This document shows, piece after piece, positions 1-64,000 of a stretch of DNA of 64,000 nt. Location of the stretch: NCBI GenBank assembly GCA_002842215.1, contig PHCC01000018.1:62001-126000 (forward strand). The letters are read 5' to 3'. A program made the position numbers and the translations under genes. This DNA is from Betaproteobacteria bacterium HGW-Betaproteobacteria-9. GTDB lineage: Bacteria; Pseudomonadota; Gammaproteobacteria; Burkholderiales; Burkholderiaceae_C. How positions within the stretch are numbered: the stretch's first letter is position 1; each line of letters opens with the position of its first letter. The notes under the pieces are model-generated. The model was not told where the DNA came from. It saw only the letters and a list, made by a program, of their open reading frames with translations, and did not search any database.

Positions 1-321
1 GAAACCGAGTTCGGCTTTGGGGCTCAGCTGGTGGCTGATGCGCATGCGCTGCTGGCCGGGGCCGGCGCCGCCGTCGAGCACGAGTGCGTCGCGCAGCGGC
101 GCGATGTGGGCTTCACCCAGCAGGGGCCAGATGCCGAGCTGGCGCAGCAACTCGGCGCTGTGCTGGGTGAGGGCGATTTCGCGGCCATCGAAAGCGGGCT
201 GTTGCAGCGCGTCGCGGGTGTGCTGTTCGATCAGGCCGATGTGCAGTCCGCTGCCACGCAGCGCCCGGGCCAGGCTCAGGCCGGCGGGGCCGGCGCCGAT
301 GATGATGAGGTCAAAGTCCAT
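1..321 (-). CDS. UbiH/UbiF/VisC-family FAD-dependent hydroxylase, N-terminal part (runs off the window)
   Basis: The 107 visible codons begin at the CAT complement ending at 321 and continue without a stop to base 1, so the C-terminal part lies outside. The protein opens with a beta strand and the dinucleotide-binding motif GAGPAG (about residues 10-15). The segment DGREIALTQHS near residue 46 is typical of the UbiH/UbiF/VisC/COQ6 flavoprotein hydroxylases of ubiquinone synthesis. Those enzymes use FAD, NAD(P)H and O2 to hydroxylate the quinone ring at the membrane. Which ring position is modified cannot be told from this fragment. The gene is transcribed away from the neighbouring Spy-like gene, whose terminator lies just downstream of that gene, so it is probably a separate unit. 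Another FAD monooxygenase of the same fold is a less likely alternative. Confidence 0.8.
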   Translation of the reverse strand, partial: MDFDLIIIGAGPAGLSLARALRGSGLHIGLIEQHTRDALQQPAFDGREIALTQHSAELLRQLGIWPLLGEAHIAPLRDALVLDGGAGPGQQRMRISHQLSPKAELGF

Positions 322-378
322 GGCGGGGCAGCTTATCGGGTGGCTGGGTGGTGGGGCTTGACTCAGGTCAAGCCCATG

Positions 379-402
379 AAAAAGCCCCGACAGGCGGGGC
401 TT
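379..402 (-). terminator. Rho-independent terminator of the Spy-like gene
   Basis: On the minus strand an 8-bp stem (arms 395-402 and 382-389, AAGCCCCG/CGGGGCTT) with a 5-base loop is followed by five T residues. It lies about 20 bases past the stop codon of the Spy-like gene. Confidence 0.8.
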
Positions 403-421
403 GGCAGGGAGCGGGGCGGGA

Positions 422-1069
422 TCAGCTGCGCGGTTGCATGGGGGCATCGCAGCCGGCACCGCCGCCCATGCCGCCCATGCCACCCATGCGGTGGTGACCG
501 CCGTGGTGGTGTTTGCCCATCATGCCGCGCTCGCCTTGCATGCCGGCGCGCTGGAAGCCGCCGTGGCGCTGCGTGTCAAACACCTTCTGCTGCTCGGGGG
601 TGAGCGCGGCGTAGAAGCTCTTGGTGGCATCGATGCGCTTGTCCATCCGGGCGTCGCGTTCGGCTTTCAGGGCCTGCATCTTGTCGAGGCGCTCGGGCGT
701 GGTCAGCTTGGCCCAGTCTTCACGGCTTTGGTTTCGGGCCATGCGCGGCTCGGGGGCTGTGCGGGCCACAAAGGCGCTCCACGCGGCTTCCTGGTCCGGT
801 GTGATCTTCAGGGTTTCCTTGAGCTGGGCCTGGCGCTCGGCCATGCGCTTTTGCATGCGCTCCATGCGCCAGGCTTGCCGCTTGGACATCTCGGCCTGGC
901 CCGCTGCGGTGTCGGGGCCTCCTTGTGCGCGCTGGGCCATGTGTTGGGCCCGCATCTCCTGCGAGGCGGCGCCCGGCCCCATGCCCTGGGCGATGGCGGT
1001 GGCGGAAACGCCGACAAAGGCGGTGGCGAGGGCAGCGGCGATGAGGGTGCGTTGGCTGAACAGTTTCAT
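422..1069 (-). CDS. Spy/CpxP-family periplasmic protein with His/Met/Gly-rich tail
   Basis: This 215-residue protein has a signal peptide (about residues 1-28, ending SATAIA-Q). A Met/Gln/Arg-rich helical body carries two LTxxQ-like elements (ITPDQ near residue 92 and LTPEQQKVF near 160), the hallmark of the Spy/CpxP family of ATP-independent periplasmic chaperones and metal-stress sensors. The C-terminal 45 residues are rich in His, Met and Gly (GKHHHGGHHRMGGMGG), suggesting metal binding. The adjoining cueR-copZ/copA cluster fits a role in copper or envelope stress, although this is inferred from context. It is transcribed alone and ends at a clear terminator. A direct CpxR or CueR site was not established. 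Confidence 0.75.
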   Translation of the reverse strand: MKLFSQRTLIAAALATAFVGVSATAIAQGMGPGAASQEMRAQHMAQRAQGGPDTAAGQAEMSKRQAWRMERMQKRMAERQAQLKETLKITPDQEAAWSAFVARTAPEPRMARNQSREDWAKLTTPERLDKMQALKAERDARMDKRIDATKSFYAALTPEQQKVFDTQRHGGFQRAGMQGERGMMGKHHHGGHHRMGGMGGMGGGAGCDAPMQPRS

Positions 1070-1235
1070 GTATCACTCCTGAACGGTTGATGAAAGACTT
1101 TCCAGAGATCTCAGAGGGTGTCTGCTTCTGGAATGGCTTCAGTGTGAGCAGCGGCTGTATCTGCTCTGTGCGGGAGTGATGCTGGTTTGTAAAGATTTGT
1201 TCCGCTAACACACGGCTTGCTTGTCCCTGATCAAG

Positions 1236-1280
1236 GAACCACCGCCGGGCAGCGACCCGCACAGCGGTGGCGTGTGGGGG
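1236..1280 (-). repeat. Palindromic extragenic repeat, partial copy, abutting the cueR 3' end
   Basis: About 35 bases (CGACCCGCRCAGCGGTGGCG core) match the copy at 1722-1796. The copy sits between the 3' ends of cueR and the leader of the Spy-like gene. Confidence 0.6.
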
Positions 1281-1715
1281 TCAGAGACTCCCGAGGTCGT
1301 CGAGGATGGGGCAGTCGGGCCGGTCGTTGCCGGGGCAATGGCACAGCAGTTCGTCCAGCGTGCGCTGCATGGCCTGCAGCGCTTCGATGCGCTGGCCCAG
1401 CTCGTCGCGGTGTTTCTGCGCGATGCGCTTGACGCTGGCGCTGCTGCGGCGCCGGTTGTGCCAGAGGCTCACGAGTTCGGTGATGGCGTCGAGGCCGAAA
1501 CCCATGTCGCGCGCACGGCGGATGAAGCGCAGGGTGTGCACGTCGGCCAGGCTGTATTGCCGGTAATTGCTGTCGGTGCGCGCCACCGCGCCCAGCAGGC
1601 CGAGCGCTTCGTAGTGGCGCAGCATCTTGGGCGAAATCCCGCTCAGGCTGGCCGCGGTGCCGATGTTGACCGGCCAGGCGCCCGCGTGGTCCAGCGCGTT
1701 GTGGTTTGTGCTCAT
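1281..1715 (-). CDS. cueR: CueR-type copper-responsive MerR-family regulator
   Basis: From the ATG at 1715 the protein has 144 residues. An N-terminal winged helix-turn-helix (VNIGTAASLSGISPKMLRHY, near residue 18) is followed by a long dimerisation helix. The C-terminal loop CHCPGNDRPDC matches the Cu(I)-binding loop of CueR, where two cysteines eight residues apart coordinate the metal. CueR binds DNA with or without Cu(I)/Ag(I) and activates promoters with 19-bp spacers by distorting them. Two such promoters are seen between copZ and copA. The frame is open further upstream to 1799, but that extension translates repeat DNA, so 1715 is preferred. It lies downstream of copZ, probably co-transcribed through the intervening repeat. 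Confidence 0.9.
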   Translation of the reverse strand: MSTNHNALDHAGAWPVNIGTAASLSGISPKMLRHYEALGLLGAVARTDSNYRQYSLADVHTLRFIRRARDMGFGLDAITELVSLWHNRRRSSASVKRIAQKHRDELGQRIEALQAMQRTLDELLCHCPGNDRPDCPILDDLGSL

Positions 1716-1721
1716 CGGATC

Positions 1722-1796
1722 CGGCGCCGGGCCGCCCCAAGCCGGATCAGCCCCCTCGGGGGGCAACGACCCGCGCAGCGGTGGCGTGTGGGGGCT
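1722..1796 (-). repeat. Palindromic extragenic repeat between copZ and cueR
   Basis: Contains the family core CCCCCTCGGGGGG flanked by GCCGGGCCGCCCCAAG on one side and CGACCCGCGCAGCGG on the other. It begins within a few bases of the copZ stop codon. The same architecture recurs inside copA and after many other genes in the window. Confidence 0.75.
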
Positions 1797-1800
1797 CATC

Positions 1801-2001
1801 TCATGCGGTGACGGTGTAGCCTTCTTCGTTGATGGCCGCGGCCACCGCGTCGCGCGGCTGTTCGGTCTGGACTTCCACCAGGTTCTGGCTGCGGTCGATG
1901 CGCACCTCGGCCTGGGGGTCCAGGGTCTTGATGGCGGTGGTGACGGCTTTTTCGCAGTGGCCGCAGGTCATGCCCTGTACGGTAAAGGTCTGTTGGCTCA
2001 T
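1801..2001 (-). CDS. copZ: CopZ-type copper chaperone (heavy-metal-associated domain)
   Basis: This 66-residue protein is a single HMA domain with the metal-binding motif GMTCGHC at residues 10-16 and the usual beta-alpha-beta-beta-alpha-beta length. CopZ-type proteins carry Cu(I) in the cytoplasm and hand it to the CopA ATPase and to the regulator. The gene is first in a minus-strand unit with cueR and is divergent from copA. Its own promoter carries a near-perfect CueR-type dyad (2036-2054). The start at 2001 is preceded by GAGGAACCACC, a good ribosome-binding site. Confidence 0.92.
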   Translation of the reverse strand: MSQQTFTVQGMTCGHCEKAVTTAIKTLDPQAEVRIDRSQNLVEVQTEQPRDAVAAAINEEGYTVTA

Positions 2002-2027
2002 GGTGGTTCCTCAAGTTGAAAGCTCGC

Positions 2028-2058
2028 ATCTTCAGCCTTGACACCGTGTCAAGGTCAA
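2028..2058 (-). promoter_or_regulatory. CueR-type promoter of copZ-cueR
   Basis: On the minus strand a -35 TTGACC (2058-2053) and a -10 GAAGAT (2033-2028) are separated by 19 bp, the over-long spacer typical of MerR-family targets. The spacer holds the perfect dyad CCTTGACAC-C-GTGTCAAGG (2036-2054). Confidence 0.75.
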
Positions 2059-2090
2059 GTCCCCAGGCGATGAACGATACACCTTGTCGC

Positions 2091-2121
2091 TTGACCTTCC
2101 CATGGGGGTAAAGCTTATGCT
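2091..2121 (+). promoter_or_regulatory. CueR-type promoter of copA
   Basis: The -35 TTGACC (2091-2096) and -10 TATGCT (2116-2121) are separated by 19 bp. The spacer starts CCTTCCCATGG, resembling known CueR operators, and ends only six bases before the copA ATG, so the transcript would have little or no leader. Confidence 0.75.
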
Positions 2122-2127
2122 CGCGCC

Positions 2128-4695
2128 ATGAATACCCTGACCGCAGTGGCCGACCCCGGCGTCGTGCCCGAATCCCCCGAGCTTTGTCAGATCGACCTGG
2201 GCATCGGCGGCATGACCTGTGCCTCGTGTGTGTCTCGCGTGGAAAGGGCGCTGAAGAAGCAGCCTGGCGTGAGCGGTGCGAGCGTGAACCTGGCCACCGA
2301 GTCGGCGCGCGTGACGCTCACAGGCCCCGACGACGCCGAGACCCTGGCGCGCATCAAGCGCGCGGTGCGCGACGCCGGCTACGAGCCGCGGTCCATGGCC
2401 GCCATGGACGAAGACAGCAGCGAACGCTGGCACGGCATCCCCACCGACTTCCTGCCCGTGCTCGCGGGCCTGCTGCTCTCGGCGCCGCTGGCCCTGCCCA
2501 TGGTGGGCGACCTGTTTGGCAAACACTGGATGCTGCCGTCGTGGGTGCAGTTCCTGCTCGCCACACCGGTGCAGTTCTGGCTCGGCGCGCGTTTTTACAA
2601 AGCCGGCTGGCACGCGCTGAAGGCGCTCACCGGCAACATGGAGCTGCTGGTGGCCATCGGCACGACCGCGGGCTGGATGCTGTCCACCTGGCTGTGGTGG
2701 CGCGCCGAGCCGGGCGAGATGGTGCACCTGTATTACGAAGGCTCGGCGGTGGTGATCACGCTGGTGCTGCTGGGCAAGTGGCTGGAGGCGCGCGCCAAGC
2801 GCCAGACCACCAGCGCCATTCGCGCGCTGCACGCGCTGCGGCCGGAGTGGGCGCACCTGCTGCCCGACGGCATCAAACGCACCGAAGAGACCGACGTGCC
2901 GGTGGACGAACTGCTGCCGGGCGATCTGATCACCGTGCGCCCGGGTGAACGTTTTCCGGCCGACGGCACGGTGGCGCAGGGCAGCACGCAGGCGGACGAG
3001 TCCATGCTCACCGGGGAATCGATGCCGGTGGCCAAGGCGGTGGGCGATGGCGTGACCGGCGGTGCGCTCAACGGCGAGGGCGCGGTGCAGGTGAGCGTGC
3101 GCGCGGTGGGTGCGCAGAGCGTGCTGGCGCACATCATCGCGCTGGTGCAGGACGCGCAGGCGGGCAAGGCGCCGGTGCATCGCCTGGTGGACCAGGTGGC
3201 GGCGGTGTTTGTGCCGGTGGTGCTGGTGATCGCGCTGCTCACGCTGGGCGCCTGGCTGTACACCGGTGCGCCGGTGGAAGAGGCGCTGCTGCACGCGGTG
3301 TCGGTGCTGGTGATCGCCTGCCCCTGCGCGCTCGGTCTGGCCACGCCCGCGGCCATCATGGCCGGCACCGGCGTGGCGGCGCAACACGGCATTTTGATCA
3401 AGGACGCGCAGGCGCTGGAGATCGCGCACCGCGTGGACACGGTGGCGTTTGACAAGACCGGCACGTTGACCGTCGGTCATCCGCGGCTGCGGCTGATCGA
3501 GGCGGCGGCGGGTGTGGACGAACTGGCGGTGCTGCAGGCGGCGAGCGCGCTGCAGGCGCAAAGCGCGCACCCGCTGGCGCGCGCCGTGCTGGAAGCCGCG
3601 GCCACGCGTGGGCTGACGGTGGCCGCCGATGCGGCGCAGGATGTGCAGGCGGTGTCGGGCCGCGGCAGCCTGGGGACGGTGCAGGGCGCGAAGCTGGCGC
3701 TGGGCAGCCTGCGCTGGATGGACGAACTCGGCGCGGCCATGGGCCCGCTGGCGGCGCGCGCGCAGACGCTGCAGGACGAAGGCGCCACGGTGTCGGTGCT
3801 GGCGGCGCAGGGCGAGAGCAGTGCCCCCAACCCTGGCTCCGCCAGGCCCCCCGAGGGGGTGCAACCGTTCTTGGGGCGGCCCGGCGAACGGCTGGTTCAG
3901 TGGGCGCCGCTGGCCCTGCTGGCCTTTGCCGACGAAGCCAAGCCGGGCGCGGCCGCTGCGCTGGCCGGGCTGCGCGACCAGGGCCTGCGGCTCTTCATGG
4001 TCTCGGGCGACAACCGCGGCGCCGCGCTGGCCATGGCCCACACGCTGGGCCTGCGGCCTGACGAAGGTGAGGTCATCGCCGAGGTGTTGCCGGGCGACAA
4101 GGCGGCGGTGGTGCAGCGCCTGAAACTGGGCGAACGCGAACCACCGCCGGGCCTGGTGGCGCTGGCGGCGGTGGAGGGTGGCACGCCGCCAGCATTGTTG
4201 GCGAGGGAAAGCGGCGACCCCGTCGCCGGGCCGCCCCAAGGCGGAGTCAGCCCCCCCGGGGGGCAGCGACCCGCGCCAGCGGTGGGGCCCCGGATGAGCG
4301 CCGCAGGCGGGCAGACGCATGGGGGCCATCACACCGTGGCGATGGTGGGTGACGGCGTGAACGACGCACCGGCGCTCGCCGCGGCCGATGTCGGCATGGC
4401 CATGAGCCACAGCCAGGGCGGCAGTTCCGACGTGGCGATGCACGCTGCGGGCATCACACTCATGCGCGGCGACCCGATGCTGGTGGCCGCCGCGCTCGAC
4501 ATCTCGCGCCGCACCGTGGCCAAGATCCGGCAGAACCTGTTCTGGGCCTTCGCCTACAACGCCGCCGGCATCCCGCTGGCCGCGCTGGGTTACCTGAGCC
4601 CGGTGCTGGCGGGCGCGGCGATGGCCCTGAGCTCGGTGAGTGTCGTCAGCAACGCGCTCTTGCTCAAGCGCTGGAAGCCGCCGGTGCAGCGCTGA
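2128..4695 (+). CDS. copA: CopA Cu(I)-exporting P1B-type ATPase with two repeat-derived insertions
   Basis: The 855-residue protein has one N-terminal HMA domain (GMTCASC, residues 28-34). The transmembrane Cu site is CPC (398-400), the phosphorylated aspartate is D442 in DKTGT, and the hinge is GDGVND (741-746), so the catalytic core looks intact. It pumps cytoplasmic Cu(I)/Ag(I) out across the inner membrane. One-HMA CopA proteins are usually near 750 residues; the excess is explained by two blocks. Residues ~566-589 and ~668-735 in the ATP-binding region are Pro/Gly-rich and read through copies of the extragenic palindromic repeat. The second lies directly before the normally contiguous [10 protein letters not shown]. 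Both keep frame. It is divergent from copZ-cueR and presumably CueR-controlled. Confidence 0.92.
3828..3893 (+). repeat. Repeat copy inside copA (first insertion)
   Basis: GGCCCCCCGAGGGGGTGCAA followed by CTTGGGGCGGCCCGGCG matches the extragenic repeat family in the opposite orientation to the 1722-1796 copy. It is translated in frame within the nucleotide-binding domain. Confidence 0.75.
4222..4292 (-). repeat. Repeat copy inside copA (second insertion)
   Basis: CGCCGGGCCGCCCCAAG, then CCCCCCCGGGGGGCAGCGAC and CCGCG-CAGCGGTGG, closely parallels the 1722-1796 copy in the same orientation. Again it is read in frame. Confidence 0.8.
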
Positions 4696-4749
4696 AACCC
4701 CGTTCACCCGGCGTCTGTGTTTCGGGGCGCCGCAACTTGGCGGGGAGGG

Positions 4750-4791
4750 TTGATGTGCGTCAATCTGGTGCGGGCCGTGTTCGGTGATAGT
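4750..4791 (+). promoter_or_regulatory. FNR/Anr-type promoter for the hemerythrin gene
   Basis: TTGATGTGCGTCAA (4750-4763) matches TTGAT-N4-ATCAA at nine of the ten defined positions. A -10-like GATAGT lies at 4786-4791. This places the box centre about 41.5 bp before the predicted start near 4798, the class II activator position. Confidence 0.6.
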
Positions 4792-4804
4792 CTTGGGTCG
4801 AGTT

Positions 4805-4827
4805 AACCGACCGATGGGTCGGTTTTT
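4805..4827 (+). terminator. Terminator-like hairpin in the hemerythrin leader (possible attenuator)
   Basis: An 8-bp perfect stem (AACCGACC 4805-4812, GGTCGGTT 4817-4824) with loop GATG runs into five T residues. It lies between the predicted promoter and the ATG at 4851, so it may be conditional. A simple copA terminator is the alternative. Confidence 0.65.
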
Positions 4828-4850
4828 GGACCCCTGAGGAGACCAGCACC

Positions 4851-5447
4851 ATGAACCACGAAGCCCTGCGGGTCATCCGCGACGAACATGCCTCTCTGGC
4901 GGCGATGCTGCAATCGCTCATGCAGATGGTCCGGCGCGGCCCCGATCCCGAGGGGACCGGCCAGTCCGAGCTGTTTTTTGACGTGTTGCGGGCGATGCTG
5001 TTCTACATCGACGAGTTTCCCGAGAAGCACCATCATCCCAAGGAGTCGGACCTGCTGTTCCCCCGCGTGGCCCGCGTGGCGCCGCACACCATGGCCGCCA
5101 TCGACCAGCTGGAGCGCGACCACATGCAGGGTGAGCTTCGGGTGCGCGAACTCATGCACCTGCTGATGGCCTGGGAGCTGTTGGGCGACACCCGGCGCCA
5201 GGCGTTCGAAGACGAGGTGACCCGCTATGTGGATTTCTACCTCGAGCACATGCGGCTGGAAGAGTCGGTGATCCTGCCGGAAGCCGAAAAGAGCCTGACC
5301 GACGCCGACTGGCACGCGCTCAACGCCGCGTTTGCCACCAACCAGGACCCCCTGAACAGCCGCGTGCCGCGCGACCCACAGTTCGACCGCCTGTTCACCC
5401 GCATCGTCATGCGCGCGCCCGCGCCGGTGGGTCTGGGTCAGGGCTGA
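4851..5447 (+). CDS. Hemerythrin HHE-domain protein
   Basis: This 198-residue, mostly helical protein carries the spaced His/Glu ligands of a four-helix hemerythrin bundle: H in RDEHASL, HHHPKESD near residue 63, ERDHMQGE near 89, and YLEHMRLEE near 131. Such domains hold a non-haem di-iron site and serve in O2, NO or iron sensing, storage or repair. The match to YtfE-like or signalling subfamilies cannot be fixed by eye. The length is typical for a stand-alone hemerythrin. A predicted FNR/Anr box upstream suggests induction under low oxygen, and a terminator-like hairpin occupies the leader. A ribosome-binding site (GAGGAG) lies before the ATG. Confidence 0.85.
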   Translation: MNHEALRVIRDEHASLAAMLQSLMQMVRRGPDPEGTGQSELFFDVLRAMLFYIDEFPEKHHHPKESDLLFPRVARVAPHTMAAIDQLERDHMQGELRVRELMHLLMAWELLGDTRRQAFEDEVTRYVDFYLEHMRLEESVILPEAEKSLTDADWHALNAAFATNQDPLNSRVPRDPQFDRLFTRIVMRAPAPVGLGQG

Positions 5448-5584
5448 TCGCCGTTCCCCAGGGCGGGGTGGCGGCACCGCCGCCGGTGAAAGAAGTTCGC
5501 CGTGGTTTGACGGTTGAGGATGAACACCAAAGTGGTGTTGGCGTGATCAGACTCAATGCCTGCCGCGGTCCGGGCGGGGATGCT

Positions 5585-5620
5585 GGGAACTGTTCAGTAC
5601 CAGTTCCCACTTGATGTGGG
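5585..5620 (+). other. Two overlapping hairpins in the leader of the next gene
   Basis: GGGAACTG (5585-5592) pairs with CAGTTCCC (5601-5608). CCCAC (5606-5610) can instead pair with GTGGG (5616-5620). The two stems share bases 5606-5608, so they compete. The second ends six bases before the ATG at 5627. Confidence 0.4.
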
Positions 5621-5626
5621 CCCGCC

Positions 5627-6214
5627 ATGTCACACCCCGTCTCACTTTCCCGCTCCGGCGAACGCCACGAACTTTCGCGGCAATTGCTCAACCTGGTGCA
5701 GTTGCTCCAGCGGGTGCCCGATACCCGGGAGCCGAGCGGAAACGCCGCCTTTTTCGATACCTTGCGGGCGGTGCTGATTGACGTGTGTGCCGCCTCCCCC
5801 GATCCGTGGCCGGGCGCCGGTGCGCTGGTCATGCTGTCCGTTGCCCAACTGGAGCGCCAGCCCCTGAAAAACGATCCGATGGTCTTCGATCTGCTGCAAC
5901 TGCTGCAGGTCCACGGCTTTCTGGAAGGTGAGCGTCGCACCCATCTGACGGCGACGCTGCGGCGGCTGTTGGGCCAGCACCTGCGCCTGTTCTGGCAGGC
6001 GTCCGAAGCGCCGGTGCGGGCCGTCACGGCGGTCCGCAGCCAGCGAGTCGCCGCGGTCGATATCAACCCCCTCAACCTGCCCTGGACGCTGCGGCCGGGG
6101 CCGCGTGGCTCTGAACACCGGGCCGCGGCCAACGAGCCCGATGCCCACCCGGACAGGCATCGCCCGTCCGCGCGGCAGGACGGCGCTGAAGCCGCCTGGT
6201 TGCCCGCGGCCTGA
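5627..6214 (+). CDS. Hypothetical protein, helical N-terminal two-thirds
   Basis: This 195-residue product is not recognised. Residues 1-130 look like a compact helical domain with regular leucine spacing (LLNLVQLLQRV, VFDLLQLLQVHGFLEGE). The last 50 residues are Arg/Pro/Ala-rich and low complexity, so the true 3' part may be disordered. No signal peptide or membrane segment is seen. It sits downstream of the hemerythrin gene in the same direction, separated by 179 bases that contain two competing hairpins next to the start codon. No good ribosome-binding site precedes the ATG. The opposite-strand frame (5642-6259) is also open but Arg/Gln-rich and looks like a shadow. Confidence 0.55.
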   Translation: MSHPVSLSRSGERHELSRQLLNLVQLLQRVPDTREPSGNAAFFDTLRAVLIDVCAASPDPWPGAGALVMLSVAQLERQPLKNDPMVFDLLQLLQVHGFLEGERRTHLTATLRRLLGQHLRLFWQASEAPVRAVTAVRSQRVAAVDINPLNLPWTLRPGPRGSEHRAAANEPDAHPDRHRPSARQDGAEAAWLPAA

Positions 6215-6270
6215 GCCGGCGCAGCGGCCACCCGGCTGCGTGGGCGCGCTCTGGCCCACAATGGCCGGCC

Positions 6271-7515
6271 ATGTCCCTCCCCTTGCCCGTTTCCCCGGCG
6301 CCCGACGCGCCCGACCGCACGCCCTACCTGCGCCTCGCCCTGGCGCTCTCGCTGGGCGCGGCGGTGTCGTTGGGCATCACGCGCTTTGCCTACGGCCTGC
6401 TGTTGCCGCCCATGCGCGACGACCTGGGCTGGAGCTACACCCTGGCCGGAGCCATGAACACCGCCAACGCGGTCGGCTACCTCATCGGTGCGCTGGCCAT
6501 GTCGTGGCTGCTCAAACGCCTGTCGCCCATGCGCGTGCTGCTGGCGGGCTCGGTGCTCGCCACATTGTTCATGGCCGCCAGCGGCTTTTTCACCGATGCC
6601 ACGGCGCTGCTGATCCAGCGGGGGCTGGCGGGCGTGGCCAGCGCCCTGGTGTTCAGCACCGGGGGCCTGCTGGCCGCTCGGCTGGGCGCGCGCCAACCGC
6701 ATCGAAGTGGGTTCCTGCTCGGGCTGTATTACGGCGGCACCGGGCTGGGCATCGTGGTTTCCGCGTTCGGCGTGCCCTGGCTGCTGGAGCGGGCGGCTGA
6801 CCAGCCCCATGGCTGGGCCTGGGCGTGGTGGGGTCTGTCGGTGTTGTGCGCGCTGGCGACGGCGCTGCTGGCCTGGCCCGCGCGCGTGCTCGCGGCCAGC
6901 GAAGCCGCCCGCCCGGCCGCGACGGCGTCTCCCGGTCACGCCGCCGGACCGCTCGCCAGCCGCGTGTTCCGCATGCGCGACTTCGCCTTTGCGCTGGCGG
7001 GCTATGCCGGTTTTGGCGTCGGCTACATCGGTTACATGACCTTCGTGATCGCGCTGCTGCGCGAGCAAGGCAGCAGCCCCGGCGCGATCACCCTGTTTTA
7101 CGCGCTGCTCGGCGTGGCCGTGGTGGCCTCGTCGCGCATCTGGGCCGGCCTGCTCGACCGTCACAAGAGTGGCCAGGCACTGGCGCGGCTCAACGCCCTG
7201 CTTGGCGTGGCGGCCATCCTGCCCGCGATCACCAGCGCCTGGCCGCTCGTGATCGCTTCGGGCCTGCTGTTTGGTGGCGTGTTCCTCTCGGTGGTCGCGT
7301 CCACGACGGCGCTGGTGCGGCACAACCTGCCACCCGCGCAATGGGCCGCCGGCATCAGCGCCTTCACTGTCATCTTCGCCGCCGGCCAGATCGTCGGCCC
7401 CACCGTGGTCGGCCTCATCGCCGACGGCCCGGGCGGCCTGGCGCGCGGGCTGGTGTTTTCAGCGCTGGCCTTGTGGGTGGGGGCCGCGCTGGCGCTGCGG
7501 CAGCGGGCACTGTAG
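6271..7515 (+). CDS. YbfB/YjiJ-family MFS transporter
   Basis: This 414-residue protein has about 12 hydrophobic segments split by a central hydrophilic loop near residues 205-230 (Ala/Pro-rich). The start matches the YbfB/YjiJ branch of the major facilitator superfamily (GITRFAYGLLLPPMRDDLGWSY pattern, near residue 35, quoted only in part). These are inner-membrane proteins of mostly unknown substrate, thought to export sugars or drugs. The gene starts 56 bases after the unknown gene and ends facing the glutathione transferase gene, so its transcription unit probably ends here. Nothing in the neighbourhood fixes a substrate. Confidence 0.85.
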   Translation: MSLPLPVSPAPDAPDRTPYLRLALALSLGAAVSLGITRFAYGLLLPPMRDDLGWSYTLAGAMNTANAVGYLIGALAMSWLLKRLSPMRVLLAGSVLATLFMAASGFFTDATALLIQRGLAGVASALVFSTGGLLAARLGARQPHRSGFLLGLYYGGTGLGIVVSAFGVPWLLERAADQPHGWAWAWWGLSVLCALATALLAWPARVLAASEAARPAATASPGHAAGPLASRVFRMRDFAFALAGYAGFGVGYIGYMTFVIALLREQGSSPGAITLFYALLGVAVVASSRIWAGLLDRHKSGQALARLNALLGVAAILPAITSAWPLVIASGLLFGGVFLSVVASTTALVRHNLPPAQWAAGISAFTVIFAAGQIVGPTVVGLIADGPGGLARGLVFSALALWVGAALALRQRAL

Positions 7516-7658
7516 GAAGCGCTGGCCGTCGGGAACGGCGCTGGGGCGTGGCGAGGCGTCTCGCCTTTTCGGCTTCATATTCTTGCTGGGCCAGGGCGTT
7601 CATCTGAAAGAAAGAGGCCCCGATGAGCCCCTTGTCGTGATTCAGAACCCTGCAGGCG

Positions 7659-8267
7659 TCAGACCAAACCTTCAGCCTTCATCGCCGCCTGCACACCCGG
7701 GCGTGCCGCCACGCGCTCGCGGTAGGCGGCGAGGTTGGCCAGGCCGCTCACGTCCAGGCCCAGGGGCTTGGCCCAGTTCGTGACGGTGAAGAGGTAGCCG
7801 TCGGCCACGGTGAACTGGTCGCCCATCAGGTACTGCTTGCCGGCGAGTTGGCCATCCACCCAGATCAGGCGCTGCAGCAGGCGGTCCTTGAAAATCTGCT
7901 TGGCTTCGGCAGGCTGGGCGGGGTTGAACAGGGGGCTGAAGCCGCCCTTGTGCAGTTCGGTGCCGATGAAGTTGAGCCACGACTGCAGCTGGTAGCGGGC
8001 CAGGGTGCCGTTGGCGGGGGCGAGGTTTTTCTCGGGCGCCTGGTCGGCGATGTACTGCACGATGGCCGGGCCTTCGCGCAGGGTCTCGCCGCTGTCGAGC
8101 GCGAGGAAGGGCACGTAGCCCAGTGGGTTGACGAGGTAGTAGTCGCTGCCGTCGGGCAGCTTGTGGGTCCTGGTGGGCGCGGCAACGGCTTCGAAGGCGA
8201 GGCCGGCTTCGTGCAGGGCGATGTGGGGCGAGAGCGAACAGGCGCCGGGGGAGTAATAGAGCTTCAT
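7659..8267 (-). CDS. Glutathione S-transferase (GstA-like)
   Basis: From the ATG at 8267 the protein has 202 residues. It has an N-terminal thioredoxin-like domain starting MKLYYSPGACSLSPHIAL, where the Cys/Ser near residue 10 fits the beta-class bacterial GST active site. The cis-Pro region is GYVPFLAL and the glutathione-binding pair sits in ETLREGPAIVQYIAD. An all-helical C-terminal domain (residues 85-202) follows. Such enzymes conjugate or reduce electrophiles with glutathione in the cytoplasm. The frame is open 54 bases further upstream, but homologues begin at MKLYYSP. It is divergent from the agmatinase gene and convergent with the MFS gene. Confidence 0.9.
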   Translation of the reverse strand: MKLYYSPGACSLSPHIALHEAGLAFEAVAAPTRTHKLPDGSDYYLVNPLGYVPFLALDSGETLREGPAIVQYIADQAPEKNLAPANGTLARYQLQSWLNFIGTELHKGGFSPLFNPAQPAEAKQIFKDRLLQRLIWVDGQLAGKQYLMGDQFTVADGYLFTVTNWAKPLGLDVSGLANLAAYRERVAARPGVQAAMKAEGLV

Positions 8268-8477
8268 GGGGAGGTTGCCTCGGGTGTTTCTGGAGGTGGT
8301 AGCCGGCCCGGAGCGGGGCACCGGGTGGCGGGATGCTAGCGGACAGCCCGGTGTTCTGCTGGGCGCGAGGGCTTTCCCGGTGGACGGTGGGTTGGCGCTT
8401 CAAATGGACTCCTAAGGCTTGTGAATTGTTGGTATCTTGAGGTTCCAATTTCGAGCTTTGCCACACCAAGGACCGCC

Positions 8478-9422
8478 ATGGCCACGGGACAGTTTGCCTA
8501 CGCCAACAACACCAACCGCTTTCTGGCCGCGCCCGCACTGAGCGATCAGCCGTTTGCCGTGGCCGGTGTGCCGTTCGACGGCGTGGTGACGAACCGGCCG
8601 GGGGCGCGTTTCGGCCCGCAGGCGATCCGCGCGGCGAGCCTGATGCTGTGCGACGGCATCCACCCCGTGTTTGACGTATCGCCGCTGGGCCAGCTGGGCG
8701 ATGCGCTGGACATGCGCCTGCCCAACGCCTCGCCGCTGCCCGAGGTGCGCCGCGCCATCGAGGCGCAGGCGGCGGCGCTGATGGCGAAGCACCACGGCGT
8801 GTTCCTCGGCGGCGACCATTCGGTGACGCTCCCGCTGCTGCGCGCGGCGAAGGCGCAATACGGCGGCGGCGAGCCGCTGGCCTGTGTGCATTTCGACGCG
8901 CACTGCGACACCTGGAGCGATCACTTCGGCGAGCCCTCCGGCCACGGCACCTGGACCTATGAAGCGCTGCAGGAGGGGCTGATCAGCCCGGCGCACACGG
9001 TGCAGATCGGCATCCGCTCCAGCGGCGAACGCGCCGCGCGCGAGTACGTGGCACACCAGGGCGGGCAGATCTTCACGGCGCGCGCGCTGCGTGGGCTCGA
9101 CGGTTCGGGGTTGCGGCCCGCCATCGACGCGATCCGCGCACGCATCGGCCAGCGGCCCTGTTACCTGACGCTCGACATCGACGTGCTGGACCCGGCGTTT
9201 GCGCCCGGCACCGGCACACCCGAGCCCGGCGGGCTGAGCAGTTCGCAGGTGCTGACCTTCATCGAAGAACTGGCCGGGCTGAACTGGATAGCCATGGATT
9301 GCGTGGAGGTGGCTCCGGCCTACGACCACGCCGAGCTGACCAGCAACGCTGCGGCCTGTTTTGTGTGGACCTACCTGTGTGGCCAGGTGGCCAAAGCGGC
9401 CCAAGCATCGAAAGGGGGCTGA
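8478..9422 (+). CDS. speB: Agmatinase (ureohydrolase family)
   Basis: This protein of 314 residues from the ATG at 8478 (AAGGA ribosome site 6 bases upstream) has all the ureohydrolase manganese motifs: GGDHS, FDAHCDTW and DIDVLDPAFAPGTGTPEPGG. Agmatinase hydrolyses agmatine to putrescine and urea. The strong match to the SpeB pattern and the next gene, puuB, three bases downstream, favour agmatine over guanidinobutyrate or arginine, but a guanidino-acid hydrolase cannot be fully excluded. It is the upstream end of the polyamine region and supplies putrescine to the oxidase route that follows. Confidence 0.88.
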   Translation: MATGQFAYANNTNRFLAAPALSDQPFAVAGVPFDGVVTNRPGARFGPQAIRAASLMLCDGIHPVFDVSPLGQLGDALDMRLPNASPLPEVRRAIEAQAAALMAKHHGVFLGGDHSVTLPLLRAAKAQYGGGEPLACVHFDAHCDTWSDHFGEPSGHGTWTYEALQEGLISPAHTVQIGIRSSGERAAREYVAHQGGQIFTARALRGLDGSGLRPAIDAIRARIGQRPCYLTLDIDVLDPAFAPGTGTPEPGGLSSSQVLTFIEELAGLNWIAMDCVEVAPAYDHAELTSNAAACFVWTYLCGQVAKAAQASKGG

Positions 9423-9425
9423 ACC

Positions 9426-10736
9426 ATGTTCTCGCGCTCTTTGCTGGGCTCCGACACCCAGCTCAACCAGCAGAGTTATTACGAAGCCAGCGTGGTCCGG
9501 CCCTTGCCGAATGCGCCCTTGCACGGCGCGGTGCAGGCCGACGTGGTGGTGGTGGGCGCGGGCTTTGCGGGCCTGAGCGCGGCGCTGGAGCTCAGCGCAC
9601 AGGGCCTGAGCGTGGTGGTGCTGGAGGCCGACCGCGTGGGCGGCGGTGCGAGCGGGCGCAACGGGGGCCAGGCCATCGTGGGTTATGCCAGCGGGCAGGG
9701 GCCGTTTGAAGCGCAGCTGGGTGAGGCCGATGCGCAATGTGCCTGGGACATGTCGGTCGAGGCGGTGGACCTGATCGAGCAGCGGGCCCTGGCACTCGGC
9801 ATCGACTGCGACTGGCAGCGCGGCTACACCTATGTGGCCGAATCGGCCCGAAAGGCGCGCGCGCTGCAGGCCGAGGTGGACGATCTGCGGCGGCGCGGCG
9901 TGGTCTGTGATGTGGCCACCGGCGACGATGTGCGCCGGCTCATCGACAGCCCGCGGTATGTGGCCGCGGCGTACGAACGCCGTTCAGGCCATCTGCACCC
10001 GCTGAAGTACGCGCTCGGTCTGGCTCGGGTGGCGCAGGCGGCGGGTGTGCGCCTGTTCGAAAACACGCCGGTGACCGCTCTGCGCCGCGGCCCGGCGCTG
10101 GTGGCCACGACCGCGCACGGGCACGTGACGGCGCGCTTTGGTGTGCTGGCGGGCAACTGCATGCTGCCCGAGTACGGCCCGCAGGTGGCGCCCGAGATAA
10201 CGCCGCGCGTGATGCCGGTGGGCACCTACATGGTGGGCACCGCGCCGCTGGACCCGGCCCTGTGCGAGCGCCTGATCGCGCACAAGGCGGCGGTGTGTGA
10301 CAACAACTTCGTGCTCGACTATTTCCGCTTCAGCGCCGACCACCGGCTGCTGTTCGGCGGGCGCGTGAGCTACACGACCATGACGCCGCACGACCTGAAG
10401 GGGGTGATGGCGCGGCGCCTGTGCGCCGTGTTCCCGGCCTTGCAGGGCGTCCCGATCGAGTACGTCTGGGGGGGCTTCGTGGACATCAGCATGAACCGCG
10501 CGCCCGACTTTGGCCGCCTGGGTGACAACCTCTATTACCTGCAGGGCTTCAGCGGCCACGGCGTGGCGCTCACCGGGCTGGCGGGCCAGCTCGTGGCCGA
10601 GGCGGTGGCCGGGCAGGCGGGCCGTTTTGATGTCTTCAGCCGCCTGCAGCACCGCCCGTTTCCCGGCGGCTCCCTGCTGCGCACGCCCAGCCTGGCGCTG
10701 GGCATGCTCTGGTACCGCTTGCGCGACGCGCTGTGA
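9426..10736 (+). CDS. puuB: Gamma-glutamylputrescine oxidase (DadA/PuuB-type FAD oxidoreductase)
   Basis: This 436-residue DAO-fold flavoprotein has the FAD motif GAGFAGLSAALELSAQG (about residue 43) and the GGGASGRNGGQ segment typical of PuuB/OrdL. The C-terminal FAD contact is LYYLQGFSGHGVALTGLAG. PuuB oxidises gamma-glutamylputrescine to the aldehyde, releasing ammonia and H2O2. It lies three bases after the agmatinase gene, which suggests translational coupling. The other Puu enzymes are 7-17 kb downstream on the same strand. An amino-acid or glycine-betaine-type oxidase of the same fold is the alternative. Confidence 0.85.
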   Translation: MFSRSLLGSDTQLNQQSYYEASVVRPLPNAPLHGAVQADVVVVGAGFAGLSAALELSAQGLSVVVLEADRVGGGASGRNGGQAIVGYASGQGPFEAQLGEADAQCAWDMSVEAVDLIEQRALALGIDCDWQRGYTYVAESARKARALQAEVDDLRRRGVVCDVATGDDVRRLIDSPRYVAAAYERRSGHLHPLKYALGLARVAQAAGVRLFENTPVTALRRGPALVATTAHGHVTARFGVLAGNCMLPEYGPQVAPEITPRVMPVGTYMVGTAPLDPALCERLIAHKAAVCDNNFVLDYFRFSADHRLLFGGRVSYTTMTPHDLKGVMARRLCAVFPALQGVPIEYVWGGFVDISMNRAPDFGRLGDNLYYLQGFSGHGVALTGLAGQLVAEAVAGQAGRFDVFSRLQHRPFPGGSLLRTPSLALGMLWYRLRDAL

Positions 10737-10744
10737 AGTGAAAT

Positions 10745-10822
10745 ACCCCCGCAGCGCTTCGCGCTACCCCCTCAAGGGGGCGGCACTGGCCGTACGGCAA
10801 AGCCGGCCCGGCGGTGCCCTGG
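10745..10822 (+). repeat. Palindromic extragenic repeat after puuB
   Basis: CCCCCGCAGCGCTTCGCGC, then CCCCCTCAAGGGGGCGGCA and GGCAAAGCCGG, beginning eight bases past the puuB stop. It separates puuB from the convergent crystallin gene. Confidence 0.75.
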
Positions 10823-10892
10823 TCTGCACCGTTTCATGCGCCGGGGTGGCACTCCGGCGGCATGGAACTTCGTTGCTGAAGCCCCATCCGCA

Positions 10893-12308
10893 TCACTGCT
10901 GCTGACGCGGCTCGCCCCGTTCGTTCACCGTGATGGTGTTGCCCGGTTCCATGGCCATCTGGACGCGGTGGTCCTGGCCGCGGAAGTTGTAGGACACGTC
11001 CCAGAACGCGGGTTGCGCGCCGCCGGGGGTGTTTTCGCAGCGCCGCACGTCCTGCGTAGCGGCCTGCCCGTCGCGACCGACCTGCGCACCGAGCGCAGCA
11101 CCCGCGATCACCCCACCCACGGTGGCGATGTCCTTGCCGCTGCCACCGCCCACCTGGTGGCCGAGGATGCCGCCGATCAGGGCACCCGCCAGCGCACCGG
11201 GCACGTTGGCGTTGCCGCCCTGGACCTGTTCACGCTCGACCCAGCAGCGCTGCCCCGAGGTGGCGAGCACGGCCCGCACGGACGTGACCGGGGCTTCGAA
11301 GAGCCGTTCGTTGTCGCGGCGGCGGCTGTCGTAGACCGCCACCGGTTGCGGTGCGTAGCGGTTGTTGTCGATGCGGCCGTTGCCTTCGACGGTGCGCACG
11401 GACGAGATGCGGTCGTTCATGCCCATCGCTTCCAGTGACGGGTAACGGCCGGGGCGCAGTACGACGCAGCGCCCGCGGTAGCGGTTGTCGTCGCAGACCT
11501 CCCAGCGTTCACCGATCACCACCGCCGAGGTGGCGCGGTCGTTGAAACCGGCCCGTTCGAGGTTGGCGATGGCTTCTTCTGCGGTGAAGGAGCGGCCCTG
11601 GAAGCCCGCCCGTTCGAAGAAGGTGACCTGGCCATCGGCCCGGGCGGGGCCGAACGGGGGTGCATACCGGTCGTCGCGGATGCGAACGTTGCCCGCGACG
11701 GTGCGCACCGAGGTGACTTCGTTGTCCAGGCCCATCGCTTCCAGCGACGGGTAACGTCCGGGACGCAGCACGACGCAGCGGCCGCGGTAGCGGTTGTCGT
11801 CGCAGACCTCCCAGCGCTCACCGATCACCACCGCCGACGAGGCGCGGTCGTTGAAGCCGTAGCGGCGGAAGTTGGGGATGGCGCCGGTGGTGGTGAAGGC
11901 GCGGCCGTCGAAGCCTTCGCGCTCGTAGAACGTGACTTGGGGCGCGACCACGACCGGAGCCGGCGCATAGCGGTCGTCGTCCACCCGGGCGTTGCGGGCG
12001 ATGGCGCGCGCCGAGGAGACACGGTCGTTCAGGCCCATGTCGGCCAGCGAGGGATATTTCCCCGGGCGCAGCACCACGCAGCGACCCTGGAAACCGCTGT
12101 GCTCACAAACCTCCCAGCGGTTGCCGACGATCACCACGGACGAGCTGCGGTCGTTGAAGCCGTAGCGGTCGAACCGGGGGATTTCCTGGTTGGCACGCAC
12201 GGTTCGGCCGGCGAAGCCCGGGTTTTCGTAGAAGGTGGCTTGCGCGGCCACCTGGGCGCTGAAGACGATGCCGGCCACGGCCAGCAGGGTTCTTGATAGG
12301 GAAGTCAT
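10893..12308 (-). CDS. Secreted beta/gamma-crystallin protein (three domains) with glycine-zipper tail
   Basis: From the ATG at 12308 (AGGAGA upstream) the protein has 471 residues and a signal peptide cleaved near AQVAAQA. Three beta/gamma-crystallin domains follow (about 25-105, 120-205, 220-305), each with two Greek-key motifs. All six calcium clamps N/D-N/D-x-x-S/T-S are intact (NDRSSS, NDRVSS, NDRASS, DNEVTS, NDRATS, NDRISS), so strong Ca2+ binding is predicted. Each domain also keeps paired cysteines (WEVCDDNRYRGRCVVLRPG). Residues ~360-420 form a glycine-zipper segment (GALAGALIGGILGHQVGGG) seen in outer-membrane lipoprotein-like proteins. Domains two and three are nearly identical at the DNA level, indicating recent duplication. 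Location is probably periplasm or outer membrane. The function is unknown. Confidence 0.85.
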   Translation of the reverse strand: MTSLSRTLLAVAGIVFSAQVAAQATFYENPGFAGRTVRANQEIPRFDRYGFNDRSSSVVIVGNRWEVCEHSGFQGRCVVLRPGKYPSLADMGLNDRVSSARAIARNARVDDDRYAPAPVVVAPQVTFYEREGFDGRAFTTTGAIPNFRRYGFNDRASSAVVIGERWEVCDDNRYRGRCVVLRPGRYPSLEAMGLDNEVTSVRTVAGNVRIRDDRYAPPFGPARADGQVTFFERAGFQGRSFTAEEAIANLERAGFNDRATSAVVIGERWEVCDDNRYRGRCVVLRPGRYPSLEAMGMNDRISSVRTVEGNGRIDNNRYAPQPVAVYDSRRRDNERLFEAPVTSVRAVLATSGQRCWVEREQVQGGNANVPGALAGALIGGILGHQVGGGSGKDIATVGGVIAGAALGAQVGRDGQAATQDVRRCENTPGGAQPAFWDVSYNFRGQDHRVQMAMEPGNTITVNERGEPRQQQ

Positions 12309-12926
12309 GTGGGGGTCTCCTGAAGGGGTGTCACCCATCAGTTTGATCCCCATTTTCAATCGGGTCTGTGCGCTGACGCACACGCTGCCGAAAGGTTCTA
12401 TCCCGTGCCGCCCAGGCCGTACCACGGTGGGGTGATGTCCTGGACGTGCAGGTCCGGCGGGTGCATGGGCGCGGCGGGAAACGCCGATGCCGGGGTGCCG
12501 GGGGCGCGCAGGAACCGCCGGCAGGCCGTGCCATCGACGGGCGCGGTCCCGGGCGGGCTTCGAAGTGCCGGGTCCCGGGCGTTCAGGCCCGCCTGAAAGT
12601 GCGCCAGATGGAGAGAGCAGGACATGGAGGGGGACTTGCTTGGAAGGACGGGCCGGTGGTGTGATGTGCTTGCGCAATCGCTGTGCCAGCTGGCCCTCCC
12701 TGCCCGGTGTGTGCCCCATGAGACCCTTGAATCTGTTGACTTTTCAGACCGTTTCGACGCCGTTCCCGGCACCGGGACCGGGGGTCGATGGGTGGGGCAA
12801 ATGCCCCGTTTGGGCCCGCTGCCGGGGGTTTTACCCCACCCACCACTGGGGCCTGCTGAGCGACGGTCCAGCGCCCGCCGCCAGCGGGTTTTGCGTTACG
12901 CTGCCCGGAATGGAATGGGATCCACC
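12309..12926. other. 618-base region without a supported gene
   Basis: The region lies between the divergent crystallin and sensor-kinase genes and should hold both promoters. Several frames are open on both strands because of high GC, but none has a recognisable protein or a consistent start. A -35-like TTGACT occurs near 12737 without a clear partner. No repeat or terminator was identified. Confidence 0.5.
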
Positions 12927-14336
12927 ATGACCCGAACAAGCTTCTCTGGTGCCCGCCTGCTGGCGGCCCTGCGGGCCTTTTTCATCCACTCACCGCTGAC
13001 CTGGACACGCCGTTTTGCTGTGCTCAGCCTGGTGTGCATCGCGCTCTCGGCCTTGACCAGCGCGACCCTGCTGTCGCGCCACGTGTCCGAGCGCATGCTC
13101 TGGCGCAACGCCGAGCTGGCACAGGAGTTTCTCGACAGCCTGGTGCGCATGCAGGACGGCCACCGCCTGTTCCAGCAGGGCGGCGAGGCCCGGCAGTTCG
13201 AGCAGCTGTTTGGCGAGATGGCGCGCATGCCGGGGCTGGTGCACACCAATGTGTTTGATGCGCAGCGCCGGCTGGTGTGGTCCACCAACCCCGAGGCCAT
13301 CGGGCGCGATGCCGGGGTCAACGCCGAATTGGACGAAGCACTGGGCGGACGGCTGGCGCTGGAGAGCGCGCTGCTGGAGGCTTCCAGCTTCATCAAGCCG
13401 GAACACGCGTTCGTGCCCGACGACGGGCGCGATGCCATCGAGGTCTACATCCCGGTCCGGGATGCGGCCACCCGCCAGGTGGTGGGCGTTGCGGAGCTCT
13501 ACATGTTGCCCAAGCGCCTGATCGACTCGGTGCACGAGGTGACGCGCTACGTGTGGCTGGCCTGCGCCGGCGGCGGCCTGTTGACCTACCTCGTGCTGGT
13601 CTGGATGGTGATGCAGGCCGACCGGCAGATCGCGGCCCAGCAGCGCACCATCGTGACCAACGAATCGCTGGCCGCCGTGGGCGATATGGCGTCGGCGGTG
13701 GCCCACGGCTTGCGCAACCCGCTGGCGTCGATCCGCTCCAGCGCCGAACTGATCGCCATGGGGCCAGAGCCGCCCCGCGAGGCGAACGACATCATGTCCG
13801 AGGTGGACCGGCTGCAGGCCTGGATCGCCAAGCTGCTGGCCTACGCGCAGCAGGGCGGCCGGGCGCTCCAGCCCCTGTGCCTGCGCGACCTGCTCGACGC
13901 CGTGCTGGCCGCGCACGCACCGCGCGCCCAGCGCCAGGGGATCACCGTGTCGTGCGAACTGGCAGCGGACCTGCCGCAGGTCTGGGCCGACGCGCCCGCG
14001 CTGGAGCAGGTGGTGGACAACCTGGTCAGCAACGCGCTCGATGCCATGCCCGCGGGCGGTCAGCTCCGCCTGAGCGCCGCGCTGGAGAAGGGCGTGTTGA
14101 GCCTGGTGGTGGCGGACAACGGCGTGGGCATTTCGGCCGACGATCTGGAGCGCGTGTTCACACCCTTCCACACCACCAAGCGCAGCGGCCTCGGCGTCGG
14201 CCTGCCGCTGGCGCGCCGCAGCATCGAGCGCCTGGGCGGCACACTGACACTGGAGAGCCGGCTCGGCCAGGGCACCAGCGCCCGCATCCGGTGGCCGGTG
14301 CGCAGCCACCACACGACCACCGACCTGCCCACCTGA
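12927..14336 (+). CDS. Two-component sensor histidine kinase (NtrB/HydH-like)
   Basis: From the ATG at 12927 (an alternative ATG at 12915) the protein has 469 residues. A first membrane segment (about 26-45) and a second (about 209-229) enclose a periplasmic sensor domain of some 160 residues. The H-box AVAHGLRNPLASIRSSAEL places the phosphorylated histidine at 260, followed by N-box DNLVSNALDAM, G1 DNGVGIS and G2 GLGVGLPLA. It autophosphorylates in response to an unknown periplasmic signal. The partner response regulator starts 16 bases downstream. An in-frame extension to 12624 exists but is atypical sequence. The signal is unknown; polyamine sensing is possible only by position. Confidence 0.88.
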   Translation: MTRTSFSGARLLAALRAFFIHSPLTWTRRFAVLSLVCIALSALTSATLLSRHVSERMLWRNAELAQEFLDSLVRMQDGHRLFQQGGEARQFEQLFGEMARMPGLVHTNVFDAQRRLVWSTNPEAIGRDAGVNAELDEALGGRLALESALLEASSFIKPEHAFVPDDGRDAIEVYIPVRDAATRQVVGVAELYMLPKRLIDSVHEVTRYVWLACAGGGLLTYLVLVWMVMQADRQIAAQQRTIVTNESLAAVGDMASAVAHGLRNPLASIRSSAELIAMGPEPPREANDIMSEVDRLQAWIAKLLAYAQQGGRALQPLCLRDLLDAVLAAHAPRAQRQGITVSCELAADLPQVWADAPALEQVVDNLVSNALDAMPAGGQLRLSAALEKGVLSLVVADNGVGISADDLERVFTPFHTTKRSGLGVGLPLARRSIERLGGTLTLESRLGQGTSARIRWPVRSHHTTTDLPT

Positions 14337-14352
14337 ACCGGAACACCGACCC

Positions 14353-15765
14353 ATGAGCTACAGCGTTCTGATTGTCGAAGACGAGCCCGTGCTGGCGCGC
14401 AACATGCACACCTACCTGGAGCGCCACGGCATCGGCTGCCAGCTCGCGGCCAGCGGTGAGGAAGGGCTGGAACTGCTGGAGGCCGAGCGCCCGGACGTGG
14501 TCCTGCTGGACCACAACCTGCCGGGCAAGACCGGGCTGGCGGTGCTCCGGCTGATGCGCGAGCGCGAGCCGAACCTGCCGGTGGTGATGGCGACCGGCCA
14601 CGGCAGCGAGCAGGTGGCGGTGGACGCGATGCGAGCCGGCGCCTTCGACTACCTGATCAAGCCGGTGTCGCTGCACCAGCTCAAGCAGGTGCTGGACCGC
14701 GCGGTCCAGCAGCAGCGCCAGGCGCAGGAGCTGCGGCACCTGCGGGCGGGCAGCGCGGTGACCTTGCCCGAGGGGCAGGGCATTGCGGCGCTGGTCGGGG
14801 ACTCCGCGCCCATGCAGCGGCTGCGCGGGCGCTTGCGTCAACTGGTGGAGGCCGATGCGCAGATGACCGATGGCTTCTCCCCGGCGGTGCTGATCGGTGG
14901 CGAGACCGGCACCGGTAAAGAGCTGGTGGCGCGGGCGCTGCATTTCGAGGGGCCGCGCCGCAACGGGCCGTTCGTGGAAATCAACTGCGCCGGTCTGCCC
15001 TCCCAGCTGGTGGAGAGCGAACTGTTTGGTCACGAACGCGGCGCCTTCACCGATGCGCGCGAGCGGCGCATTGGCCTGGTGGAGGCGGCACACGGCGGCA
15101 CGCTGTTCCTGGACGAGGTGGGTGAGCTGGAGCTGGCCACCCAGGCCAAGTTGCTCAAGCTGCTGGAAGACCACCAGGTGCGGCGACTGGGCAGCGTGCG
15201 CGCGCGGACGGTGGACGTGCGGGTGCTGGTGGCGACCAACCGCTCTCTGGAGACCCTGGTGAAAGAGGGCCGGTTTCGCGACGATCTGTATTTCCGGCTC
15301 GGGACCTTGAAGGTCAACCTGCCGCCCCTGCGCCAGCGCCACGGCGACGTGACGCAGCTGGCGCTGTTGTTCCTGGCCCGTTCGGCCCGCCGTTATGGCA
15401 AGGGCCCGCTGGTGTTTTCCGCCGAGGCGCTGCAGCGCATGGAGGCGCACAGCTGGCCGGGCAATGTGCGCGAGCTGGCCAACACGGTGGAGCAGTGCGC
15501 GATGTTGTCGGTCGACCCGGTGATCGAGGCCGACGATCTGCCCCTGCCGGTGGCGCTGGAAGCGGGCTTCGCCGCTGCGGCGCCGCTGAACACCGACCCG
15601 CTGCCGACCAGTCTGCCCGACGCCGAACGCCGGCTGCTGCTCAGCGCCCTGGAGCGCAACCGCTGGAACGTCACCCAGGCGGCGCGGGCGCTGGGCATCT
15701 CGCGCGACACCATGCGCTACCGGATCGACAAGTTCGATCTCCGCGAGGGCGGGCCCGTGGCCTGA
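14353..15765 (+). CDS. NtrC-family sigma-54-dependent response regulator (GAFTDA variant)
   Basis: This 470-residue protein has a receiver domain (phospho-acceptor D53 in LLDHNLPG). An AAA+ domain has Walker [10 protein letters not shown] (about 182-190) and arginine finger region [11 protein letters not shown] Fis-type helix-turn-helix closes the protein ([20 protein letters not shown]). The sigma-54 contact loop is GAFTDA (230-235) instead of the canonical GAFTGA: Asp replaces the second Gly. Mutational work on the related activator NorR, recalled from the literature, found that changing this glycine can uncouple activity from the signal, so this protein may be unusually active or contact sigma-54 differently. 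It pairs with the upstream kinase. The targets are unknown, though a sigma-54-like promoter precedes the putrescine-binding-protein gene. Confidence 0.9.
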
Positions 15766-15780
15766 CTACACCCGCCCGTT

Positions 15781-17271
15781 TCAGGTTTTTTTCAGATTCC
15801 TGACGGCCGCGCTGAGCACCGGCCCGCAGCGCTGGATGTCGGACAGCGGCGCATAGCCGTAGCCGATCACCAGGCCCCTGAGGTCTTTGCGGGCCAGGCA
15901 ATAGGCGGAGAGCGGGCGCACCGTGAGCCCCTGTTGCGCGATGCGCTGGGCCAGCGCAACGTCGTCCACCGCGGCGGGCAGGCGCAGGCACAGGTGCAGG
16001 CCTTGTTCGGCGCCGCTGATGGCGGGGCCTTCGGTGCCGGGCGCGAGCACCGGCTTGAGCGCTTCGAGCAAGGCCTGCCGGCGTTCGCCGTAGCTCTGGC
16101 GGGCGCGGCGCAGCGCGCTGCTGAAGTGGCCCATCTCGATGAACTCGGCCAGCGCGGCCTGCAGCGGCATCTGGCCGGGGCGGTTGAGGTCGTAGTGGGC
16201 CTGCTTGAAGGCGGCGACGAGCGGCTTGGGCACGACCAGGTAGCCGAGCTTGATGCCGGGGTAGAGCACCTTGGAGAAGGTGCCCATGTAGAGCACGCGG
16301 CCGTCGGTGTCGAGGCCTTCGAGGCTGGAAATCGGCGGGCCGCTGAAGCGGTATTCGCTGTCGTAGTCGTCTTCGAGCACCCAGGCGCCGTGCGCGCGCG
16401 CGGTGGAGAGCAGCTGGTGGCGCCGCGGCAGCGACATCACCGCACCGGTGGGGTACTGGTGCGAGGGCGTGACGTAGATCAGGCGCGGCGGCTGGGCGTT
16501 GTCGGCGGCGCTGGGGCAGATGCCTTCGTCGTCCACCGGCACCGGGTGGATCGCCAGACCGGTGGCCATGAAGGCCTTGACCGCGCCCCAGTAGGCCGGG
16601 TCTTCGACCCACACGGTGTCGCCGTGGTCGGCCAGCAGGCGGGCGCAGAGTTCGAGCGACTGCTGGGTGCCGGTGGTGACGATGACCTGGTCCGCTTCCA
16701 GCTGCACGCTGCGGAAGACGCGCAGGTAGTCGGCGATGGCGCGGCGCAGCGGCGCGTAGCCACCGGAGTCGTTGTAGTCCAGCATGTCCGGATAGGTCAT
16801 GCGCCAGTGCTTGTTTTGCAGCCGCTGCCAGAGCGTGAGCGGGAAGGCGCTGAAGTCGGCGATGCCGGGCGTGAAGGGCTGGACTTCGAGCTGGGTGGCG
16901 CAGAAGGTGGTCGACAGGGCCAGACCGCGGGCCGACAGGCGCGAGGGCGCCACCGTCGGGGCACCGCGCTGGTGGGTTCGTGCGGCGGAGGCCGGGTTGA
17001 CCCGTGGCACGTTGTCGTTGACGAAGGTGCCGCTGCCCACGCGGCTGACCAGATAACCTTCAACGCTGAGCTGGTTGATGGCGGCGACCACGGTGTTGCG
17101 CGAGAGACCCAGGTCCTGCGCCAGGTCGCGGCTGGAGGACAGGCGCTCGCCCGCGCCGAGCTTGCCGTCCAGCATGGCGCGGCGCAGGGCCTCGTACAGC
17201 TGGCGGTGCAGGGGCAGGGCGTCTTGCGCACCCAGGCGGTTCATTTCACTGAGCAGGAACTCGGACAGCAT
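15781..17271 (-). CDS. MocR/GabR-type regulator (GntR helix-turn-helix fused to aminotransferase domain)
   Basis: From the ATG at 17271 the protein has 496 residues. A GntR winged helix (residues ~15-80, LPLHRQLYEALRRAML then GLSRNTVVAAINQL) joins a fold-type I aminotransferase domain (about 125-490). In that domain YTGTF-like GTFSKVLYPGIKLGY carries the lysine that would bind PLP. MocR proteins sense PLP with an amine ligand, as GabR does with 4-aminobutyrate. It is divergent from puuD in a polyamine/GABA cluster, so control of these genes is likely. A start at 17310 is an alternative. Direct repeats in the intergenic region are a plausible operator. Confidence 0.88.
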   Translation of the reverse strand: MLSEFLLSEMNRLGAQDALPLHRQLYEALRRAMLDGKLGAGERLSSSRDLAQDLGLSRNTVVAAINQLSVEGYLVSRVGSGTFVNDNVPRVNPASAARTHQRGAPTVAPSRLSARGLALSTTFCATQLEVQPFTPGIADFSAFPLTLWQRLQNKHWRMTYPDMLDYNDSGGYAPLRRAIADYLRVFRSVQLEADQVIVTTGTQQSLELCARLLADHGDTVWVEDPAYWGAVKAFMATGLAIHPVPVDDEGICPSAADNAQPPRLIYVTPSHQYPTGAVMSLPRRHQLLSTARAHGAWVLEDDYDSEYRFSGPPISSLEGLDTDGRVLYMGTFSKVLYPGIKLGYLVVPKPLVAAFKQAHYDLNRPGQMPLQAALAEFIEMGHFSSALRRARQSYGERRQALLEALKPVLAPGTEGPAISGAEQGLHLCLRLPAAVDDVALAQRIAQQGLTVRPLSAYCLARKDLRGLVIGYGYAPLSDIQRCGPVLSAAVRNLKKT

Positions 17272-17321
17272 GGGTGGACAGGCGTGGGAAAGGGAGCGAT
17301 CGGTGACCATGATGACCGTCA

Positions 17322-17341
17322 AATGGCACCATGGAGTGGCA
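17322..17341. promoter_or_regulatory. Candidate MocR operator (direct repeats)
   Basis: AATGGCA (17322-17328) and AGTGGCA (17335-17341) are direct repeats 13 bp apart between the divergent mocR-type and puuD genes. MocR regulators such as GabR and PdxR bind direct repeats. Confidence 0.35.
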
Positions 17342-17404
17342 TCAACTGGCTCTGATTGTGATCCAATTTGCGCATCAGAATCAAGACACGTGTTTGGAGA
17401 TTCC

Positions 17405-18217
17405 ATGAACAAGCTGCCGCCCTGCATGGTTTGGCTGCCAGCCGACCACCGCCTCATGGGCGATCACGGGCATCTGATGCCGTTTCTGCTGCTGGGTGAC
17501 AAATACGCCCGCGCCGTCAAGGTGGGGGCCCAGGCCCAGCCCGTGATGTTCCCGCTGGCCGAGACGGGCGACATCAGCGATCTGCTGGCGATGGTGGATG
17601 GCGTGATGCTGACCGGATCGCCCTCCAATGTGCACCCCTCGCATTTTGATGAAGACGTGGCCGACCCCAGCCTGCCGCTGGACCCCGCGCGCGACTTGCT
17701 GACGCTGGCGCTGGTGAAGGCCTGCGTGCACGAGGGTGTGCCGCTGCTGGGCGTGTGCCGGGGTTTCCAGGAGATCAACGTTGCGCTGGGTGGCCGGCTG
17801 CACCAGCGGGTGCACGAAGTGCCGGGCCTGGCGGACCACCGCGAACCCAAGACCGCCCCGTTTGAAGAACAGTACGCGCCCAGCCACCCGATCCGGCTGG
17901 CGCCGGGCAGCGTGTTCGAGGCCTGGGCCGGTGGCGCCGAGGCGATGGTGAATTCGCTGCACGGCCAGGGCATCAGCCAGCTCGCGCCCGGGCTGGAGGC
18001 GCTGGGCCATGCGCCCGATGGTCTGGTGGAGGCGTTTGGCGTCAAGGGCGCCCACACCTTCGCCTACGCCGTGCAGTTCCACCCCGAATGGCGTTGCTGG
18101 GAAACGCCGTTCTATGCCGCGATCTTCGAGGCCTTCGGCAAAGCCTGCCGCCAGCGCATGAGCTTGCGCATGCAGGCCGCGGACCTGAACCGCAGCCGTG
18201 TCACGATCAGCTCCTGA
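17405..18217 (+). CDS. puuD: Gamma-glutamyl-GABA hydrolase (PuuD-like class I glutamine amidotransferase)
   Basis: The 270-residue protein has the class I amidotransferase triad: nucleophile C118 in LLGVCRGFQEIN, H226 and E228 in QFHPEW. PuuD cleaves gamma-glutamyl-4-aminobutyrate to glutamate and GABA, the last step of the Puu route. The ATG at 17405 has a TTGGAGAT ribosome site; an open upstream extension overlaps the divergent regulator and is rejected. It begins a plus-strand series with puuA (53 bases downstream) and the aminotransferase. Other peptidase C26 members share the motifs, so the substrate rests on context. Confidence 0.85.
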   Translation: MNKLPPCMVWLPADHRLMGDHGHLMPFLLLGDKYARAVKVGAQAQPVMFPLAETGDISDLLAMVDGVMLTGSPSNVHPSHFDEDVADPSLPLDPARDLLTLALVKACVHEGVPLLGVCRGFQEINVALGGRLHQRVHEVPGLADHREPKTAPFEEQYAPSHPIRLAPGSVFEAWAGGAEAMVNSLHGQGISQLAPGLEALGHAPDGLVEAFGVKGAHTFAYAVQFHPEWRCWETPFYAAIFEAFGKACRQRMSLRMQAADLNRSRVTISS

Positions 18218-18270
18218 GCGTTTTTCCCGACCCGGCAGCACCGCACCAACGACAGACAAGGAACCGGCAC

Positions 18271-19641
18271 ATGACAGCCCCCAAAACCGTGATCACTTTC
18301 AACGACCTGGAGAACTGGCTCAACGAGCGCCGCGTCACCGAGGTGGAATGCCTGGTGCCCGACCTGACCGGCGTGGCGCGCGGCAAGATCCTGCCGCGTG
18401 GCAAGTTCACCGAAGACCGCGGCATGCGCCTGCCCCAGGCCATCGTGGGCATGGGGGTGACGGGCGAGTTCCCCGAGAGCGGGCCGTACTACGACGTGGT
18501 CGACCCGACCGACAAGGACATGCAGCTGCGCCCGGACCCGACCACGGTGCGCATCGTGCCCTGGGCCACCGACCCGACGGCGCAGGTGATCCACGACTGT
18601 TTTGACCACGCCGGCAAGCTGGTGCCCTTCGCGCCGCGCAGCGTGTTGCGCCGCATCTGCGACCTCTACGCCGCCGAGGGCTGGGAGCCGGTGGTGGCGC
18701 CCGAGCTGGAGTTCTACCTGACCGCGCGCAACACCGATCCGAACACGCTCTTGAAGCCACCGATTGGTCGCAGCGGTCGCGCCGAGACATCGCGGCAGGC
18801 CTACAGCATCGACGCCGTGAACGAATTCGACCCGCTGTTCGAGGAGATCTACGACTACTGCGACAAGATGGAGCTCAACGTGGACACGCTGATCCACGAG
18901 GTGGGCGCGGGGCAGATGGAGATCAACTTCTTCCACGCCCACCCGCTGGGCCTGGCCGACGAGGTGTTCTTCTTCAAGCGCACGGTGCGTGAGGCCGCGC
19001 TGCGCCACGACATGTACGCCACCTTCATGGCCAAGCCCATCGCCGGCGAGCCCGGCAGCGCCATGCACGTGCACCAGAGCATCCTGGACAAGGCCACCGG
19101 TCAGAACATCTTCAGCAACGAAGACGGCACGGCCTCCGATGCCTTCCACCACTACATCGGCGGCCTGCAGCGCTACATCCCGGCGGCCATGGTGCTGGTG
19201 GCGCCGTACGTGAACAGCTACCGCCGCCTCTCGCGCCACACGGCCGCGCCGATCAACATCGAGTGGGGCCATGACAACCGCACCGTGGGCATCCGCTCGC
19301 CGATCTCCAGCCCGGCCGCGCGCCGGGTGGAAAACCGCGTCATCGGCGCCGACGCCAACCCGTATGTGGCGATGGCCATGACCCTGGCCTGCGGCTACCT
19401 GGGCATGAAGAACAAGATCAAACCGAAACCCGAGATGAAAGGCGACGCCTACCTGGCGCCGTACTCGCTGCCGCGCTCGCTGGGCGAAGCGCTGGACTGG
19501 CTGCGCCGCGAACCCGACCTGCACGAGGTGCTGGGCAAAGAGTTCATCACGATCTACACCGAGATCAAGGAGCTGGAGTTCGATGAGTTCATGAAGGTGA
19601 TTTCGCCTTGGGAACGCGAGCACCTACTTCTCCACGTCTGA
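18271..19641 (+). CDS. puuA: Glutamate-putrescine ligase (PuuA-type glutamine-synthetase family)
   Basis: The 456-residue protein has the GS fold with PELEFYL, AGQMEINF, the HVHQSI active-site histidine and NIEWGHDNRTVGIRSP. PuuA joins glutamate to putrescine with ATP, giving gamma-glutamylputrescine. The absence of the adenylylation-site region typical of GlnA and the location between puuD and a putrescine aminotransferase favour a polyamine substrate. The ATG at 18271 follows CAAGGAACCGG. The stop lies 22 bases before the next start, so it is probably one operon. Confidence 0.88.
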   Translation: MTAPKTVITFNDLENWLNERRVTEVECLVPDLTGVARGKILPRGKFTEDRGMRLPQAIVGMGVTGEFPESGPYYDVVDPTDKDMQLRPDPTTVRIVPWATDPTAQVIHDCFDHAGKLVPFAPRSVLRRICDLYAAEGWEPVVAPELEFYLTARNTDPNTLLKPPIGRSGRAETSRQAYSIDAVNEFDPLFEEIYDYCDKMELNVDTLIHEVGAGQMEINFFHAHPLGLADEVFFFKRTVREAALRHDMYATFMAKPIAGEPGSAMHVHQSILDKATGQNIFSNEDGTASDAFHHYIGGLQRYIPAAMVLVAPYVNSYRRLSRHTAAPINIEWGHDNRTVGIRSPISSPAARRVENRVIGADANPYVAMAMTLACGYLGMKNKIKPKPEMKGDAYLAPYSLPRSLGEALDWLRREPDLHEVLGKEFITIYTEIKELEFDEFMKVISPWEREHLLLHV

Positions 19642-19663
19642 ACACGCCATTCAAGGAACGACC

Positions 19664-21103
19664 ATGAACCCCTCGACCCTCATCGCCCCGCCGGCCCTGG
19701 TTCGCCGCGCCGAGCAGCAGGACACCCAGGCCATCCAGGCGCTGGACAGCGCGCATTTCATCCACCCCTTCACCGACCACGCGGGCCTGGCCTCGCGCGG
19801 CGCTCGGGTGATCACGCACGCGGACAACATCTATGTGTGGGACTCCGAAGGCGCCAAGATCCTGGACGCGATGAGCGGGCTGTGGTGCGTGAACGCGGGG
19901 TACGGCCGCAAGGAACTGGCCGACGCGGCCTACCAGCAGATGATGACGCTGCCGTTCTACAACAGCTTCTTCAACACCACCAACGTGCCGGCGGTGCAGC
20001 TGGCGACCAAGCTGGCTTCGCTGGCGCCCACCGTGGGCGGGCGGAGTTTCCAGCATGTGTTCTTCAGCAGCAGCGGCAGCGAAAGCAACGACACCAACGT
20101 GCGCATGGTGCGCCGCTACTGGGACCTGCTGGGTCAGCCGCAGCGCAAGGTGATCATCAGCCGCAACAACGCGTACCACGGCAGCACCATGGCGGGCGCC
20201 TCGCTGGGTGGCATGAGCGGCATGCACGCGCAGGGCGACCTGCCGATCCCGAACATCACCCACATCGAGCAGCCGCACCACTGGGAAAACGGATTGCCCG
20301 GTGAGAGCCAGGCCGACTTCGGCCGCCGCGCCGCGGGCTGGCTGGAAGCGAAGATTCTGGAAGTGGGCGCACACAAGGTGGCCGCTTTCATCGCAGAGCC
20401 GGTGCAGGGTGCGGGCGGCGTGATCATCCCGCCCGAGACCTACTGGCCCGAAATCCAGCGCATCGTCGACCAGTACGGCATCCTGCTGATTTCCGACGAG
20501 GTGATCTGCGCCTTCGGCCGCCTGGGCCACTGGTTTGCTTATGAAAAGTTCGGCTACCGACCCGACCTCGTGACCTTCGCCAAGGGTGTGACGAGCGGCT
20601 ACATCCCGCTCGGCGGCGTGATGGTGGGCGACCGCGTGGCCAAGGTGCTGATCGAAAAAGGCGGCGAGTTCAACCACGGCTACACCTACAGCGGCCACCC
20701 GGTGGCCTGCGCGGTGGCGCTGGCCAACCTGGAGCTGATGGAGCGCGAGGGCCTGGTGGATCGTGTCAAGAACGACACCGGCCCCTACCTGGCCCAGCGC
20801 TTTGCCGAGCTCAAGGATCACCCGCTGGTGGGTGATGCCGAAACCTGCGGCTTCGTGGCCGGTCTGGTGCTGGTGAAAAACAAGACGACCCGGCAGATGT
20901 TCGACGCGGACCTCGGCGTGGGCATGATCTGCCGCGGCCATTGCTTCAAAAACGGGCTGATCATGCGCGCCGTGGGCGACCGCATGATCATCGCGCCGCC
21001 GCTGGTGATGACGCGCGCCCAGATCGACGAGATGATGGTCCTGATCCGCCGCTGCCTGGACGCCACGCTGGACGACCTGCGCGCCGCCGGGCAGCTGGCC
21101 TGA
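19664..21103 (+). CDS. Putrescine/omega-amino aminotransferase (SpuC-like, class III)
   Basis: This 479-residue PLP enzyme of class III has the phosphate-binding SSSGSESNDTNVR, the D in LLISDEVICAFGRLG, and the PLP lysine K307 in TFAKGVTSGYIPLGG. The pattern matches SpuC/aspartate-aminotransferase-family enzymes that move the amino group of putrescine to pyruvate, giving 4-aminobutanal. It sits directly after puuA, so the strain may run transamination beside gamma-glutamylation. Beta-alanine:pyruvate or another omega-transaminase is the alternative. It ends 199 bases before the transporter genes. Confidence 0.85.
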   Translation: MNPSTLIAPPALVRRAEQQDTQAIQALDSAHFIHPFTDHAGLASRGARVITHADNIYVWDSEGAKILDAMSGLWCVNAGYGRKELADAAYQQMMTLPFYNSFFNTTNVPAVQLATKLASLAPTVGGRSFQHVFFSSSGSESNDTNVRMVRRYWDLLGQPQRKVIISRNNAYHGSTMAGASLGGMSGMHAQGDLPIPNITHIEQPHHWENGLPGESQADFGRRAAGWLEAKILEVGAHKVAAFIAEPVQGAGGVIIPPETYWPEIQRIVDQYGILLISDEVICAFGRLGHWFAYEKFGYRPDLVTFAKGVTSGYIPLGGVMVGDRVAKVLIEKGGEFNHGYTYSGHPVACAVALANLELMEREGLVDRVKNDTGPYLAQRFAELKDHPLVGDAETCGFVAGLVLVKNKTTRQMFDADLGVGMICRGHCFKNGLIMRAVGDRMIIAPPLVMTRAQIDEMMVLIRRCLDATLDDLRAAGQLA

Positions 21104-21205
21104 ACCGCCCGTGGATGGGGCCCGAAGGGCAGCCGGTGTTGCCCCGCTTCGGTGACCGCTGAATCTTTGTTACAGTGTTTCCATGCCCCAAAGCGGGGAT
21201 AAAGT

Positions 21206-21221
21206 TGGTCTGTAACTTGCA
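21206..21221 (+). promoter_or_regulatory. Possible sigma-54 (-24/-12) promoter for the polyamine-binding protein
   Basis: TGGTCTG-TAAC-TTGCA has the essential GG (21207-21208) and GC (21219-21220) with the required 10-base spacing. The match outside these is partial. It is about 80 bases before the ATG at 21302. Confidence 0.35.
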
Positions 21222-21301
21222 TGCTCCCGGGTGTGCAAGCCAGCCGGTTCCGTTGTGTCAACCGTCGGGTTTCATCCCACCTATCTGGAGTGTCCCTCAC
21301 C

Positions 21302-22480
21302 ATGAAGAAGCAAGTTCTGGCTCTGGCCATATCGGCGATCCTGTTGGCCGCCTGCGGCAAAAAAGAGGAGCCGGCGCCCGCTGCCGCGCCTGCGGCCCCG
21401 GTGGCTGCGGCCCCGGCAGCGCCGGCCGCACCCGCCGGCCCGGTGTACGACGATGAAAAAGTCCTGAACATCTACAACTGGCCCGACTACATCCCCGAAG
21501 GCATGATCGCCGCATTCGAGAAAGAATCCGGCATCAAGGTCAACTACGACACGTTCGAGACCAACGAAGCCCTGCACGCCAAGCTGGTGGCGGGCAACAC
21601 GGGTTATGACATCGTGGTGCCCGGCACCGTGTTCGCCAAGGGCCAGATTGAAGGCGGCCTGCTGCAGCCGCTGAAGAAGGACCAGATCCCGAATCTGGAC
21701 AATCTCGACCCCGGGTTCATGCAAACCCTGGCCACGGCCGACCCGGGCAACAACTACCTCGTACCGTGGGGCTGGGGCTTCACCACCGTGGGGATCAACA
21801 AGACCCGTGTGGAAAAGGCACTCGGCGGCATGGCCATGCCGGAAAATGCCTGGGACCTGGTGTTCAAGCCCGAGTACACGAGCAAGCTGAAGTCCTGTGG
21901 CATCGCCTACCTGGACTCACCGACCGAGATCATCCCGGTGGCGCTGCACTACATCGGCAAGGACGCGTATTCCAACGACCCGGCCGACTACAAGGCCGCT
22001 GGCGAGATGCTCGCCAAGGTGCGCAAGGACGTCCGCCTGTTCAGTTCGACCATGATCGACGACATCGCCGGCGGCAAGGCCTGCGTGGCCATCGGCTGGT
22101 CGGGTGACATCAACATCGCCGCCGGCCGTGCCACCGAAAACGGCTCCAAGGACGCGATCGAAGCCCTGCTGCCGAGCACGGGCGCGCTGCTGTTTGCCGA
22201 CACCATAGCCGTGACCAAGGACGCCAAGCACCCGAACAACGCGGCGGCTTTCATCGACTTCTACCTGCGCCCGGAAAACGCCGCGGCCATGGCCAACGAA
22301 ATGAGCTACCCCACCGGCAACAAGGCTGCCATGGACAAGATCAAGCCCGAGATCGCCGGCAACAAGACCATCTTCGTGGAGTCCGACTACTTCGCCAAGA
22401 TGATCCCGCCGAGCAGCTTCACCAACGAAGCCCGCGAGGCCATGGCCAACGCCTACAACGCCTTCAAGAAGGGCAAGTAA
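21302..22480 (+). CDS. Polyamine ABC transporter substrate-binding lipoprotein (PotF/SpuD-like)
   Basis: The 392-residue protein from the ATG at 21302 has a lipoprotein signal with lipobox LLAAC and an Ala/Pro-rich linker (~25-50). The body matches PotD/PotF/SpuD: VLNIYNWPDYIPEGMI, VNYDTFETNEALHAKL, VPWGWGFTTVGIN. SpuD and PotF bind putrescine (SpuE spermidine), so putrescine is the likely cargo. As an anchored binding protein it delivers to the PotB/PotC permease encoded downstream. A terminator-like hairpin follows (22505-22541), which would let the binding protein be made in excess over the ATPase and permease. Confidence 0.9.
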   Translation: MKKQVLALAISAILLAACGKKEEPAPAAAPAAPVAAAPAAPAAPAGPVYDDEKVLNIYNWPDYIPEGMIAAFEKESGIKVNYDTFETNEALHAKLVAGNTGYDIVVPGTVFAKGQIEGGLLQPLKKDQIPNLDNLDPGFMQTLATADPGNNYLVPWGWGFTTVGINKTRVEKALGGMAMPENAWDLVFKPEYTSKLKSCGIAYLDSPTEIIPVALHYIGKDAYSNDPADYKAAGEMLAKVRKDVRLFSSTMIDDIAGGKACVAIGWSGDINIAAGRATENGSKDAIEALLPSTGALLFADTIAVTKDAKHPNNAAAFIDFYLRPENAAAMANEMSYPTGNKAAMDKIKPEIAGNKTIFVESDYFAKMIPPSSFTNEAREAMANAYNAFKKGK

Positions 22481-22504
22481 GCGCTCCGGTCTGCTCCTGA
22501 AGAC

Positions 22505-22541
22505 AGGGCTGTTTGTACGCACCGTATGAACAGCCCTTTTT
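22505..22541 (+). terminator. Terminator/attenuator between binding protein and PotA genes
   Basis: AGGGCTGTT (22505-22513) pairs with AACAGCCCT (22529-22537), a 9-bp perfect stem with a 15-base loop and a T-run from 22537. Readthrough would link it to potA at 22584. Confidence 0.8.
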
Positions 22542-22583
22542 GTTTCTGACGTCCCCATCACAACAGCACAGCGAGGTTCATCC

Positions 22584-23687
22584 ATGGCAGAAACCGGCAC
22601 ACAGACGGGTTATCTGGTCACCGAAAAACTGGTCAAGCGCTTTGACGAGGCGGTGGCCGTGGACGAGGTGTCGCTCTCCATCGGCAAGGGTGAAATCTTC
22701 GCCCTGCTCGGCAGCTCCGGCTGCGGCAAATCCACGCTGCTGCGCATGCTGGCCGGCTTCGAGAAACCGACCTCGGGCCGCATCATGCTGGGCGGCCAGG
22801 ACGTGGCCAACATGCCACCCTACGACCGGCCGGTGAACATGATGTTCCAGAGCTACGCGCTGTTCCCGCACCTGAACATCTGGGAAAACGTGGCCTTCGG
22901 TCTGAAGCGAGAAGGCCTGCCCAAAGCCGAGGTGCAGCAGCGCACCGACGAGATGCTGGGCCTGGTGCAGCTCACGCCCTACGCCCAGCGCAAGCCGCAC
23001 CAGCTCTCGGGCGGGCAGCAGCAGCGCGTGGCGCTGGCACGCAGCCTGGCCAAGAAGCCCAAGCTGCTGCTGCTGGATGAGCCGCTGGGCGCGCTGGACA
23101 AGAAGCTGCGCGAACAGACGCAGTTCGAGCTCGTGAACATCATCGAAAAAGTAGGCGTGACCGTGGTGATGGTGACGCACGATCAGGAAGAGGCCATGAC
23201 CATGGCCAGCCGCATCGCCATCATGAGCAAGGGCCGCGTGCTGCAGGTGGGCACGCCCGAAGAGATTTACGAGCACCCGCGCAACAAGTTCGTGGCCGAC
23301 TTCATCGGCAACGTGAACCTGTTCGCCGGCAAGCTCAGCGTGGACGAACCCGACCGCTGCGCCGCCACCACCGCCATCGGCGAGGTGCACGTGGGCCACG
23401 GCGTGAGTGGCACGTTGAACATGCCGGTGTCGATCGCCGTGCGGCCCGAGAAGATCGAGATCAGCAAGACCCGGCCCGAGGGCGTGGGCTTCAACCTGTT
23501 CCAGGGCAAGGTCAAGGAAATCGGATACCTGGGCTCGTACACCACCTACATCCTGCAGGCCGGCGATGGTTCCAAGGTGCGGGTCACCGAGGCGAACACC
23601 ACGCGTCAGGACTTGACGGACATCACCTGGGAAGACGAGGTGTATTTCTGGTGGGACGACAACGCCGCCGTGGTGTTGCGCGATTGA
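22584..23687 (+). CDS. potA: Polyamine ABC transporter ATP-binding protein
   Basis: This 367-residue ATPase has Walker [10 protein letters not shown], signature LSGGQQQR, Walker [13 protein letters not shown] and the H-loop [11 protein letters not shown]-terminal TOBE domain follows (about 290-365). The family is PotA/PotG, which drives putrescine or spermidine import. It lies downstream of the binding-protein gene, and the repeat after its stop (from 23688) separates it from potB. A good start at 22584 is preceded by an AGCGAGG site. Confidence 0.92.
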
Positions 23688-23766
23688 CCCCCCCCCGCGC
23701 CGCTGCGCGTCACCCCCCAGGGGGCGTGCGAGTGGCCCGGCGAAGCCGGTTCCGCGGCGTTCTGGG
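23688..23766 (+). repeat. Palindromic extragenic repeat between potA and potB
   Basis: Starts at the base after the potA stop: CCGCGCCGCTGCGCGTCA, then CCCCCCAGGGGGCGTGCGA, then GGCCCGGCGAAGCCGGTTCC. Confidence 0.8.
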
Positions 23767-23811
23767 TGTTAGGTTGCTGCGCTCTTAGGTTGTAGTTTCT
23801 GGAGGTTCTGG

Positions 23812-24717
23812 ATGGCCACTTCATCGCTCCCCATGCCCGGCAAGCGCTTCGTCATCGGCGTGCCGTACGTCTGGCTGTTTGTCTTTTTCCTGCTGCCGTT
23901 CCTGATCCTGCTGTACATCAGCTTCGTGGACCAGGGCGAGAGCATCAACCCGTTCAAGCCGATCTGGGATCCGGTGACCGGCATCCTGAGCCTGAAGTAC
24001 GAGAACTACTGGACCATCTTCCGCGACGCGGAAGGTGGCAGTCTTTTCCAGACGATCTACATCGAGGCCTACCTGCGCTCCATCTGGTACGCGCTGTGCA
24101 CCGCCGTGCTGTGCCTGCTGATCGGCTACCCGTTTGCCTACTTCATCGCGCGCTCGGCGCCCAGCGTGCGGCCCGCCCTGCTGATGATGGTGATGCTGCC
24201 GTTCTGGACCTCGTTCCTGCTGCGCGTCTACGCGTGGAAGGGCATCCTGGCCGATCAGGGCGTCATCAACCAGTTGCTGATGGGGGTGGGCATCATCGAC
24301 GAACCCATCCAGATGCTCTACACCAACGTGTCCATGCTGGTGGGCATGACCTATGTGTACCTGCCCTTCATGATCCTGCCGCTGTACGCCAACCTGGTGA
24401 AGATGGACTTCCGCCTGCTGGAAGCCGCCTACGACCTGGGCACCTCGCCGTTCAAGGCATTCTGGCTGGTGACCGTGCCGCTGTCCAAGGCCGGCATCGT
24501 CGCCGGCTTCATGCTGGTGTTCATCCCCGCCGTGGGCGAGTTCGTGATCCCCTCGCTGCTCGGTGGCCCGGAGAACATCATGATCGGCCGCGTGGTCTGG
24601 GACGAGATGTTCACCAGCAACAACTGGCCCCGCGCCTCGGCGCTGGCGGTCGTGATGATCCTGCTCATCATCGTGCCGCTCGCGATCTACTACCACTTCA
24701 CGGCAGAGGAAAAGTGA
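23812..24717 (+). CDS. Polyamine ABC transporter permease (PotB/PotH)
   Basis: The 301-residue protein has about six membrane helices (the first near residues 15-38). The permease EAA motif is in LEAAYDLGTSPFKAFWLVTVPLS, whose cytoplasmic loop contacts the ATPase. It matches PotB/PotH, half of the channel. It is followed within one base by a repeat and 126 bases later by PotC/PotI. Whether it is the PotH (putrescine) type fits the SpuD/PotF binding protein. Confidence 0.9.
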   Translation: MATSSLPMPGKRFVIGVPYVWLFVFFLLPFLILLYISFVDQGESINPFKPIWDPVTGILSLKYENYWTIFRDAEGGSLFQTIYIEAYLRSIWYALCTAVLCLLIGYPFAYFIARSAPSVRPALLMMVMLPFWTSFLLRVYAWKGILADQGVINQLLMGVGIIDEPIQMLYTNVSMLVGMTYVYLPFMILPLYANLVKMDFRLLEAAYDLGTSPFKAFWLVTVPLSKAGIVAGFMLVFIPAVGEFVIPSLLGGPENIMIGRVVWDEMFTSNNWPRASALAVVMILLIIVPLAIYYHFTAEEK

Positions 24718-24800
24718 CCCCCCCCGCGCCGCTTGGCGGCACCCCCCAGGGGGCGATGCGAGTGGCCCGGCAAAGCCGGTTCCACCGCATCCCCGGTGAA
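24718..24800 (+). repeat. Palindromic extragenic repeat between potB and potC
   Basis: Starts at the base after the potB stop: CCGCGCCGCTTGGCGGCA, CCCCCCAGGGGGCGATGCGA, GGCCCGGCAAAGCCGGTTCC. Confidence 0.8.
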
Positions 24801-24842
24801 CTTCCCTTCGCTGGATACCGGTCTTGAACAGGAGCCATTGCA

Positions 24843-25706
24843 ATGAAACAGATTCTCGAAAAACACTTCGGCAAGCTCTGGCTGGCGGCGGTGTACCTGT
24901 TCCTCTACGTGCCGCTGTTCTTCATGATCGTGTTCAGCTTCAACAGCACACGGCAGGACGCGAACTTCACCGGCTTCTCGCTGCGCTGGTACGAGGCGCT
25001 CACCCGCGACACCAAGATCGTCGAAGGCTTCTGGCTGTCGGTGAAGGTGGCGGCGGTCACGGGGGTGCTCTCGGCCATCCTCGGTACCTTCGCCGCCTTC
25101 GTGCTGGTGCGCTACCGGCGCTTCCTCGGCCGCACCGTGTTTTCCGGCATGGTGAACGCGCCGCTGGTGATGCCCGAGGTGGTGATCGGCCTGTCGCTGC
25201 TGCTGCTGATGGTGGGCGCGCAGAACGCCTTTGGCTGGCCCGAGCGCGGCATGCTGACCATCATCTTCGGCCACACGCTGCTGGGCATGGCCTACGGCAT
25301 GGTGGTGATCCAGAGCCGGCTGATGGAGATGAACCGCAGCATCGAAGAAGCCGCCATGGACCTCGGCGCGCGGCCGTTCCAGGTGTTCTTCCTCATCACG
25401 CTGCCCAACATCTTCCAGGGCATCCTGGCCGCCTTCCTGCTCTCGTTCACGCTGTCGTTCGACGACGTGGTGATCTCCGAATTCCTCTCCGGCCCGGGCG
25501 TGTCCACGCTGCCGCAGGTGATCTTCGGTTACGCGCGCCGCGGCATCAACCCGACCATCTACGCCGCGGCCACGCTGCTGATCACCACGGTGACGATCGT
25601 GATCATCAGCTACTCGGTGTGGGTCGCGCGGCAGACGCGCAAGCGCGAACGTGAGATCGCGGCGGCGACGCGGGCAGAACTGACGGCGTTGGCGACGACG
25701 AACTGA
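24843..25706 (+). CDS. Polyamine ABC transporter permease (PotC/PotI)
   Basis: The 287-residue protein has six predicted helices. The permease loop is EEAAMDLGARPFQVFFLITLPNI, the EAA motif that docks on PotA. It is the second half of the channel and the last gene of the transporter unit. A strong stem-loop (25726-25757) follows. An AGGAG ribosome site precedes the ATG at 24843. Confidence 0.9.
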   Translation: MKQILEKHFGKLWLAAVYLFLYVPLFFMIVFSFNSTRQDANFTGFSLRWYEALTRDTKIVEGFWLSVKVAAVTGVLSAILGTFAAFVLVRYRRFLGRTVFSGMVNAPLVMPEVVIGLSLLLLMVGAQNAFGWPERGMLTIIFGHTLLGMAYGMVVIQSRLMEMNRSIEEAAMDLGARPFQVFFLITLPNIFQGILAAFLLSFTLSFDDVVISEFLSGPGVSTLPQVIFGYARRGINPTIYAAATLLITTVTIVIISYSVWVARQTRKREREIAAATRAELTALATTN

Positions 25707-25725
25707 TCCCGTTCCGGTCTCCGCG

Positions 25726-25765
25726 GCGGCCCCGGTGTCCTTGGATGCCGGGGCCGCAGGCTTTT
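25726..25765 (+). terminator. Probable terminator after the transporter genes
   Basis: A 10-bp perfect stem (GCGGCCCCGG 25726-25735, CCGGGGCCGC 25748-25757) is followed by AGGCTTTT. The T-run is short. Confidence 0.55.
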
Positions 25766-25872
25766 GGGGGGCACTGGATGCTTGCGCCGTCGGGAAAGTG
25801 GATGGGACAACAAGGTCTTTCCCGGCGTAGCATGGTGCCAATGCCCACTTTCCGATCTGCTGGATATTGCCC

Positions 25873-27354
25873 ATGACCGACACCTCCACCCCCTTGAAGT
25901 TCGACGGCCGCGCCGTCATCAACGGCGAGCGCGTGGCTGCGCGCGACGGCCAGACTTTTGATTGCATCTCGCCGGTGGACGGCCGATTGCTCACGCAGGT
26001 GGCGCGCGGCGGCCAGGCCGACATCGATGCGGCGGTGGCCGCTGGCCGCGCCGCGTTCGAAGACCGGCGCTGGAGCGGCATGGCACCCGCGCAGCGCAAG
26101 CGCGTGATGATCAAGTTCGCCGACCAGTTGCTGGCGCACGCCGACGAGCTGGCGCTGACCGAGACGCTGGACATGGGCAAGCCGGTGAAGTACGCGCGCG
26201 CCGTGGACGTGAACAGCGCGGCCAACTGCATCCGCTGGTACGGCGAGGCGGTGGACAAGGTGTACGACGAGATCGCGCCCACGGGGTCCAATGCGCTGGC
26301 GCTGATCACGCGCGAGCCGGTGGGCGTGGTGGGCATCATCGTGCCCTGGAACTACCCCATGATCATGGCGGCGTGGAAGATCGCGCCGGCCCTGGCCGCG
26401 GGCAACTCGGTGGTGTTGAAGCCGTCGGAAAAAAGCCCGCTCACCGCCCTGCGCTTGGCCGAGCTGGCGCTGGCCGCCGGCATCCCGCCCGGCGTGTTCA
26501 ACGTGGTGCCGGGCTTCGGCACCGAGGCGGGCTCGCCGCTGGCGCTGCACATGGACGTGGACTGCATCGCGTTCACCGGCAGCACGCGCGTGGGCAAGCA
26601 GATCCACGTGATGGCCGGGCAGAGCAACCTCAAACGCGCCTGGACCGAGCTCGGCGGCAAGTCGCCCAACATCGTGTTCGCCGATTGCCCGGACCTGGAC
26701 CGCGCGGTCGAGGCCGCCGTGGGCAGCATCTTCTTCAACCAGGGCGAGAGCTGCAACGCGCCCTCGCGCCTGTTCGTCGAAGCGTCGATCAAGGACGCGT
26801 TTCTGGAGAAGGCGCTCAAGCTGATGCCGCAGTACCAGCCGGGCAACCCGCTGGACAAGGGCACGGTGATGGGCGCCATCGTCGACCAGGTGCAGCTCGA
26901 CAACGTGATGCGCTACATCGGCCTCGGACAGAGCGAGGGCGCGAATCTGATCGCGGGCGGATCGCTGGCGTCGCCGGTGGCGGGCGGCTGTTATGTGCAG
27001 CCGACCATCTTCGACGGCGTGACGCCGCAGATGACGATCGCGCGCGAAGAGATCTTCGGCCCGGTGCTCGCGGTGCAGAGCTTCACCGACGCGGCCGACG
27101 TGGTGCGCGCCGCGAACAACAGCGTCTACGGCCTGCAGGCGGGGGTGTGGACGCGCGACATCAACAAGGCGCACGGCGTGGCCCGCGCGCTGCGCGCCGG
27201 CACGGTGCACGTGAACCAGTACGACGAAGACGACATCACCGTGCCGTTCGGTGGCTTCAAGCAGAGCGGGGTGGGGCGCGACAAGTCGCTGCATGCGTTC
27301 GATAAATACACGGAAACGAAAACGACGTGGATAAGGATTGATTCGCCGGTGTGA
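25873..27354 (+). CDS. puuC: Aldehyde dehydrogenase, gamma-glutamyl-aminobutyraldehyde type (PuuC-like)
   Basis: This 493-residue NAD(P)+-dependent ALDH has the catalytic cysteine C294 in NQGESCNAPSR and the general base E259 in WTELGGKSPNIV. The cofactor pocket is GSTRVGK. In the Puu route it oxidises gamma-glutamyl-aminobutanal to gamma-glutamyl-GABA. It may also take 4-aminobutanal from the transaminase route. ATG at 25873 is preferred over a TTG two codons upstream. Succinate-semialdehyde or betaine-aldehyde dehydrogenase is possible by homology, but the cluster favours PuuC. A repeat follows the stop. Confidence 0.85.
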   Translation: MTDTSTPLKFDGRAVINGERVAARDGQTFDCISPVDGRLLTQVARGGQADIDAAVAAGRAAFEDRRWSGMAPAQRKRVMIKFADQLLAHADELALTETLDMGKPVKYARAVDVNSAANCIRWYGEAVDKVYDEIAPTGSNALALITREPVGVVGIIVPWNYPMIMAAWKIAPALAAGNSVVLKPSEKSPLTALRLAELALAAGIPPGVFNVVPGFGTEAGSPLALHMDVDCIAFTGSTRVGKQIHVMAGQSNLKRAWTELGGKSPNIVFADCPDLDRAVEAAVGSIFFNQGESCNAPSRLFVEASIKDAFLEKALKLMPQYQPGNPLDKGTVMGAIVDQVQLDNVMRYIGLGQSEGANLIAGGSLASPVAGGCYVQPTIFDGVTPQMTIAREEIFGPVLAVQSFTDAADVVRAANNSVYGLQAGVWTRDINKAHGVARALRAGTVHVNQYDEDDITVPFGGFKQSGVGRDKSLHAFDKYTETKTTWIRIDSPV

Positions 27355-27359
27355 CCGGC

Positions 27360-27436
27360 GCCCCCCGCGCCGCTTCGCGTCACCCCCCAGGGGGCGGCAC
27401 TGGCGGCCCGGCAAAGCCGGTTCCGCTGTGCCCTGG
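27360..27436 (+). repeat. Palindromic extragenic repeat between puuC and gabT
   Basis: CCCCCCGCGCCGCTTCGCG, CACCCCCCAGGGGGCGGCAC and GGCCCGGCAAAGCCGGTTCC, starting within five bases of the puuC stop. Confidence 0.8.
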
Positions 27437-27486
27437 GTTGAAGACAGTTCGCGCCGACGTGCGCTTTCCTTTCTTAGGAGACTTTG

Positions 27487-28785
27487 ATGAACGCCATGAA
27501 CGAACTCAAGACCGACCACACCAACGCCGCCTGGCACAAGCGCCGGCTCGATGCCACGCCGCGCGGCGTGGGGGTGATGGGGGATTTCTTCATCGACCGC
27601 GCGAAGAACGCAGAGTTCTGGGACATCGAAGGCCGGCGTTTCATCGACTTCGCGGGCGGCATCGCGGTGCTCAACACCGGCCACGTGCACCCCAAGGTGC
27701 AGGCGGCGATCGCGGCGCAGCTGCAGCGCTTCACGCACAGCTGTTACCAGGTGGTGCCCTACGCCGAATACGTGGCGCTGGCCGAGCGCATCAACGCCAT
27801 CGTGCCGATCGAAGGCAAGGTCAAGACCGCGTTCTTCTCCACCGGCGCGGAGGCGATCGAGAACGCGGTGAAGATCGCGCGCTCGTCCACCGGGCGCAGC
27901 GGCGTGATCGCTTTTGGTGGCGCCTTCCACGGCCGCAGCATGTTCTCGGTCGCGCTCACCGGCAAGGTCCAGCCCTACAAGGCGGGCTTCGGCCCCTTCC
28001 CGCCCGAGATCTACCATGTGCCCTTCCCCTGTCACTGCAGTTCGCTGGCCGACACGCAGAAGGCGATGGAGCAGGTGTTCAAGTGCGACATCGAGCCCGG
28101 CCGCGTGGCGGCCATCGTGTTTGAGCCGGTGCAGGGCGAGGGTGGCTTCAACCCCATCCAGCCCGCGGCCGTGAAGTGGCTGCGCGAGCTGTGCGACCAG
28201 CACGGCATTTTGCTGATCGCCGACGAGGTGCAGACCGGTTTCGCGCGCACCGGCAGGATGTTCGCGATGGAGCACTACGGCGTGTCGCCCGACCTGATGA
28301 CCATGGCAAAAAGCATGGCCGGCGGTACGACGCTGTCGGCCGTGAGCGGCAAGGCCGCGATCATGGACGGCCCGGCACCGGGCGGCCTGGGCGGTACTTA
28401 CGCCGGCAACCCGCTGGCGATCGCGGCCTCGCACGCTGTGCTGGACGTGATGGCTGAAGAGAAACTGCCCGAGCGCGCTCAGCGGCTGGGAGAACGGCTG
28501 GTGGCGCACCTGAACGGCGCGAAAGCCAAATACCCGCGCATCGGCGACGTGCGCGGCCTGGGCGCCATGGTGGCCTGCGAGTTCATCGACCCCGCCACCG
28601 GCGCGCCCGATGCCGACACCACGAAGAAGGTGCAGACCGCCGCCTTGAAGCGCGGCCTGTTGCTGCTGACCTGCGGCGTGTACGGCAACGTGATCCGCTA
28701 CCTGTTCCCGCTGACCATCGAAGACAGCGTGTTTGCCGAAGCCCTGGGCGTGCTGGACGCGGCGATGGCTGAGATCCTGGCCTGA
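27487..28785 (+). CDS. gabT: 4-aminobutyrate aminotransferase
   Basis: The 432-residue class III aminotransferase has FFSTGAEAIENAVKIAR, DEVQTGFARTGRMFA and the PLP lysine K275 in MTMAKSMAGG. The pattern is that of GabT/PuuE, which transfers the amino group of GABA to 2-oxoglutarate giving succinate semialdehyde. It completes the route from putrescine. The ATG at 27487 (TAGGAGACTTTG upstream) is preferred over TTG at 27484. A terminator follows 16 bases after the stop. No dedicated gabD is in the window, so the aldehyde may be oxidised by the upstream ALDH or by an enzyme encoded elsewhere. Confidence 0.9.
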   Translation: MNAMNELKTDHTNAAWHKRRLDATPRGVGVMGDFFIDRAKNAEFWDIEGRRFIDFAGGIAVLNTGHVHPKVQAAIAAQLQRFTHSCYQVVPYAEYVALAERINAIVPIEGKVKTAFFSTGAEAIENAVKIARSSTGRSGVIAFGGAFHGRSMFSVALTGKVQPYKAGFGPFPPEIYHVPFPCHCSSLADTQKAMEQVFKCDIEPGRVAAIVFEPVQGEGGFNPIQPAAVKWLRELCDQHGILLIADEVQTGFARTGRMFAMEHYGVSPDLMTMAKSMAGGTTLSAVSGKAAIMDGPAPGGLGGTYAGNPLAIAASHAVLDVMAEEKLPERAQRLGERLVAHLNGAKAKYPRIGDVRGLGAMVACEFIDPATGAPDADTTKKVQTAALKRGLLLLTCGVYGNVIRYLFPLTIEDSVFAEALGVLDAAMAEILA

Positions 28786-28801
28786 TTCACCCCCTGACCC
28801 G

Positions 28802-28824
28802 GCCGGGCCATGCCCGGCTTTTTT
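28802..28824 (+). terminator. Rho-independent terminator after gabT
   Basis: GCCGGGC (28802-28808) pairs with GCCCGGC (28812-28818) around a 3-base loop, followed by six T residues. It lies just before the next start at 28840. Confidence 0.85.
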
Positions 28825-28839
28825 GCGCCCGGAGCCCGC

Positions 28840-30177
28840 ATGAACCCACCCCGTCTGGACGAACGCATCAACAGCCTGCGAGAGCAGGGCATCCACTCCA
28901 TCCTCACCACCTTCACCGACCTGCACGGCGTGCCGAAAGGCAAGCTGGTGCCGCTGGAAGCGCTGCCCGACGCGGTGGCCACCGGCGCAGGCTTCGCGGG
29001 CCCGAGCATCTGGGGTACGGGCCTGCCTCGCATGGGCGCGCGCGGCGAATATTTCGGCCGCGTGGTGCCCGAGTCGCTGCGGCCATTGCCGTTCATGCCC
29101 GGCGTCGCGCACGCGGTGTGCGACGGCTTCGCGGGTGGTGAGCCGCTGGACACCTGCTCGCGGCAATTGCTGAAGCACCAGTTGAATCGATTGCGCGAAC
29201 GCGGCTGGACGTTTCATGTGGGCATCGAGCCCGAGTTCTTCCTGATGAAGCAGGACCCGCAGGGCCGCTGGGGTGTGGCCGATGGCGAAGACCGGCTTGA
29301 CAAACCGTCCTATGACCTGAAGGCGATCGCTCGCAACTTCGGTTTCCTCGACGACATGCGCCGCCACCTCACGGCGCTGGGCTTCGAGCTGCAGCAGATG
29401 GACCACGAAGACGCCATCGGCCAGTACGAGATCAACTACCGGCACGACGAGGCCCTGGCCGCGGCCGACCGCTACCAGCTGTTCAAGCTGACCGCGCACG
29501 CGGTGGCGCAGCAGCACGGCCAGGTGTTCTCGTGCATGCCCAAGCCGCTGGCGGGCGCGCCGGGCAGCGGCCTGCACTTCCACCTCAGTCTCACGGATGC
29601 CGAGGGCAGGGCCGTGATGGCCGGCGCCGACGGACCGATGGGCCTGAGCGCCGCCGGTCTGCAGTTCGCGGCCGGCCTGCTGGAACACGGCGATGCGCTG
29701 GCGGCGCTGTGCGCGCCCACGGTCAACAGCTACAAGCGGCTGGCGGTGAGCGAGAGCGCGTCGGGCACCACCTGGTCGCCGGTGTGGAAGGCGGCGGGCG
29801 AGAACAACCGCACCTGCCTCGTGCGCACCGTGGCCGGGCGCATCGAGTGGCGCCTGCCAGACCCCTCGTGCAATGTGTACGCCGCGCTGGCGGCCACGCT
29901 GGCCGCGGGGCTGGACGGCATCGACCGCGAGCTGCCCGCGCCCGAGGCCATCGACGCCGACCTGTACCAACGCCACGCGGCCGGCGAGACGCTGCCGCCG
30001 CGCCTGCCGCGCGACCTGCACGAGGCCCTGGCCGCGCTGCGCGGCGATGCGATCCTGCGCGACGACCTGGGCGAGGCCTTCTGCGAGCAGTTCCTCGTGC
30101 TCAAGCGCGCCGAATGGGACGCGTACGCGCAGCAGGTGAGCGACTGGGAGCTGGCGCGCTACGCGGACGGGTTCTGA
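28840..30177 (+). CDS. Glutamine-synthetase-family ligase, type III / GlnT-like
   Basis: This 445-residue protein is GS-like (GIEPEFFLMK, GQYEINY, GSGLHFHLSL, NNRTCLVRTVAGRIEWRLPD). The block SYDLKAIARNFGFLDDM and MDHEDAIGQYEIN resemble type III GlnT/gamma-glutamylmethylamide synthetases, distinct from the PuuA at 18271. It likely ligates glutamate to an amine, possibly a polyamine or methylamine; the substrate cannot be decided. It starts 16 bases after the gabT terminator and ends exactly against the convergent aldolase gene. An alternative start at 28810 would read through the terminator and is rejected. Confidence 0.8.
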   Translation: MNPPRLDERINSLREQGIHSILTTFTDLHGVPKGKLVPLEALPDAVATGAGFAGPSIWGTGLPRMGARGEYFGRVVPESLRPLPFMPGVAHAVCDGFAGGEPLDTCSRQLLKHQLNRLRERGWTFHVGIEPEFFLMKQDPQGRWGVADGEDRLDKPSYDLKAIARNFGFLDDMRRHLTALGFELQQMDHEDAIGQYEINYRHDEALAAADRYQLFKLTAHAVAQQHGQVFSCMPKPLAGAPGSGLHFHLSLTDAEGRAVMAGADGPMGLSAAGLQFAAGLLEHGDALAALCAPTVNSYKRLAVSESASGTTWSPVWKAAGENNRTCLVRTVAGRIEWRLPDPSCNVYAALAATLAAGLDGIDRELPAPEAIDADLYQRHAAGETLPPRLPRDLHEALAALRGDAILRDDLGEAFCEQFLVLKRAEWDAYAQQVSDWELARYADGF

Positions 30178-30951
30178 TCAGGTCCGGTAGCCCGGGTCCA
30201 GCCGCTCCACCTTGCGCAGCAGCGCCGGCCAGGCGAGCTGTGCGCCCTGGCCGGCGGTCGCGATATTCATCACCTCCGCCATGCCGGCGAGGATGCGCGG
30301 GTCCACCTGCGTGAGCTCACCGCCACCGGCCAGCGCGTCGATCTGGATGCGGCAGGTGTTCTCGAAGGTGTACATCGACAAAAAGGCGTCAGCGATGCTG
30401 CTGCCCACGGTGAGCAGGCCGTGGTTGCGCAGCATCAGGAAATTGGCTTTGCCCAGGTCGGCCTGCAGGCGCGGCTTCTCGTCCGGACGGAAGGCCACAC
30501 CTTCGTAGGCGTGGTAGGCCAGCGAGGCCAGCACGAAAGTGCTTTGCTGGCTGATGGGCAGGATGCCGGCGGCCTGCGCACTCACGGCCACGCCTGCGCG
30601 GGTGTGGGTGTGCAGCACGCACTGCACCTCGGGTCGCGCTTCATGCACCGCGCTGTGGATCACGAAGCCCGCGGGGTTGACCGGGAAGGGCGAGTCGATG
30701 AGCTTGTTGCAGGCCATGTCGACCTTGACCAGGCTGCTCGCGGTGATCTCGTCGAACATCAGGCCGTAGGGGTTGATCAGGAACTGGTGTTCACCGCCGG
30801 TGACGCTGTCGGGCAGCTTGGCGCTGATGTGGGTGAACACCAGGTCGGACCAACCGTAGGCCGCGACGAGCCGGTAGCAGGCCGCGAGGTCGCAGCGCAG
30901 CGCCCATTCTTCGGTGCTGACGGCGTCTTTGAGCGAGGGGATGTTGAGCAT
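30178..30951 (-). CDS. Class II aldolase/adducin-family protein
   Basis: This 257-residue protein has the class II aldolase fold with HISAKLP, the zinc-binding pair in CVLHTHTRAG and the downstream histidine in RNHGLLTVG. Members cleave sugar-phosphates (fuculose-, rhamnulose-type) or act on other carbonyl compounds; many bacterial ones have no known substrate. The stop codon touches that of the convergent ligase gene. It is followed upstream by a region with a repeat copy and then by the DUF2892 gene, with which it does not overlap. No link to polyamines is evident. Confidence 0.85.
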   Translation of the reverse strand: MLNIPSLKDAVSTEEWALRCDLAACYRLVAAYGWSDLVFTHISAKLPDSVTGGEHQFLINPYGLMFDEITASSLVKVDMACNKLIDSPFPVNPAGFVIHSAVHEARPEVQCVLHTHTRAGVAVSAQAAGILPISQQSTFVLASLAYHAYEGVAFRPDEKPRLQADLGKANFLMLRNHGLLTVGSSIADAFLSMYTFENTCRIQIDALAGGGELTQVDPRILAGMAEVMNIATAGQGAQLAWPALLRKVERLDPGYRT

Positions 30952-31098
30952 GCCGTGTCTCCTGCGCCGCGTCAGGGTGCGCGGCTGTAGGCGACATGGT
31001 CGCGCGGAGAGGGGACGTGGGCTGTCGCAGGATGGACAACCCTGTGAGGGAGAGGGGAGAGGACCCTGCCGACGCGGGATGTCTTCACCCAGATCACG

Positions 31099-31169
31099 GC
31101 GGAACCGGCTTCGCCGGGCCGCTCGTGATGCCCCCTCGGGGGGTGACGCCGCAGGCGGCGCGGGGGGTA
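31099..31169 (-). repeat. Palindromic extragenic repeat downstream of the DUF2892 gene
   Basis: GGAACCGGCTTCGCCGGGCC, CCCCCTCGGGGGG and CGCCGCAGGCGGCGCGGGGG, the inverse of the orientation seen after the pot genes. It ends about 20 bases past the DUF2892 stop, again downstream of a gene. Confidence 0.75.
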
Positions 31170-31189
31170 CCGTTCGTGCGGGGTGACGG

Positions 31190-31381
31190 TTACTTCTTCA
31201 TGCTGCAGGTGTTGAAGCCCAGCAGCGCATAGGGCGGGCACCAGCCCATCAGGCCGGTCAGCAGCGGCACCACGCCGATGTAGCCCCAGACGCCGATGCT
31301 GCCCATGGCGGCGGCGGCGATGAGGGCGATGCCCACGAGGATGCGAAGGATGCGGTCGATGCCGCCGACGTTCTTGGTCAT
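31190..31381 (-). CDS. DUF2892 (YgaP-like) small membrane protein
   Basis: From the ATG at 31381 the protein has 63 residues: a basic start (MTKNVGGIDRILRILVGI), then two hydrophobic segments (about 11-29 and 33-50), ending NTCSMKK. This is the DUF2892 family, found alone or fused to rhodanese (YgaP). The function is unknown. The Cys/Pro motif WCPPYALLGFNTC is typical. A CRP-like palindrome is about 110 bases upstream, next to the Crp/Fnr gene, which suggests that regulator controls it. Confidence 0.85.
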   Translation of the reverse strand: MTKNVGGIDRILRILVGIALIAAAAMGSIGVWGYIGVVPLLTGLMGWCPPYALLGFNTCSMKK

Positions 31382-31487
31382 GTGAATACTCCTGTTAACG
31401 GTGGTTGAACCGCTGCCATGCACCCTGCGGGGGTTCACCTTGCGGCGGAACGTGGAGCGTATTGAATCGAAACGTCGGGGCGGGGTA

Positions 31488-31503
31488 TGTGACCTGTGTC
31501 ACA
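31488..31503. promoter_or_regulatory. CRP/FNR-family operator upstream of DUF2892
   Basis: TGTGACCTGTGTCACA is a perfect TGTGA-N6-TCACA dyad. Placed at -41.5 it would activate a promoter with a TTCAAT -10-like element on the minus strand. Confidence 0.6.
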
Positions 31504-31525
31504 AAACCAGCGACGCCGCGGCGGC

Positions 31526-32179
31526 TCACTTCGCCGACATGGCCGCGATGGCGCGCAGGGCGGCGCTGTCGCGGATGGTGATGCACTCGCGCGAGAGTTC
31601 GACCAGCCCGTCGCGTTCGAAGCGGTGCAGCAGGCGCGTGATGATTTCGCGCACGGTGCCCAGCTCGTCGGCAAGGGCCTGGTGGGTGGCGCGCACCTGC
31701 TGACCGTGGCCGAGCAGGGTGCTGGCGAGCCGGCTGTCGAGGCGCTGGAACGCGATAGCCTCGATCAGGGCGGTGAGGTCGGCCATGCGCGAGGCGAACA
31801 GGCCGAGCACGAAAGACCGGAAGGCCTCGTCGGTCAGGGCGGTCTGGAAGTCGGGCGGCGAGAGCAGGGTGAGCGTGGTTTCGCAGGTGGTCACGCCATG
31901 CGCCGTGAGCGGCTGGCCGGCAAACAGGCCGGCGGACGAGACCAGGCACATCTCGCCGGGCAGCACGCGGTAGAGTTCCAGCTCCCGGCCGTTGGCGGCG
32001 CTGCGCGAGACGCGCACCTCGCCACTGAGCACCATGGGGAAGCCCTGGCAGGTTTCGAGTTCCCGGAACAGCGCTGTGCCCGCCGGCACCTGCATCGTCT
32101 GCAGGCGCGGCAACAGCGCCTTGAGCGAGCCCATGGCGGGGTAGAGCGTCAGCAGGGCCTGGGCATCGGTGTCGGGCAT
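31526..32179 (-). CDS. Crp/Fnr-family transcriptional regulator
   Basis: From the ATG at 32179 the protein has 217 residues. A cyclic-nucleotide-binding-like beta domain (about 25-115, LSGEVRVS, LPGEMCLVSSAGL) is followed by a dimerisation helix. The winged helix-turn-helix ATHQALADELGTVREIITRLLHRFERDGLV (residues ~165-195) is quoted only in outline. The only conserved cysteines are scattered, so an iron-sulfur FNR-type cluster is unlikely. The perfect TGTGA-N6-TCACA site just downstream, upstream of the DUF2892 gene, is its most likely target. It is divergent from cytochrome b561. The effector is unknown. Confidence 0.88.
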   Translation of the reverse strand: MPDTDAQALLTLYPAMGSLKALLPRLQTMQVPAGTALFRELETCQGFPMVLSGEVRVSRSAANGRELELYRVLPGEMCLVSSAGLFAGQPLTAHGVTTCETTLTLLSPPDFQTALTDEAFRSFVLGLFASRMADLTALIEAIAFQRLDSRLASTLLGHGQQVRATHQALADELGTVREIITRLLHRFERDGLVELSRECITIRDSAALRAIAAMSAK

Positions 32180-32240
32180 GGGCGCATTGTAGGAGCGGCA
32201 CTGCCGCCGGTGCATGATTCGAATTGGTCGGCAGAGTTCA

Positions 32241-32278
32241 TTCAAATTTTTTGAAGTCAGGCTTCAAGCCGTTTGACA
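32241..32278. promoter_or_regulatory. Overlapping palindromes and -35 element, cytochrome b561 promoter region
   Basis: TTCAAATTTTTTGAA (32241-32255) overlaps TTGAAG-N5-CTTCAA (32251-32267); a perfect -35 TTGACA follows at 32273-32278. It lies between the divergent regulator and b561 genes. The -10 is weak. Confidence 0.45.
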
Positions 32279-32311
32279 CTGGGCGCAGCGCCGGCTGCCT
32301 AAACTCCCGGC

Positions 32312-32869
32312 ATGTCCGAACCGACCGTCACCCCTTACCACCCCGTGGCCGTGGCCCTGCACTGGCTGCTGGGCCTGGCCCTGATCGGCAACTTCGCTCT
32401 CGGCCTGTACATGGCCGACCTGCCGTTTTCACCGGCCCGTCTGCAGTACTACAGCTGGCACAAATGGGCTGGTGTGCTGGTGCTCACATTCTCCCTGGTC
32501 CGCCTGTTGGCTCGCTTGCTGGCCCGACCACCCGCCTTGCCGAAGGCCGTCGAGGCGGCCATGCCGGCCTGGCAGCGACTGGCCCACCATGCCACGCACG
32601 CCGGTCTGTACGCGCTGTTTTTCGCGGTGCCCTTGCTGGGTTGGGCCTACAGCTCGGCCGCCGGCTTCCCTCTGGTGCTGTTTGGCGTGCTGCCGCTGCC
32701 GGACTTTGTGCCGGTGAGCGAAGGCCTGGCCGACGTGCTCAAGCCGCTGCACAAGTTTTCGGCCCTGGCCATGGCCGCGCTGGTGCTGCTGCACGTGGCC
32801 GGTGCACTGAAACACCACTTCGTGGACCGCGACGGCCTGCTGCGCCGCATGGCCCTGGCCGGCCGCTGA
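32312..32869 (+). CDS. Cytochrome b561
   Basis: This 185-residue protein has four membrane helices. It carries the haem-ligand histidines of the family: HPVAVALHWLLG near residue 11, YSWHKWAGVL near 51, and HKFSALAMAALVLLHVAGALKHH near 147. These di-haem proteins move electrons between membrane donors such as quinol and periplasmic acceptors. Two YceI-family genes follow in the same direction 46 and 70 bases apart, a common pairing with b561 in proteobacteria. It is divergent from the Crp/Fnr regulator. Confidence 0.9.
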   Translation: MSEPTVTPYHPVAVALHWLLGLALIGNFALGLYMADLPFSPARLQYYSWHKWAGVLVLTFSLVRLLARLLARPPALPKAVEAAMPAWQRLAHHATHAGLYALFFAVPLLGWAYSSAAGFPLVLFGVLPLPDFVPVSEGLADVLKPLHKFSALAMAALVLLHVAGALKHHFVDRDGLLRRMALAGR

Positions 32870-32915
32870 GCGCGCTGGTCTCCCCACCCTTGTTCCTGCT
32901 CCGAAAGTTGCCGAC

Positions 32916-33485
32916 ATGACCTTCCGCCTGAAATCCGTTGCGTTCGCCCTGGCCTTGACCAGCCTGTTGCCCCTGGCCGCCCAGGCCCAGCAGCAACTCG
33001 TGCCGGCGCAGAGCGAGGTCTTGTTTGTGAGCCGCCAGATGGGTGTGCCGGTCGAAGGCAAGTTCAAGACCTTCAGTGCCCAGGTGGCGTTCGACCCGGC
33101 CAAGCTGGCCACCAGCAAGATCGCCTTCACGGTCGACACCGGCAGCGCCGACATCAGCCGCGAAGCCAACTCGGAGCTGGTCAAACCCCTGTGGTTCAAC
33201 GTGGCGGTTTTCCCCAAGGCCACGTTCCAGTCCAGCGCCATCAAGCGCATCGACGCCAACAAATTCGAAGTTGCCGGCAAGCTGAGCATCAAGGGCGTGA
33301 GCAGCGACGTGGTCGTGCCCGTCACGCTGGCCCAGAGCGGCGCCACCACCACGGCCACCGGCGCCTTCCCGATCAAGCGCCTGTCTTTCCGCATTGGCGA
33401 GAAAGAATGGGCCGACACCTCGACGGTCGCCGACGAGGTGCAGGTCAAGTTCAAGTTCGCCCTGACCGGCGTGGGCAAGCTCTGA
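32916..33485 (+). CDS. YceI-family periplasmic protein (first copy)
   Basis: This 189-residue protein has a signal peptide (cut near AAQAQ) and the lipocalin-like YceI fold (SEVLFVSRQMGVPVEGKFKTFSAQVAFDP; outline only). YceI proteins bind isoprenoid quinone-like lipids and accompany b561. The polyisoprenoid-binding role is from the family, not shown here. It lies between b561 and a second, more distant YceI gene, with a ribosome site ahead of the ATG. Confidence 0.88.
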   Translation: MTFRLKSVAFALALTSLLPLAAQAQQQLVPAQSEVLFVSRQMGVPVEGKFKTFSAQVAFDPAKLATSKIAFTVDTGSADISREANSELVKPLWFNVAVFPKATFQSSAIKRIDANKFEVAGKLSIKGVSSDVVVPVTLAQSGATTTATGAFPIKRLSFRIGEKEWADTSTVADEVQVKFKFALTGVGKL

Positions 33486-33555
33486 CCACCCGATTTCATT
33501 TTTCCCCTGTTCGTTCTTTGAAACCTTTGATCTTTTTACTGGAGTCACACACACC

Positions 33556-34122
33556 ATGCGCAAATCCCTGACCTTGCTGGCCGCGGCCGCCACCCTGTCC
33601 ACCGGCGCCTTCGCAGCCGACTACGCGATCGACCCGACGCACACGTTTGCCAGCTTCGAGATCGGCCACTTTGGCGCCAGCGTGAACCGCGGCCGCTTCG
33701 ACAAGAAGGAAGGCAAGATCAGCTTTGACAAGGCCGCCAAGACCGGCTCGGTGGATGTGTCTTTCGATGTGGCTTCGGTCAACACCGGCACGCCGAACTT
33801 CGACAAGCACCTGCAGAGCGCCGAGATCCTGAGCGCTGAGAAGTTCCCCAAGGCCCGCTTCGTGTCGACCAAGTTCCAGTTCAGCGGTGACAAGGTCAGC
33901 GCGGTCGACGGCAACCTGACGCTGCTGGGCAAGACCCAGCCCGTGACGCTCAAGGCCAACCAGTTCGCTTGCTACGAGAGCCCCATGCTCAAGCGTGAAG
34001 TCTGCGGCGGCGACTTCGAGACCACCATCGACCGCACCGCCTTTGGCGTGAACTACGGCATCGACTGGGGCTTCCCGAAGAACGTGCGCCTGGTGGTGCA
34101 GGTCGAAGGCGTAAAACAATAA
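33556..34122 (+). CDS. YceI-family periplasmic protein (second copy)
   Basis: This 188-residue protein has a signal peptide (cut near GAFA-ADY) and the canonical YceI start YAIDPTHTFASFEIGHFGAS. The domain continues to TAFGVNYGIDWG. It is a paralogue of the preceding gene with low identity, so the two may bind different lipids. Two cysteines (near residues 138 and 147) may form a disulfide. The unit ends at the repeat (34123) and a terminator. Confidence 0.92.
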   Translation: MRKSLTLLAAAATLSTGAFAADYAIDPTHTFASFEIGHFGASVNRGRFDKKEGKISFDKAAKTGSVDVSFDVASVNTGTPNFDKHLQSAEILSAEKFPKARFVSTKFQFSGDKVSAVDGNLTLLGKTQPVTLKANQFACYESPMLKREVCGGDFETTIDRTAFGVNYGIDWGFPKNVRLVVQVEGVKQ

Positions 34123-34200
34123 TCCCCCCTGCGCCGCTTTGCGGCTTCCCCCCGGAGGGGGACCACGCCATTGGACCGGCGGAGCCGGATCCTTGGCGTG
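34123..34200 (+). repeat. Palindromic extragenic repeat after yceI
   Basis: Starts at the base after the stop: CCCCCCTGCGCCGCTTTGCG, TTCCCCCCGGAGGGGGA, and GGACCGGCGGAGCCGGATCC. Confidence 0.75.
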
Positions 34201-34243
34201 TGTTGGATGCATGCACGCGCGCTGGAGTTGTTTGCTTGTTCCC

Positions 34244-34276
34244 AAAGGCCCGCTTGTGCGGGCCTTTGTTGTTTTG
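34244..34276 (+). terminator. Rho-independent terminator for b561-yceI-yceI
   Basis: A 10-bp stem AAAGGCCCGC/GCGGGCCTTT (34244-34253, 34258-34267), loop TTGT, then GTTGTTTT. Confidence 0.85.
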
Positions 34277-34315
34277 GGGGTGGAAGTCCAGGCGTGCGCG
34301 CGGTACAAAGGTCCC

Positions 34316-35215
34316 ATGGACACCATCAACTGGGTGGGGCGGCCCGTCGCGGTGCCGGGGCTGGGTGAACTCTGGAGCGAGGCCTGTGGCCCGGCGGACG
34401 GCCCCCCGGTGCTGCTGGTGATGGGCGCGATGAACCCCGGCTTGTTCTGGCCGCCGGCCTTTGTGGGGGCGCTGGTGCGTGCGGGCTGCCGGGTGCTGCG
34501 TTACGACCACCGCGAAACCGGTCGTTCCTTCGTCATGCCATCGACCGCACCGCCGTATGCGCTGGGCGATCTGGTGGGCGATGCGTTGCGGGTGCTGGAT
34601 GCCTGGGCGCTGCCTCGTGTGGCGGTGGTGGGTTGGTCCATGGGCGGTTACATCGCGCAGTGCCTGGCCCACGAACACCCGGATCGGGTGAGCCATCTGG
34701 TGCTGCTGGCGACATCGCCCGACCACCGGCCCTACATGGCCGCTACGCTGGGGCGGGCAGCGCCCGCCGTGGGCCTGCCGGGGCCGACACCTGCTTTTCT
34801 GCAGGCCTTGCAGCGCATGGCGGCCGAACGCAACGGCGCGCCGGACGACGTGGCGGTGCGCGGCTGGAGCGCCTTTCATGCGGGTTCCCATCCGTTTCCG
34901 GCCGACATGGTGCGGGCCCAGGTGCGGGCGGCGCTGGCGTCTGGCCACCAGCCACTGGCCGCGATGCGCCATGGCTTGGCCGTGGATCTCGCACCACCGC
35001 GGACCGACTGGTTGCCTTCCCTCACGGTGCCCACCCTGGTGCTGCACGGCGCCGAAGATCCGTGTCTTCCTTTACCGCACGGGCAGGCGCTTGCGCGCCT
35101 CATCCCTGGCGCACGGTTGACCGTGCTTGACATGGGCCACCTGCTGCCGGAGGCCCTGGCCGCTCCGGTCGGCGCTCAGGTAGCGGCGTTCATGGGCGCA
35201 CCGCAGGTTGGGTAG
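34316..35215 (+). CDS. Alpha/beta-hydrolase
   Basis: From the ATG at 34316 the protein has 299 residues. The nucleophile elbow is GWSMGG (serine near residue 108), with a strand-6 acid in [11 protein letters not shown] and catalytic histidine in [10 protein letters not shown]. The oxyanion-side motif is [15 protein letters not shown]. The substrate is not evident; homologues include esterases and haloperoxidase-like enzymes. Its last 26 bases overlap the end of the convergent YkgJ gene. Confidence 0.85.
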
Positions 35216-35456
35216 CCTGTTCCAGTTGCGCTAAAAAATGCAGCGCTTGTTCGCGTGAGTTGCCACACATCTCGGCGCTGGGTGGCAGCGAGCCGCACAC
35301 CGCGGGTCGCTCGGGTTGGCCGAACAGCCGGCAGCGCAGGGCTTCGTCCAGATGCGGGCAGGGCACGCCCGCGGGCTTGCCGTTGGGCAGGCCCGGCATC
35401 GGGCTGCTGATGGACGGCGCGATGCAGCAGGCGGCGCAGCCTGGGCGGCAGTTCAT
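35190..35456 (-). CDS. YkgJ-type cysteine-cluster protein
   Basis: This 88-residue protein has the family cysteine set: CRPGCAACC at the start, CPHL and CRLF in the middle, and [15 protein letters not shown]. This pattern resembles zinc or iron-sulfur coordination; the function is unknown. It overlaps the FMN reductase stop by four bases (ATGA), so the two are probably translationally coupled, and overlaps the convergent hydrolase by 26 bases. Confidence 0.85.
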
Positions 35457-36049
35457 GCCTGGAATTTGCCAGCGGCCCAGAGCACCTGGTCGATCACCAC
35501 CTGCACACCGGCGCGGCTGGCGTCGGTGTGCAGGCTGCCATCCTCATCGAAGGCCTCAGCCGCCTTGGACAGCGCGAATTGTCTGGGCGAGACCCAGCAC
35601 TGCAGGTTCATCAGCAGTGTAGCCAGATGGCTCAGGCTGCGCAGGCCGCCGAGCGCACCGGGCGAAGCCGAGAGCATGCCCACCACCTTGCCGGCGAACG
35701 GTTTGCCACCGTTGGCCCACAGCGGGTCGCCGGCGACCGGGCGCGACACCCAGTCGATGGTGTTTTTCAGCAAGCCGGTGTAGCTGCCGTTGTACTCGGG
35801 CGAAACCACCAGCCAGGCCGGGTGGGCGTGGAAGATTTCTTTCAGGCGGATCGCGTCGCGCGGGAAGCCGCGCGCTTCCAGGTCGCCGTTGTAGAGCGGC
35901 AGATCGAAGTCGGCCAGTTCGAGGTGGGTGACCTGGGCGCCGGCGGCGCGGGCGGTGTCGGCCGCGACCTTGGCCAGCTTGCGGTTCCAGGACTGGGCGC
36001 GGCTGCTGCCGGCGAAAACGAGGAGGGGGATGGGGGTGGTGCTGGTCAT
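35453..36049 (-). CDS. NADPH-dependent FMN reductase
   Basis: This 198-residue flavodoxin-like protein has the FMN phosphate loop [14 protein letters not shown] and [21 protein letters not shown]. The family includes ChrR/Azo-type reductases for quinones, chromate or azo dyes. It is the first gene of a minus-strand unit with YkgJ. The large open frame continuing upstream to 38200 is a shadow of mnmG. Confidence 0.9.
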
Positions 36050-36195
36050 GCGAGGGTCTTGGTGGCGTGCGCGGCGGTGCGAGCGGTCAATGGGTGGCCT
36101 GATGGGCCGCGTGGTTGTTCCGATTGTGGGGCTGGGGTGCCCGCCCCGGAGCTGGAGGGTTTTCGGGCCTGGGCGAAAGACGCCAGGTACAACGC

Positions 36196-36531
36196 TCAGC
36201 GACGTCGTGTCATTGGTTCGCCGAGTTCTTCCAGCGCGTCCAGCGCCAGCAGCAGGCTGGTGCGGTGTTCGCGCGCCACGGTCTGCCAGGGCAGGCCGGT
36301 GAGCGCCGCTTCCAGCCCCCAGAGCAGGTTGAGGCTGGCGCGTGGGTCGTTGCGTTTCACTCGGGCGTAGGCGGCCACCGATCCCAGCCGCCGCAGCGTG
36401 GCCAGATCGGGGATGCCGGCCGCCGCCAGCATGGCTTGCGACTTCGGTCCCAGGCCGGGCAGGGCGGCCAGCGCCGGTTCGCCGGTCGGGCGTGGGGTGG
36501 TGCTGGGCATGGGTGGGCGGCGAATGGGCAT
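36196..36531 (-). CDS. TfoX C-terminal-domain protein
   Basis: This 111-residue protein matches the helical TfoX/Sxy C-terminal domain ([20 protein letters not shown] then [14 protein letters not shown]). This part holds a helix-hairpin-helix-like DNA-binding element. The N-terminal TfoX domain is absent. The family contains competence regulators, but a stand-alone C-terminal domain may differ. It is divergent from mnmG, with parS in between. A later ATG (MPSTTP) is an alternative start. Confidence 0.8.
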
Positions 36532-36581
36532 TGATGGGACAATTGCGGGTTGCCCGCGCCAAACACCGGCCGGGCGGCGGG

Positions 36582-36597
36582 TGTTTCACGTGAAACA
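36582..36597. other. parS site (perfect)
   Basis: TGTTTCACGTGAAACA matches the bacterial parS consensus at all 16 positions. It lies upstream of mnmG. The ParB encoded at 42231 should bind it. Confidence 0.95.
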
Positions 36598-36652
36598 CAC
36601 CGCATCCGCATTGTCGGGCAGCGCGCCAGCCGCCGTGCCTTGGAGCTTCACC

Positions 36653-38620
36653 ATGTTGTACCCACAAGAATTTGATGTCATCGTCGTCGGCGGGGGTCAC
36701 GCCGGCACCGAGGCCGCGCTGGCCGCCGCGCGCATGGGCTGCGCCACGCTGCTGCTCACGCACAACATCGAGACGCTGGGCCAGATGAGCTGCAACCCCA
36801 GCATCGGCGGCATTGGCAAGGGCCACCTGGTGAAAGAAGTGGACGCGCTGGGCGGGGCGATGGCGCTGGCCACGGACGAGGGTGGCATCCAGTTCCGCAT
36901 CCTCAACAGCAGCAAGGGCCCGGCGGTTCGCGCCACCCGCGCCCAGGCCGACCGCATTCTGTACAAGGCCGCGATCCGCCGCATGCTGGAGAACCAGCCG
37001 AACCTGTGGCTGTTCCAGCAGGCGGTGGACGACCTGATGGTGGAGGGCGACCGGGTGGTGGGCGCCGTCACGCAGGTGGGCATCCGCTTCCGCAGCCGTA
37101 CCGTGGTGTTGACCGCGGGCACTTTCCTCGACGGCAAGATCCACGTCGGCCTGAACAACTACGCGGCCGGCCGCGCGGGCGACCCGCCGGCGGTCAGCCT
37201 GTCGGCTCGGCTCAAGGAGCTGAAGCTGCCGCAGGCGCGCCTGAAAACCGGCACGCCACCGCGCCTGGACGGTCGCAGCATCGACTATTCCAAGTGCCAG
37301 GAACAACCGGGCGACGGGGTCCCGGGTGGCATGAATCCCGACCAGCCGGTGCCGGTGTTCAGCTTCATGGGGCAATCGGTGCCGCACCCCAAGCAGGTGC
37401 CGTGCTGGATCACCCACACCAACCTGCGCACGCACGAGATCATCCGCAGCGGCTTCGACCGCAGCCCCATGTTCACCGGCAAGATCGAGGGCGTGGGCCC
37501 ACGTTACTGCCCGAGCGTAGAAGACAAGATCAACCGCTTCGCCGACAAGGACAGCCACCAGATCTTTCTGGAGCCCGAGGGCCTGACCACACACGAGGTT
37601 TACCCCAACGGCATCTCCACCAGCCTGCCGTTCGACATCCAGTACGCGCTGGTGCGCAGCATGCCTGGGCTGGAAAACGCCCACATCCTGCGCCCGGGCT
37701 ACGCCATCGAATACGACTATTTCGACCCGCGCTCGCTCAGGAACAGCTTTGAGACCAGGCAGATCCAGGGCCTGTTCTTCGCCGGCCAGATCAACGGCAC
37801 CACCGGCTACGAAGAGGCGGCTGCCCAGGGTCTGTTTGCCGGCCTGAACGCCGCGCTGCAATGCCAGGGCAAGGATGCCTGGCTGCCGCGCCGCGACGAG
37901 GCCTACCTCGGCGTGCTGGTGGACGACCTGGTGACCCAGGGCGTGACTGAGCCCTACCGCATGTTCACCAGCCGCGCAGAGTTCCGCCTGCAGCTGCGCG
38001 AGGACAACGCGGACATGCGCCTGACCGAAGCCGGGCGCCAGCTGGGTCTGGTGGACGACGCGCGCTGGGATGCGTTCAGCCGGAAACGTGACGCGGTGGC
38101 GCGGGAAACCGAGCGCCTGAAATCGACCTGGGTGAACCCGCGCAACCTGCCGGCAGCCGAGAGCGAGCGCGTGCTGGGCAAGGCGATTGAGCACGAACAC
38201 AACCTGTTCGACCTGCTGCGCCGGCCGGCTGTGGGCTACGCCGATCTGGTGGGCATGGACGAGGGCAAGTACGGGAACCCCGATGTTTCACGTGAAACGC
38301 TGGGCGACTTGCTGGAACCGGTGGTGGAGCAGGTGGAGATCGCCGCCAAGTACTCGGGCTACATCGACCGTCAGAAGGGTGAGGTGGAGCGTGCTGCCCA
38401 CTACGAACACCTGAAGCTGCCTGCCGAGCTGGACTATGCACAGGTCACAGCCCTGTCGTTTGAGGCGCGGCAGAAGCTGGCGAAGCACCGCCCGGAAACC
38501 CTGGGCCAGGCCGCGCGCATCTCGGGCATCACCCCGGCCAGCATCTCGCTGCTGATGATCCACCTGAAGAAGGGTGGGTTCAAGGGCTTCGCGCGTTTGA
38601 CGGAAGAGCAGGGCGCATGA
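36653..38620 (+). CDS. mnmG: tRNA uridine-5-carboxymethylaminomethyl modification enzyme MnmG (GidA)
   Basis: From the ATG at 36653 the protein has 655 residues. It has the FAD motif [19 protein letters not shown] and the GidA signatures [20 protein letters not shown] and [18 protein letters not shown] (both about 20 residues or shorter). With MnmE it installs cmnm5 on wobble uridine of tRNAs. It overlaps rsmG by four bases. The upstream in-frame stretch to 36398 includes parS and is not used. A parS site at 38284 lies within the gene (residues VSRET). Confidence 0.97.
38284..38299. other. parS site inside mnmG (15/16)
   Basis: TGTTTCACGTGAAACG has one change from consensus (last base). It is read as the codons for D-V-S-R-E-T near residue 546, so protein and segregation site share sequence. 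Confidence 0.88.
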
Positions 38621-39282
38621 GTGCATCGGCTTTGAAGCCGGCCCTGGAAGCCGGGCTGCAACAGCTTGGCTTGAGCTTGTCGGCCGCACAGGTCGACCAG
38701 CTGCTTGCCTACCGGGACCTGATCGCCAAGTGGAACAAGGTCTACAACCTGACCGCCGTGCGTGACCCGCAGGAAATGCTCACGCACCACCTGCTCGACA
38801 GCTTGGCTGCGATTCCGCCGCTGCTGCGCCAGACCGATGGGCAGCCGGTGAAGCTGCTGGACGTGGGCTCGGGCGGCGGGTTGCCGGGCGTGGTGATCGC
38901 CATCACCTGTCCGCAGATTCAGGTGAGTTGTGTCGACACGGTGGGCAAGAAGGCGGCCTTCATCCAGCAGGCCTCGGCCGCGCTGAAGTTGCCGAACCTG
39001 CGCGGCGTGCATGCGCGGGTGGAATCGCTCAAGGCCGAGGAGGGCGGGGGCTTTGACGTGGTCTGCTCGCGGGCCTTTGCCTCATTGGTAGATTTCACGA
39101 CCTGGTCTTCATCGGCCTTGAAGCCCGGCGCGGTGTGGATGGCGATGAAGGGCAAACACCCGGCGGACGAGATCGCTGCGCTGCCCGCTTCGGTGACGGT
39201 GTTTCACGTGGAACAGTTGACTGTTCCGGGGCTGGATGCGGAGCGTTGCATCGTCTGGCTCCGTCCGTCTCCTCCGGCCTGA
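38617..39282 (+). CDS. rsmG: 16S rRNA (guanine527-N7)-methyltransferase RsmG (GidB)
   Basis: The 221-residue Rossmann-fold methyltransferase has the SAM motif [17 protein letters not shown] and the RsmG signature [20 protein letters not shown]. It methylates G527 of 16S rRNA using S-adenosylmethionine. It overlaps the mnmG stop by four bases. Near its 3' end a parS-like site (39200) encodes VFHVEQ. Downstream is a 346-base gap and the lysE-like gene. Confidence 0.96.
39200..39215. other. parS site inside rsmG (15/16)
   Basis: TGTTTCACGTGGAACA differs from consensus at one base (A to G in the second arm). It codes FHVEQ near the end of rsmG. Confidence 0.75.
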
Positions 39283-39628
39283 GTTTTCCTCACGCTTCCG
39301 TTTCTGGCGGAAACCTCGCGCCAGGCCGGTGGCGTCATGCGCGTTCTCCGGCCCACGCTCGCGGGCTGACTCATCTGTTCGCAAGCCTCACTTCGTCAAA
39401 ACCGGACTGGCACGCCACCTTTTGCGGCAACCACGAATGGGTGCCTGCGCCCGCGCACGTCACCACCGTCCTGTGAGTGGCGGATGTGGACTCCTTTGGA
39501 TTCCGCTTGGACGAACCAACGGCCTCTGCCCACACGCCAAGAACGCAAAACGCAACATAACCCCGAGCGACACCAAACGACGACGGAGGGTCACGTAAAC
39601 TCAGCCCCTCAACTCCCGGGGTTTTCAC
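39283..39628. other. 346-base region without a supported gene
   Basis: It lies between rsmG and the LysE-type gene. Several short frames are open on the plus strand (to 39476 and 39598), but none shows a protein family. The DNA is slightly less GC-rich toward the 3' end. No repeat, terminator or RNA gene was recognised. Confidence 0.5.
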
Positions 39629-40243
39629 ATGTTCGGCATCGCTGATTACGGCGCGTTCGTCGCCGCCATCGTCCTGTTTCTGGCCATTCCAGGCCCGGGC
39701 AATCTCGCGCTGATCACCTCGACCGGCAAGGGGGGCCTGCGCGGCGGACTGGCCGCCACCTTCGGCGTGATCGCGGGTGACCAGGTGCTCATGTGGATGG
39801 CCGTGGCCGGGGTGGCGGCGCTGCTCGCGGCGTACCCGGCGGCCTTCGCCGCGGTGCAGTGGCTGGGCGCCGCCTACCTCGCCTGGCTGGGCTGGAAGAT
39901 GCTCACCGCCAAGCCCGGCGGCAAACCCGTGCTCAACATCCGACCGCGCCAGTACTTCCAGCAGGCGCTCACCATCACCCTGCTCAACCCCAAGGCCATC
40001 GTCTTTTACATGGCCTTCTTTCCGCTGTTCGTGGACCCCGCGAAGCACCAGGGCCTCATCACCTTCGGTGCCATGGCCGCCACCGTCGCGGTGCTGACCT
40101 TCCTCTATGGCCTGACCGCCGTGTTGCTCACGCACTTCTTGGCCGAGCGCATGCGCGCCAACCCGGTCATCGCCCGCACGCTGGAAAAGCTCGCGGGCGT
40201 CTTCCTCATCGGCTTCGGCATCAAGCTGGCCATTTCCAAATAA
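39629..40243 (+). CDS. LysE-family amino-acid exporter
   Basis: This 204-residue protein has six hydrophobic segments and the RhtB/LysE start FLAIPGPGNLALITSTGKGG with the later LLNPKAIVFYMAFFPLF element. The family exports amino acids and derivatives across the inner membrane; the substrate is not predictable. It is between rsmG and parA, ending 15 bases before parA, which suggests co-transcription, an unusual position within the segregation block. Confidence 0.92.
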   Translation: MFGIADYGAFVAAIVLFLAIPGPGNLALITSTGKGGLRGGLAATFGVIAGDQVLMWMAVAGVAALLAAYPAAFAAVQWLGAAYLAWLGWKMLTAKPGGKPVLNIRPRQYFQQALTITLLNPKAIVFYMAFFPLFVDPAKHQGLITFGAMAATVAVLTFLYGLTAVLLTHFLAERMRANPVIARTLEKLAGVFLIGFGIKLAISK

Positions 40244-40258
40244 GCACCGGGACACCAG

Positions 40259-41029
40259 ATGGCGAAGATCTTTTGTGTGGCCAACCAGAAGGGCGGCGTC
40301 GGCAAGACCACCACCACCGTCAACCTCGCTGCCGGCCTGGCCAAGGTGGGGCAGCGGGTGCTCATGGTCGACCTCGACCCGCAGGGCAACGCGACCATGG
40401 GTTCGGGTGTGGACAAGCGCAGCATGGAGCTCTCGGTCTACGACGTGCTGCTGGAGTCCGCCACCGTCAAGGAGGCCGCCATCTTTTCGGAAAAGTGTGG
40501 TTACCACGTGCTCGGTGCCAACCGGGAGCTGGCCGGGGCCGAGGTCGAGCTGGTGGACGTGGAGCGGCGCGAAAAGCGCCTCAAGACCGCGCTGGTTGCG
40601 GTCGATGTCGACTACGATTTCGTGCTGATCGATTGCCCGCCCAGCCTGTCGATGCTCACGCTCAACGGCCTGTGCTCCGCCCACGGCGTGATCGTGCCCA
40701 TGCAGTGCGAGTACTTCGCCCTGGAGGGTCTGACCGATCTGGTCAACACCATCAAGCAGGTGCACGCCAACCTCAACAAGGACCTGCAGATCATCGGCCT
40801 GCTGCGCGTCATGTTCGACCCGCGCATCACCTTGCAGATGCAGGTGAGCGACCAGCTCAAGGCCCACTTTGGCGACAAGGTGTTCGACACCGTGATCCCG
40901 CGCAACGTGCGCCTGGCCGAAGCGCCGAGCTACGGCTTGCCGGGCGTGGTTTTCGATCCCGGCGCCAAGGGCAGCCAGGCTTTTGTGACCTTCGCCACCG
41001 AAATGGTGGCGCGCATCGACAAGATGTGA
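40259..41029 (+). CDS. parA: Chromosome-partitioning ATPase ParA (Soj)
   Basis: The 256-residue protein has the deviant Walker A KGGVGKTTTTVNLAAGLA and Walker A' MVDLDPQGNAT. Walker B is LIDCPPSL. It lacks the N-terminal helix-turn-helix of plasmid type Ia ParA, so is chromosomal. It polymerises or patterns on DNA in an ATP-dependent way and moves ParB-parS complexes. The stop is followed by parS (41039) and a hydrolase gene rather than parB, which lies 1.2 kb downstream. Confidence 0.96.
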   Translation: MAKIFCVANQKGGVGKTTTTVNLAAGLAKVGQRVLMVDLDPQGNATMGSGVDKRSMELSVYDVLLESATVKEAAIFSEKCGYHVLGANRELAGAEVELVDVERREKRLKTALVAVDVDYDFVLIDCPPSLSMLTLNGLCSAHGVIVPMQCEYFALEGLTDLVNTIKQVHANLNKDLQIIGLLRVMFDPRITLQMQVSDQLKAHFGDKVFDTVIPRNVRLAEAPSYGLPGVVFDPGAKGSQAFVTFATEMVARIDKM

Positions 41030-41038
41030 GCGCGGGGT

Positions 41039-41054
41039 TGTTTCACGTGAAACC
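41039..41054. other. parS site downstream of parA (15/16)
   Basis: TGTTTCACGTGAAACC has one change (last base). It overlaps the likely start of the hydrolase gene, with GTG at 41047 within the site. Confidence 0.85.
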
Positions 41055-41592
41055 TGACAACGTTCTCATCCTGCCTGGCTGGCAGAACAGCGGGCCGGAC
41101 CATTGGCAAAGCCGCTGGGAAGCTTTGTACGGTTACCGCCGTGTCGACCAGCACGACTGGATGACCCCGCGCCGTGGCGACTGGATCGCCCGGCTGGAGG
41201 ACGTGATCCTAGCTTGCGACGGCCCTGTGGTTCTCGTGGCCCACAGCCTGGGCTGCATCCTCACCGCCGCTTGGGCCCAGGTGTCGCGCAGCACGGATCG
41301 CGTGCAGGGCGCGCTGCTGGTGGCGCCGGGCGACCCGGAGCGCGAGGAATTGCGCGGTCTGCTGCCCAGCTGGTCGCCTATCGTGCGCCAGCGCCTGCCG
41401 TTCCCCAACATGCTGGTGGGCAGCCGCAACGACCCGTATTGCAGCTTCGCGCGCGCGCAGGGCCTGGCCGGGAGCTGGGGTTCGCGCTTCATCGACCTCG
41501 GTGAATGCGGCCACATCAACGCCGAATCGGGCTTGGGCGACTGGCCCGAAGGGCATCGGCTGCTGCTAGACTGTGCAAGTAGTCAAGTTTGA
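41047..41592 (+). CDS. RBBP9/YdeN-family serine hydrolase
   Basis: The protein reads VKPDNVLILPGWQNSGPDHW near the start. The nucleophile elbow is VLVAHSLGC, and the end has GECGHINAESGLGDW with the catalytic His. This is the RBBP9/YdeN alpha/beta-hydrolase family, small serine hydrolases with poorly known substrates. Length about 181 residues. GTG at 41047 is chosen (GGGG site nine bases upstream); a GTG at 41026 overlapping the parA stop, or a TTG at 41038, is possible. The start lies inside parS. The 3' end overlaps the TA operator. Confidence 0.82.
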   Translation: MKPDNVLILPGWQNSGPDHWQSRWEALYGYRRVDQHDWMTPRRGDWIARLEDVILACDGPVVLVAHSLGCILTAAWAQVSRSTDRVQGALLVAPGDPEREELRGLLPSWSPIVRQRLPFPNMLVGSRNDPYCSFARAQGLAGSWGSRFIDLGECGHINAESGLGDWPEGHRLLLDCASSQV

Positions 41593-41599
41593 CTACTTG
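41576..41599. promoter_or_regulatory. Perfect palindrome, likely toxin-antitoxin operator
   Basis: Eleven-base perfect arms CAAGTAGTCAA (41576-41586) and TTGACTACTTG (41589-41599) flank GT. It lies 14 bases before the antitoxin ATG and overlaps the hydrolase stop codon. Confidence 0.7.
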
Positions 41600-41612
41600 T
41601 TGGAAATTCGCC

Positions 41613-41918
41613 ATGCCCCCCACCATCGCCACCAGTTTGAAACTGCCCGCCGAACTCAAGGCGGCCATCGACGAGGAAGCGCGCAAGCAGGGCCTCTCCA
41701 GCCACGCCTACATGGTGCGGACCCTGGCCGATGCGTCCGAGCGGGCTCGGCTGCGCGAGCAGTTCACGCAGGACGCACTGGCGGCCGAGCAGGACATGCT
41801 GGCCACCGGCATGGGCCATACGCTGGAAGACGTGCGAGCCTACTTTGTCCAGATGGCCGAATTCCGCGCGGGCCGGGCCGAGCGCCCGGCGCCGCTGGCA
41901 CCACGCAAGCTGCTCTGA
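41613..41918 (+). CDS. Ribbon-helix-helix antitoxin (ParD/CopG-like)
   Basis: From the ATG at 41613 the protein has 101 residues. It opens with a ribbon-helix-helix: TSLKLPAELKAAIDEEARKQ then LSSHAYMVRTLADAS. The longer C-terminal half is acidic/helical and ends near APLAPRKLL, a region that would wrap the toxin. It is followed six bases later by a ParE/RelE-like toxin. The preceding 24-base palindrome is a probable auto-operator. A longer N-terminus (41589) would run through that operator and is rejected. Confidence 0.85.
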   Translation: MPPTIATSLKLPAELKAAIDEEARKQGLSSHAYMVRTLADASERARLREQFTQDALAAEQDMLATGMGHTLEDVRAYFVQMAEFRAGRAERPAPLAPRKLL

Positions 41919-41924
41919 CGCCCG

Positions 41925-42227
41925 ATGGTCGATGTCGTCCTCACACCGCAAGCCCATGCCGATCTGGTCCGCCTCGAAGAATTCCTCTGGCAGAGCCAGG
42001 ACCCGCTGGCTTCAGAGCTGCTGGCCTTTTTGCTCGACGGCCTGTTTGTGCTGACCCACCAACCCGGCGTGGGCCGACCTTTGTTACATCGGCATCGCGA
42101 ACTCATCATCAGTCGCGGCCGCGGCGGCTACCTGGCCCGTTACGTGTTTGACACCCACCGCCAGCGCGTGATCGTGCTGGGCATTCGACACCAGCGTGAA
42201 GCTGGCTACAACGACAACGAGATCTGA
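41925..42227 (+). CDS. ParE/RelE-family toxin
   Basis: This 100-residue protein has the fold pattern of ParE/RelE: VDVVLTPQAHADLVRLEEFL, then LLDGLFVLTHQPGVGRPL and the C-terminal IRHQREAGY. RelE-type toxins cut mRNA on ribosomes and ParE-type ones inhibit gyrase; by sequence alone this one cannot be assigned to either activity. It pairs with the upstream ribbon-helix-helix gene and ends three bases before parB. The pair sits between parA and parB. Confidence 0.85.
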   Translation: MVDVVLTPQAHADLVRLEEFLWQSQDPLASELLAFLLDGLFVLTHQPGVGRPLLHRHRELIISRGRGGYLARYVFDTHRQRVIVLGIRHQREAGYNDNEI

Positions 42228-42230
42228 TCC

Positions 42231-43160
42231 ATGGTCACCAAAAAACCCAAAGGCCTAGGCCGCGGACTCGAAGCCCTGCTGGGCCCCAAAGTGGCGGAAG
42301 CCGCTTCGCCCGACGCGCAGGAAAACGAGCGCAACCAGACGCCGACCAGCCTGCCGCTGACGGAGCTGGTGCCGGGCGTCTACCAGCCGCGCACACACAT
42401 GGACGAGGGCGCGCTCTACGAGCTGGCCGAGTCGATCAAGGCGCAGGGCATCATGCAGCCGATCCTGGTGCGCAAGCTTGCCGACGGGCCAAACGCCGGC
42501 AAGTACGAAATCATTGCCGGCGAGCGTCGCTTCCGCGCTTCGCGGCTGGCCGGGCTGGACAGCGTGCCGGTGCTGGTGCGCGATGTGCCCAACGAATCGG
42601 CCGCCGCCATGGCGCTGATCGAAAACATCCAACGCGAAGACCTGAACCCGCTGGAAGAAGCCCAGGGCTTGCAGCGTCTGGTGAAGGAATTTGGGCTCAC
42701 TCACGAACAGGCGGCTCAGGCCGTGGGCCGTTCGCGCAGCGCGGCGAGCAACCTGCTGCGCCTGTTGCAGCTGGCCGAGCCGGTGCAGACCATGCTGATG
42801 GCGGGCGACCTGGACATGGGCCATGCGCGCGCGCTGCTGACCCTGGACAAGGCGACCCAGATCACGGCCGGCAACCAGATCGCGGCCAAAAAGATGTCGG
42901 TGCGCGAGGCCGAGAGCCTGGTGAAGAAGCTCAGCGCCGAGTTCGAGCTGGCGCCGCAGAAGCTGAAAAAAGAGAAATCGCGCGACATCAAGCGCGTGGA
43001 AGAAGAGCTGGCCGACCTGCTGACTGCCGAGGTCGAGGTGCGCATCAAGAAACGCGTCAAGCGCCACGGCCGTGTCGAGGAGATGGGTGAACTCGCGATC
43101 CAGTTTGGCTCGATCGACGAACTCAACGGGCTGATCGACAAGTTGCGCGCCGAGCGCTGA
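42231..43160 (+). CDS. parB: Chromosome-partitioning protein ParB (Spo0J)
   Basis: The 309-residue protein has N-terminal GLGRGLEALLG (ParA-stimulating peptide type). The CTPase/clamp motifs are GERRFRASRLAG and ENIQREDLNPLEEAQG. A central helix-turn-helix TQEQAAQAVGRSRSAASN-type (read here as THEQAAQAVGRSRSAASN) precedes a C-terminal dimer region. It binds parS, several of which occur in this window, spreads by CTP-dependent sliding, and loads SMC. The gene starts three bases after the toxin stop. Confidence 0.96.
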   Translation: MVTKKPKGLGRGLEALLGPKVAEAASPDAQENERNQTPTSLPLTELVPGVYQPRTHMDEGALYELAESIKAQGIMQPILVRKLADGPNAGKYEIIAGERRFRASRLAGLDSVPVLVRDVPNESAAAMALIENIQREDLNPLEEAQGLQRLVKEFGLTHEQAAQAVGRSRSAASNLLRLLQLAEPVQTMLMAGDLDMGHARALLTLDKATQITAGNQIAAKKMSVREAESLVKKLSAEFELAPQKLKKEKSRDIKRVEEELADLLTAEVEVRIKKRVKRHGRVEEMGELAIQFGSIDELNGLIDKLRAER

Positions 43161-43222
43161 CACCGCCCGCATCAAGATGTTGCGTTTAATTCTGTTGACG
43201 CGCTGATACGAGGGCACCTGAA

Positions 43223-43798
43223 ATGCCGAGGTCTGTTGATTTTCTATCTGCAATAAAATTCGTGGCTGGAGCAATCATTTCATTTGTTTGCATTGATGGA
43301 CTGGCTCAATACAAATATGCCGCAGATGTTTATTATTATGTGCCGCAAATGCCCAGAAAATGGGGCGGTGCGTGTTTTCCGCATTTGAGTTCTGATGCGC
43401 TGTTGGCCCGGCATGCCGTCTATGAAGGATTTAAGCGGCAAGCCAAGGATAAAAAGGGTGCAGCCGCAGTCAGTGTGCCGGTTGAATTGGGAAAAAAAGA
43501 GATCAACGGCAAGGCATTTGAATACTCATTCCGCTGGACTTACCGTCTGATGGGGCCAAGCGGCGTGGTGGCAAAAGACAGTGGATCGGGCATGAACGAC
43601 ATTGTTCGCGCAGCTGCAGTATGTTATGGAAAAGCATCGAAAACAATTCTGATGCGGATTGATGATAAGCATATTGATGTTCAATGCAATGCCAGTCAGC
43701 CAAAGCCCAGCACAGATGAAGTCAAAATAAAGCAGATGGGTGATTGTGACTATTCGATACTGAAGCCAGCGGCAGGTGATTTTTTCTCAAAAAAATAA
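43223..43798 (+). CDS. Hypothetical secreted protein, AT-richer
   Basis: This 191-residue protein is not recognised. A signal-like segment (about residues 8-27, IKFVAGAIISFVCIDGLAQ) is followed by a body with VYYYVPQMPRKWGGACF and paired cysteines. Its base composition is visibly lower in G+C than the neighbours (AAATATG, TTATTATTATG runs), suggesting recent transfer or unusual constraint. A ribosome site (GAGGG) precedes the ATG at 43223. The gene is followed by a bidirectional terminator. It is next to parB but has no recognised link to segregation. Confidence 0.65.
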   Translation: MPRSVDFLSAIKFVAGAIISFVCIDGLAQYKYAADVYYYVPQMPRKWGGACFPHLSSDALLARHAVYEGFKRQAKDKKGAAAVSVPVELGKKEINGKAFEYSFRWTYRLMGPSGVVAKDSGSGMNDIVRAAAVCYGKASKTILMRIDDKHIDVQCNASQPKPSTDEVKIKQMGDCDYSILKPAAGDFFSKK

Positions 43799-43841
43799 GG
43801 CGTCAGTCTTGCGTACGGATGAGGACAGGGACGCGCCAAAC

Positions 43842-43877
43842 AAAATCCCCGCAAGGCGCAAGCCTTGCGGGGATTTT
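43842..43877. terminator. Bidirectional terminator
   Basis: A 16-bp perfect stem AAAATCCCCGCAAGGC/GCCTTGCGGGGATTTT (43842-43857, 43862-43877) with a four-base loop. It has A/T ends on both sides, between convergent genes. Confidence 0.9.
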
Positions 43878-43901
43878 GTCTGGCCAAAAAACACGTTGAC
43901 G

Positions 43902-44783
43902 TTAATTGCCGACTTTCAAACGACCGCCTTTGCCCAAACCGCCTTTGACTTCTTGCGCCTTGTAGTCACGCAACGTCACCACCATATTGTTAAAGGCGTC
44001 CATGAACGCGGCCACGACCACCTTGCCCGCCGGTGTTTTTGTGTAGCTGGACATCCCGGTCAACCCGCCCACCGTGCGGAACAGCGGACCGCCAAAATCA
44101 ACCTTGGTCGCAGTTCCTTCAGCCGCCGCCAATTGCACGCCCGAACGGTTATCGACCAGCATCAACAGAACGCTGGCTTCGGTCGCCGTGGAGTCCGCGA
44201 GTTCGTTCAAACCACGATTGGCCACGCTCACAGCGGTGCGGCTGCGGCCAATTTCTTTGCCGAGCTTGCCGTGGCTCAGCACTTCGCCAAAGACGCTGGC
44301 AATTGCACCGGCTCCGTCCGTATTCCTGTCAGCAAACGTCACCTCCGGCGTCAGGGCGAAGTCTGAAGAAACCATTTGGCCTTTGCCGAATTTGCTGCCC
44401 GCGCGCATTTCTCCACTGGCTTGCAATTCGCGCTCACGATTCATTGCGTTCATGCCGCGCGCCGAGCGTTCAACCACCACAAAACAGTTCGATTGCTGGA
44501 TGAATACCCGCATCAGCTGAATCGTCGAAGGCAATTTGTGTTGGCGATATTCACCATACCAAGTAGACGAAACGTCCTCGGTCAGTGAGATGGTGCCCAG
44601 CGGACTGTCGCAACGCTCAAGATTGGAGTTTGCGCCCAAGGAGGTGCTGCCACCTGCAGCACCGGAAGCAACAGATCGATTGCCTGCGCTGCCCATTTGC
44701 ATGCTGCCCGGCCCACCCGCTGCGCAGGCGCTCAATAAAACGGCCGCGCCGATTGAAAATAAAGTGTGCTTGACAGTGGACAT
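43902..44783 (-). CDS. CsgG/HfaB-like outer-membrane lipoprotein
   Basis: This 293-residue protein starts with a lipobox signal (LLSACAAGG). The body has SPLGTISLTED, a STIQLMRVFIQQSNCFVVVER segment, and ASGEMRAGSKFGKGQMVSSDF. These resemble the CsgG/HfaB family, whose members form outer-membrane pores for amyloid or adhesin secretion. No curli or holdfast genes are adjacent, so its substrate is unknown. The sequence is less GC-rich than its neighbours. It ends facing the AT-rich gene. A homologue with a different role in envelope assembly is possible. Confidence 0.75.
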   Translation of the reverse strand: MSTVKHTLFSIGAAVLLSACAAGGPGSMQMGSAGNRSVASGAAGGSTSLGANSNLERCDSPLGTISLTEDVSSTWYGEYRQHKLPSTIQLMRVFIQQSNCFVVVERSARGMNAMNRERELQASGEMRAGSKFGKGQMVSSDFALTPEVTFADRNTDGAGAIASVFGEVLSHGKLGKEIGRSRTAVSVANRGLNELADSTATEASVLLMLVDNRSGVQLAAAEGTATKVDFGGPLFRTVGGLTGMSSYTKTPAGKVVVAAFMDAFNNMVVTLRDYKAQEVKGGLGKGGRLKVGN

Positions 44784-45040
44784 GTAAGAAACCTCCTTGG
44801 TTAATAAAGCAGAGCAAAAAATTATTGGTCAAGAACCATCGCGCAGCGCAGACAGAGTGGGTTGGCCTGCGCCTTGATGGCCTTGCATGGTCAGTAGCGA
44901 TCCCAGAAAGCGAAAGGGGGAAATTTGGAATGGTGCCCGAGGAGTGCCCGCCGGGGTCCGCAAAGACCTGAAAGTCTACCGCGTGAATTTGCCCTCACGC
45001 AATCCTCAAGAGACAAGCATCGGGGCCCGGTCCCATGCGT

Positions 45041-46465
45041 TCAGAGCGCGAAGATCTTGCCGGGGTTCAGGATGTTGTCCGGGTCAAGCGCGCGCTTGAT
45101 GCTGCGCATCATGTCGACGGCGCCCGTACCGGCTTCGGTGAGCAGGAAGTCCATCTTGTGCAGGCCCACACCGTGTTCGCCGGTGCAGGTGCCTTCGAGC
45201 CGCAGCGCCCGCGCCACCAGCTGGTTGTTCAGCACTTCGGCGCGCTCGCGTTCTTCGGGGATGGCCGGGTCGATCAGGTAACCGAAGTGGAAGTTGCCGT
45301 CGCCCACGTGGCCGACCAGGAAGTAGGGGATGCCGCTGGCGTCGGCCTCGGCCACCGAGTCCAGCAGGCAGTCGGCCAGGCGGCTGATGGGCACGCAGGT
45401 GTCGGTGCTGATGGCGCGGCAACCCGGCTTGCTCTGGATGGCGGCGAAGTAGGCGTTGTGCCGCGCGGTCCACAGGCGGGTGCGCTCTTCGGGTGTGGTC
45501 GCCCACTGGAAGGCGTTGCCCTCGAACTCGCTGGCGATTTCCTGCACCGTCTCGGCCTGTTCCTTCACGCTCGCGGGCGAGCCGTGGAACTCCATCAGCA
45601 GCATGTGTTCTTCGCGCAGGCCCAGCTTGCTGTGGGCATTGACCATGCGCACCGTGTTGGCGTCGATCAGCTCGCAGCGCGCGATCGGCACGCCCAGCTG
45701 GATCACCTGGATGACCGTGCGCACCGCGGCCTCGATGGTGGGGAACGAGCAGGTCGCGGCCGATATCGCTTCGGGCAGCGGGTAGAGCTTGAGCGTGACT
45801 TCGGTGATCACGCCCAGCGTGCCTTCGCTGCCGACCATCAGGCGCGTGAGGTCGTAGCCGGCGCTGCTTTTCTTGGCGCGCGTGCCGGTGCGGATGACTT
45901 CGCCGCTGGCGGTGACCACTTCGAGCGCCAGCACGTTCTCGCGCATGGTGCCGTAGCGCACGGCGTTGGTGCCGCTGGCGCGGGTGGCGGTCATGCCGCC
46001 GATGGAGGCGTCGGCGCCGGGGTCGATGGGGAAGAACAGGCCTTCGCTTTTCACCGCTTCGTTCACGGCCTTGCGCGTGACGCCGGGCTGCACCGTCACG
46101 GTCAGGTCTTCGGCGTTGATGGACAGCACCTGGTCCATGCGGCTGACGTCGATGCTGATGCCGCCCTGCACCGCGAGCAGGTGGCCTTCGAGTGAGGAGC
46201 CCACGCCGAACGGGATCACCGGCACACGGTGTGCGGCGGCCAGTTTCACGGCGTCGGCCACGTCCTGCGTGTTCTGCGCAAACACCACCGCGGCGGGCGG
46301 TGGCACGTCGTACACCGACTCGTCACGGCCGTGTTGCTCGCGCACGGCCATGGCGGTGGAGCACTGGCTGGAAAAACGGGATTGCAGCGCCGCCAACAGT
46401 TCCGCAGGCACGGGGCGCTGCTGGATGTCGGGCACCAGATGGGCGAGTTGGGCGGGGGCGTTCAT
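45041..46465 (-). CDS. FAD-linked D-lactate/glycolate-type dehydrogenase
   Basis: From the ATG at 46465 (TTGGAG upstream) the protein has 474 residues. The vanillyl-alcohol-oxidase-type FAD domain has VPVIPFGVGSSLEGHLLA and DPGADASIGGMTATRASGTNA. The C-terminal FAD-linked oxidase domain ends CTGEHGVGLHKMDFL, and LVGHVGDGNFHFG carries the catalytic histidines. This pattern fits D-lactate dehydrogenase (cytochrome) or glycolate oxidase GlcD. It oxidises a 2-hydroxy acid and passes electrons to the respiratory chain. No GlcE/GlcF neighbours are present, favouring stand-alone D-lactate dehydrogenase. Confidence 0.9.
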   Translation of the reverse strand: MNAPAQLAHLVPDIQQRPVPAELLAALQSRFSSQCSTAMAVREQHGRDESVYDVPPPAAVVFAQNTQDVADAVKLAAAHRVPVIPFGVGSSLEGHLLAVQGGISIDVSRMDQVLSINAEDLTVTVQPGVTRKAVNEAVKSEGLFFPIDPGADASIGGMTATRASGTNAVRYGTMRENVLALEVVTASGEVIRTGTRAKKSSAGYDLTRLMVGSEGTLGVITEVTLKLYPLPEAISAATCSFPTIEAAVRTVIQVIQLGVPIARCELIDANTVRMVNAHSKLGLREEHMLLMEFHGSPASVKEQAETVQEIASEFEGNAFQWATTPEERTRLWTARHNAYFAAIQSKPGCRAISTDTCVPISRLADCLLDSVAEADASGIPYFLVGHVGDGNFHFGYLIDPAIPEERERAEVLNNQLVARALRLEGTCTGEHGVGLHKMDFLLTEAGTGAVDMMRSIKRALDPDNILNPGKIFAL

Positions 46466-46574
46466 GGCAGTCTCCAAACTGGGCCGAGCGAAAAACGGCC
46501 CAGTTTACTGCCAGCCCCCCGCCGGGAGAAGCGCGGCGCAATGCCCCTGTCGGGCTCACGCTTTGTTCAGGCGA

Positions 46575-46880
46575 TCAGGACTTGGGATTCTTCATGGCCG
46601 CCGTGAACTCCGCCAGCGAAATGGCACCGTCGCCGTTGGCGTCGATCTGGGTGAACTGCTGCGACACGGCGGGCAAGGTCTTGGCCTCTTCGGCACTCAG
46701 GGCCTTGTCGGCGTTCTTGTCGGCCTTGGTGAAGGCGGCGCTGATCTCCTGGTCGCTGGAAGCCATCGCGGGCAGGGCGGTGCTTTGCGCCATCAGGGCG
46801 CTGGTCGAGCCCATGGTCAGGGCGGCGAACAGCAGGACGCTGCGGACTTCGAACAGGGTGTGGTGTTGTCGATCAAACAT
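46575..46880 (-). CDS. Secreted EF-hand protein
   Basis: From the ATG at 46880 the protein has 101 residues. A signal peptide (to about ALMAQ) is followed by two EF-hands: DKNADKALSAEE (a D-x-N-x-D-x-x-L-x-x-E-E loop) and DANGDGAISLAEF (D-x-N-x-D-x-A-I-S-x-x-E). The second is canonical, so calcium binding is predicted. The function is unknown. A stem-loop lies in the upstream leader (46903-46938). An in-frame extension upstream (to 47054) reads that leader and is rejected. Confidence 0.85.
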   Translation of the reverse strand: MFDRQHHTLFEVRSVLLFAALTMGSTSALMAQSTALPAMASSDQEISAAFTKADKNADKALSAEEAKTLPAVSQQFTQIDANGDGAISLAEFTAAMKNPKS

Positions 46881-46902
46881 GGTTCTTGGCTCCTTGAGAT
46901 TG

Positions 46903-46938
46903 AACAGAACCCCGTGCCCTGAAGCGCGGGGTTCTGTT
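46903..46938. other. Perfect 12-bp stem-loop in the EF-hand gene leader
   Basis: AACAGAACCCCG (46903-46914) pairs with CGGGGTTCTGTT (46927-46938) around a 12-base loop. No T-run follows on either strand, so it is not a classical terminator. Confidence 0.5.
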
Positions 46939-47095
46939 ATTTCATAGCAGCAAACCGAGCAGCGCCAATGGTTTTGCCGGCTGTTGCCTGCATGACATTC
47001 CGCTTGCCGCAGACACATTTCCCTGCCCGGTGTAACGGACGCCGATTCCCGCACAATGCGAGGTTCCCCGCACAGCGGCCACCAAGGAATCCGTC

Positions 47096-47662
47096 ATGGG
47101 CAATCGCCTCACCCAGATCGCCACCCGCACCGGCGACGCCGGCACCACCGGCCTCGGCGACAACACCCGCGTCTCCAAGAACAGCCTGCGCGTGCACGCC
47201 ATGGGCGACGTGGACGAACTCAACTCGCACATCGGCGTGCTGCTGTGCGAAGACATGGCGCCCGACTTGCGCACGCTGCTGGTGGAGATCCAGCACCAGC
47301 TGTTCAACCTGGGCGGCGAGCTGTCCATCCCGGGTTTCGAGCTGCTCAAGCCCGAGGCCGTGCTCGCGCTCGACGAAGCGCTCGCGACCTACAACGAACA
47401 GCTGCCGCGCCTGCAGGAATTCATCCTGCCCGCGGGCACGCGAGCCGCGGCCCAGGCGCACGTGTGCCGCACCGTGGCGCGCCGCGCCGAGCGTGTCGTG
47501 GTGGCGCTGGGCAATGAAGAAGCGATCAAGGAGGCCCCGCGCCAGTACCTCAACCGCCTCTCGGACCTGATGTTCGTGCTCGCGCGCGTGCTCAACCGCA
47601 TGAACGGCGGTGACGACGTCTACTGGAAGAGCGAACGCATGGCGCAGGGCGGCGCCGAATGA
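47096..47662 (+). CDS. Cob(I)yrinic acid a,c-diamide adenosyltransferase (PduO type)
   Basis: This 188-residue protein has the PduO/CobO-II signatures RTGDAGTTGLGDNTRVSK (ATP-binding) and DELNSHIGVLLCED. Later come RTVARRAERVVVALGNEE and QYLNRLSDLMFVLARVLNR. It transfers adenosyl from ATP to cob(I)alamin to form coenzyme B12. It is followed by an overlapping gene (4 bases), which suggests coupling, but no other cobalamin genes are adjacent. The start at 47096 has AAGGAATCCGTC upstream. Confidence 0.93.
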   Translation: MGNRLTQIATRTGDAGTTGLGDNTRVSKNSLRVHAMGDVDELNSHIGVLLCEDMAPDLRTLLVEIQHQLFNLGGELSIPGFELLKPEAVLALDEALATYNEQLPRLQEFILPAGTRAAAQAHVCRTVARRAERVVVALGNEEAIKEAPRQYLNRLSDLMFVLARVLNRMNGGDDVYWKSERMAQGGAE

Positions 47663-48033
47663 ACCCTGTGCGGATGGCCGCGGCGCTGGCGCTGGCGTTC
47701 AGCGCGGCCGCCCACAGCCAGACACCGCCGGCAACGAGCCAGGTGGTGCTGATGTGCGAGGCCGCCTACCTGCCCGCCCGCACCGTCTGGACACGCACGG
47801 TCGCCATCGCCTACGACCAGAAACGCGTGCGCTCGGTGCTGATTGACGGCGTGCCGGTGTACACCTTCGCGGTTCGTGACACGGTGATCCTCACAGCGCT
47901 GGACAACGAACGCATCCAGATCGACACCGCCGCCCAGACGTGGACCAGCGATTTCCGCGGCTTGGCCAGCGCGCACGGCCGCTGCGAGCGCGGACGGCCT
48001 GTGCCCGCGGCGGGCGCCGTGTCACCCGGCTGA
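47659..48033 (+). CDS. Hypothetical secreted protein
   Basis: The 124-residue protein has a signal peptide (cut near AHSQ). No family was recognised. The body contains a single Cys after LM (LMCEAAYLP) and a second near the end, and reads like a small beta-rich domain. It overlaps the adenosyltransferase by four bases (ATGA) and ends 28 bases before the convergent pilU. The codon pattern looks genuine. Confidence 0.6.
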   Translation: MNPVRMAAALALAFSAAAHSQTPPATSQVVLMCEAAYLPARTVWTRTVAIAYDQKRVRSVLIDGVPVYTFAVRDTVILTALDNERIQIDTAAQTWTSDFRGLASAHGRCERGRPVPAAGAVSPG

Positions 48034-48061
48034 ACGCCGGGTGCGGGCCGGTGGCCCCCAC

Positions 48062-49189
48062 TCAACTTTGGGCGAGGTGCAGACCCCCGGTCTGCGGCCG
48101 CTGCCCGTGGTGCAGCCGGATACGCAGCGAGAGGTCGGTGCGCGAGTCGGCGTTGTCCACCGCCTGTTCGGCCGTGAGTTCTCCGCGCTCGTAGAGCTCG
48201 TAGAGCGACTGGTCAAAGGTGGCCATGCCGAGCTCGGTGCTCTTGGACATGGTTTCCTTGATGTCGTCGGTCTGGCCCTTCTGAATCAGATCGGCGATGT
48301 AGGGCGAGAGCAGCATCACCTCCACCGCCGGCACCAGCTTGTCGGCCGCGCCGCGGATCAGCCGCTGGCCGACCACGCCCTTGAGGTTGAGCGACAGGTC
48401 CATCAGGATCTGCTTGTGCGCGGTCTCGGGGAAGAAGTTCAGGATGCGCTGGATCGCCTGGTTGGCGTTGTTGGCGTGCAGCGTCGAGACGCACAGGTGG
48501 CCGGTTTCGGCGTAGGCCATGGCGTGCTGCATGGTGTCGCGGTCGCGGATCTCGCCGATCATGATCACGTCGGGCGCTTCGCGCATGGCGTGGCGCAGGG
48601 CCTCGTCGAACGACTGCGTGTCCAGGCCCACCTCGCGCTGGTCCACGATGGACAGACCATGGCTGTGCTCGAACTCCATCGGGTCTTCGACGGTGAGGAT
48701 GTGCCCGCTCAGGTTGCGGTTGCGGTGGTCCAGCATGGCCGCCAGCGTGGTCGACTTGCCCGAGCCCGCGGCACCCACCACCAGCACCAGACCGCGCTTG
48801 AGCTGGGCCAGCTTTTTCAGCACCGGCGGCAGCTTCAGCCCGTCCAGCGAGGGGATCTTGGCGTTGATGTGGCGCACCACCACGGCCACGTCGCCGCGCT
48901 GGCGGTAGACGTTGACGCGGAAGCGCCCCAGGCCGGGCAGGGCGATGGCCAGGTCGCATTCGAGCGTGGCTTCAAAGCCGCGGATCTGCGACTCGCGCAT
49001 CACGGAATAGGCCAGGCGCTGCGTGCGCGACGGGTCCAGCGGCGGTTCCGACAAACGCCGCACCACGCCCTGCACCTTGAGCGCGGCCGAGCTGCCGCTG
49101 GAGAGAAAGAGATCCGACGCACCGTGCGAGACCATCAGCGACAGGTAGTGGCCGAGATCGTCGTCGTTGGAGGGCAGGGCGGAGTCCAT
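48062..49189 (-). CDS. pilU: Type IV pilus retraction ATPase PilU
   Basis: From the ATG at 49189 the protein has 375 residues. It has the secretion-ATPase motifs GAAGSGKSTTLAAM (Walker A), the Asp box VEDPMEFEHS, Walker B VIMIGEIRDRDTM and the His box TGHLCVSTLHANNANQ. HANNANQAIQRILNFFPETAHKQ is PilU-like rather than PilT (about 20-residue patterns only). PilU helps PilT depolymerise type IV pili. In related genomes pilT is often adjacent; here neither pilT nor other pil genes flank it. A GTG start at 49222 is possible. Confidence 0.85.
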   Translation of the reverse strand: MDSALPSNDDDLGHYLSLMVSHGASDLFLSSGSSAALKVQGVVRRLSEPPLDPSRTQRLAYSVMRESQIRGFEATLECDLAIALPGLGRFRVNVYRQRGDVAVVVRHINAKIPSLDGLKLPPVLKKLAQLKRGLVLVVGAAGSGKSTTLAAMLDHRNRNLSGHILTVEDPMEFEHSHGLSIVDQREVGLDTQSFDEALRHAMREAPDVIMIGEIRDRDTMQHAMAYAETGHLCVSTLHANNANQAIQRILNFFPETAHKQILMDLSLNLKGVVGQRLIRGAADKLVPAVEVMLLSPYIADLIQKGQTDDIKETMSKSTELGMATFDQSLYELYERGELTAEQAVDNADSRTDLSLRIRLHHGQRPQTGGLHLAQS

Positions 49190-49277
49190 GGCGGGCCGTG
49201 ACAGAAGTGCGAGTTTGATCACTATATCGGCTAACCGTCCGATGGGCTTGAACGTTTGCGCCCTGGCGCAGTGAGGC

Positions 49278-49700
49278 TCAACGCGGTGCCAGCACCGCCA
49301 TGGTGATGCGCGAGACGCAGGTCAGCTCGCCGGCCTCGTTCGTGAGATCGATCTGCCAGACCTGGGTGGTCCGGCCGATGTGCACCGGCCGTGTGACGCC
49401 GGTGACCCAGCCGCTGGTGGCGCCCTTGAGGTGGTTGGCGTTGATGTCCAGCCCCACGGCGCGGTGGCCTTCGGGGCAGCTGTAGATCGCGCCGCACGAG
49501 CCCAGTGTCTCGGCCAGCACCACGCTCACGCCGCCGTGCAGCAGGCCATAGGGCTGTTGGGTGCGCGTGTCCACCGGCACCCGCGCGCGGATGAAGTCGT
49601 CGCCGACTTCCAGGAATTCGATGCCCAGGTGTTGCACAGCGGTGCCCACGTGGATGGCGGTGAGTTCTTCGACGGAGAGGGGTTTTTTCCAGAGGGACAT
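49278..49700 (-). CDS. Hotdog-fold thioesterase (PaaI/EntH-type)
   Basis: From the ATG at 49700 the protein has 140 residues. The hotdog core has QPYGLLHGGVSVVLAETLGS with the catalytic Glu, and VGLDINANHLKGATSGWVTG. The family hydrolyses acyl-CoA thioesters (PaaI, EntH and relatives). The upstream frame is open to 49769 but starts with non-family sequence. The substrate is unknown. It is downstream of the ribbon-helix-helix gene and upstream of pilU in a minus-strand series. Confidence 0.88.
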   Translation of the reverse strand: MSLWKKPLSVEELTAIHVGTAVQHLGIEFLEVGDDFIRARVPVDTRTQQPYGLLHGGVSVVLAETLGSCGAIYSCPEGHRAVGLDINANHLKGATSGWVTGVTRPVHIGRTTQVWQIDLTNEAGELTCVSRITMAVLAPR

Positions 49701-49803
49701 GGTGGCTGAACAGGCTTTGTTGGGGAAAGGATCGCCACACTGTAGCGGCCCACCACCCGCATGCACCACACCGGGTGTCGCCCGCGCCCGCGCCGGGGCG
49801 GCG

Positions 49804-50205
49804 TCAGCCCTTGCGCCGCAGCGCCACCACCGTGCCGGACGCAGCCGGGGACGGCAGCGCCCAGTGCGCCGGCAGGGCGTGCAGCACGGCGCGCGCGTCG
49901 AGCGAGCGGATCGGCACCGCGTTGTCCATGGGGATGCGGTGATGGGCCTGCAGCGCCATGTAGCGCAGCGCGCTCACGCGCAGGAAGGACGCGAAGTTGC
50001 CGACCTCGCCGCGCGCGGCGACCAGTTCGTCGTAGAGCTTCTCGATCAGCGCGACCACCGCCATGCCGTCGCGTTCGCCGATCTCGGTGAGCACGTCCCA
50101 GTAGAGGTTCTCCAGCCGGATGCTGGTCACCACACCGTGCAGCCGCACCGAGCGGGTGCGGCTGGCGTAGCTCTCGGGGTCGGCGCTGATGAAGACTTCA
50201 CACAT
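49804..50205 (-). CDS. Ribbon-helix-helix domain protein (RHH_4-type)
   Basis: The 133-residue protein has a central ribbon-helix-helix: TSIRLENLYWDVLTEIGERDGM then VALIEKLYDELVAAR. This is the RHH_4 pattern (no longer than 22 residues in all, split here). Such proteins bind DNA as dimers or accompany arylsulfatase-type enzymes. The C-terminal part is not recognised. No toxin gene is adjacent. It lies between a thioesterase and DJ-1 gene; target unknown. Confidence 0.78.
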   Translation of the reverse strand: MCEVFISADPESYASRTRSVRLHGVVTSIRLENLYWDVLTEIGERDGMAVVALIEKLYDELVAARGEVGNFASFLRVSALRYMALQAHHRIPMDNAVPIRSLDARAVLHALPAHWALPSPAASGTVVALRRKG

Positions 50206-50270
50206 GGCAGCACTCCTGCGTTGGCGGTCGAAGCCACATTGTCGGTGGCTTCAGGCGCTGGTGATTCACA

Positions 50271-50849
50271 TCAATGCGTGATCTTCGTGCCCAGCACCAC
50301 GAGGAACTGAGCGATCCACGCCGGGTGCGCCGGCCAGGCGGGCGCGGTGACGAAGGGGCCGTCGGTCACGGCTTCGTCCACCGCGATGGCGGCGTAGGTG
50401 GCCCCCGCGAGTTCCACCTCCACCTGGCAGGCCGGGTAGGCAGAGATGGTGCGACCTTGAATGTCGCCCGTGGCCGCCAGCAACTGCGCGCCGTGGCAGA
50501 CGGCGGCCACCGGTTTACCGCTGCTGGTGAAGTGTTTGACCAGCGCCACCACGCTGGCGTGCATGCGCAGGTACTCGGGGCCGCGCCCGCCGGGAATCAC
50601 CAGGCCGTCGTAGCTCTCGGGCTTCACGTCGGCGAACGTGGCGTTGAGCGTGAAGCGGTGGCCGGGCTTTTCGCTGTAGGTCTGCGCGCCTTCGAAATCG
50701 TGGATGGCGGTGTGGATGAAGTCACCGGCCTTCTTGTCCGGCGCGACGGCGTGCACCGTGTGGCCGACCGCCTGCAGCGCCTGAAACGGCACCATGGTTT
50801 CGTAGTCCTCGCAGTAATCGCCGCAGATCATCAACAGTTTCTTGCCCAT
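50271..50849 (-). CDS. DJ-1/PfpI-family protein
   Basis: From the ATG at 50849 the protein has 192 residues. The DJ-1 nucleophile elbow is VAAVCHGAQLLAA (Cys), with Glu in GDYCEDYET and His/Tyr nearby. The PfpI family includes deglycases, proteases and chaperones; the activity is not decided here. ATG 50849 is preferred over the long upstream extension, which reaches into the boxB promoter region. It is divergent from boxB. Confidence 0.88.
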   Translation of the reverse strand: MGKKLLMICGDYCEDYETMVPFQALQAVGHTVHAVAPDKKAGDFIHTAIHDFEGAQTYSEKPGHRFTLNATFADVKPESYDGLVIPGGRGPEYLRMHASVVALVKHFTSSGKPVAAVCHGAQLLAATGDIQGRTISAYPACQVEVELAGATYAAIAVDEAVTDGPFVTAPAWPAHPAWIAQFLVVLGTKITH

Positions 50850-51047
50850 GCTCGTGTCTCCTGGTGGTGGGGGGTGGAGACGATTGTTGGAGCGCGGTCG
50901 GTGGCCGGGGTAACAGCCCGCTGCTGCAGGCATGGGGGTTTGCCCTGATCGGCGCCGGAGGCCCGCGCCGATCTGAATGCCCTTTGATCTGGCGCAAATC
51001 GAAGCGACGAATAAGCAAGATACTGCGCTTCGCCGTCCGTGATGGCG

Positions 51048-51061
51048 TGCATTAAAGTGCA
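51048..51061 (+). promoter_or_regulatory. BoxR/BzdR-type operator (TGCA-N6-TGCA)
   Basis: TGCA-TTAAAG-TGCA (51048-51061) matches the TGCA-N6-TGCA repeats described for BzdR/BoxR, regulators of benzoyl-CoA degradation. It lies 24 bases before the boxB start. A GATACT -10-like hexamer lies upstream at 51018-51023. Confidence 0.6.
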
Positions 51062-51085
51062 TAAATTCCCACCCAGGAGACCCCC

Positions 51086-52579
51086 ATGAGCCAGGAAGAC
51101 ACCCTTGTCGAAGCCCCGGAATCGGTGCGCAACGACCGCTTTGTCGAAGTCAACTACGACGACGCCATTCCCAACAACGTGGACCTCTCCAGCGACCGCC
51201 AGCTGCTGCGCGCGCTGGAGAGCTGGCACCCGAACTACATCGACTGGTGGAAGGACATGGGTCCCGACGGCTTCCAGAACGCCGAGGTCTACCTGCGCAC
51301 GGCCGTGGGCGTGGACCCGGCGGGCTGGGCCAAGTTCGGTTACGTGAAGATGCCCGACTACCGCTGGGGCATCCTGCTGGCGCCCCAGGTCGAAGGCCGC
51401 ACCATTCCGCACGGCAAGCACAAGGGCGAGCCGGCCTGGCAAGAGGTGCCGGGCGAATACCGCTCGCTGCTCAAGCGCCTGATCGTGGTGCAGGGCGACA
51501 CCGAACCCGCCTCGGTCGAGCAGCAGCGCTACCTGGGCGCCACGGCCCCCAGCCTGTACGACATGCGCAACCTGTTCCAGGTGAACGTGGAAGAGGGCCG
51601 CCACCTCTGGGCCATGGTCTACCTGCTGGTCAAGTACTTCGGCAAGGACGGTCGTGAAGAGGCCCAGGCCCTGCTGGAGCGCCGCAGCGGCCACCAGGAC
51701 AACCCGCGCATCCTGGGCGCCTTCAACGAGCAGACACCCGACTGGCTGAGCTTCTTCATGTTCACCTACTTCACCGACCGCGACGGCAAGATGCAGCTCG
51801 CCGCGCTGGCCGAGAGCGGCTTCGACCCGCTCTCGCGCAGCTGCCGCTTCATGCTGACCGAAGAAGCGCACCACCTGTTCGTCGGCGAGACCGGCGTGGG
51901 CCGCACCGTGGAAGCCACCTGCGCCGCGATGAACAAGGCCGGCATCACCGACCCCTACGACGTGGAGCGCATCCGCGCCCTGGGTGTGGTGGACCTGCCG
52001 CTGCTGCAGCGCAAGGCCAATTTCCACATGAGCGTGACGCGCGACCTGTTCGGCTCCGAAATCTCCAGCAACGGTGCGGACGCCTTCAACACCGGCCTGA
52101 AGGGTCGCTTCAACGAGGCCAAGCTCACCGGCGACGACCACCAGCTGCAGGACGCCACCTACCAAGTGCAGCGCGTCGTGAACGGCGAACTGGTGTGGGA
52201 AGACGTACCGGCACTGCGGGCCATCAACAGCCGCCTGCTCGACGACTACATCGCCGATTGCCAGGGCGGCATCGACCGCTGGAACAAGACCATCGAGAAG
52301 GCCGGCATCCACTTCCGGATCACCCAGCCGCACAAGGGCTTCCACCGCAAGATCGGCGAGTTTGCCGGCCACCACATCAGCCCGGCCGGCGAGCTGCTGA
52401 GTGCCGAGGCCTTTGCCGCACAGCAGGTCGAGTGGCTGCCCAACGACTCGGACATGGACTTCATCCACTCGCTGATGAAGGCGCACCACGCACCGGGCGA
52501 ATACGCCAGCTGGATCGCCCCTCCGCGCATGGGCATCAACCAGCAGCCGGTGGACTACGAGTACGTAAAAATCGATTGA
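51086..52579 (+). CDS. boxB: Benzoyl-CoA 2,3-epoxidase subunit BoxB
   Basis: The 497-residue protein matches BoxB: DLSSDRQLLRALESWHPNY and WWKDMGPDGFQNAEVYLRTA near the start. The di-iron ligands sit in NVEEGRHLWAM (E170, H173) and LTEEAHHLFVG (E260, H263). BoxB with the reductase BoxA epoxidises benzoyl-CoA in the aerobic box pathway. boxA, boxC and the benzoate-CoA ligase are not in the window, so this copy is orphaned or a second copy. A putative BoxR operator precedes it. It is slightly longer than reported proteins. Confidence 0.92.
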   Translation: MSQEDTLVEAPESVRNDRFVEVNYDDAIPNNVDLSSDRQLLRALESWHPNYIDWWKDMGPDGFQNAEVYLRTAVGVDPAGWAKFGYVKMPDYRWGILLAPQVEGRTIPHGKHKGEPAWQEVPGEYRSLLKRLIVVQGDTEPASVEQQRYLGATAPSLYDMRNLFQVNVEEGRHLWAMVYLLVKYFGKDGREEAQALLERRSGHQDNPRILGAFNEQTPDWLSFFMFTYFTDRDGKMQLAALAESGFDPLSRSCRFMLTEEAHHLFVGETGVGRTVEATCAAMNKAGITDPYDVERIRALGVVDLPLLQRKANFHMSVTRDLFGSEISSNGADAFNTGLKGRFNEAKLTGDDHQLQDATYQVQRVVNGELVWEDVPALRAINSRLLDDYIADCQGGIDRWNKTIEKAGIHFRITQPHKGFHRKIGEFAGHHISPAGELLSAEAFAAQQVEWLPNDSDMDFIHSLMKAHHAPGEYASWIAPPRMGINQQPVDYEYVKID

Positions 52580-52589
52580 TGGGAGAAAG

Positions 52590-52665
52590 GCACCCCCGCC
52601 GCGCTTCGCGCGACCCCCTCCAGGGGGCAACGCGTGCGGCCTGGCGAAGCCAGTTCCGCCGCGTT
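52590..52665 (+). repeat. Palindromic extragenic repeat after boxB
   Basis: CACCCCCGCCGCGCTTCGCGC, CCCCCTCCAGGGGGCAACGC and GGCCTGGCGAAGCCAGTTCC, starting about ten bases past the boxB stop. A decayed second fragment (GGGGGGCCCTGGCC-type) is at 52715-52748. Confidence 0.75.
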
Positions 52666-52749
52666 CCCGGCACGGACATTTCGCGCCGGGACGGGCGTTA
52701 CCCTGCCACGTGTCAGGGGGGGCCCTGGCCGTCCGGTGGTGCCCCGGGC

Positions 52750-54036
52750 TCAGCCCTTGCGGTTGAGCAGGGCGTAGAGACCGATGGCGCCGAAGGTCGC
52801 GGTACCGATGCCGCCGAGGGCGAATTCGCCGAAGCGCAGCGTGTAGTCGCCAGTGCCCAGCACCAGGGTGATGGCGGCCACGAGCAGGTTCTTGTTGTTC
52901 GAGAAATCGACCTTGTTGTCGACCCAGATCTTGGCGCCGGCCACCGCGATCAGGCCGAACACCACGATGGACACGCCGCCCATCACGGCCAGCGGAATCG
53001 CCTGGATCAGCGCGCCGAACTTCGGTGAGAAGCCGAGCAGGATCGCCATGCAGCCGGCCACGAAGAAGATGGCGGTGGAGTAGATCTTGGTCGCGGCCAT
53101 GACGCCGATGTTTTCGGCGTAGGTGGTCACGCCGGTGCCGCCCGCGCTGCCGGCCACGATGGTGGCCACGCCGTCGCCCATGAAGGCGCGGCCCATGTAG
53201 CGGTCGAGGTTCTTGCCGGTCATCGCGGTCACGGCTTTGATGTGGCCCAGGTTTTCCGCCACCAGGATGATGGCCACCGGCGCGATCAGCAGCATGGCGT
53301 TGGCCTGAAAGACCGGCGCGCTGAAGTTGGGCAGGCCGAACCAGGCGGCGTTGGCGATGCCGCTCAGGTCCAGCGGCTTGCCCAGCCCCATGCCGTTGGT
53401 GAGCACGGCGTAGATCACGCTGGCGATGATCAGGCCCATGAGGATCAGCAGGCGCTGCAGCATGCCGCTGCTGAACACGGCCACCAGCGCCACGCAGACG
53501 AAGGTCACGCCCTGCATCCAGGCGTCAAAGCCCGTCGGCGCCATGTTCTTGATCGGGATGCCGGCCAGGTTCAGGCCGATCACGGCCACCACCGAGCCGG
53601 TGACCACCGGGGGCATGAGCCGTTCGATCCAGCCGGTGCCGATGGCCTGCACCAGCGCGCCGATCAGCGTGTAGACGATGCCGCAGGCGATGATGCCGCC
53701 CAGCGCCACGCCGATGTTGGCGTTGGGCCCCGGGCCGGCGTAACCGCTGGCCGCGATCACCACGCCGATGAAGGCGAAGCTCGATCCCAGGTAACTGGGC
53801 ACCTTGCCGCCGGTCATGACGAAGAAGATCAGCGTGCCGATGCCGCTCATGAGGATGGCGACGTTGGGGTCGAAGCCCATCAGGATGGGGGCGAGCACGG
53901 TGGCGCCGAACATGGCGATCAGGTGCTGCACGCCCATCACGGCGGTCTGCGGCCAGGGCAGTCGCTCGTCGGGGCCGATGACGCCGCCGCCGGTGAGCGT
54001 CGCCGATGATTTTTCTGTCCAGCTGAACATGCCCAT
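52750..54036 (-). CDS. Uracil/xanthine-family permease (UraA-like, NCS2)
   Basis: This 428-residue protein has 12-14 hydrophobic segments. NCS2 motifs are present: the uracil-type signature VAENLGHIKAVTAMTGKN near residue 258 and GTGVTTYAENIGVMAAT near 298. Family members are H+-coupled uracil, thymine or xanthine importers; the AENIG pattern favours uracil. It is convergent with boxB and probably monocistronic. The start at 54036 has an AAGGAG site. Confidence 0.9.
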   Translation of the reverse strand: MGMFSWTEKSSATLTGGGVIGPDERLPWPQTAVMGVQHLIAMFGATVLAPILMGFDPNVAILMSGIGTLIFFVMTGGKVPSYLGSSFAFIGVVIAASGYAGPGPNANIGVALGGIIACGIVYTLIGALVQAIGTGWIERLMPPVVTGSVVAVIGLNLAGIPIKNMAPTGFDAWMQGVTFVCVALVAVFSSGMLQRLLILMGLIIASVIYAVLTNGMGLGKPLDLSGIANAAWFGLPNFSAPVFQANAMLLIAPVAIILVAENLGHIKAVTAMTGKNLDRYMGRAFMGDGVATIVAGSAGGTGVTTYAENIGVMAATKIYSTAIFFVAGCMAILLGFSPKFGALIQAIPLAVMGGVSIVVFGLIAVAGAKIWVDNKVDFSNNKNLLVAAITLVLGTGDYTLRFGEFALGGIGTATFGAIGLYALLNRKG

Positions 54037-54196
54037 GAAAACTCCTTGTTGTGGTTGTGGAAAGCGGGTGTTGGGTGGCGGCGATTCTGCCGGGTGGTCT
54101 GGTGGCGCGCACGCTGCGTTGCAGCAGGGGCGACGCGGGCGGGACAGCGCCGCTGCGATCTTGGCGCTGATGCTGGTGTGCGGGCCTTGATCCGCG

Positions 54197-54682
54197 TCAG
54201 GCGACGCGGAAGAAACGCATTTCCACGCGATCGGGAAAACGCGCGCCGGTGCCGATGAACAGGCTCTGTGTCATCCAGGCCAGCGCGGGGTGCGAGACCT
54301 CGAACGTGGGCGCACAGCGGAAGTAGATGGCGGCCGGGTCCACCGGCTCGCCGCGCACCAGCTTCGCGATGTCTTGTGGCGAGCCGCGGCGCAGTGCGCG
54401 GTTCTGCACGAACACATGGGCGCCCGCCCAGTCGGGGTCGTCCAGCTGCAGCAGGTAACGCGCGTCGAGGTCGGCACAGGTGTCGCTCACCACGAGCTGG
54501 AAATCGGCGCCACCGGGCAGCACCCGGCCGTTGATGGCGCCGCTGACCGCGCCCCCGGTGATCGGAATGATGCGGCGCTTGCCGCGGCTGTTGAGCCCCG
54601 TGATCTCGCCCGCCTCGATGGGCGTGGCGACGAAGACGGTCAGGTCCAGAGCGGGTTCGAGAGTGGGGGCGGGCAGGGGCAT
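54197..54682 (-). CDS. DUF3237-domain protein
   Basis: The 161-residue protein matches DUF3237: PIEAGEITGLNSRGKRRIIPITGG, VLPGGADFQLV, DARYLLQLDD, RCAPTFEVSHPALAWMTQSLFIGTG and final RVEMRFFRV (listed separately). DUF3237 proteins are beta-barrel-like with unknown function. It is divergent from the acetoacetyl-CoA synthetase gene, with about 120 bases between, and downstream of the permease in orientation. No partner is evident. Confidence 0.87.
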   Translation of the reverse strand: MPLPAPTLEPALDLTVFVATPIEAGEITGLNSRGKRRIIPITGGAVSGAINGRVLPGGADFQLVVSDTCADLDARYLLQLDDPDWAGAHVFVQNRALRRGSPQDIAKLVRGEPVDPAAIYFRCAPTFEVSHPALAWMTQSLFIGTGARFPDRVEMRFFRVA

Positions 54683-54803
54683 GCGCGGGTTATACCGCAG
54701 GGGGCCCTGTCACCTGGGCAGTGGCGCGGTCAGGGGTGCGCTGCTACCCTCGCGGCAGACGGAGACAACAGGCCCCCAGGGCCCAAACCAAGAGCGAGCC
54801 ACC

Positions 54804-56915
54804 ATGAGCATCACGCCGGGCACCCCTGCGCCCCACATCCCCCAGATCCGCCTCTACCAGCAATGGCTCGCGGAACACCGCGGCCTGCATTTCGACGACT
54901 ACGACGCCCTCTGGCGCTGGTCCACCACCGATCTTGAGGCCTTCTGGCAGAGCATCTGGGACTACTTCAAGATGCAGTCGCCTACGCCGCACACGGCGGT
55001 GCTGGAGCGCAACGTGATGCCGGGGGCGAAGTGGTTCCCGGGCGCGCAGTTCAACTACGCGCAGCAGGCCTTGCGCCACGTGTTGCCGGCCCATGCCGCG
55101 GGCTTCCCGGCCATCGTGAGCCGCAACGAAAAGGGCCGCCATGTCGAACTGAGTTGGCCCGAGCTGCGCCGCCAGGTCGCGTCGCTCGCGCTGCACCTGC
55201 AGGCCCAGGGCGTGAAGCCCGGCGACCGCGTGGCCGCCTACCTGCCCAACATCCCCGAGACCATGGTTGCCTTTCTCGCGGTGGTGAGCATCGGCGCCGT
55301 GTGGAGCGTGTGCGCGCCCGACATGGGGACCAACGCCGTGCTCGACCGCTTCAAGCAGATCGAACCGGTGGCGCTGATCGCCTGCGACGGCGTGACCTAC
55401 GGCATGAAGGATTTCGACCGCCTGGGCGTGGTGGCCGAACTGCGCGCGGCGCTGCCCACGGTGCGTCACGTGATCCTGCACACCAACCTGGCCGATGACC
55501 CGGCCGCGGTGGACCGCGCGCTGGAATCCGCCCAGCCCTGCACCGCGTTCAGCACCGCCACCGCGCGCTACGACGCGGCCACCGCCGGTTTCGAGCCATT
55601 GTGGTTGCCCTTCGATCACCCGCTGTGGATCGTCTACAGCAGCGGCACCACCGGCCTGCCCAAGCCCATCGTGCACGGTCACGGCGGCACGGTGATCGTG
55701 GCCATGGCACTGAAGATCATCCACAACGACGTGGGCTGCAGCTACGCGCCCAACAGCTGGGGCGAGCGTTACCACTGGTACAGCTCCACCGGTTGGGTGA
55801 TGTGGAACGCACAGACCAGCGGCCTGCTCAACGGCACCACCTGCGTGCTTTACGACGGCAACCCCGGTGGGCCCAAAGACCAGCCCGACTGGACCACGCT
55901 CTGGCGCTTTGCATCCGAACTGGGCGTGACTTTCTTCGGCGCCGGCGCGGCGTTCTTTGCGAACTGCCTGAAGGCGGGCGTGGACCTGTCGACCTGCGGC
56001 GATCTGTCGCAGGTGCGGGCGCTGGGCAGCACCGGTTCGCCGCTGTCGGAGGATGCGCAGAACTGGGGAACCGGCCAGTTCGCCGCCATCGCCAAAACCG
56101 AAGCCCAGAAAGACATCTGGTGGTGCAACATTTCGGGCGGCACCGACTTTGCGGGCGCCTTCATCGGCGGCAACCGCGAACTGCCTCAAACCCCCGGCCG
56201 CATGCAGTGCCGCCTCATGGGCTGTGCGGTGGAGTCGTGGAACGAGCAGGGCCAGCCCGTCATCGACGAAGTGGGCGAACTGGTCTGCGCACAACCCATC
56301 CCGTCGATGCCGCTGTACTTCGTCGGCGACAAGGACAACCAGCGCCTGCTCGGCAGCTACTTCGACATGTACCCGCCCGGCCACGGCCGCCAACCCGGCG
56401 GCGGTGACCTGGACAAAGATGCCGGCGCCGTCTGGCGACACGGCGACTGGCTGCGCATCCACCCGGACGGTTCCTGCGTCATCTACGGCCGCTCCGACGC
56501 CACCATCAACCGCCACGGTCTGCGCATGGGCACGAGCGAGCTCTACAGCGCGGTCGAGGCGCTGCCCGAGGTGCTCGACTCGATGGTGGTGGACCTCGAA
56601 TTCCTGGGGCGCGAGAGCTACATGCCGCTGTTCGTGGTGCTGCGCCCGGGGCTCACGCTCGACGACGCCATGACGGCGAAGATCAACGCCGCCATCCGCA
56701 CCGCGCTCTCACCCCGCTTCCTGCCCAACGAAGTCCTGCAAGTGGCCGAGATCCCACGCACGCTCTCGGGCAAGAAGCAGGAGTTGCCGATCAAGAAATT
56801 GCTGCTCGGCCAGCCGCTGGACAAGGTGATCAACAAGGAAGCCATGGCCAACCCGGGTTGCCTGGACTGGTACGTGGCATTCGCGCGGCGGCGGGCCGAT
56901 GCCACCCGCATCTGA
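54804..56915 (+). CDS. aacS: Acetoacetyl-CoA synthetase
   Basis: From the ATG at 54804 the protein has 703 residues. The AMP-binding (ANL) motifs are present: YSSGTTGLPKPIVHGHGG (P-loop), ISGGTDFAGAFIGGN and the C-terminal lysine motif RTLSGKKQELPIKKLL. The N-terminal region HFDDYDALWRWSTTDLEAFW is typical of AacS. It activates acetoacetate to acetoacetyl-CoA using ATP, linking ketone bodies or PHB metabolism to thiolases. It lies alone. The upstream open frame to 54480 crosses the divergent gene and is rejected. Confidence 0.93.
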   Translation: MSITPGTPAPHIPQIRLYQQWLAEHRGLHFDDYDALWRWSTTDLEAFWQSIWDYFKMQSPTPHTAVLERNVMPGAKWFPGAQFNYAQQALRHVLPAHAAGFPAIVSRNEKGRHVELSWPELRRQVASLALHLQAQGVKPGDRVAAYLPNIPETMVAFLAVVSIGAVWSVCAPDMGTNAVLDRFKQIEPVALIACDGVTYGMKDFDRLGVVAELRAALPTVRHVILHTNLADDPAAVDRALESAQPCTAFSTATARYDAATAGFEPLWLPFDHPLWIVYSSGTTGLPKPIVHGHGGTVIVAMALKIIHNDVGCSYAPNSWGERYHWYSSTGWVMWNAQTSGLLNGTTCVLYDGNPGGPKDQPDWTTLWRFASELGVTFFGAGAAFFANCLKAGVDLSTCGDLSQVRALGSTGSPLSEDAQNWGTGQFAAIAKTEAQKDIWWCNISGGTDFAGAFIGGNRELPQTPGRMQCRLMGCAVESWNEQGQPVIDEVGELVCAQPIPSMPLYFVGDKDNQRLLGSYFDMYPPGHGRQPGGGDLDKDAGAVWRHGDWLRIHPDGSCVIYGRSDATINRHGLRMGTSELYSAVEALPEVLDSMVVDLEFLGRESYMPLFVVLRPGLTLDDAMTAKINAAIRTALSPRFLPNEVLQVAEIPRTLSGKKQELPIKKLLLGQPLDKVINKEAMANPGCLDWYVAFARRRADATRI

Positions 56916-56963
56916 AGTCCTCAGCGTGCAAGGCCGATCGGGCCATGCACATGTTGAAACGGT

Positions 56964-56977
56964 TTGATACTGGTCAA
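56964..56977. promoter_or_regulatory. FNR/Anr-like box upstream of the 58-residue gene
   Basis: TTGATACTGGTCAA matches TTGAT-N4-ATCAA at nine of ten defined positions, the same form as at 4750. It lies 88 bases before the ATG at 57065. No convincing -10 sits at the class II distance. Confidence 0.35.
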
Positions 56978-57064
56978 GCCGCCCGCTTTGCAGAACACTT
57001 CGGGGTGATCGCACCGTCGCTCGCCCTGTCCGGCGCGAGCCGTCGATCAGATCGGAGGACCCAG

Positions 57065-57241
57065 ATGAACCATGGACCTTCCCGTTTGCCGCCTGATGGC
57101 TTGGTCGAGCCTCTGGACATTGATATCGACACCCTGGACCATGCACTGATGGAACTGCTCACCAGCGACTGGCAAACCCTGGACGACGGCGAGCCGCTGG
57201 GCAAGGCCGACGACCTGCTGGGCGAGCAGACCGCCGCTTGA
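57065..57241 (+). CDS. Small hypothetical protein
   Basis: The 58-residue protein has a strong GGAGG ribosome site at 57054-57058. It is acidic (LDIDIDTLDHALMELLTSDW) with an isoelectric point clearly low; no membrane segment or cysteine is seen. It is located between aacS and a Bug-family gene. No family was recognised. The upstream open frame (to 56858) overlaps the end of aacS and is rejected. Confidence 0.6.
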   Translation: MNHGPSRLPPDGLVEPLDIDIDTLDHALMELLTSDWQTLDDGEPLGKADDLLGEQTAA

Positions 57242-57363
57242 AGACCTGAGCCTGCGTCGCACGGGTGACGGATTCCGGGGGGAGCACCGGGCATGCCCCA
57301 TTCACGGTTGGGCCCGCTGGTTCTATGTTGCATGTCTCACTTCATCGCAACAGGAGACACCGC

Positions 57364-58365
57364 ATGAGCCACCCGTCCAGCCGCCCCGCCCACTTCAACC
57401 GCCGCCAGATCCTGTCGGCCGCTGCCGCTGTGGCCGCTCCGGCGCTCCTGCCGACGCACGCGTTCGCGCAGGACAAGTTTCCCAGCCGACCCATCAAGCT
57501 GATCGCGCCCTGGCCCGCCGGTGGCAGCAGCGACGGTGTCATGCGCGCCTTCGCCGAAAGCGCCAGCAAGACGCTGGGTGTGCCCGTGATCATCGAGAAC
57601 AAGCCCGGCGTGGGCGGCACGCTGGGCGCGGCCGCCATGGTCGGCGCCGCTCCCGACGGCTACACGCTCACGCAACTGCCGCTGGGTATCTACCGTCTGC
57701 CGCACATGCAGAAAATGCCGTTCGACCCGGTGCAGGACATCAGCCACATCGTCTGCCTCACCGGCTACACCTTCGGCATCGCCTGCACGGCGGACGCGCC
57801 GTTCAAGACGCTGAAAGACATGGTGGCCTACGCCAAGGCCAACCCCGGCAAGCTGGAATACGGCCACACCGGCACCGGCACCACGCCGCACCTGGCGATC
57901 GAAGAGTTCAGCGAGAAAGCCGGTATCCAGCTCAACCCGATCCCGTTCAAGGGTTCGGCCGAAATCATGCAGGCCATCCTGGGTGGCCACATCCGCATGA
58001 TGAGCGGCACCACCGAGTTCGCGCCGCACGTGCAGAGCGGCAAGCTGCGCCTGCTCGCCACGCTGGGCAGCAACCGCAACAAGGCCTTCCCCGACGTGCC
58101 CACCGTCAAGGAAAGCGGCTGGGACACCATCACCGAATCGCCCTTCGGCATCGGTGGCCCCAAGGGCATGGACCCGGCCGTGGTCAAGGTGTTGCACGAC
58201 GCGTTCAAAAAGACGCTGGACGACGCCAAGGTGCAGGAAACGCTGGACAAGTTTTTCATGCCCACGGTCTACATGAGCACGGCCGACTACACGGCCTACG
58301 GCGAGCGCACCTTCAAGGTCGAGAAGGCGACGATCGAGCGCCTGGGGCTGGCGAAGAAAAGCTGA
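57364..58365 (+). CDS. Bug/TctC-family solute-binding protein
   Basis: From the ATG at 57364 the protein has 333 residues with a Tat-like signal (FNRRQILSAAAAV...THAFAQ). The TctC/Bug body has RPIKLIAPWPAGGSSDGVMR and IIENKPGVGGTLGAAAMVGAAPDGYT (outline). Bug proteins bind carboxylates or amides for tripartite tricarboxylate transport or sensing. No TctA/TctB genes are adjacent, the usual case for the many orphan Bug proteins of Betaproteobacteria. The ligand is unknown. Confidence 0.93.
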   Translation: MSHPSSRPAHFNRRQILSAAAAVAAPALLPTHAFAQDKFPSRPIKLIAPWPAGGSSDGVMRAFAESASKTLGVPVIIENKPGVGGTLGAAAMVGAAPDGYTLTQLPLGIYRLPHMQKMPFDPVQDISHIVCLTGYTFGIACTADAPFKTLKDMVAYAKANPGKLEYGHTGTGTTPHLAIEEFSEKAGIQLNPIPFKGSAEIMQAILGGHIRMMSGTTEFAPHVQSGKLRLLATLGSNRNKAFPDVPTVKESGWDTITESPFGIGGPKGMDPAVVKVLHDAFKKTLDDAKVQETLDKFFMPTVYMSTADYTAYGERTFKVEKATIERLGLAKKS

Positions 58366-58445
58366 TCCCCGCCGCCTGCAAGGGGTTCAGGGAGCGCGTA
58401 GCATGCGCTCCCGAGCACATTCCCCCGACCCTTTCAGGAACCCCC

Positions 58446-58964
58446 ATGGCCATCACCCTCTCGTCCGCCAGCCTGCCCGTATTCCAGACCGCGCTGAGCA
58501 ACTTGCTGCACTGCATGGAGAAGGCCGAGGCCAGCGCCACGGCGCGCCAGTTCGACGTCAACGTGCTGTGCGCCGCCCGCCTGGCGCCCGACATGCTGCC
58601 TTTCACCGCGCAGATCCGCATCGCCTGCGACGCGGCCAAGAACGGCACCGCGCGCCTGGCCGGCATCGAGGCGCCGAAGTTCGAAGACAACGAAACCACC
58701 TTCGCCGAACTCAAGGCCCGCATCGGCAAAACCCTGGATTGGCTGGCCACCGTGCCCGCCACCGCCATTGACGGACGCGAAGAGGTCGAAATCACCTTTC
58801 CGGTCGGCCGCGACAAGACCCGCAGCATGCAGGGCGAGGCCTACCTGAAGCACTACGCCCTGCCCAATATGTTTTTCCACGTCGTCACCGCCTACGCGCT
58901 GCTGCGCCACAACGGGGTGGACCTGGGCAAGGTGGACTACCTGGCAGGGCCGCAGGGCGCCTGA
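58446..58964 (+). CDS. DUF1993-domain protein
   Basis: This 172-residue protein matches DUF1993 (LLHCMEKAEASATARQFD, RLAPDMLPFTAQIRIACDAAK, IGKTLDWLATV and HYALPNMFFHVVTAYALLR). It resembles a DinB-type helical bundle with a possible metal site. The function is unknown. A repeat fragment begins six bases after the stop. It lies between the Bug gene and degraded sequence. Confidence 0.87.
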   Translation: MAITLSSASLPVFQTALSNLLHCMEKAEASATARQFDVNVLCAARLAPDMLPFTAQIRIACDAAKNGTARLAGIEAPKFEDNETTFAELKARIGKTLDWLATVPATAIDGREEVEITFPVGRDKTRSMQGEAYLKHYALPNMFFHVVTAYALLRHNGVDLGKVDYLAGPQGA

Positions 58965-58970
58965 AATAGA

Positions 58971-59016
58971 ACGCCCCGCCGCGCTTCGCGCGACCCCAAG
59001 GGCATGGCCCCGGCAC
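58971..59016 (+). repeat. Palindromic extragenic repeat, truncated copy
   Basis: CGCCCCGCCGCGCTTCGCGC then CCCCAAGGGCATGGCCCCGGC, lacking the usual third stem, directly after the DUF1993 gene. Confidence 0.6.
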
Positions 59017-59020
59017 CGCT

Positions 59021-59275
59021 GTCGCCTCGTCCGGCCCGCTTCGATTCGCGCTGGCGGTAGCGTTGCTAACGCCGCTCGCCGCATCCACGCAGACTGCTTC
59101 GTCCGCCACGCCCACCGAGCCGTTTCAGACCATCGAACAGCTCGACGTCGGTTACTACCAGGGCACTTGGTACGAAATGACGAAACACCCCAACCGCTTC
59201 CAGCGCCACCGTCGGACTGTTGTGGCTGCCCAAGAATTCACCTGCTGGATTGCATTCTTTGATGGCAACAGGTGA
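59021..59275 (+). pseudogene. Truncated lipocalin (Blc-like)
   Basis: In one frame an apparent signal (LRFALAVALLTPLAAST) is followed by FQTIEQLDVGYYQGTWYEM and HPNRFQR, the start of a bacterial lipocalin (Blc family). After RFQR the frame reads HRRTVVAAQEFTCW with no family character and stops at 59275. No sure start codon precedes the signal; the 5' end lies against the truncated repeat. Only about a quarter of a lipocalin is present, so this is treated as a remnant. Lipocalins of this kind are outer-membrane lipoproteins that store or carry lipids. Confidence 0.7.
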
Positions 59276-59321
59276 ATGAACTACCGCCCACTGTCCGACG
59301 AGGTCGCCGCCCGCCAGTCAT

Positions 59322-59768
59322 CGGCGCCCTGACCTCCTCGCCAACATCAATTGCCCGGACAAATTCACGCAGCAGCTCCTGCAGGAAGTGGCCCCCACCT
59401 TTGTGCGCAAAGACCTGCACGCAGAGACCGCCATCAACGCCAAAGGCTTCGAAGTGGACTTTCTGCGCCGCATGCAAGAAGACGGCGACCCCCACCCCTT
59501 CAAGCTGTCAGAGGCGGAGGACGAGCTGTGGCCCGTCATGGCCGAAAGGGCCAAGATCCTGACCGAAGCGCCCCACTTTTCACACGTGGTGATCGGCGCC
59601 ACGGGCAAGATGGCCGTGATGCACACCATCTCGCCGGTCACGTTTGTCGAGTTCAAGCGCTGGCTGGCGGAGCGACCGAACCGGGAGCCCTCCAAACGCA
59701 GACGGGATGCGCTGCAGGCGCAGACGGTGCAGGGATTGATGGATGAGGGATTGCTGTTGGTACCCTGA
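59322..59768 (+). pseudogene. Nucleotidyltransferase-fold protein, N-terminally truncated (GSU2403-like)
   Basis: The frame RRPDLLANINCPDKFTQQLL continues through GFEVDFLRRMQEDGDPHPFK and FVEFKRWLAERPNREPSKR to LMDEGLLLVP, similar to the C-terminal part of GSU2403-family nucleotidyltransferase-fold proteins. These normally exceed 300 residues; only about 148 codons remain. The first usable start (GTG at 59388) is inside the domain. It abuts the lipocalin remnant, so this stretch looks like a scar of deletion. The identification is tentative. Confidence 0.5.
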
Positions 59769-59883
59769 GTCACTTGTCAATGACCGATGCCCGGATGATT
59801 GCCGCCGAAGACAGTCGATCCGATATCTCTACAGCGACGTGATTACCCGATCCCTTTCGTACGACAAAAAGTGAGGTTGCTCA

Positions 59884-60591
59884 ATGACCCCTGATACCGA
59901 GCCACGCATCCAGCCTCTGCTGGAATGGAATCGCCTTGCGAGGCAAAACGCAGAAGATGCGATCGTTTCGTCAATGTTTGAGGCGGGCTTCCAGAGCAGC
60001 GAGCCTGTCGAGGCTTTTTCCACTTGGCTCCTTGTTGGGGCTGCAGCTGTTGCGTCGTTCTTTATTGCCAACGCTGAGAAGCTCGTTCCGTTCATTGGAC
60101 AGCAAGGGTTCCTTGCGTGCGGAGGTCTTCTCTGCCGGTCTTGTCTGTTGGGCATGGTTTCGCGTGTTTTGGCGCTCAAGTGCAGGATTCAAATCCAAAC
60201 GGGTGCCGCTGTTCGAAAGACCTTTGCAGAGCATTTGGCGAGGCACATGGAGGACGAGCGGAAGATTGAAGAGAGTGCTGCAGCGTGGGGCATCACTCTG
60301 GAAACAGGAGTGCGGCTGGAACGCATACTCGCCGAGTTCTTCAAGCCTCTACCTAAGTGGGTCGGGTGGTTGGCGAAACGGCAGTTGAAAAAGCACAGAG
60401 GAAACCCCCAGATTGGCTACATACCAATCGTCAAAAGCATGCAATGGCAGGGCATGTTCGCAGCCATGCAGGCGATGGCGTTCTTCATCTTTCTCGTGGT
60501 TGGTTTCGGCTACGCAGCGGCGAAACCTATGCCGTCCATTGAACGGACGCCAAGTAGTAAGCCAGCGGCTGCCGTCCATGTAGACCGCTAA
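59884..60591 (+). CDS. Hypothetical membrane protein
   Basis: The 235-residue protein has hydrophobic segments at about 47-62 (WLLVGAAAVASFFIA), 75-95 and 200-220 (AAMQAMAFFIFLVVGFGYAAA). Between the last two is a charged, helical region with MEDERKIEESAAAWG. No family is recognised. The base composition is lower in G+C than its neighbours, and codon use looks different. It stands in the degraded region with no clear partner. Confidence 0.65.
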   Translation: MTPDTEPRIQPLLEWNRLARQNAEDAIVSSMFEAGFQSSEPVEAFSTWLLVGAAAVASFFIANAEKLVPFIGQQGFLACGGLLCRSCLLGMVSRVLALKCRIQIQTGAAVRKTFAEHLARHMEDERKIEESAAAWGITLETGVRLERILAEFFKPLPKWVGWLAKRQLKKHRGNPQIGYIPIVKSMQWQGMFAAMQAMAFFIFLVVGFGYAAAKPMPSIERTPSSKPAAAVHVDR

Positions 60592-60637
60592 CCAGCAAAC
60601 AGAGGTGCGCGGTCGTCGCTTCCATAGCGAGCCCACC

Positions 60638-60976
60638 GTGGCCAAGTACCTGATCTCATTCCCCAACGCGGCGATGGTGCTGCCCGCAGCCGAACTGGAA
60701 GCAGTGGGCCGCGCGGCACACGCCGTGATTGAGCAGGCCAAGGCCGCCGGCGTGTACGTCTTTGCCGGTGGTATCGACAACAGCGTTCCGCCGGTGCGGG
60801 TCTCGGCCGATGGCACGGTGACCCAGGGCGGCTACCCGTGGGCGCCGCCGCTCAATGGCGGATTCACCGTGCTCGAACTGCCTTCGCGAGAATATGCCGT
60901 GTGGGCCGCGTGCCTGGCGCAAGCCCGCCATTGCGACCTGGAGCTGCGCGTATTCGGGTTCAACCCGCGCTCCTGA
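60638..60976 (+). CDS. YciI/YCII-family protein
   Basis: From the GTG at 60638 the protein has 112 residues: AKYLISFPNAAMVLPAAELE, then VIEQAKAAGVYVFAGGID and GGFTVLELPSREYAVWAACLA. This matches the YCII-related ferredoxin-like fold. Some relatives are associated with sigma factors or act as small hydrolases, but the function is unproved. The start is inferred from the family; an earlier GTG at 60605 is possible. It stands alone with no close partner, next to the degraded region and ahead of the sigma-54 regulator. Confidence 0.75.
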   Translation: MAKYLISFPNAAMVLPAAELEAVGRAAHAVIEQAKAAGVYVFAGGIDNSVPPVRVSADGTVTQGGYPWAPPLNGGFTVLELPSREYAVWAACLAQARHCDLELRVFGFNPRS

Positions 60977-61082
60977 GGATCGGTGAGCGACAGCGCCCCC
61001 GGGTAATCCCCCCATTGACACCACCCCGCGCTCCCCCGAAGGTGCAAGGCCCGCCCGCCAGTCTTTCACCCGGAGTCGCGCC

Positions 61083-62892
61083 ATGCCCACCACCCAACAC
61101 CAGCACATTGCCACCGTGATGCAGGTGGCCGCCGACGGCGCGGGGGCGCAGGTGGCGGCGGGGCATGAGCAGGTGATCCGCGATTCGTGGTTGCGCTGTG
61201 TGCAGCAGCACCGGCTGGACCCGGCGCGCATGCAGGAGGCGGTGATCCTGCCGCAGGCGCGGCTGCGCGAGCACCAGGACCAGATGGAGGCGCTGCTGCA
61301 GATCGCGCGGCATGGGCTGGAGTCGCTCTACAGCAAGGTCGCGGGCCTCGGCTACGTGGTGCTGCTGACCGACGCGCGCGGCGTGACGGTGGACTTCCTG
61401 GGCGACCTGGTGTTCGAGCCCAGCCTGCGCAAGGCGGGCCTCTACCTCGGTGCCGACTGGAGCGAGCACCACGCCGGCACCTGCGGCGTGGGCACCTGCA
61501 TCAGCACTGGCCAGGCGCTGACCGTGCACCTGGACGACCACTTCGACGCCACCCACATTCCGCTGACCTGCACCACCGCGCCGGTCTACGACAGCGCGGG
61601 GCAGCTGAGCGCGGTGCTGGACATTTCGCAGCTCAGTTCGAGCCAGCCCAAGGAGAGTCAGCACTTGGCGCTGCAGCTGGTGAAGATGTGCGCGCACGAC
61701 ATCGAGAACGCGGCCTTCCTGCACCGCCACCGCCACGACTGGGTGCTGCGCCTGTCGCAGGCGCCGCAGTTCCTACGGCGAGCCCCTGCTGGGCATGGGC
61801 TTCGAGCAGCTGTTCGGCCTGCCCTTCGGCCAGATCGGCCGCTTCGTGATGACCCAGCCTTCGGACCAGCGTGCGGTGATGCTGGCCGGCGGGCGGCAGC
61901 TGCTGTTCCTCTCGGCGGTGCCGCCGCCCGCGCGCCCGGTGGCGAGTGCGCCGCGCGAGGAGCGCCGCGTGCCCGCGCCGCTGGCGGCGCTCTCGGCCGG
62001 CGACGCGGCGCTGGACCGGCAGGTGGAGCGCGTGGCGCGGCTGGTGAACACCCCCATCAGCCTGCTGATCACGGGCGAGACCGGCTCGGGCAAGGAGTAC
62101 TTCGCGAAGGCGGTGCACACCGCGAGCGAGCGGCGCGGCCGGCCTTTCGTGGCGGTGAACTGCGCGGCGATTCCCGAGCACCTGATCGAGAGCGAGCTGT
62201 TCGGCCACCTGCCTGGCAGCTTCTCGGGCGCCTCGCCCAAGGGCAAGCGCGGCCTGATCGCCGAGGCCGACGGTGGCACGCTGTTCCTCGACGAGATCGG
62301 CGACATGCCGCTGGCGCTGCAGGCGCGGCTGCTGCGTGTGCTGTCCGAGCGCGAGGTGCTGCCGGTGGGCGCGACGCGGCCGGTGCCGGTGAACATCCGC
62401 GTGATCGCGGCGACGCACGCGCCGCTGGAGCAGCTGGTGCTGGCCGGCCGCTTCCGCGACGACCTGTACTACCGCCTCAAGGGCGCGCACATTCAGCTGC
62501 CGCCGCTGCGCGAGCGCAGCGACCTGGGCGCCATGATCACGCGCTTGCTGGACGGCCACGCCATCGCGCCCGTGGCGCTGCAGCGCCTGCTGGCGCACCG
62601 CTGGCCGGGCAACCTGCGCGAGCTGCGCAACGTGCTCGACTACGCGGCCAGCCTGTGCGGCGACGGGCCGATCGACCTGGACGATTTGCCGGAGCTGTCG
62701 GTCGCTCGGCTGCCCGTGCGTGTCACGGCGGGCGAGGGCGGTCAGGACGAGGGGCCGGAGGCCCTGCTGCAGGCGCTGCGTGCGGCGCAGTGGAACGTGA
62801 GCGCGGTGGCGCGGGCGATGGGGCTCTCGCGCATGACGCTGTACCGGCGCATGAAGCGCGCCGGCATCGTGCCCCCGAACCGCCTGAACTGA
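61083..62892 (+). pseudogene. AcoR-type sigma-54-dependent activator, frameshifted
   Basis: Residues 1-230 (61083-~61773) hold the N-terminal part: SWLRCVQQHRLDPARM, then a GAF domain with EHHAGTCGVGTCISTGQAL. After LRLSQAPQF the frame changes. From about 61774 the product continues in the +1 frame (GEPLLGMGFEQLFGLPFGQIG) to the AAA+ domain (Walker A GETGSGKE, GSFSGA loop instead of [17 protein letters not shown]) and Fis-type helix (WNVSAVARAMGLSRMTLYRR), ending 62892. The region that normally holds the PAS segment is some 40 residues short, so a deletion plus frameshift, rather than one indel, seems likely. An ATG at 61795 could yield a 365-residue AAA+/Fis protein. A sequencing error is the other explanation. 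Confidence 0.8.
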
Positions 62893-62909
62893 GCGCCACG
62901 GGCTTGTGA

Positions 62910-62938
62910 CACCTGTCACTCCGAAGGGGTGACAGGTG
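62910..62938. promoter_or_regulatory. Palindrome, likely activator binding site
   Basis: CACCTGTCACTCC (62910-62922) and GGGGTGACAGGTG (62926-62938) are 13-base arms with one mismatch. They lie about 100 bases upstream of the sigma-54 promoter, the expected place for an enhancer-binding site. A related half-site GTGTGACACC follows at 62945. Confidence 0.6.
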
Positions 62939-63008
62939 CACGGGGTGTGACACCACCGCACTCCAGAGAAATCCCTGAGAGATCAAGCACTTGCGCGTGC
63001 TGACCGCC

Positions 63009-63024
63009 TGGCACGCGTCTTGTG
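63009..63024 (+). promoter_or_regulatory. Sigma-54 (-24/-12) promoter of the monooxygenase gene
   Basis: TGGCACG-CGTC-TTGTG matches TGGCACG-N4-TTGCA/T except at the -12 C. It lies 51 bases before the ATG at 63075. Confidence 0.8.
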
Positions 63025-63074
63025 ATGCACAAGGCACCGGCCCGCACCGAGGCCGGCATCACAGGAGACAACCC

Positions 63075-64000
63075 ATGACTGCAAACACGCCCTCCCAGCG
63101 GGCCCAGCGCTGGCTGGACGCTTTCGGAGCCGCCCTGGCCTCCGGCAACCCCGACAACGTGCTGCCCCTGTTCGACGCCGACTGCTACTGGCGCGACCTC
63201 GTTTCGTTCACCTGGAACATCCGCACGCAGGAAGGCCACGACGCGGTGCGCGACATGCTCGCCGCGCGCCAGGCCGACGCGGGCGCCTCGAACTTCCAGC
63301 TCGAAGGCGAAGCCACCGAGGCCGACGGCGTCACCGAAGCCTGGTTCACGTTCGAAACCAAGGTCTCGCGCGGCCGCGGCCACCTGCGCCTCAAGGGCGA
63401 CAAGGCCTGGACCCTGCTGACCACCATGGTCGAACTCAAGGGCTTTGAAGAGAAGAAGGGCGCCAACCGCATCAAGGGCGCCGAACATGGCGCGCAAAAG
63501 GGCCGCAAGAGCTGGCTCGAACGGCAGCAGGACGAGCAGGCGCGCCTGGGCTACGAGGAGCAGCCCTATGTGGTGATCATCGGCGGCGGGCAGGGCGGCA
63601 TCATCCTGGCCGCGCGGCTGCGCCGCCTGGGCGTGCCGACCATCGTGGTGGAGAAGAACCCGCGGCCCGGCGACAGCTGGCGCAACCGCTACAAGAGCCT
63701 GTGCCTGCACGACCCGGTCTGGTACGACCACCTGCCCTACCTGCCGTTCCCGGACGACTGGCCGGTGTTCGCGCCCAAGGACAAGGTGGGCGACTGGCTG
63801 GAGATGTACACCAAGGTCATGGAGATCAACTACTGGGGCTCCACCACCGCCAAGAAGGCCAGCTACGACGAGGCCAAAGGTGAGTGGACCGTGGTGGTGG
63901 ACCGCAACGGCGAAGAGGTGACCCTGCGGCCCAAGCAGCTGGTGTTCGCGCTGGGTGTGTCGGGCTACCCCAACGTGCCCAAGATCCCCGGCGCCGAGAC
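63075..64000 (+). CDS. Flavin-containing monooxygenase with N-terminal SnoaL-like domain (3' part outside)
   Basis: From the ATG at 63075 (ACAGGAGACAA site) some 308 codons are visible and the gene runs off the window. Residues ~1-135 form an NTF2/SnoaL-like domain (ALASGNPDNVLPLFDADCYWRD). Then comes the FAD motif VVIIGGGQGGIILAARLRR and the FMO-like DSWRNRYKSLCLHDPVWYDH. Flavin monooxygenases of this type use NAD(P)H and O2 on ketones or amines (Baeyer-Villiger-like). It is preceded by a sigma-54 promoter and an activator site, and the regulator gene is damaged. The substrate is unknown. Confidence 0.87.
   Translation, partial: MTANTPSQRAQRWLDAFGAALASGNPDNVLPLFDADCYWRDLVSFTWNIRTQEGHDAVRDMLAARQADAGASNFQLEGEATEADGVTEAWFTFETKVSRGRGHLRLKGDKAWTLLTTMVELKGFEEKKGANRIKGAEHGAQKGRKSWLERQQDEQARLGYEEQPYVVIIGGGQGGIILAARLRRLGVPTIVVEKNPRPGDSWRNRYKSLCLHDPVWYDHLPYLPFPDDWPVFAPKDKVGDWLEMYTKVMEINYWGSTTAKKASYDEAKGEWTVVVDRNGEEVTLRPKQLVFALGVSGYPNVPKIPGAE

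Follow-up and report, generated by a model that had tools for sequence, protein, structure and literature searches.

The copA gene in the 64,000-nucleotide stretch of Hydrogenophaga DNA analyzed here (hereafter the window) carries two insertions that are copies of a dispersed repeat lying inside its open reading frame, as the original prediction held. We consider it very likely that these are tolerated, near-neutral in-frame insertions of a palindromic repeat of the Burkholderiales, probably the beta-proteobacterial repeat element (BRE). An ~80-bp repeat of this kind would spread through Burkholderiales genomes, and copA would have taken it up at two permissive loops, a β-hairpin turn ahead of the P domain and a P-domain loop before the GDGVND motif. 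Because the element is GC-rich and mostly free of stop codons, an in-frame landing in a surface turn would add a disordered stretch rich in Pro and Gly to the translated protein, and the enzyme would survive.

Two element copies within copA and their allelic history

The features in and beside copA, in window coordinates, are:
2128–4695, plus strand: copA, encoding a Cu(I)-exporting P1B-type ATPase of 855 amino acids with both inserts in frame (open frame, family match, dN/dS 0.079 outside the inserts)
3822–3895, minus strand: element copy 1, antisense to copA (covariance model, 56.8 bits, E 2.9e-7)
4215–4327, plus strand: element copy 2, sense to copA, long form (core model match 4215–4297, 68.1 bits, E 2.2e-9)
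4217–4224 and 4240–4247, plus strand: arms of the first hairpin of copy 2 (7/8 paired, conserved loop GCCGGGCCGCCCCAA between them)
3451–3465, plus strand: DKTGT codons (phosphorylation motif), intact (D442–T446, invariant columns in the CopA alignment)
4348–4365, plus strand: GDGVND codons, intact, immediately downstream of insert 2 (invariant columns G741–D743, N745 and D746)
1716–1796, plus strand: further element copy adjoining copA that shares bases with the 5′ end of a MerR-type regulator's longest frame (model match)

Both blocks keep the copA frame and are matched by the covariance model, which was built from 26 copies that include these two. Copy 1 belongs to a subtype whose stem is AGCCGTTC/GAACGGTT and whose third hairpin is CTGGC-GGA-GCCAG in the copy alignment, and copy 2 is a long form, lengthened by an additional segment and a GGGGGCC terminus to about position 4327. 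A BLAST search of positions 3800–4330 against the window's own genome (G000) returned at least 50 matches including itself, the best non-self match among those listed having an E value of 1.7e-26; the element is neither rare nor peculiar to copA. As was also proposed, the second block lies just ahead of GDGVND and the catalytic motifs are retained, V744 of GDGVND being the sole non-invariant column in the two motifs and varying among relatives.

Copy 1 and the copy in the glycerol kinase gene glpK of the same genome are of one subtype, with the AGCCGTTC stem and CTGGC in the third hairpin; both are intragenic. They are 90% identical over 83 bases, and the only other equally long match among the BLAST matches listed is 73% identical.

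For the MerR-type regulator, the longest open frame (1281–1799, minus strand) begins within the adjoining element copy (MSPHTPPLRGSLPPEGADPAWGG...). Its true start is probably a later Met, and automatic start calls in the vicinity of such repeats are thus suspect. An element copy also lies 0.4–0.8 kb upstream of copA in L010, L015 and L039, at the same site as 1716–1796 or at another.

Alignment with close relatives, the check first suggested for these blocks, provided natural empty alleles. L015 (from genome G015) and L039 (H. aromaticivorans), which are 94% and 97% identical to the window CopA, lack both blocks; they have an identical site-1 loop and a nearly identical site-2 loop, with no scar. 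Measured against these alleles, insert 1 adds 25 residues (40 versus 15), which agrees with the size first given for it (about 25). Insert 2 adds 35 (82 versus 47) rather than the predicted 65 or so: the other ~30 residues are a non-element lengthening of loop 2 that is present in empty relatives too, and the larger figure is true only against the common 17-residue loop. The counterargument raised at the outset, that relatives might hold equivalent residues of unrelated sequence, therefore applies in part, to this pre-existing length of loop 2, which exceeds 17 residues in many Hydrogenophaga, and to long site-1 loops of different sequence in L027, L062 and L094; otherwise it did not hold.

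Among 30 CopA sequences (that of the window and 29 relatives), the site-1 element insert occurs only in the window allele (L009) and in L010 from genome G031, which has both blocks with flanking bases identical to those of the window. When 100 of the 110 loci L009–L118 were scanned with the model (leaving out L079, L096 and L111–L118), copies within copA turned up in four genomes: two in G000, two in G031, two in tandem at site 2 in G002, and one at site 2 in G021, the last seen in both L012 and L042. The copA frame is single and open in 78 of 80 named loci, the exceptions being L079 and L096.

An assembly error or chimera, to which dispersed repeats are prone, is scarcely credible as the origin of the copA blocks. 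Besides the shared flanks in G031 and the copies inside copA of G002 and G021, in-frame copies occur in another genome (G035), and an annotated gene on a Rhodoferax antarcticus plasmid (NZ_CP019241.1; L250, 2501–2575) encodes a Fic-family protein (WP_075587959.1) with an in-frame element shortly past its HPFDDGNGR motif. The G031 allele and this plasmid gene in particular render the error very unlikely.

In a copA tree of 36 sequences, the occupied alleles form three separated groups, each beside empty neighbors, and the model scan and the tree together place occupied site 2 in three separated lineages. Of the four closest alleles, L009 is joined to empty L039 at support 0.85 and L010 to empty L015 at a weak 0.48, and this conflict between element presence and the copA tree counts against our explanation. 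In the last 2400 bases of copA, two-against-two sites group the window with L039 at 33 positions, with L010 at 24 and with L015 at 13; 15 of the 24 lie directly at the insert edges, because the insertion itself gives occupied alleles common bases. Between the blocks (3896–4180), 5/5 such sites group the window with empty L039, and directly upstream of block 1 (3640–3820) the window is nearer L010 (2.8%) than L039 (8.3%). These discordant patterns along the gene indicate that copA is a mosaic and that element presence changed more than once, via recombination or loss. The patchy presence in the four closest alleles probably reflects recombination between alleles and not repeated precise insertion.

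The same data bear on the view, compatible with tolerated insertion, that the blocks were ancestral to the closest group and were lost in the empty relatives. That the occupied alleles form no clade and that the sites between the blocks all show the same pairing would fit such a history. However, the model scan detected no site-1 copy in the wider genus outside L009 and L010, site 2 is occupied only in well-separated lineages, and the empty alleles share their loops without a scar. We regard ancestral presence followed by loss as unlikely; loss via recombination within the closest group is possible.

Structure, distribution and affiliation of the element

The element is ~80 bp long (unit about 78–81 bp), comprises three hairpins and is inserted in either orientation. 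In the copy alignment, hairpin 1 has a variable stem with compensating changes and the fixed loop GCCGGGCCGCCCCAA. It is followed by hairpin 2 (CCCCCTCGGGGG), a variable hairpin 3 and GGGGGC, with an extra stretch ahead of the end in some copies, including copA copy 2. Across 26 copies, 92.5% of 468 cells were paired, compared with 39.5–54.7% in slid controls, and 60 cells were doubly changed, that is, compensatory; as the structure was derived from these same copies, the comparison favors it over slid versions of itself. Helix 1 covaries at 7/8 pairs, helix 2 is nearly invariant and helix 3 is paired in 83.7% of the 26 copies. The GC content was 80% and 83% in two of the three units computed, and 135 of 156 reading frames through the 26 copies are open, versus 78% for base-composition shuffles. 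Tandem arrays have a period of 80–84 bp in five of the six tandem loci examined, with 87 bp in L013; L158, the sixth, holds one copy by our filter.

The covariance model (R1) located 45 places in G000 at E values of at most 0.01. It matched 35/35 same-genus relatives, 209 of the 250 family genomes scanned (own genome counted) and a single genome among 24 that represent the order's other families. An order-wide sample gave 32 matching genomes in 300, nine in the family of the window's genome and 23 in others; per-genome copy counts in the same-genus, family and order searches are lower bounds. Eight plasmid records matched (Burkholderia 2, Variovorax 2, Acidovorax, Rhodoferax, Azoarcus and Paraburkholderia), several of them megaplasmid-sized, and the model matched no phage. 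We infer from this distribution that the element is mobile. No target-site duplication was recognized by eye in comparisons of occupied and empty sites, and no linked transposase was seen: G000 has a single Y1_Tnp gene, with no element visible by eye in the 1.6 kb around it. As to the terminal inverted repeats that mark a MITE, the best end-to-end inverted 12-mer match was 6–9/12 in 25 of 26 trimmed copies and 11 in one, the exact ends being approximate.

By its description, the element likely belongs to the BRE family. BREs are GC-rich repeats of ~90 bp (75–91), sometimes in tandem with no or few bases between them, that occur in variable copy number in Comamonadaceae, in other Burkholderiales such as Bordetella, where one copy lies at 3605317–3605401 of B. 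pertussis Tohama I, and in Azoarcus, some copies lying wholly inside coding sequences according to the passages of the original report consulted here (Hot et al. 2011, PMC3110155). The element fits these passages in size, tandem habit, occurrence within coding sequences and taxa, the taxon match extending to the family genomes, the 23 genomes of other families and the Azoarcus plasmid described above. It differs in its plasmid locations, since the same passages place BREs in chromosomes only, and in the GC content of two of its three computed units, which lies above the 63.7–78.9% given for Bordetella copies (PMC3110155). We take the chromosome-only location to be a limit of the 2011 survey and no defining trait. 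A motif look at 20 stretches from seven genomes, aimed at linking the element to BRE, located no lexA-flanked element array, and no Rfam family scored above its gathering threshold in window positions 1–8000.

The likeness to Rickettsia palindromic elements (RPEs) that was drawn at the outset holds for behavior. RPEs are described, in the portions of the sources used here, as palindromic repeats of 100–150 bp that lie in unrelated genes and leave the frame undamaged (PMC10969869, PMC3767692). The element likewise inserts in frame in unrelated genes, and so works like an RPE. RPE hosts are of another bacterial class with AT-rich genomes, and the element uses both orientations and several frames, with most of its copies outside genes. 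A further comparison is offered by GTAG/CGTC REPs, palindromes of 20–40 bp with a GTAG or CGTC tag that are mostly intergenic, some being intragenic and translated, as characterized in the sections of Di Nocera et al. 2013 drawn on here (PMC3733652). The element, too, is a short palindromic repeat found mostly outside genes, with some copies in frame inside genes and presumably translated, yet it has three hairpins, no consistent tag and, in G000, no visible RAYT (Y1_Tnp) link. GTAG was present in the first or last 16 bases of 0/26 trimmed copies, and CGTC in the first 16 bases of 2/26 and the last 16 of 1/26, with approximate end positions in both counts.

With RPEs and intragenic REPs as precedents, the behavior of the element is of a known kind. 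Among the papers listed by our literature search, none was seen to report it inside copA, and searches with element and peptide strings gave two matches only, each holding one 12-mer once. Added here are the covariation model, the natural empty alleles, the named central-enzyme hosts, the recurrence at particular loops and what looks like a gene fusion; the consulted passages of the BRE paper contain no hairpin covariation, named host proteins or empty-site comparison (PMC3110155).

A second repeat type in the window (AACCGGCTTCGCCGGGCC ... CCCCCTGGGGGG ... hairpin ... GGGGGG) resembles the element in plan:
10762–10822: second repeat type
23690–23753: second repeat type
24720–24783: second repeat type
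27361–27424: second repeat type
31086–31166: second repeat type
52594–52657: second repeat type
Five of the six start 6–29 bases past the end of a long plus-strand ORF, and the remaining one is located inside a minus-strand frame. The 45 matches of model R1 include none of them. These repeats are possibly a terminator-like sister family. The window also contains, at 11350–12243 inside a minus-strand ORF (10895–12743), three direct 282-nt copies spaced at 309 and 303 nt, the later two being 81% and 68% identical to the first.

Other host genes and recurrently occupied loops

The proposed genome search for further intragenic copies was productive. By a test that combines codon-usage bias with an open frame on both sides, trained on 28 window ORFs, 7 of the 45 copies in G000 and 15 of 68 in G035 lie in frame within apparent coding sequence, both numbers being approximate owing to the test threshold. 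The G000 hosts are copA (twice), a biotin carboxylase subunit, AroA-Cmk, GlpK, XdhA and a protein that we take to be HoxX-like, which has Pfam formyl transferase and enoyl-CoA hydratase domains. Hosts in G035 include PurL, GlnE, arylformamidase, an acyl-CoA synthetase-like protein, a cyclopropane-synthase-like protein, the linker of a bifunctional enzyme, and XdhA with an insert in a sequence context equal to that of G000 XdhA; several host ORFs are cut off at the stretch edge, and one (L304) matched no family. Of the 22 in-frame copies, 13 are sense and 9 antisense. Random 81-bp placements in the window passed the test in 1511 of 3000 cases, against 16% of real copies in G000 and 22% in G035, so landing in genes appears to be selected against overall, although drawing the control from the window that trained the test may raise its value.

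The insert-bearing AroA has no match in G000 other than itself, so one central enzyme at least is expected to function with an insert. At the AroA loop, element peptide was found in G000, G031, G015 and G008 among 30 loci, with 16–17 residues in 25 and 25 residues in one. The GlpK loop (30 loci) has the element in G000 and G015 and 10 residues in 22/30, six being matched by no pattern class. Most surprising was the biotin carboxylase loop before MEMNTRLQVEH, where the element is present in six of 30 loci (G000, G025, G008, G019, G033 and G023), in another frame in G033 and, judged by peptide, as two copies in G023. The same loop holds a different CTCTCC/GGAGAG-type repeat in three genomes (G015, G035 and G309) and, in G012, a VRPEPVEG-type stretch that we assume to be CGTC-REP-like, G023 having a comparable stretch next to the element; 15/30 loci have 5–14 residues and 5/30 are unclassified, some loci possibly being paralogues. 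The repeat kinds other than the element are presumably unrelated types, and seemingly unrelated repeats thus look to occupy one loop. We tentatively suggest, as a possibility that falls short of even odds, that a few such loops are landing hot spots for unrelated palindromic repeats in different frames, in Hydrogenophaga and perhaps in Burkholderiales at large.

Two of the 15 G035 cases may be junctions of once separate genes. At one (L254/L329; G035:C9:100901–102469), an in-frame element joins a UPF0261 protein and a HAD hydrolase in one open frame of 1127 codons, and the two parts stand side by side in separate frames in G025, G027 and G308; this looks like a gene fusion created via the repeat. 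At the other (L276; G035:C6:24800–26600), one open frame encodes a nitronate monooxygenase domain and an antibiotic-biosynthesis-monooxygenase domain, the latter a weak match, with the element between the two; this may be a second fusion.

Selection, predicted fold and significance

Between G000 and G031, the copA body (784 codons) has 112.7 synonymous and 27.3 nonsynonymous differences (dN/dS 0.079) and is under purifying selection. The inserts (61 codons) have 2 and 7, respectively (dN/dS 1.38), and, since these changes are few, the claim is limited to an absence of strong purifying selection. The inserts differ at 9/183 bases, and their synonymous differences (2/51 sites) are fewer than those of the body (113/632 sites). 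They thus diverge more slowly than fully unconstrained sequence, which could reflect constraint on the hairpins or the peptide, or local recombination.

This slow divergence would suit copA copies that act as nucleic acid, in the mRNA or the DNA, through hairpins, pausing or decay, with the peptide as a by-product. The hairpin stems retain pairing (helix 1 of the two copies at 8/8 and 7/8, G-T counted), and arms 3846–3887 and 4223–4264 are 79% complementary, so that the inverted copies could pair across 335 nt. Yet retained pairing could reflect mere young age, intragenic copies are depleted and not favored, and two close relatives lack both copies; we give this role little credence.

An AlphaFold model of CopA (55 sequences; mean pLDDT 84.8) predicts that the fold is intact despite the inserts, which are themselves of low confidence. 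Values below 50 are confined to residues 1–10 and 679–729, and ten-residue blocks of insert 1 score 57–71, a few other blocks scoring 59–68. The top TM-score among the 50 PDB matches listed in a structure search is that of the P1B copper ATPase 7r0g (TMt 0.85). In the model, insert 1 lies between strands 554–561 and 592–601, in the β-hairpin turn ahead of the P domain, and insert 2 in a P-domain loop that follows helices ending at 667 and 681 and precedes strand 737–741. The phmmer alignment to 3rfu is interrupted where each insert lies, 3rfu having 0 and 5 residues at these points, and for CopA, glycerol kinase, biotin carboxylase and EPSP synthase alike the best solved-structure sequence match has 0–5 residues at the insert position. 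The loop positions come from this one predicted model and from sequence alignment; the loops would lie on the protein surface. The insert-bearing CopA is most likely made and active, with copper export retained, and the inserts would be near-neutral for it.

Exaptation of the new peptide loops to modulate CopA, for example in regulation, stability or partner binding, seems improbable to us. Both inserts are retained in two species (L009 and L010), and the long loop 2 of many Hydrogenophaga points in the same direction. However, purifying selection on the insert peptide was not seen over its few sites, the inserts are of low confidence in the model, close relatives are empty, reading frames and orientations differ between hosts, and seemingly unrelated repeats replace each other at the biotin carboxylase loop.

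Near-neutral insertion remains our favored explanation. The best-known cases of palindromic repeats that code for protein come from Rickettsia and Wolbachia; in these bacteria, genome reduction blurs whether host proteins still function. Hydrogenophaga has large genomes, named strains, easily assayed hosts (CopA, EPSP synthase, glycerol kinase) and insert-free natural alleles in sister species, so whether an insert is a neutral passenger or a new function is directly testable without sequence design. For annotation, gene starts and fusions close to such repeats are unreliable. If the hot-spot reading is true, these repeats would constantly supply working metabolic enzymes with disordered loops, with linkers between domains and even with gene fusions.
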